Source: a virus
DNA: 20,806 nucleotides
Reading direction: 5' to 3' (one strand)
IMG/VR virus record: IMGVR_UViG_3300037891_000764
Span: 1-20,806 of that record
In this document: piece by piece, positions 1 through 20,806 of the stretch
Layout of the letters: the number at the start of each line of letters is the position of its first letter
Numbering within the stretch: the stretch's first letter is position 1
Made by a program: the position numbers and the translations under genes
Notes under the pieces: generated by a model
The model's input: only the letters and a program-made list of their open reading frames with translations
Database searches by the model: none
Told to the model about the DNA's origin: nothing

Positions 1-87
1 GTTTAGTAGCACTTCTTGGGAATCAGCGTCTCTAATTACAACGTGACCTTCAACTCCTAGATGTGATTTATCGTTTAATGTTTTCAT
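1..87 (-). CDS. Partial small phage protein, N-terminus only
   Basis: The first 29 codons of a minus-strand gene that leaves the window at base 1. The ATG at 85-87 is preceded by an AGGAATAGG purine-rich ribosome site and, just upstream, by a late-promoter box, so this is a genuine start. The visible residues begin MKTLNDKSHLG and contain VEGHVVIRDADSQEVLL, a hydrophilic beta-strand-like stretch. From memory, small proteins with a similar opening (an EGH(V/I)-I-D-x-D segment) sit near the tail genes of marine T4-type phages, but no function can be assigned from 29 residues. It follows the giant baseplate gene by 43 bases and probably starts a new late transcript. Confidence 0.7.
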   Translation of the reverse strand, partial: MKTLNDKSHLGVEGHVVIRDADSQEVLLN

Positions 88-104
88 ATCCTATTCCTTA
101 TACA

Positions 105-128
105 CTATTTATGATATTCATAAAATAG
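105..128. repeat. Inverted repeat overlapping late promoter
   Basis: CTATTTATGA (105-114) and TCATAAAATAG (118-128) are inverted copies separated by three bases, with one unpaired base in the right arm. In the minus-strand transcript of the giant gene this would fold into a roughly 10-bp AU-rich hairpin three bases after the stop codon at 131-133. No U-tract follows, so a classical intrinsic terminator is not supported. It may protect the 3' end, be a processing site, or be incidental in AT-rich DNA. Confidence 0.45.
106..113 (-). promoter_or_regulatory. Putative T4-type late promoter
   Basis: Read on the minus strand the box is CATAAATA followed by GTGT, one mismatch from the T4 late -10 element TATAAATA that gp55-loaded polymerase recognises. 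It lies 18 bases upstream of the ATG at 87, leaving room for a short leader with the AGGAATAGG ribosome site. The same [C/G]ATAAATAGT box occurs before the other two minus-strand gene runs. It is also one arm of an inverted repeat (105-128). Confidence 0.65.
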
Positions 129-130
129 TA

Positions 131-3100
131 TTATAACTCTATACCCTTACCAAAATCTTGCAACTCTTGTGCAGTATTTGATACTGGTGTACTCAATAAT
201 GAACTGCCTAGTTGGTTATAACTAACAGTATCATTGTCAAATGTAAGTTGATAGTTTGATATTTGAACTACAGCATCACCAGAACTTGCTGATACTATAA
301 ATGTCTGTGCCACTGCTCTTTTTACTATTTTTAGTGTAGTAGCTCCTATTTTAACATATTCAATTATCTCTCCACCAACATATACAAATCCTATAGCATC
401 AAATGCGGTTGTACTTACTACTTCTAAATCAGTACTATCTTCATCTATTGCAGAAGCTAGTGTAGATTTTTTAGCATCAAGTAAGGCATATGCTTTCACA
501 TTGCCTGCCGCATTTTGTATATGCGTAAACGTTCTTGAAGTGTTTGCGTATGTGTTACCTGTCGCATTTGTTTGAACATTAATACGTAACAATTCAAGTG
601 GGTCTATGTTTACAAAACTATTTCTTTTCTCGCCAGCATTAACATTAAAGTTATATGGTGACAAGAAGTTGATAGCTTCAATAGTATCTGCTGGAGTATT
701 AGTAAAGTCTCCACCTGTTACTATGTCTGTACTATCTGCACCAACGTATGTAGTTCCATTAAATGTTGGTGTAAAATCTTGTGTGTTCAGTGTAATTACG
801 TGTTTATATGTATCCGATACAGTTAAAGAAGTTTCATCAATAACTTTATAATTAGTTTTGATTGTACTTACTTTTGTATGGAAAGGTTTGATGTCGTGTA
901 TATAACCTAACGCATTAACTAAATTATCTTTTTTATATGTTCTTGAAGTAGTATCAATTTGACTTTCAACTTCAACTTTAACATATGTTGTTTTTCTAAT
1001 CCAATTTGTTTGTGCAAAAGAACTCAATGTGTAATCAATTACACTAAAGAACAACTTGTTCATTTTTAATTTATGATATTGTACAAATATATCTTTTCTT
1101 AATGCTTCAATGATAGTTTGCCAGAACTCAGATACGTTAGCACGGTCCCAACCTACAGAATCAAATGGAACATTATCATACCCACTTGATGGACATAATA
1201 AGTCTACATCAAATTGAACTGTACTATTTTTCTTGTTTACTAAAATCCATGTAGCAGTATCTTCATTATAAAAGTAGATTTCACTTCTGTCAAGTTTTAA
1301 ATCTGCATCATATATTGGTAGCTGAACTACTCTGTGTAAAGTTTTATCTATCGCAGTTTCAAGTTTATCACTTGATGTTACTGTGGTTGTATAATTTAAA
1401 TTGCCTAAGTATGTTTCTAATGTGTAGTCCATCCATTTCCATAAGTATCTTGGAAAGTTATTTGCTACTAATGTTTTATTCCAACTATCTCTATATTCAT
1501 CATATAGATTAACATTTTTTAATAAATCATTAATTGTTATAATTGCGTTACGTCTAGCAGTAACTAAATTGTTAAACCAAGTTTGTCCAACATCTAAATC
1601 ATCTCCATACTTGTTAAATCTGTGTAATGTTGTAAATGGAATCTTAGCATTATCTTTATCCCAAGCTGAAAGATTATATTTCATACCAGCTACATAATAT
1701 TCTGGAATAGCGTCTAAGTCTTTTGTTATTAGTGTCCATTCGTTATGAGATTTAAATTTATCTCCTGCCTTATTAATTTGTAGTACTGTACTTGTATCTT
1801 CTACATAGTAACTTACGTTATCAATAATAAATGTATTATCATCTAATACTGCAAACCAACTTATTCCATTTGCTGATGGGTTTTCAATAATGTTTCCAGC
1901 GTCAAGAGCTGATATAGTTCTTGTTCCATGTATAGTAGTTTTCTTTTTAACCCAAAAGAAATATACAGTATTATAGTTACCTGTACTAGCATTATATTCT
2001 TGTTCAAGTGTGTAGTAATAGTTTGTCTCTTTAGCTACTTCGTTATATATAATATATGCTTCGCCGGTAGCAGGAACACCAAACATTTCTTTTTGTTCTA
2101 AGACAGCTTCTGCATAATCATCCGGTGCTACTGTAGACTTAACCCATTCCCAAATTACAATTTCGCTACCTGGAAATAATTGACCCCACATATCTTTTCT
2201 GTATCGAGTAGTACCTTGATCATAATCGTAGTAACGAACTTCACTTGTATCCCACCATCTAGTACCTACTTGTTCATTGCTCCAAGCATTGTCGTCATCA
2301 GTGAAACGATCTGTATCTGATGTTGTGTTATAAATTGCATTATCATTTACACTAATATAATCTAAATTCTGTTCAGCTATACCAGGTATAACTTTTCTCA
2401 TTGGATCAAATGCTTCTAACTGTACTTTTGTTTGGTTTGATTTATGATTGTATATAATAATACTATCAATATCTGTGTTAGTAGGTCTTGCTATTGTTTG
2501 TCTTACTACAGCTAATCCATCACCTGTAGTTGTTGATACATATGTTCCGTTTTGTGTACCATTGTTACTTGAAACAGTTAAAGTTCCTGTTGGTAAGTTC
2601 CAATGCGTTTTTGTTAGTGCTGAATCTCTTTGTGTGTTATTTGCAAATCTTGTAGTTACCAATGGCATGACTGAAACTGCATTACCGCACTCTTTAATAA
2701 ATTCGTCTATATAAAAAATTCTACCTGCACTAGGTCCACTTCCTAATTTTGTAACTTTATGTATACCATCTATATTAGGAGTAGTAGTTGTATTCAATAA
2801 CATAACAAAGTCTCCAACTTGTAATCCATGATCAGTATTTGTTGTTACTTCTGCATCATTACCATCGCTTGTTGCAGTACCTGCACAAATTCCACAATCA
2901 GTTCCATCTGTACTTTTAGAGTATAGTGGAACATTATTTTGTATTACTTGTAGTACATTGTACCCAAAGAATTTTGTATTAATGCCAGCGACTGAAGCTA
3001 TTTCAAAATTACTATCATCAGTAACTAGTATATTAAATGTTGCTGAATCTAAACTTGGATCAACTGGTACGCCTCCAAATTGATTTATATCAAACGTATT

Positions 3101-6100
3101 TTGAATTGTTCCTGATACTGCATTTAATGTTCCTGTATTAATACCTGCTATTGAATTAAAAGTAGTATCACCAAGTAATAAAGAACTTGCTGTTGACGAT
3201 ATTTTAATTCTGCTTCCTGGGTCTGCTATAATTGTTACATCTGTATTACTTGCAGATGTTAACGCATTTTGAATTTGAGTAATAGCTGAATTCATTGTAG
3301 TATCAATTGTTTCTGTAACTGTTGTAGCAGTATATGCTGTACTTAAACCTAATATAGTTTGTGCAGAACCGGTTACTGATAATTGAATATTTGTACTTGT
3401 TAATTTTAATCTATCTAAATTAGCTGATGCAACTACATTAGATAAGTTTGTTGTATTATTAATCTGTGTAATTATTTCTGATAAATTCAACGGAGTTGAT
3501 TGTTGTCCAACTTCTGTAGGAGGTGAAACAACAGAGCCACCTGCAAGTAATCCTAAACCTGTATTAGTAGTACCTGATGCTAATGTTAATGTTGCACTAG
3601 GATCTGTTGTATTGAATATAATTTGAAGGAATCCAGAGTTAGCAACTAATCCTGATGTTACTCCAGTAATTCCTGCATTATTAATTTGAGCTACTATCTG
3701 TGCAGTATTCATATTGTCTGGTACGTGTGTTAACGTTATTACTACTTGGTCATTTAGTGTTGGTGTTGATGTAAGCGTTAGCACTTGTCCACTAACTGTC
3801 CAATTAGAAGTTACTACACCCGCGACTGTTACACTAGCAACACTATAAGTAGTATTTGACAATGCCTGTGATATTGTATATACTGTTTGAATAATAGGTT
3901 GGTGAGTTACAGTTATGTCAACTGTCTCACCACCTACCATTGCTGGGCTGTTAATTTTAACAACCTGTCCTGCCACGGTATAGCTTGTAGTTGGTGTACT
4001 GTCTACTTCCACTTTTAGAACACTCCAAGTACTTGGACTTAACTGGGCCGAAACTGTAAAATCTGTTTGTGATGCTATTGCAGTATTTGTTTCTGTAGCA
4101 TCTGCTGGTGCTTGATTTGTTGCTGACTTTGTTTCTACAACGTCTGCTGGTGTTGTATCAAAATCAACTACAGAACCATTAATTGTAATTTGTTTACCTG
4201 TTACATCTGAAATTCCTGGGTTAGCAATATCACCAGTTATTACTGCATCACCAGTAACTATTGTAACGTTTTCTGTTTTAGAAAATCCAATACTTATACC
4301 ATCAATAATTAATGACTCACTTGGTAAGAATGTTGGACTTACAGTAGTACCTACTGCTTCTATATTTTGGTATACTGTTGCAGTATCATTAAATGTAACT
4401 GTAGTACCTGCTATATTTGCAACTGTTCCACTAGGAAATACTGGATTAGTTACTGTACCTATTTCTGTTATATTAGGTGCTACTTCAGTAAGTCCAGTAA
4501 AGTTAACACTACATTTCCATAACTGTCCTTCATGTCTTACTAGGTCATCTTTTTTATAACTTGTAATTGAATTCCATGTAGGTATTGTTGCGTATGGCTG
4601 TTTAGAATCAAAAACATATTTCATTTTTGTTAAATTTGATATATGATATTTTGTTTCTGTAGTTAATGTCTCTCCACCAGTTAATATATCTGATGTAGAG
4701 TCATCATAACTTAATGTTTCAAATGTTAATGCTGTGTCGTTTATAATTTTAGTTTTGCTAACACTATCTATATCAATTGATAATGGTAAGTTTATGATAT
4801 CACTTGATACTAGTTCCATTTCAAATGGGTCTTGTAAATCATCATTACCAAGTGTTGACTGTCTAAACATATATTGGTCAAAAACTGATAGGCTTGTTTT
4901 CCCACCATCAAGTAATGTTGATCTTCCAAATCTTTCAACAGCACCTTTAGTACCTTGTTGTTTAATACTACCTTGATGAAATTTTGTAATAGTATTTTTG
5001 TTTAAGCCTAATCCATTTAACCAATCTTTATTAATATTGCCAATAGTCAAATCTTTTGATTTAGAGATAGACTTATTAAATTCGTCCACATCTGTTCTGT
5101 AAATATCATCAATTGCTTGTACTGCACTATCAAAGTTTTCAACAATATGATCCCCAAACACTAGATAGCCTGGTGCTTTCTTTTCACCGTTCCATTCTTG
5201 TGTACGTTGACCTCTTACTAATAGTCTTTGTTGTCTTTTATTTTTTACATCATTGTATATGTTAACACCCAAAGCTGTTGTATTTTCAAATATTAATGAG
5301 TGTTCAAAATTTGTACTAGCAGTAGTAATGCTTCCAATAAATTTTTGATTCTTAGTTTCAACTGATACTATACCATCTTTTCTTGATATACTTAAATCTG
5401 TTTGTTGAATCTTATTACTATACATATCAAGTATGCTATTGTTGTTATAACTTAATTCGTTGTAAGGATAAACATATCCTGATCCTGAAGTGTAAGTAAG
5501 TCTTCTTCCTATTTGTAATATATAAGTATCTTTATCTTCAGCAGTATTTGTCCAATTCACAAAGTCAGCCGCATTGCTATCGCCTGCATATTGTAATGCA
5601 TATCCTTTAGTTTCTAAATACTTCCAGTACCCTCTAATAAAATTATATACATCTTGTATTTTAGAAACCTTACTACCAAACTCTAATATGCTAGGTGTGC
5701 TTACAAACTTATTATATCTTCTTACAGTAGAGCCTGCAATGGTTTGTAAATCAAAATCAGTTCCATTGCCTAAATTAGGTTCAAAGAATTTAAATTCTCT
5801 TTTATTATCAGCTACACCAGATACTGTATATGCATCTGGAGTTTTTGTAATTAGTAATATAGATGCGTTAACAAAGTTATTAGCAGTACCTTCGTACATT
5901 GAAATATTATAATCATTGTCACCAAGTTCAAAGTCACCGTAGTAACTAGTTTCGCCAAATATATCTAGCAAATGTTTACTACTATATCCTTCAAGTTTTT
6001 GTAATAATTTTGTTGTTAAATTTTTATATAATTCTTTGAAGTTTTTATTTAACTGTCTTCTTAGATTGTAATTATGCTGAGCTTGTGATATTCCATTAGC

Positions 6101-9100
6101 CACATACGATATTTCTTTTAATTCTAATTCGTAATTAATTGTTACGCCACTCATACTAGCACTATATGAAAGTATAGGCTCACCAGTAAAGTGTGTTCCT
6201 CTACCTACCATACTTGTTGCAGTAATTTTGCCACCTGTAGATTTAAATCTTGCAGTACCTAAAATACTATCATACCCATCTAGTAAATAAAATTCGTTTG
6301 TGTCTACTAAACCCGAACTACTTAATACGTTAATACTATTAATAGTTTTATAAGTTTCTCCTGGCATAGTAAAACAAGAACTATTTAAATATCTTTTAGT
6401 ATATGATGTATAGTAATCTCTTACCTTGCCTGGTTGAAAATAATCTGACCATGCTCTGGCAGGATTTAATTTTAACATAGTGTTAACAGTCATTGCTTGA
6501 CCTAATGCAGACTGACGCCATTCTATTTCTATAGGACCCCAATCACCAAACACAAATTCTTGTGCGGCATCTGACGCTGTAGGACTACCCAGTACGGTAT
6601 CTGAATTTACCAAAGCACCACTTGTATCTACAGGACAGTTATTAGTAAAGTCCCAATAACGTCTTGCATATTTTATATTTTGTTTTGTATCTGGTGATGC
6701 TAGTGGTTGTACAATACCTTTTGATAATGCATTAAGCAACGCAGTTCTTTTTGTAGCATCTGTCCAGCTGAAATAAGTATCCCACCAAGTAGGTTTGAAC
6801 GCATAGCCCAACATATGCCACGGTGTTAAGTGTGGCGTAGCTGTGCCAAATACCGTCATATAAGCACCTTTATAGTGTCCTGGTAGTTTGTTAGTACCAA
6901 ACTTATTACCTATGTTTAATGAGCTATAATTCCAAGTAAATGGATCTGTCTGATCATAATAGTTTTCAATATTTAAACTTGTTTTTTGATTTTTAATAGC
7001 CCAGTCTTTATAAAACTTTTCTAAATAATTATCAACATCTGCTAACTTATACCAAGTAGATATATGTTGACTTGGCATATAATCTGTAGCAGATTTATAT
7101 TTGTCTTGAATAGAATAATTGTCTCTGTACATTAAATCTTGTACAATTAATCCTGCATAAATTCTTTTTTCTAAATCAAACAATGCCGCATTTACTGGGT
7201 CAAAATTAGCTCCAGTTGCATCTGTGATCTGTCCAGTAAGTGTATAAGTAGCACCGTCGTGTGTGTATAATATTGAACCAACTACTTGTGGTTGCATACC
7301 ATAAGCTAGTCCAAGTTTAACCATACTAGGTGGAATAAAGCATTCACGGTCCATTTGATTATATACTACCTTAAGTATAGGATTAGTGCTAACATTATCA
7401 AGTGCCGCGTATGTAAGTTTTAAATATATAGTATCACCAATAAAGTCGTAGTCTGTGTCTTTTAATAATATTCTTTCTACTTGCTTATTGCTTCCATTGT
7501 TCTCAGTTAGATATACATATACGTGATCTCTAATATTTTGATCACCATGTATATTAAATTTTGTTTTAAATTCTTTTACAGTAGTATCTGTTATAGTAAA
7601 TGCTTCCAAGTCATATGTATTATGATATACCATGTTAGAATCAATATAAAGTTTTGTATCTTTTTTATTTCTAATAATTTCTTCAATAGCCGATTCAGTT
7701 AAAAGTTTTATACTAGAGTTGTTTGATCCAACAGCATATAATCTTTTAGCTTGTGCTAAGAATCTTTTTCTAAATGCATACCATTCGTTTGCTTGTTCAT
7801 TTAAGGTTGCAGTTATGTTTAAATCTTTATCTGAATAATTTACATCATGCATTATACTAATATCTGGATGTATAAACATTGTACCTCCATAGTATGGAGT
7901 GTGAACAATACTAGAATAATTATTGTCACCAAACATAGTACCTGAGTATCCTGGGTTAACTGTAAGTTTGTCTAACCAGTGGTCTGTTGTCTCACTCATA
8001 GTAAATTCATATATACGTTTGTTGTTAGCATTGTGTTCTAATGTTTCTGGGAAACTAATATTTGTTGTTGGATTACTTGTATCATTGTTTACCCAAGCAA
8101 AGTCAACCAAGTCACCAATTGCAAAAGCACTTTCGTCAACAACTGTAGTAGTAGCATTTATAGTCACTAAAGAATCTGAAACTACTCTACCGTTAATACT
8201 AATATTATAAAATAAGTTATCCCAATTATTTGAAATTGACATAGATGCTATTTCAATGTTATCTGCAATTATAGTAAAGTTATCGCCGTTACTATTTGCT
8301 CCATTAACTATTGTAATTTGCGAACCACTTCTAGTTATGGTTACATCTGGTACAGGATTAGATCCTGGATTTTCAATATCAACCTGACCTGCCTTAAATG
8401 TAATAGTTTGTCCTGTTAAATTGTTTAGTGTAAATGTTTGTCCTACTCCAACTAGATGTCTAGTCTTTTTAACTGACTCATTATATGTTCCATCATTATT
8501 ACATTTGGCTAATATAGTTAAACTACCTTTAACAATTATATTATATTCTTCTTCTGGTCTCCAATTATTTTTACCAACTGGTATAGTTAATGGTGTGTCA
8601 GCTATTGTAATTTCATACTGTTTAGTTTCTTTAGCACCTGTTAATGTTCCTGATGGTTTATAAAATGTTTCTAAGTTTCCTAAATTTTTAATATGATTAT
8701 AACCTGCTAGTGGTTTTGTATAGCTTATATTCTGTACTGTATCATAATATGATTGTTTGTAATTTTTAGTTAGTAAGAAATTTTCAAATTCATACTCTGC
8801 ACCCTTTGGTGTATCTTTATAACTTAATACATGATTAATTTCAGGATCAACAAATGTTCCAGTACCAACTTTATATCCAAAAATCTTTTCACCAGTAAAT
8901 CCTGTAGAATCTATATCTTCTAAAGGAATACCTTCACAGTTATAAAATCTATATAATGGGTACTGATTAATTTTTGTTTTTTGTTGACCTAATGTGATTG
9001 TACTATTTGTATAATAAACATCTGCATTATTCCAATCTGTGTAATTAGAAGATGATACAGATTGAACTTGCATCACATCATTGTTTGCTAATGTTTTTAC

Positions 9101-10618
9101 TGTAGTAGGTGTTGTAGATGTTTTCTTATAAATCTTAGTATCACTGTTATCTATATAAACGTATGTAGCATCAACTGGAAGAACAGATAAATCTTCTCCA
9201 CTTACTACCCCATAATCAATTCTGCCTACTTTGTTTGTTGCTAATGATTTTTGTGCATAGTTCCATAAGTTTAACTCTTCGTTGTATTCTATAATTGGTC
9301 TTTGTGCAATTCTATTTTCTTTTAATATTTCAGTAAAATCATATGTTGGCATTAACTCTTGTACTTTATTAATAGTAGCAAAGTTAACCCACTTGTTTGC
9401 TCTACTCCAAGCAGTTTGATATACATCACCTCTGTCTATAACAATATAATCTTTGTTTGGTGTAAGTGGAGCACGATGATCCCATTTTTCATTAGTTTCA
9501 TTAAATCCATCTAATGCATTAATTAAAGCAAGTTCGGTAGCAGTAATACCTGATACGTTTGTTGTTGTCCATACACCATTACTAAATGTAGCATTAACTA
9601 ATTTTTTAAATGAAACATTTTTTGTTGATGCATCTATTTGTGTAATATAAATTGATTCTGTGTTTGTAGGTTGACTAGTGTGAATCCATTGAGCTGTAAA
9701 TCTTACTAACATATTTTCTTTAAACTGTGCAGGATTAGTATTTGCATTTAAAAAAATAAATCCATCAAATATAGGCAGTCTATTTGCATCGGCGTTATAA
9801 GCATCAACAAGTGCTTGTGGTGTTTGATTACTTGAAGCCCAATAACTATTTGCAGTATTTGGAGCTACTCTTTGAGGTTCACCTGTGTCCCATACACCAT
9901 AGTTTCTTCTTGCTAGTTTAGTATAATCATTATAAATCTTAATTCCGTTTTCGTCTATATATAGCTCTAATTTTGTTTCTGGGTTGTTTGCAGTTACTAG
10001 ATAAGTTTTATTTTTAACAGTTGAGTCCCATCCGTTTCCACTAAATTTTATAAGCATACCCACTTCTAATACAAAAGAATTAGTATCGTCAGTTAGTTTA
10101 TATGCTGGTACTCCTAATGAATCAATTAATGGATCTTTACTTGCTCCTGTATATACACTTTCGTATACAGGCATCTCTTCTATCCATCTATAGTTTTTAT
10201 AGTTTAAGAACTTATCAACATTAATTGATGGACTAAACGTAAACTTGTTTGTAGAATAAGATGCGTTATAATTGTAGGTATCAAAGTTTTGATTTATTGC
10301 ATATGTTATATCATCAAATGCAATTTTATTAGTTAAATCGTTGTTGTTTGAATAAGCTACAATAGCAGGTGTTAGTTGAGTTTTATTTCTAATAGTAGTA
10401 TCAACACTAGGAGTTATATATGTATCAGTAGATACAGAATGTTTTCCGTTGTTACTTCCTATATAGCCGTTGACTTGTCCTAGTGGTCCTTTTGAAACCA
10501 TTTGATCAAGAGTACTATCTAGCCAACTCTTATTAATGTCTGTTTGAAAAACATTAGGTAAAAAGTTACTAGTCTTAATTTTGTTTACCTCGTTTGGGCC
10601 TGCTTTCTTTTTAGACAT
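131..10618 (-). CDS. Giant baseplate-associated virion structural protein, 3495 aa
   Basis: Probably a very large wedge or peripheral baseplate protein: it follows gp6 by three bases, where T4 places gp7, gp8 and later wedge genes. The ATG at 10618 has an AGGAA ribosome site. Residues 18-160 (SNFLPNVFQTDINKSWLDSTLDQM, then a Y/N/W-rich stretch ending DKFLNYKNYRWIEE) resemble the N-terminus of oversized structural proteins of marine T4-type phages, as does GDWGPIEIEWRQSALGQ near 1359. Near 2009-2040 is a chitin-binding-type-3-like patch (W-x4-Y-x2-DDLV-x5-LWKC). About 2180-2500 is Thr/Ser/Val-rich, with two ~57-aa repeats ending VTHQP and LTHVP, then about three ~65-aa units with a QINN motif. 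Near 3160 is conserved-looking EFWQTIIEALRKDIF. About 3380-3458 carries the phage-tail motif D-x-T-x-L-x-V...F...GGEIIEY. No signal peptide or membrane segment was seen. The structural role is well supported; equivalence to gp7, gp8 or gp10 is not. Confidence 0.85.
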   Translation of the reverse strand: MSKKKAGPNEVNKIKTSNFLPNVFQTDINKSWLDSTLDQMVSKGPLGQVNGYIGSNNGKHSVSTDTYITPSVDTTIRNKTQLTPAIVAYSNNNDLTNKIAFDDITYAINQNFDTYNYNASYSTNKFTFSPSINVDKFLNYKNYRWIEEMPVYESVYTGASKDPLIDSLGVPAYKLTDDTNSFVLEVGMLIKFSGNGWDSTVKNKTYLVTANNPETKLELYIDENGIKIYNDYTKLARRNYGVWDTGEPQRVAPNTANSYWASSNQTPQALVDAYNADANRLPIFDGFIFLNANTNPAQFKENMLVRFTAQWIHTSQPTNTESIYITQIDASTKNVSFKKLVNATFSNGVWTTTNVSGITATELALINALDGFNETNEKWDHRAPLTPNKDYIVIDRGDVYQTAWSRANKWVNFATINKVQELMPTYDFTEILKENRIAQRPIIEYNEELNLWNYAQKSLATNKVGRIDYGVVSGEDLSVLPVDATYVYIDNSDTKIYKKTSTTPTTVKTLANNDVMQVQSVSSSNYTDWNNADVYYTNSTITLGQQKTKINQYPLYRFYNCEGIPLEDIDSTGFTGEKIFGYKVGTGTFVDPEINHVLSYKDTPKGAEYEFENFLLTKNYKQSYYDTVQNISYTKPLAGYNHIKNLGNLETFYKPSGTLTGAKETKQYEITIADTPLTIPVGKNNWRPEEEYNIIVKGSLTILAKCNNDGTYNESVKKTRHLVGVGQTFTLNNLTGQTITFKAGQVDIENPGSNPVPDVTITRSGSQITIVNGANSNGDNFTIIADNIEIASMSISNNWDNLFYNISINGRVVSDSLVTINATTTVVDESAFAIGDLVDFAWVNNDTSNPTTNISFPETLEHNANNKRIYEFTMSETTDHWLDKLTVNPGYSGTMFGDNNYSSIVHTPYYGGTMFIHPDISIMHDVNYSDKDLNITATLNEQANEWYAFRKRFLAQAKRLYAVGSNNSSIKLLTESAIEEIIRNKKDTKLYIDSNMVYHNTYDLEAFTITDTTVKEFKTKFNIHGDQNIRDHVYVYLTENNGSNKQVERILLKDTDYDFIGDTIYLKLTYAALDNVSTNPILKVVYNQMDRECFIPPSMVKLGLAYGMQPQVVGSILYTHDGATYTLTGQITDATGANFDPVNAALFDLEKRIYAGLIVQDLMYRDNYSIQDKYKSATDYMPSQHISTWYKLADVDNYLEKFYKDWAIKNQKTSLNIENYYDQTDPFTWNYSSLNIGNKFGTNKLPGHYKGAYMTVFGTATPHLTPWHMLGYAFKPTWWDTYFSWTDATKRTALLNALSKGIVQPLASPDTKQNIKYARRYWDFTNNCPVDTSGALVNSDTVLGSPTASDAAQEFVFGDWGPIEIEWRQSALGQAMTVNTMLKLNPARAWSDYFQPGKVRDYYTSYTKRYLNSSCFTMPGETYKTINSINVLSSSGLVDTNEFYLLDGYDSILGTARFKSTGGKITATSMVGRGTHFTGEPILSYSASMSGVTINYELELKEISYVANGISQAQHNYNLRRQLNKNFKELYKNLTTKLLQKLEGYSSKHLLDIFGETSYYGDFELGDNDYNISMYEGTANNFVNASILLITKTPDAYTVSGVADNKREFKFFEPNLGNGTDFDLQTIAGSTVRRYNKFVSTPSILEFGSKVSKIQDVYNFIRGYWKYLETKGYALQYAGDSNAADFVNWTNTAEDKDTYILQIGRRLTYTSGSGYVYPYNELSYNNNSILDMYSNKIQQTDLSISRKDGIVSVETKNQKFIGSITTASTNFEHSLIFENTTALGVNIYNDVKNKRQQRLLVRGQRTQEWNGEKKAPGYLVFGDHIVENFDSAVQAIDDIYRTDVDEFNKSISKSKDLTIGNINKDWLNGLGLNKNTITKFHQGSIKQQGTKGAVERFGRSTLLDGGKTSLSVFDQYMFRQSTLGNDDLQDPFEMELVSSDIINLPLSIDIDSVSKTKIINDTALTFETLSYDDSTSDILTGGETLTTETKYHISNLTKMKYVFDSKQPYATIPTWNSITSYKKDDLVRHEGQLWKCSVNFTGLTEVAPNITEIGTVTNPVFPSGTVANIAGTTVTFNDTATVYQNIEAVGTTVSPTFLPSESLIIDGISIGFSKTENVTIVTGDAVITGDIANPGISDVTGKQITINGSVVDFDTTPADVVETKSATNQAPADATETNTAIASQTDFTVSAQLSPSTWSVLKVEVDSTPTTSYTVAGQVVKINSPAMVGGETVDITVTHQPIIQTVYTISQALSNTTYSVASVTVAGVVTSNWTVSGQVLTLTSTPTLNDQVVITLTHVPDNMNTAQIVAQINNAGITGVTSGLVANSGFLQIIFNTTDPSATLTLASGTTNTGLGLLAGGSVVSPPTEVGQQSTPLNLSEIITQINNTTNLSNVVASANLDRLKLTSTNIQLSVTGSAQTILGLSTAYTATTVTETIDTTMNSAITQIQNALTSASNTDVTIIADPGSRIKISSTASSLLLGDTTFNSIAGINTGTLNAVSGTIQNTFDINQFGGVPVDPSLDSATFNILVTDDSNFEIASVAGINTKFFGYNVLQVIQNNVPLYSKSTDGTDCGICAGTATSDGNDAEVTTNTDHGLQVGDFVMLLNTTTTPNIDGIHKVTKLGSGPSAGRIFYIDEFIKECGNAVSVMPLVTTRFANNTQRDSALTKTHWNLPTGTLTVSSNNGTQNGTYVSTTTGDGLAVVRQTIARPTNTDIDSIIIYNHKSNQTKVQLEAFDPMRKVIPGIAEQNLDYISVNDNAIYNTTSDTDRFTDDDNAWSNEQVGTRWWDTSEVRYYDYDQGTTRYRKDMWGQLFPGSEIVIWEWVKSTVAPDDYAEAVLEQKEMFGVPATGEAYIIYNEVAKETNYYYTLEQEYNASTGNYNTVYFFWVKKKTTIHGTRTISALDAGNIIENPSANGISWFAVLDDNTFIIDNVSYYVEDTSTVLQINKAGDKFKSHNEWTLITKDLDAIPEYYVAGMKYNLSAWDKDNAKIPFTTLHRFNKYGDDLDVGQTWFNNLVTARRNAIITINDLLKNVNLYDEYRDSWNKTLVANNFPRYLWKWMDYTLETYLGNLNYTTTVTSSDKLETAIDKTLHRVVQLPIYDADLKLDRSEIYFYNEDTATWILVNKKNSTVQFDVDLLCPSSGYDNVPFDSVGWDRANVSEFWQTIIEALRKDIFVQYHKLKMNKLFFSVIDYTLSSFAQTNWIRKTTYVKVEVESQIDTTSRTYKKDNLVNALGYIHDIKPFHTKVSTIKTNYKVIDETSLTVSDTYKHVITLNTQDFTPTFNGTTYVGADSTDIVTGGDFTNTPADTIEAINFLSPYNFNVNAGEKRNSFVNIDPLELLRINVQTNATGNTYANTSRTFTHIQNAAGNVKAYALLDAKKSTLASAIDEDSTDLEVVSTTAFDAIGFVYVGGEIIEYVKIGATTLKIVKRAVAQTFIVSASSGDAVVQISNYQLTFDNDTVSYNQLGSSLLSTPVSNTAQELQDFGKGIEL

Positions 10619-10621
10619 TTA

Positions 10622-13600
10622 TTATGTTCCTGCTCTAATGTTTTCATCTGTTATATTCTGAATAATGTCAATATCGTTAACACTTACATCTGGAATAATA
10701 AGTTCGTTGCTGTCTGGTGTAAATTGAAACATATCACCAAATACACTACCAGCGCCTTGTGGTACAATAACAAAACTACTTAACACACCTGCAAGTTTTT
10801 TATGCACGTATGCCGCTAGTTCTGTAAAGTAAAATGTTTCTCCAAAATCCCAATTTGAAGAATCAAAGAATTCTTTAATAGCTTCTACAGTTTTATTTTT
10901 TAAATCAGTTTCTGTTATATTTGATCCTGTAAGTTTAATTACTCTAAATCTAGCTCGTAGTGCATCTTCTGCGTTTGCACCAAATAAACATTTATACTTT
11001 ACTGGCTTATAAACTATAGTATCGCTCATTGCTTTCTTTTCACCAATAGATGTAAACAACTGTCCTAGTTCATAACTTGTTGGTGGTAACGGCATATTTG
11101 GTACTGTACCTAATAGCCAATTTTTATATTCTGTATCATATGATGTAGTTAAAGCAAACACATCAATAACATTTGTAAAGCTAGGATCAACTACTTGATT
11201 ATCAGAAGCAATATGTTCCCATTCAAAGTTTAAGTTTTCTCTACCTGTGTAGAAAACACTATCAACTGATATTTGTGTTGCACCTACAGTTTCATAGAAT
11301 ACATCTGGATTAGCTGGTCTACTATCTGCATTACCATCTACAAGAACTATTCTATAAGTGTTTAGAGATACTTGGTCGTATCCATATACATAGAACTTTC
11401 CTAGTCTAGAAATTTCATTATTTAAAACACCCAATGCTTGTATACTATCTCTTTTTGCTTTTTTAGTAAAAGAACTAATTTCCATTTCGTTCTGAATGTT
11501 GCCAAGTCTAACTGTGTTACTAGTAAAGTTAAATCTTACAGTTCTTAAATGTATATCATATTGTTGATTAATGTAATTAAAATACAATGACCAATCATTA
11601 AAATTATTATTAAAGTTATCAGGAAATTGTGTGTTAGCATTAAATGCGTCAGGGCTGGTATCTATTTCCCAACCTTTATTTCTAAAATTATATTTTACAC
11701 TAAATGATTTTTTAGCATCAAGATAAGTTATAATATGATCTCTTTCGCTTGTACTAAAGTTTCTTGACAATGCTGGGTATATAATATCTAATGTACTATT
11801 AGATGGAATTTCAGCATCAAGGATAATTGATCCTGTACCATCATTTTGTACACCAGTTGGTTCACCTGCACTTGTTCCTATACCTTCTATACCTAATCCA
11901 AAATTAAATACATCTACAACCTTTGCCCATTTACTACCACTTGATGTTGTAAATTTAAGTAAAGCACCTGGAGTTATAAATTGCATATATGTGTCTACTG
12001 TATTACCAACTCTAACAATAGCATTGCTAGTATTAGTTAGATATCCAGTTTTAACACCACTTGCTGTTTGACTTGGACTTTGCCATACAAAAGAATCTGC
12101 TGTATATGTATGTTCTGTTCTCAATCCATTAAATGCATTTCTGTATTTTGTATAGTACAAATTAACATATTCGTCATTGTTAAAAACATCTTTTACATAT
12201 TTGTTAAACATCTGACTTGTATTATACGAACCACTAGTTGAAGATGTAGACAGTCTTTCGTCTTGATATAATCTTGCATCAGCACCTTGTAAGTATAAGT
12301 TACTATATTCTCCTGTGGGATCAATAAATTTTGAGTACCTACTATGTCCACTAAATGTTCTGTTTATACTTTTTACTTTTATTACTCCACCTGTGTTATT
12401 AGCTAATATAGTATTGTAGTCTTGAGCAGTAATCATTCTGTCTTGACTAGCATAATTCTTTGGTGCATTTTCTCTTATACTATCTAATGATTCACTTGAG
12501 GTTGCATTTGTAATTGCTTGTTTTAATTGTAAAGTAAACACCGCATTATAAGTATTACCATCACGACCTGTGTATGTTATATTAATTTTTTTGTTAGTTA
12601 GGTCATCTGGTCTTAATATATAAGATGTATTTTCGCTTGGTCTGTACCAAACTCTAATTGTGTCTTTTGGGATATTACCAAAAGTTCTATCAGGAAATAA
12701 AATTGATATTTGGTTATTCTCTCTAGTCTTAATACTAAAGATATCTCTAACCCCTGATGCTAAACTATTGTAAACTACATTGCTATTAACATCTTTAACC
12801 TTAGTCCATTCTTTAATAAGATTTCCTGTCGTACTTATATTTTGTACAAAGCAATCTGTGTTGTTAATGTTAGGAACATTAATATCAACTGAGTTACTAT
12901 CAATTGGATCTGCAATATCAAAATCTTGATATGATAAGTTACCTTGTTTAACTCCAAAAAAGAAACCTGTGTTAGCACTACCAATTCCTCTACCGTCATT
13001 TTTAAAATACATTCCAAAATTAGAAACTGGGTCAGGAGACTTTTCTTTAAATGTTAAATTAGCTTCATTGTAATCACTACTAATAATATTAAATGTTTTT
13101 GTAGCACCTGTTACAGTACCCTCAACATCAAACTTAATTTGATTTGGTGTATTGTTTAAGTCATAAAAATCTGTTCTAATGTTATTAAGTACTACACTTT
13201 TATTTGGACTACCATATTGATTACTATTTTGTAAAGTTGAATTTACTATAGTAATAAAATCATCTAAGTTATTAACATCGTTAGTAACTTCGTATCTAAT
13301 TTCTGTTCCACCTAAACTTGCTCCGGTACTACCAATAACTGCTTCGTTTGTTTTAACTGCAACAACTTTCATTTCACCATACGCAGGCACATTACGTCTT
13401 GGAGAGTATCCTAAGAATTCAGCTAGTTTGAAAACTGATTCTTGTTTTTCTGCTGTTGTTAGAAAATTATTTCTAGCATTGAGGTCTACCCTGTATGCTA
13501 GGTTATGTCCAAATTGAGCTACTACATCAAGTAGTGATATAAATTCTGCTGATTCAATCCAGTCATTGTAATTTTCTGGATATGTGCTACGGACATAATC

Positions 13601-13723
13601 AACCATTGCAGTTCGTATTGTATCATAATCAAATGCTTGAAAATTAGCATTCACATAAGATTCGTAAACTACAGTATAGTCTTCTGCCGCAAATATTTTA
13701 TTTTGTCTAGTTTTCTGTGCCAT
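10622..13723 (-). CDS. 6: Baseplate wedge protein gp6 (baseplate J-like)
   Basis: gp6 dimers join neighbouring wedges into the baseplate ring and control its opening before sheath contraction. The first 120 residues carry the family's recognisable start: a DYTVVYESYVNANFQAFDYD segment, YPENYNDW near 48-55, then LLDVVAQFGHNLAYRVDLNARN at 64-85 and AEFLGYSPRRNVPAYGE at 101-117. A second conserved block (NAPKNYASQDRMITAQDYN) lies near 418, as in baseplate J/gp6 proteins. At 1033 residues it is much longer than T4 gp6 (660). I take the ATG at 13723, one base after the gp25 stop, because its product begins MAQKTRQNKIF. An in-frame extension reaches a TTG at 13753 but would overlap gp25 and adds ten unremarkable residues. 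It is co-transcribed after gp25. Confidence 0.93.
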   Translation of the reverse strand: MAQKTRQNKIFAAEDYTVVYESYVNANFQAFDYDTIRTAMVDYVRSTYPENYNDWIESAEFISLLDVVAQFGHNLAYRVDLNARNNFLTTAEKQESVFKLAEFLGYSPRRNVPAYGEMKVVAVKTNEAVIGSTGASLGGTEIRYEVTNDVNNLDDFITIVNSTLQNSNQYGSPNKSVVLNNIRTDFYDLNNTPNQIKFDVEGTVTGATKTFNIISSDYNEANLTFKEKSPDPVSNFGMYFKNDGRGIGSANTGFFFGVKQGNLSYQDFDIADPIDSNSVDINVPNINNTDCFVQNISTTGNLIKEWTKVKDVNSNVVYNSLASGVRDIFSIKTRENNQISILFPDRTFGNIPKDTIRVWYRPSENTSYILRPDDLTNKKINITYTGRDGNTYNAVFTLQLKQAITNATSSESLDSIRENAPKNYASQDRMITAQDYNTILANNTGGVIKVKSINRTFSGHSRYSKFIDPTGEYSNLYLQGADARLYQDERLSTSSTSGSYNTSQMFNKYVKDVFNNDEYVNLYYTKYRNAFNGLRTEHTYTADSFVWQSPSQTASGVKTGYLTNTSNAIVRVGNTVDTYMQFITPGALLKFTTSSGSKWAKVVDVFNFGLGIEGIGTSAGEPTGVQNDGTGSIILDAEIPSNSTLDIIYPALSRNFSTSERDHIITYLDAKKSFSVKYNFRNKGWEIDTSPDAFNANTQFPDNFNNNFNDWSLYFNYINQQYDIHLRTVRFNFTSNTVRLGNIQNEMEISSFTKKAKRDSIQALGVLNNEISRLGKFYVYGYDQVSLNTYRIVLVDGNADSRPANPDVFYETVGATQISVDSVFYTGRENLNFEWEHIASDNQVVDPSFTNVIDVFALTTSYDTEYKNWLLGTVPNMPLPPTSYELGQLFTSIGEKKAMSDTIVYKPVKYKCLFGANAEDALRARFRVIKLTGSNITETDLKNKTVEAIKEFFDSSNWDFGETFYFTELAAYVHKKLAGVLSSFVIVPQGAGSVFGDMFQFTPDSNELIIPDVSVNDIDIIQNITDENIRAGT

Positions 13724-13724
13724 A

Positions 13725-14102
13725 TTAAATCTCTGCGTCCTGTTCCCTATCAAACTTAATTTGCAAATCTGTTGCTGTTATAGTAGGTAGATATGTTAAC
13801 TTTACATTAACTGTAACATAATGTTCTTCTTGTATAACTCTAACATTTGTATCGTTAACTTCGAAACGAGGATCATAATTTACTACAGCAAACACTTCTT
13901 CTCTTATAGACTGAATAGTGTCGTCGTCTAAGGGTTCAAATACATAAAAAGGAAGGTCACATCCAAATGCTGGATCTGTCCACTTCTCACCTTTACGTAT
14001 ATGAAAATGATTTAACAGGTCACGTTTAGCTAGTTCAAGGCCAGAAAGCCCTTTACTAGTATAAGCCTGTTCAACTGTTGTATATCCTATAATCTCGCTC
14101 AT
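13725..14102 (-). CDS. 25: Baseplate wedge protein gp25 (gp25/gpW family)
   Basis: A 125-residue member of the gp25/lysozyme-like-fold wedge family (T4 gp25, P2 gpW), which sits at the inner baseplate near the sheath initiator and links wedge to sheath. The core pattern is clear: DLLNHFHIRKGEKWTDPAFG at 28-47 (the family's 'R-GE-...-P-FG' signature), then FEPLDDDTIQSIREEV and NYDPRFEV, matching the family's E/D-P-R motif, then alternating beta strands with TVNVKLTYLP. The ATG at 14100-14102 has no obvious ribosome site and lies only five bases after a late-promoter box, so the message may be leaderless. No other in-frame ATG occurs in the conserved part. It ends one base before gp6. Confidence 0.92.
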   Translation of the reverse strand: MSEIIGYTTVEQAYTSKGLSGLELAKRDLLNHFHIRKGEKWTDPAFGCDLPFYVFEPLDDDTIQSIREEVFAVVNYDPRFEVNDTNVRVIQEEHYVTVNVKLTYLPTITATDLQIKFDREQDAEI

Positions 14103-14166
14103 ACAACTATTTATGCGATTTATTCTGTTAGTAGTTTATGATTGTATAATTAGCCTATTATAGCTA
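14103..14166. other. Intergenic spacer, start of second late unit
   Basis: This is the only gap of note inside the minus-strand cluster. It is 64 bases, AT-rich, and contains the late-promoter box at 14108-14115. A weak TAGC/GCTA dyad near 14151-14166 lies just after the stop of the lysozyme-like gene; it is too short and lacks a U-tract, so I do not call a terminator. Confidence 0.5.
14108..14115 (-). promoter_or_regulatory. Putative T4-type late promoter for gp25-gp6-giant gene
   Basis: The minus strand reads GCATAAATAGTTGT directly before the gp25 ATG. The box CATAAATAGT is identical over ten bases to the one at 106-113 and differs in one base from that at 20062-20069. T4 late transcripts start about six bases after this element, which here falls on or next to the ATG. 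Confidence 0.6.
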
Positions 14167-14892
14167 TTAACTTAATTGATTTATTAATGATCTCTTTCTA
14201 CTTTCAGAAAGATTTGGCAAGAATCTACTAGTTTCTGCATAATATACATATTCAGCTTGAGATTTTTGTTTATCAGTTAATTGAAATGTACTATACTCTT
14301 TTACTAGCTGTTGAATCCCTTGTTCTCTAATTAACGATCTATCTTTGAATTGTCCATAGTCTGCTAACATTATTATTTTTGATTCAGCTTGTCTTTGTGT
14401 TCTTTTTAGCCCATTTAAAATTAATGCAGTACAAACATAGTCCCATTTCTTTTCTTCAATAAACTCGTATATACGAAATTTTCTATCTTCAGAACCAACT
14501 GATGTAATATCATCAGTAAAAAAGTATAAACTTAATAGCCCATCATATTGGCTTTGAGATAAAGTATTTACTGGTAAAATTTTTTTAAATCTTTTTTCTT
14601 TATCTTTGAAAAGTTCTATCCAACTAGTGAATGCAGAATCTTCAGTTAATCCATCACCTTCTATCTGTTCTGGTGTTCTATTTTTATAACCAATTCTTAT
14701 ATATCCACCAAAGTCTTTCTTATATCCATTCCAGCCTAATGTTCTAATAATATAGTTCATAATACTACCACTAGCTTCCAAATCCTTCACAGGTATTTCG
14801 TCTCTAGCTATATTTCTATCTATAATAGAAAATAAACTAAAATCAATTAGAGTTCTTTCATTAACAATGTTTCCAAAATTAAACGTAGGCAT
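14167..14892 (-). CDS. Lysozyme-like (GH24-fold) baseplate-cluster protein, probably inactive
   Basis: A 241-residue protein between the spike gene and gp25. Residues about 45-180 follow the layout of phage lysozymes (GH24): YKKDFGGYIRIGY at 57-69 matches T4 lysozyme's 'Y-K-D-T-E-G-Y-Y-T-I-G'; GDGLTEDSAFTSW at 79-91 matches the helix start with 'T-x-x-A'; LSQSQYDGLLSLYFF at 111-125 matches 'Q-x-D-A-L-V-S'; and WDYVCTALILNGLKRTQRQAE at 150-170 matches the 'G-L-x-R-R-x-x-E' helix. By this alignment the catalytic Asp is present (D60), but the catalytic Glu has no counterpart and the active-site Thr is Arg (R66). This suggests a structural role or peptidoglycan binding rather than cleavage. The start ATG overlaps the gp5 stop (TAATG), with AAAGGA upstream. 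The fold call is from motif pattern only. Confidence 0.7.
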   Translation of the reverse strand: MPTFNFGNIVNERTLIDFSLFSIIDRNIARDEIPVKDLEASGSIMNYIIRTLGWNGYKKDFGGYIRIGYKNRTPEQIEGDGLTEDSAFTSWIELFKDKEKRFKKILPVNTLSQSQYDGLLSLYFFTDDITSVGSEDRKFRIYEFIEEKKWDYVCTALILNGLKRTQRQAESKIIMLADYGQFKDRSLIREQGIQQLVKEYSTFQLTDKQKSQAEYVYYAETSRFLPNLSESRKRSLINQLS

Positions 14893-16088
14893 TATGCAGT
14901 ATTTCCTTTTCCAGATGTAAATGTTTCTTGATTGTCAACACCTAACCAAGGATGTTTTTCTGGCACTCTACTTGCAGTACTAACTTTAACATTTTGATTT
15001 TGTGTTTGATTTTGTATTGTTGTTTTTGTAGCTGGTGTAGGTTCTGGACCGTTCATATCTATTCTTGCGCCTTTAATAATTTGATTACCTGCTACAGTTA
15101 AATTATAATTAACATCACTTTGTATATTTAAATCAACAGCACTATAAACATTAATACTGCCAACACTTGTTTCTAATTTTAATCCATCGCCTCCTGTACT
15201 TTTTATATTAACACCCATTTCTGCCTGCATATTAATACTACCTTTAGCATGAACATTATAATCTCCTTCAGTATGAACACTTACGCCGCCTTTACTATAA
15301 ACATCTACTTTGCCTTGTTGATCCATTTCAATCCAAGCATCGCCATTTTGTGTAGTAACAAAAATAAAACCTTTTGTATCTTCAAGTAATATTTGAGCAC
15401 CACCGTGTGTTCTTAATCTAATATTTTTACTATTACCTTTTTCATCTCCATCGTCCATTGAAAAAGTATGTCCACCACGTGTTGTTATACCAAACACTTT
15501 ACTTGGACTTTCTCTTCTAGCATTACTCTGACTATGTCCTCTTACATAATCTAAACTTAATCCTTGTTCATTTAATACTGCCTGAAACCATTCGTTTAAA
15601 GGTTTAGTGTCTGCATCGTTTTCATCGTATGGATTTTTCTCAACTGCTGGACCTAAACTCTTTTCTCCATTAGCATAAACTTGTCCACTAGCATTTCCGC
15701 CCATCATAGAGTTTCTGTCTTTGGCTATGAGGCTTCCTACTACAATACCTTGTTCTATACTACTTGTATAAGCAACTAATACATTTGTTCCTATTTCTGG
15801 TGGCTGTGGCCAAAACCCATAACTTATAGGAGCCTGTGCTTCTTTGGTTTCGTCGTCACCACTTTCTTTAATTTTTGTATGCCCACCCATAGGTATTGAT
15901 AGTAAACAAATCCTATTTGTCTCTTTAGAACCAAAGTCTGATATTCTAACTTTAATTCTACCGGTATGCAAGGAGTCTTTGTTTTCTGTAACTTCGCCTA
16001 TGTATAGTCCACTTAAATTATTAATATTAAATGCAGAACTTTGTTTTACACTTTTACTAACGTGAACGCCATCATTTTTAAAACTCAT
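14892..16088 (-). CDS. 5: Baseplate central spike, gp5-like (OB-fold plus beta-helix)
   Basis: The tip of the tail tube, which pierces the cell envelope. Residues 25-125 form the gp5/VgrG-type OB domain (GLYIGEVTENKDSLHTGRIKVRI ... GFWPQPPEIGTNVLVAY ... GIVVGSL). A linker at 140-225 contains VRGHSQSNARRESPSKVFGI and GGHTFSMDDGD, stretches I recognise from marine T4-type gp5 proteins. From about 226 a triple-stranded beta-helix is shown by eight-residue repeats such as VDVYSKGG, VSVHTEGD, YNVHAKGS, INMQAEMG and VNIKSTGG (261-300). A Q/N-rich tail ends with RVPEKHPW, a motif common near ends of phage tail proteins. Unlike T4 gp5 (575 aa) no lysozyme domain is inserted. The ATG at 16088 is chosen over an in-frame ATG at 16103 because GGAGGA lies seven bases before it; the longer start would overlap the hub gene. 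Length is 398 residues. Confidence 0.92.
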   Translation of the reverse strand: MSFKNDGVHVSKSVKQSSAFNINNLSGLYIGEVTENKDSLHTGRIKVRISDFGSKETNRICLLSIPMGGHTKIKESGDDETKEAQAPISYGFWPQPPEIGTNVLVAYTSSIEQGIVVGSLIAKDRNSMMGGNASGQVYANGEKSLGPAVEKNPYDENDADTKPLNEWFQAVLNEQGLSLDYVRGHSQSNARRESPSKVFGITTRGGHTFSMDDGDEKGNSKNIRLRTHGGAQILLEDTKGFIFVTTQNGDAWIEMDQQGKVDVYSKGGVSVHTEGDYNVHAKGSINMQAEMGVNIKSTGGDGLKLETSVGSINVYSAVDLNIQSDVNYNLTVAGNQIIKGARIDMNGPEPTPATKTTIQNQTQNQNVKVSTASRVPEKHPWLGVDNQETFTSGKGNTA

Positions 16089-16089
16089 A

Positions 16090-18528
16090 TTATGTTCCTC
16101 CATTAAAGAATGTGCTGTTTACTGCTTTTTCTTTGTTTTCACTAGTTGGTGCAGGCATACTACCACTTGTTAATTGTATTATTTGGTTTAGTACATATCC
16201 TACATTAGTATTTGTATCTTTAAATCCTAATAAATTTTGAGTAAACCTTCCACTTTGAAATCTACTTTCCACACTAGTTATCTTATATACTCCAGTTGAA
16301 ATTAAGTCAACTGGACCTCTAATTTGTTTTTCTAATAAATCATCTGCATTAGGATTATAATTCAGTAAAGTTATCAATAGAGAATTTGTTGATGGTATTG
16401 GTGAATTATCAGTTCCTTGAACATGAGCTCTAAATGTGTTACCTTGCCAAAATGGATCTCCTTTAATTTCAATGTTAAAGTTAATAGCATCTGCACTTCT
16501 CATTGCTATAGCTCCAAGTCTTTGAGCATACAATGTATCACTACCATCTGTTTCATTTTTTTGTTGTTCTTCAACACCTAATGGTTGGTCTACATATTGA
16601 ACTAAATTAAGATAGTCTGTCATTGGATCATAACTAACGTCGGATAGGTATTTGGTTTTGTCTGGTCTAGTAGGAGTAAACTGTTCTCTACCATCTGCGT
16701 GATATATTCCGTCTAATGGAATTCTTGAAGTGACATATAATTGTTCTACATCAAGACTATAGTTTAATACTTCATTGTTCATTCCTGAATACAAGTAACT
16801 ATACGATTTACATATAGATAAGTTTTTTAATCTTTCTCGCTGAAATGCTTGATTCTTTAATCTTTTTATTTGTTCTTCCTCATTTAAACTTGTTCCAGTA
16901 TCATCTGAGTTTATCATAATTGTAAATGTAATTTTTTTATGTCCAGCATATCCACCCTGGTCATCATAACGTCCATATTCTATCTTTAGGTCAACAGTTA
17001 TACTAAGAACTATTCCTGTTTCTTTATTAACTTCCTTAACGTATGAACCAAATGCTGGACAGTTACGTTCAATTTGTCTTTTAATTTCTGGACCTAGTGC
17101 AGTTGACGCATTGACTGTTGCTTCTCTTAAATCTTGATCTTGCATATCAGGAGCCATTCCGCCACCCTTAACAGCATTGGCTGTTGATCCCCAGGCTTTT
17201 AATTTTAAGTTAAAACTTCCAATTTGTTTTCCTGAATCGGTTCTTGCAACACCGGTTATGTCTGTACTTTTATCAAATAAAATTTCAATTTCTTTTGGTG
17301 CCTTTGCTCCAGTTTTAACTTCATTAGGATGCATCTTATCATATTCACCCTTGTTAAATGCTTTTTGTAAACCTTCAGCAAAGTCTTGAACAGTACCAAT
17401 TTTTTCAATTAGGTAATCAGTTTTTGTAACTGATTCAGTTTGTGCCATTTTAATCATACTAAATGCAATAATATTATATCTAGTTCCTTCTGGCCCGGTC
17501 TGACTTCTTACTTGGTTTATTTTTATAGGATAAAAAAATGCATTAGGATATTTTACACTAGCACCTGTGTCAAAATCTCTTCCTACAAATTCTAATTTTA
17601 ATACGTAATGTTGTGTTGGTAAACTATATCCATTTCCTAAAGACTTTCCAGCTTTTAATATTCTATCTAAAAAAGTAAATCCAAGTGGCTCCATTAAATC
17701 AAATTGTACAATACCTGGTGTAGTATTACCATGTTCGTGACCAGGAATTACTCTTTGTATCATAGCAATATTATCCATTGCAAACTCAGTAGTAACACCG
17801 GTTTGTGCTATTATAATTGCATCATCTCTGTTAATAGCTCCAGTATCTGACCCTTCTAGTTTACTTGGATCATTAAATACTTCACTGTTAACAATATAGA
17901 AAGTCCACTTATATGTAGGACTATCTACAGTACTGCACCAATTCTCAGAAGATAAGTTATTTAAAGTTTTTGCACTTGCTCTAGCACCAGATTTTAACGC
18001 TTTCTTTTTCATTGCCGCTTCTTCGGCTTTTTTTTCTTCTGCAACTTTTACAATCTTATCTTTGTATTCAAGTGCATCACCATCTGTTTCTAACTGGTCA
18101 AACTCTTCTTCTTTTACATCTTTTCCATTTGCCATTGCTACACCAGTATCTACTTGTGCATTTGTAAACTTATTATTGGAACCTTCCATCTTGGTCATTG
18201 ACTTTAATAATTTTTTTGTAAGTTCTGGATTTGATTGTAGATCACCCAAGTCGGCATCTGGATCAACTCCTAAATCTTTTGAAACAACATTTATATAATT
18301 TTCAGTATCATTGCCATCGCTTGGTGGAGCCCATCGTGTTATGAGATCTCTAACACTTTTATTATTGTATTTTGTATTTGATGTGTATAAATTCTTAGCC
18401 GCGGCTCTATAACCGTATTCGGGTTTTGAAAAAGTTTCAAAGCCTGCGTTGTTGCCAGTCTTGCCTACCCATTTAGCATCGCTGGTTCTAATATTAAGTG
18501 GATTAAAATTTTTATAATTTAGGTCCAT
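16090..18528 (-). CDS. Baseplate hub, gp27-like, with N-terminal lysozyme-like domain
   Basis: An 812-residue hub protein expected to form the trimer that joins the tail tube to the gp5 spike. Residues 1-125 resemble small phage lysozyme/peptidoglycan-hydrolase-like domains (NFNPLNIR at 7-14, W20, FETFSKPEYGYRAAAKNL at 30-47, TRWAPPSDGNDTENYINVVS at 64-83). A charged Lys/Glu/Ala linker (about 139-185) leads to hub domains from about 200: SPTYKWTFYIVNS, GVTTEFAMDNIAMIQRV, then GIVQFDLMEPLGFTFLDRI. The C-terminal part has IEIKGDPFWQGN and STGVYKITSVESRFQSGRFTQNLLGF, a pattern typical of hub proteins (Mu gp44/T4 gp27). Its ATG overlaps the upstream stop (TAATG); gp5 begins one base after its stop, the arrangement expected for hub and spike partners. 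The N-terminal domain may be the working tail lysozyme here; catalytic residues cannot be fixed without an alignment. Confidence 0.85.
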   Translation of the reverse strand: MDLNYKNFNPLNIRTSDAKWVGKTGNNAGFETFSKPEYGYRAAAKNLYTSNTKYNNKSVRDLITRWAPPSDGNDTENYINVVSKDLGVDPDADLGDLQSNPELTKKLLKSMTKMEGSNNKFTNAQVDTGVAMANGKDVKEEEFDQLETDGDALEYKDKIVKVAEEKKAEEAAMKKKALKSGARASAKTLNNLSSENWCSTVDSPTYKWTFYIVNSEVFNDPSKLEGSDTGAINRDDAIIIAQTGVTTEFAMDNIAMIQRVIPGHEHGNTTPGIVQFDLMEPLGFTFLDRILKAGKSLGNGYSLPTQHYVLKLEFVGRDFDTGASVKYPNAFFYPIKINQVRSQTGPEGTRYNIIAFSMIKMAQTESVTKTDYLIEKIGTVQDFAEGLQKAFNKGEYDKMHPNEVKTGAKAPKEIEILFDKSTDITGVARTDSGKQIGSFNLKLKAWGSTANAVKGGGMAPDMQDQDLREATVNASTALGPEIKRQIERNCPAFGSYVKEVNKETGIVLSITVDLKIEYGRYDDQGGYAGHKKITFTIMINSDDTGTSLNEEEQIKRLKNQAFQRERLKNLSICKSYSYLYSGMNNEVLNYSLDVEQLYVTSRIPLDGIYHADGREQFTPTRPDKTKYLSDVSYDPMTDYLNLVQYVDQPLGVEEQQKNETDGSDTLYAQRLGAIAMRSADAINFNIEIKGDPFWQGNTFRAHVQGTDNSPIPSTNSLLITLLNYNPNADDLLEKQIRGPVDLISTGVYKITSVESRFQSGRFTQNLLGFKDTNTNVGYVLNQIIQLTSGSMPAPTSENKEKAVNSTFFNGGT
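16096..16101 (-). promoter_or_regulatory. Strong ribosome binding site deciding the gp5 start
   Basis: GGAGGA on the minus strand lies seven bases before the ATG at 16088, inside the last codons of the hub gene. It makes the MSFKNDG start the real one and excludes the upstream ATG at 16103, which itself overlaps this site. Confidence 0.8.
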
Positions 18529-18812
18529 TACGAGAACCTTACTGGAACTTTTATTGTGACACCTTCTTTGAAATCTATAATTGGATCTTTTAATTTGTCT
18601 TGATTAAACAATGGAAAAACCCACCACAACTTTGCATTGCCATACAATTCGTGTGCTAACAAGTCTGGTTTATTTTGATGTTTTAGTTCTAGTTTAATAT
18701 TTTTAGTAGTAGTGTTATCAATATCAATAGAATCAACGTTTAGATGATCTAAATATTTTTCACCAACTATGTTTGTATTTCTATATAAACTATCTGATCC
18801 ATAAGTAGCCAT
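18528..18812 (-). CDS. 53: Baseplate wedge protein gp53-like / LysM-type tail protein X
   Basis: A 94-residue protein whose second half matches the core of T4 gp53 and of the small LysM-like tail proteins (P2 gpX type): KPDLLAHELYGNAKLWWVFPLFNQ at 48-71 parallels gp53's 'R-P-E-E-L-A-N-A-I-Y-G-N-P-Q-L-Y-W-V', followed by DP-I-D-x-KEGVTIKVP, the usual closing strand. gp53 binds at the hub-wedge boundary of the baseplate. At 94 residues it is about half of T4 gp53 (196) and keeps essentially the LysM-like core. The ATG overlaps the upstream stop (TAATG) and has an AGGAGGA ribosome site eight bases away. The downstream hub start overlaps its stop in the same way. Confidence 0.8.
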   Translation of the reverse strand: MATYGSDSLYRNTNIVGEKYLDHLNVDSIDIDNTTTKNIKLELKHQNKPDLLAHELYGNAKLWWVFPLFNQDKLKDPIIDFKEGVTIKVPVRFS

Positions 18813-19432
18813 TAAATAAATCCTCCTCTATTTCCACCTTTTAAAAGATGTCCACCTGAGTAAGTTTGAATATTAAATTCTTTTTTAATATTAGCAGGAG
18901 GAATTTGTGGAACTAAATCTATCGAAGCTAACAGCAATGTTGGAACTGTAGTACTTTGACCGTTTCCAATTTCAACATCAACATAGTCACTATCTTCAAC
19001 TAGTGTATAGTTAAAGTTTCTCATTACTACTGGCACATGACTTGCATGAACAATTCCATATGCACTAAATTTTAAAATAGGCGGTGGTGTTCCAGCTGTC
19101 TCTGCTCGTTGCTGACCAAAATCACTCTTAGTACAAGTTTTAAAAAAATGTATTGCCGCGGCTGTGTATTTTGCTTCTTCTATTGTATTTGAAGAAAATA
19201 ATGCAGTAACGTTAATTGTTGGATTAGCTGTATTCATATAATAATTCTGTTGGAATTGAGAGCCTTGTACTTCATAAGCACCATAGTTAGCATTATGTGA
19301 AAACTGGATAGTAGGAGTGTAAGGAAATAAAACACCACCCATATCATTTAATGGTTTTAGTATGCCGAAGTTCATAGAAAATGGCTTACCTTTTTGTTTT
19401 AATAATAGTTTTACTTTATTTTGAACTGTCAT
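18812..19432 (-). CDS. Baseplate tail-tube protein, gp48/gp54-like
   Basis: A 206-residue protein that by content and position should be a tube-initiator or tube-cap subunit linking hub to tail tube. After a basic N-terminus (VKLLLKQKGKPF), residues 34-60 read VLFPYTPTIQFSHNANYGAYEV, followed by NPTINVTALFSSNTIEEAKYTAAAIHFFKTC at 70-100. This strand-helix layout (beta strands, then an 'S-x-E-x-x-x' helix ending in an aromatic-rich segment) is like the tube-fold domain of T4 gp48 and gp54 ('T-P-R-S-T-E-D-L-M-A-I-I-N-I-Y-Q-Y-F'). The later part (ILKFSAYG, VMRNFNYTLVEDSDYVDV) is again beta-rich. It is shorter than T4 gp48 (364) or gp54 (320), and I cannot decide between them, so no symbol is given. 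It is translationally coupled on both sides by TAATG overlaps. Confidence 0.7.
   Translation of the reverse strand: MTVQNKVKLLLKQKGKPFSMNFGILKPLNDMGGVLFPYTPTIQFSHNANYGAYEVQGSQFQQNYYMNTANPTINVTALFSSNTIEEAKYTAAAIHFFKTCTKSDFGQQRAETAGTPPPILKFSAYGIVHASHVPVVMRNFNYTLVEDSDYVDVEIGNGQSTTVPTLLLASIDLVPQIPPANIKKEFNIQTYSGGHLLKGGNRGGFI
18821..18827 (-). promoter_or_regulatory. Ribosome binding site of the gp53-like gene
   Basis: AGGAGGA on the minus strand, eight bases before the ATG at 18812 and inside the end of the upstream gene. It is one of the two strongest sites in the window and suggests high translation of this small protein independent of coupling. Confidence 0.75.
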
Positions 19433-20040
19433 TATTTTAGTCTATCCTCGATAAATGCAAATATGTTCTCATCATATTTTCCAAAGAACTGATTAAATGC
19501 TTTTACCTTTTCTTCTTTTTCAACACCACTTGCCATAACTTTTCTAAAGTCACTTGCACTCATTCCACCCTGCATAACTGGAGCAACATATACGTATCCT
19601 CTTTCGTTTGCAGTAGGAACTAATTCTTTCATATCTTTTGGTAAGTCGTGTAAGAAACCTTTTCCTGTTTCTAACCTTGATGCATCTTTTTGTCCATATA
19701 CAAGAATAGTAGCAGTATTACTAGGGTCTTTTCCTACTGCTGACAGGTCTGGTCTATATGGATTAGTTTTAACAATCTTGTTTGCAGGTATTCCAAACAT
19801 TTTACTCATTATAGATGCCTTCTCGTCAAACGTAAATGGATCTTCTCCATAGTTACCGCCTGCATGGGCCTTTTGAGCTTTCTGACTGAAAGTAGTGGCG
19901 ATAAATACGTTATCAGCACCAAACTTACTTACTAGATGTTTGTAGACATCACGATGTCCTTGGTGCATAGGTTGGAACCTTCCACCATAGAAAACAGCTA
20001 TATTGTCAACACTTTCTTTTAATACTTCGTTAATTAGCAT
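19432..20040 (-). CDS. Nucleotidyltransferase of the HxGH cytidylyl/adenylyltransferase superfamily
   Basis: A 202-residue Rossmann-like nucleotidyltransferase that would join a nucleoside monophosphate to a phosphorylated substrate. The signature is complete: IAVFYGGRFQPMHQGH at 14-29, with the HxGH nucleotide-binding motif H26-Q-G-H29; YGQKDASR at 115-122; and the C-terminal (I/M)SxSxxR-type loop MSASDFR at 160-166. Members include NMN adenylyltransferase, pantetheine-phosphate adenylyltransferase and glycerol-3-phosphate cytidylyltransferase; the substrate cannot be read from the sequence. Related proteins occur in marine T4-type phages. It is the first gene after the late promoter at 20062, with GGAGAG seven bases before the ATG, and the tail-tube gene overlaps its stop. 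Late expression with baseplate genes is odd for a metabolic enzyme and hints at a virion-related or late-infection role. Confidence 0.85.
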   Translation of the reverse strand: MLINEVLKESVDNIAVFYGGRFQPMHQGHRDVYKHLVSKFGADNVFIATTFSQKAQKAHAGGNYGEDPFTFDEKASIMSKMFGIPANKIVKTNPYRPDLSAVGKDPSNTATILVYGQKDASRLETGKGFLHDLPKDMKELVPTANERGYVYVAPVMQGGMSASDFRKVMASGVEKEEKVKAFNQFFGKYDENIFAFIEDRLK

Positions 20041-20047
20041 ATTACGA

Positions 20048-20053
20048 CTCTCC
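20048..20053 (-). promoter_or_regulatory. Ribosome binding site of the nucleotidyltransferase
   Basis: GGAGAG on the minus strand, seven bases before the ATG at 20038-20040. It supports the chosen start and sits in the short leader after the late-promoter box. Confidence 0.65.
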
Positions 20054-20061
20054 GTTACTAC

Positions 20062-20069
20062 TATTTATC
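20062..20069 (-). promoter_or_regulatory. Putative T4-type late promoter of the baseplate operon
   Basis: The minus strand reads GATAAATAGTAG, one mismatch to the T4 late element TATAAATA. It lies 21 bases upstream of the nucleotidyltransferase ATG, with room for a leader carrying GGAGAG. It should drive the run from the nucleotidyltransferase through the lysozyme-like gene. Its upstream side overlaps the divergent gp55 early promoter. Confidence 0.65.
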
Positions 20070-20084
20070 AAAATAAAAAACCGG

Positions 20085-20113
20085 TTGACTTTGGGTGCAG
20101 GTTCAACTATAAT
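20085..20113 (+). promoter_or_regulatory. Host sigma-70-type (early) promoter for gp55
   Basis: TTGACT (20085-20090) and TATAAT (20108-20113) are separated by exactly 17 bases, matching the bacterial consensus at 11 of 12 positions. An A-rich tract (AAAATAAAAAA) ends four bases before the -35 element, like the UP elements of strong T4 early promoters. Transcription would start near 20120, giving a leader of about 45 bases before the gp55 ATG. It is the only such promoter I noticed and explains how a divergent sigma gene is expressed before late genes. Confidence 0.8.
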
Positions 20114-20129
20114 AAGCATATCAATACAT

Positions 20130-20145
20130 AGAATTAAGAAATTCT
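20130..20145 (+). repeat. Short hairpin in the gp55 leader
   Basis: AGAATT and AATTCT form a perfect 6-bp inverted repeat around the four-base loop AAGA, within the untranslated leader. It ends 19 bases before the ATG, so it would not cover the start. It could be an operator-like dyad, a weak mRNA structure, or chance in AT-rich sequence. Confidence 0.35.
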
Positions 20146-20164
20146 AATTTCCCGAAAGAATATA

Positions 20165-20806
20165 ATGATAAAACCAAAAAGACAGTTCTATTTAACAAAC
20201 AAGGACTTATTAAAAGAAATACACAAAAGTAAGATGTCTTATTGTTGGACTAAAACTGAAGACTTTTCTCATTTTGATATTATCGTTGATGATATTAAAA
20301 ACCTTAAGAAAAGAACAGTATTAGCAGAAGCAAAACAAAACAGAGCAACAAGATTACAAAAACAAGCACATGAAGCTGAAGTAGCAAGATGGGAACAAGG
20401 GTTAACTGGTAAAAAAACTAAACCAAGAGTAGCCGATTTTGCAGTAGATATTAAAAGTGTCAAAGATGCTGATGTTGTAGTTAGAGTTATGACTTTTGAA
20501 CACGTTCCGTTAGAAAATAGAAAAAACAAACCAAAAACAGAAGCAGACCTTCACGCAAAGTGTAACTTCCCACCATTTAAGCATTATGCTAAGAATGATA
20601 AAAAATGGGAAGAAGTAGGAAGATCACATTGGGAAGGTGGAGTAGACAATGGCCACTTCAATGTGGGACATGGAAAGACTACCGACAATTTAGCTCGTAT
20701 GTATATCAAGTTATGTGAAAGATATAGTATGCGTGGTAACTGGCGTGGTTATACATATGTAGACGAAATGCGAGGACAAGCATTATTGCAACTTGCACAA
20801 ATTGGA
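20165..20806 (+). CDS. 55: Late transcription sigma factor gp55, C-terminally cut by window end
   Basis: The only plus-strand gene: 214 codons, open at the right edge. The product is the phage sigma-70-family factor that directs host RNA polymerase, with the sliding clamp, to late promoters. Residues 7-19 (QFYLTNKDLLKEI) match the gp55 N-terminal segment ('Y-V-N-N-K-E-L-L-Q-A-I' in T4), and about 180-212 (DNLARMYIKLCERYSMRG, then NWRGYTYVDEMRGQALLQL) match sigma region 2 ('F-N-F-S-G-Y-T-Q-S-W-K-Q-E-M'). Between them lies an insert of about 150 residues absent from T4 gp55 (185 aa in total), with SYCWTKTEDFSHFDIIVDD, a basic helix, FPPFKHY and GRSHWEGG. I recognise this longer form from marine phages. 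The ATG at 20165 has only a weak GAAAGAA ribosome site. It is divergent from the late cluster it should activate, and is driven by the sigma-70 promoter at 20085. Confidence 0.88.
   Translation, partial: MIKPKRQFYLTNKDLLKEIHKSKMSYCWTKTEDFSHFDIIVDDIKNLKKRTVLAEAKQNRATRLQKQAHEAEVARWEQGLTGKKTKPRVADFAVDIKSVKDADVVVRVMTFEHVPLENRKNKPKTEADLHAKCNFPPFKHYAKNDKKWEEVGRSHWEGGVDNGHFNVGHGKTTDNLARMYIKLCERYSMRGNWRGYTYVDEMRGQALLQLAQIG

Follow-up and report, generated by a model that had tools for sequence, protein, structure and literature searches.

Directly after the baseplate wedge gene gp6, where T4 has gp7, the viral DNA considered here encodes a single protein of 3495 residues, and the question is whether this giant is the gp7-type partner of gp6, a fusion of several wedge proteins, or a peripheral structural protein merely co-transcribed with gp6. 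The window, that is, the whole stretch analysed, is an entire IMG/VR virus record of 20,806 bases, and therefore the search for gp7 and gp8 elsewhere in the genome was confined to relatives.

The giant gene and its transcription unit

The giant open reading frame (positions 131-10618, minus strand) starts with ATG and has zero internal stops. The sequence-only reading had described a single unbroken frame, and this description holds, with the frame kept in relatives as well: the whole 3495-3500 aa are retained in L001, L002, L007 and L008, at 77-87% amino-acid identity to the window giant, and the whole frame also in L034, at 51% identity. Since relatives keep the frame and the product matches the profile phrog_10938 (3324 positions) with E 2.8e-163 in a profile search, the reading frame, as judged from its sequence, is real and cannot be due to chance. 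The features of the locus are as follows.

20062-20068, minus strand: ATAAATA, T4-type late promoter-like site ahead of the first gene (cytidylyltransferase-like)
14108-14114, minus strand: ATAAATA, T4-type late promoter-like site ahead of gp25
13725-14102, minus strand: gp25 baseplate wedge protein (PF04965, 33.8 bits, above cut-off)
10622-13723, minus strand: gp6 baseplate wedge protein, 1033 aa from ATG (phrog_10646, E 6.6e-247; phrog_219, E 5.1e-20)
10628-10631, minus strand: AGGA, likely ribosome-binding site of the giant, within the gp6 end, 9 nt ahead of the giant ATG
131-10618, minus strand: giant wedge-associated structural protein, 3495 aa (phrog_10938, E value as above)
106-112, minus strand: ATAAATA, T4-type late promoter-like site past the giant, ahead of the next gene

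The start of gp6 is better taken at the ATG at 13723, which yields the 1033 aa that match L008. A gap of 3 nt separates the gp6 stop from the giant ATG, and the next gene begins at 87 (minus strand), 43 nt past the giant stop, as it does in L008. Along the minus strand, a cytidylyltransferase-like gene comes first, followed by those for a virion protein, gp53, a large protein of virion/hub type, a protein of gp5 type and one with weak likeness to lysozyme, and then by gp25, gp6 and the giant. On the opposite strand, the far end of the window carries a gene for a gp55-like late sigma factor. The cytidylyltransferase-like gene (19432-20040) is the first of the tail gene group and has its own late promoter-like site; the weakly lysozyme-like protein (14167-14892, 241 aa; phage-lysozyme similarity at E 0.043) occupies the position of a separate lysozyme gene in CBB and RaK2. 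In L008, the region 3' of the giant (20544-30053) contains two radical-SAM genes, several genes without assignment, a gene for a phrog_11259 protein that PA5oct has as well, and one for a protein whose matches are tail-fibre-like.

The heptamer ATAAATA is the core of the T4-type late promoter. It is depleted in the window (4 observed against 17.9 expected), and three of the four copies stand immediately 5' of coding-strand genes, namely the first gene, gp25 and the gene after the giant; the copy at 14108-14114 leaves almost no leader before gp25. Of 68 loci in relatives, 63 carry ATAAATA no more than 700 nt 5' of gp6; the usual positions are about -390 to -440, in front of gp25, and about -20, in front of gp6 itself. 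Inside the giants its density is just 0.011 per kb. Because the heptamer precedes gp25 or gp6 so regularly and is nearly absent within the giants, gp25, gp6 and the giant of the window probably form one late transcription unit.

A gp6-coupled family of virion proteins

Giant virion proteins coupled to gp6 form a large family in jumbo and marine phages, and the 3495-residue protein belongs to it. At least 586 IMG/VR relatives were confirmed by an alignment-based scan, and the isolates CBB, RaK2, PA5oct, Atu_ph07, Phosso, Munch, 121Q and XaC1 encode a giant of 3.3-4.6 kaa after gp6. The complete giants among the IMG/VR loci examined (n = 53) extend over about 2,990-6,230 aa, with a median of about 3,800; the largest member seen has 6,226 aa (L106, 9989-28669). 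A gp6-like reading frame lies upstream at every examined IMG/VR locus that contains the giant start, separated from the giant by -16 to +64 nt at all but two of the loci where the start is visible (265 and 565 nt), and the order gp25-gp6-giant is common to CBB, RaK2, PA5oct, Munch, 121Q and XaC1. An exception among the isolates is Salicola phage SCTP-2, with gp6 and the giant about 92 kb apart; here (L020, 1-9279 and 9357-20780) another giant of 3,096 aa precedes the family giant in place of gp6.

PHROG 10938 'virion structural protein' (CBB_236, RaK2 ORF070, PA5oct gp355, Atu_ph07 gp180, phAPEC6 gp245) is the same family. Its jumbo-phage proteins resemble the window giant in following gp6, in having 3.3-4.6 kaa and in being virion proteins by mass spectrometry in several cases, and differ from it in their inserts, at about 21-25% identity; they carry no assigned function. 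CBB_236 was detected in CBB virions with 21 peptides (PMC5259590) and gp245 (381.9 kDa), which adjoins the baseplate wedge protein gp244, in phAPEC6 virions with 17 peptides (PMC7247149), and the sequence-record note of the PA5oct giant likewise reports a virion protein by mass spectrometry. The giant is a further member of a known, abundant family without assigned function, and its earlier framing as unusual is weak: a giant after gp6 is the rule in this phage group, and giants in the gp7 slot are known in cyanophages.

Anatomy of the giant and its probable relation to gp7

Five blocks (N, mid, core, C1 and C2) are colinear in all 63 complete members, the window giant included. These and the intervening stretches lie in the window as listed below.

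10169-10591, minus strand: block N, aa 10-150, LPxxFQTDxNK...GYIG; 88 of 95 family members match
6719-6991, minus strand: block mid, aa 1210-1300, PWHMLGY..KPTWW; 95 of 95 members, with invariant residues in alignments A1/A2
4799-5161, minus strand: putative gp7-type core, aa ~1820-1940, a KGT turn with helices on either side (hhalign E 6.6e-4; AlphaFold helices)
4502-4579, minus strand: CBM5/12-like patch, aa 2014-2039 (PF02839, E 1.1e-4, 22.5 bits, below the curated cut-off of 26.2)
2549-4501, minus strand: variable insert, aa 2040-2690, beta-rich repeat-like stretches with low conservation and spacer variation
1919-2431, minus strand: block C1, aa 2730-2900, WWDTS..PGSEI; 89 of 95 members
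833-1111, minus strand: block C2, aa 3170-3262, with KPxHTK at aa 3244-3249; 83 of 95 members

The distance from mid to core is nearly constant across the family (333-500 aa), in contrast to the core-to-C1 spacer, with lengths of 209-1549 aa, and the C-terminal tail, with 36-1385 aa. Growth by insertion, as proposed from the sequence alone, is supported by this contrast, which suggests that the enlargement was concentrated in a few spacers. The core-to-C1 insert of the window contains the sub-threshold CBM5/12-like patch, while a similarly weak patch of the PA5oct giant (aa 1595-1618) lies N-terminal to its core (aa 1725-1984), and the module therefore seems to have been moved or independently gained.

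The giant adjoins gp6 as T4 gp7 does, in keeping with the earlier claim that it stands in the gp7 slot. The T4 order is gp6-gp7-gp8-gp9-gp10-gp11, and in cyanophages and pelagiphages gp6 is followed by a protein of 1,016 to 6,422 aa that is sometimes annotated as gp7 or 'baseplate wedge initiator'. In profile comparison, the core of these gp7-slot proteins matches T4 gp7 with E 5e-9 (11 sequences) or 4e-12 (36 sequences), and the match on T4 gp7 centres on the motif FYSTKGIEASYKFLFKVLY. The giant-core profile (94 sequences), in turn, matches the cyanophage/pelagiphage gp7-slot profile with hhalign E 6.6e-4 at the same helix-KGT-helix motif; the score of 35.1 was reached by none of 40 column-shuffled controls (maximum 21.1). 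When the giant-core HMM was searched against gp7-slot sequences with decoys, 23 of 30 best matches, from sequences that are not mutually independent, fell on the KGT site, and reversed decoys gave up to 4.1 bits against 10.9. The E value weakens to 4.5e-3 with the 36-sequence cyanophage profile, and in a shallow window scan an unrelated stretch of the giant (aa 781-1020) scores equal to the core. The signal comes only from the giant-core HMM direction and the profile-profile comparison; in the reverse search, with an HMM of gp7 cores, the giants were not above background. Compared directly with the T4 gp7 profile, the giant core is non-significant (E 0.44), and two of 40 shuffles score equally well against the T4-anchored profile. 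Homology of the giant core to the gp7-slot core is, on the profile evidence, probable.

The predicted structure was compared with this motif. The AlphaFold model of aa 1000-2000 (pLDDT 76) contains helices at aa 1829-1837, 1849-1859, 1874-1887 and 1890-1899, with the KGT turn, which in the window giant reads QGT (aa 1888-1890), between the last two, fitting the helix-turn-helix expectation. For this model and a second one (aa 2690-3300, pLDDT 81), Foldseek against the PDB gave no E below 0.1 and no decisive match that would point to the trifurcation and core-bundle fold of a gp7-type partner, and profiles A2 and A3, searched against PDB sequences, found nothing meaningful; the BFVD search returned mostly family members and a few short unnamed matches. 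The best VIA match (Z 5.0, phi812 baseplate chain 9euj_G) covers 63 residues and is tied with an adhesin domain, and that to a Milano baseplate chain has Z 2.8; neither was taken as evidence.

T4 gp7 shares with the giant the gene position and a similar helix-KG-helix motif (T4 aa 641-830), but has only a third of its size (1032 aa) and is followed by separate gp8, gp9 and gp10. The cyanophage giants (Bellamy 111 'baseplate wedge initiator', 4067 aa; P-HM2 gp7, 4454 aa; S-SSM7 gp7, 3007 aa; S-PM2p081; S-RIM44) share the position after gp6, the giant size and the KGT core motif; their core, however, is near the N-terminus and not after ~1,800 residues, and their C-terminal motif is of the HPAGF type where the window giant family has KPxHTK. 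Neither block C2 nor other giant windows matched the HPxGF C-terminal motif of T4 and cyanophage gp7, and homology between HPxGF and KPxHTK, which gave no score, was dropped.

Wedge subunit, fusion or periphery

The probable reading is that the giant is a gp7-type baseplate wedge subunit, enlarged by insertion, rather than several T4 wedge genes fused into one, because of its coupling to gp6, the late promoter sites, the core motif, the failure to find separate gp7 and gp8 genes in six relatives and the presence in virions of relatives. Against it stand the non-significant direct comparison with T4 gp7, the weaker E value with the 36-sequence profile, the equal score of an unrelated stretch, the gp7-core HMM that does not separate giants from background, the HPxGF motif that was not recovered, the want of a decisive PDB match and the distance between gp6 and the giant in SCTP-2. 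In T4 and XM1 (PMC10457771) and in TssFG (PMC6300606), a single gp7-type chain joins two gp6-type chains in a helical bundle, six wedges encircle the hub, and fibres or equivalent structures attach to regions that are not part of the bundle. By analogy, the core helices of the giant (aa ~1820-1940) would pair with two gp6 copies in a 2:1 heterotrimer like those of T4 gp7, XM1 gp17 and TssG, with six giants per baseplate. The minimal wedge partners XM1 gp17 (242 residues) and TssG (PMC10457771, PMC6300606) are far smaller and are likened to the giant by role, not by sequence, its expected role being likewise that of the single partner of a gp6-type dimer. The large N-terminal arm, the C-terminal arm and the variable insert, with its beta repeats and CBM5/12-like patch, would radiate from the core and may build the baseplate periphery and the fibre docking sites, work that in T4 is split among the rest of gp7 and gp8, gp10 and gp11. 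A bolder extension, possible but on balance doubtful, is that in each wedge a single chain of 3,000-6,000 residues takes the place of gp7 together with the whole T4 periphery (gp8, gp10 and gp11), the outer baseplate then consisting of six giants whose inserts carry host-recognition modules.

Whether the giant holds the gp7 function itself or stands beside a small, undetected gp7 was weighed against the searches in relatives. The gp7 family phrog_17744 and the gp8 families phrog_438 and phrog_977 detect T4, HTVC008M and Bellamy, and none of them revealed a separate gene in CBB, RaK2, PA5oct, Atu_ph07, Phosso or the 221-kb relative, the contig closest to the window, although a diverged gp7 or gp8 could escape the sensitivity of this search. 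Separate gp7 and gp8 homologues elsewhere in the genome, which the sequence-only reading had named, together with the lack of a structural match, as refuting its proposal, were thus not found in the five complete jumbo genomes and the 221-kb relative. In a rival reading, the giant belongs to the baseplate periphery or a fibre network, as VrlC and other giant cyanophage structural proteins would, and is merely co-transcribed with gp6, whose true partner is then a small, undetected gp7. This would suit the CBM5/12-like patch, the variable inserts, the weakness of the direct T4 gp7 match and the separation of giant and gp6 in SCTP-2; it is nevertheless unlikely, given the near-universal adjacency to gp6, the KGT core in register with the gp7-slot proteins and the result that no other gp7 was found in the relatives searched. 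An assignment to head or packaging, suggested by the PHROG category 'head and packaging' of phrog_10938, is barely credible: the gene lies within the baseplate gene group in relatives, and the category label is loose, since PHROGs also file cyanophage gp7-slot proteins under head or connector.

The option that the giant absorbed gp8 and gp10, raised from the sequence alone, found no support. A chain in which gp7 is fused with gp8 (and gp10), with those domains still present, would agree with the failure to find a separate gp8 in six relatives, with the restriction of gp10-type similarity among jumbo isolates to PA5oct (and, weakly, one 452-kb contig), and with a length above that of T4 gp7, gp8 and gp10 combined. 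The window giant, however, has no match to the gp8 PHROGs or to phrog_958 (gp10), and hhalign of windows along it against gp8, gp9 and gp10 gave best matches of 18-54 columns, none of them domain-sized (for gp10, 32 columns at E 0.014). Phrog_958 detects T4 and, by its C-terminal part, a separate gene three genes downstream of the giant in PA5oct, but not the giants. Size does not imply fusion, because cyanophages hold a gp7-slot giant together with a separate gp8, as in Bellamy, where gp8 follows the giant. Such a fusion is therefore very improbable. The phrog_438 matches on the giants of Atu_ph07, Phosso and Bellamy were rejected as a gp8 domain: one short stretch (positions ~186-280 of phrog_438) recurs, with as many as eight matches in Atu_ph07 and Phosso and several in Bellamy (giants at L011 11532-24881, L016 11917-25584 and L014 20085-32288), which looks like a shared repeat module.

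In RaK2-like jumbo phages the family is represented by a virion protein of very large size; it is present on more than 500 environmental viral contigs and is labelled in current databases 'virion structural protein' or even head protein. The gp7 role, if true, would supply the missing wedge partner of RaK2-like jumbo-phage baseplates, predict that it pairs with gp6 and is present in six copies, and point structural biologists to the position of the core in a chain of 3,000-6,000 residues. Giants in the gp7 slot are already annotated in some cyanophages; for PHROG 10938 the gp7 assignment is what we infer here. The view of marine T4-like phages as lacking gp7, with VrlC as a replacement (PMC7029224), is also affected, as the protein between gp6 and gp8 matches T4 gp7. 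In pelagiphage HTVC008M (L013, 19828-22878 and 24311-30316), the protein encoded between gp6 and gp8 has 1016 aa and is one of the sequences in the profile matching T4 gp7; PHROGs label it 'head closure Hc2'.
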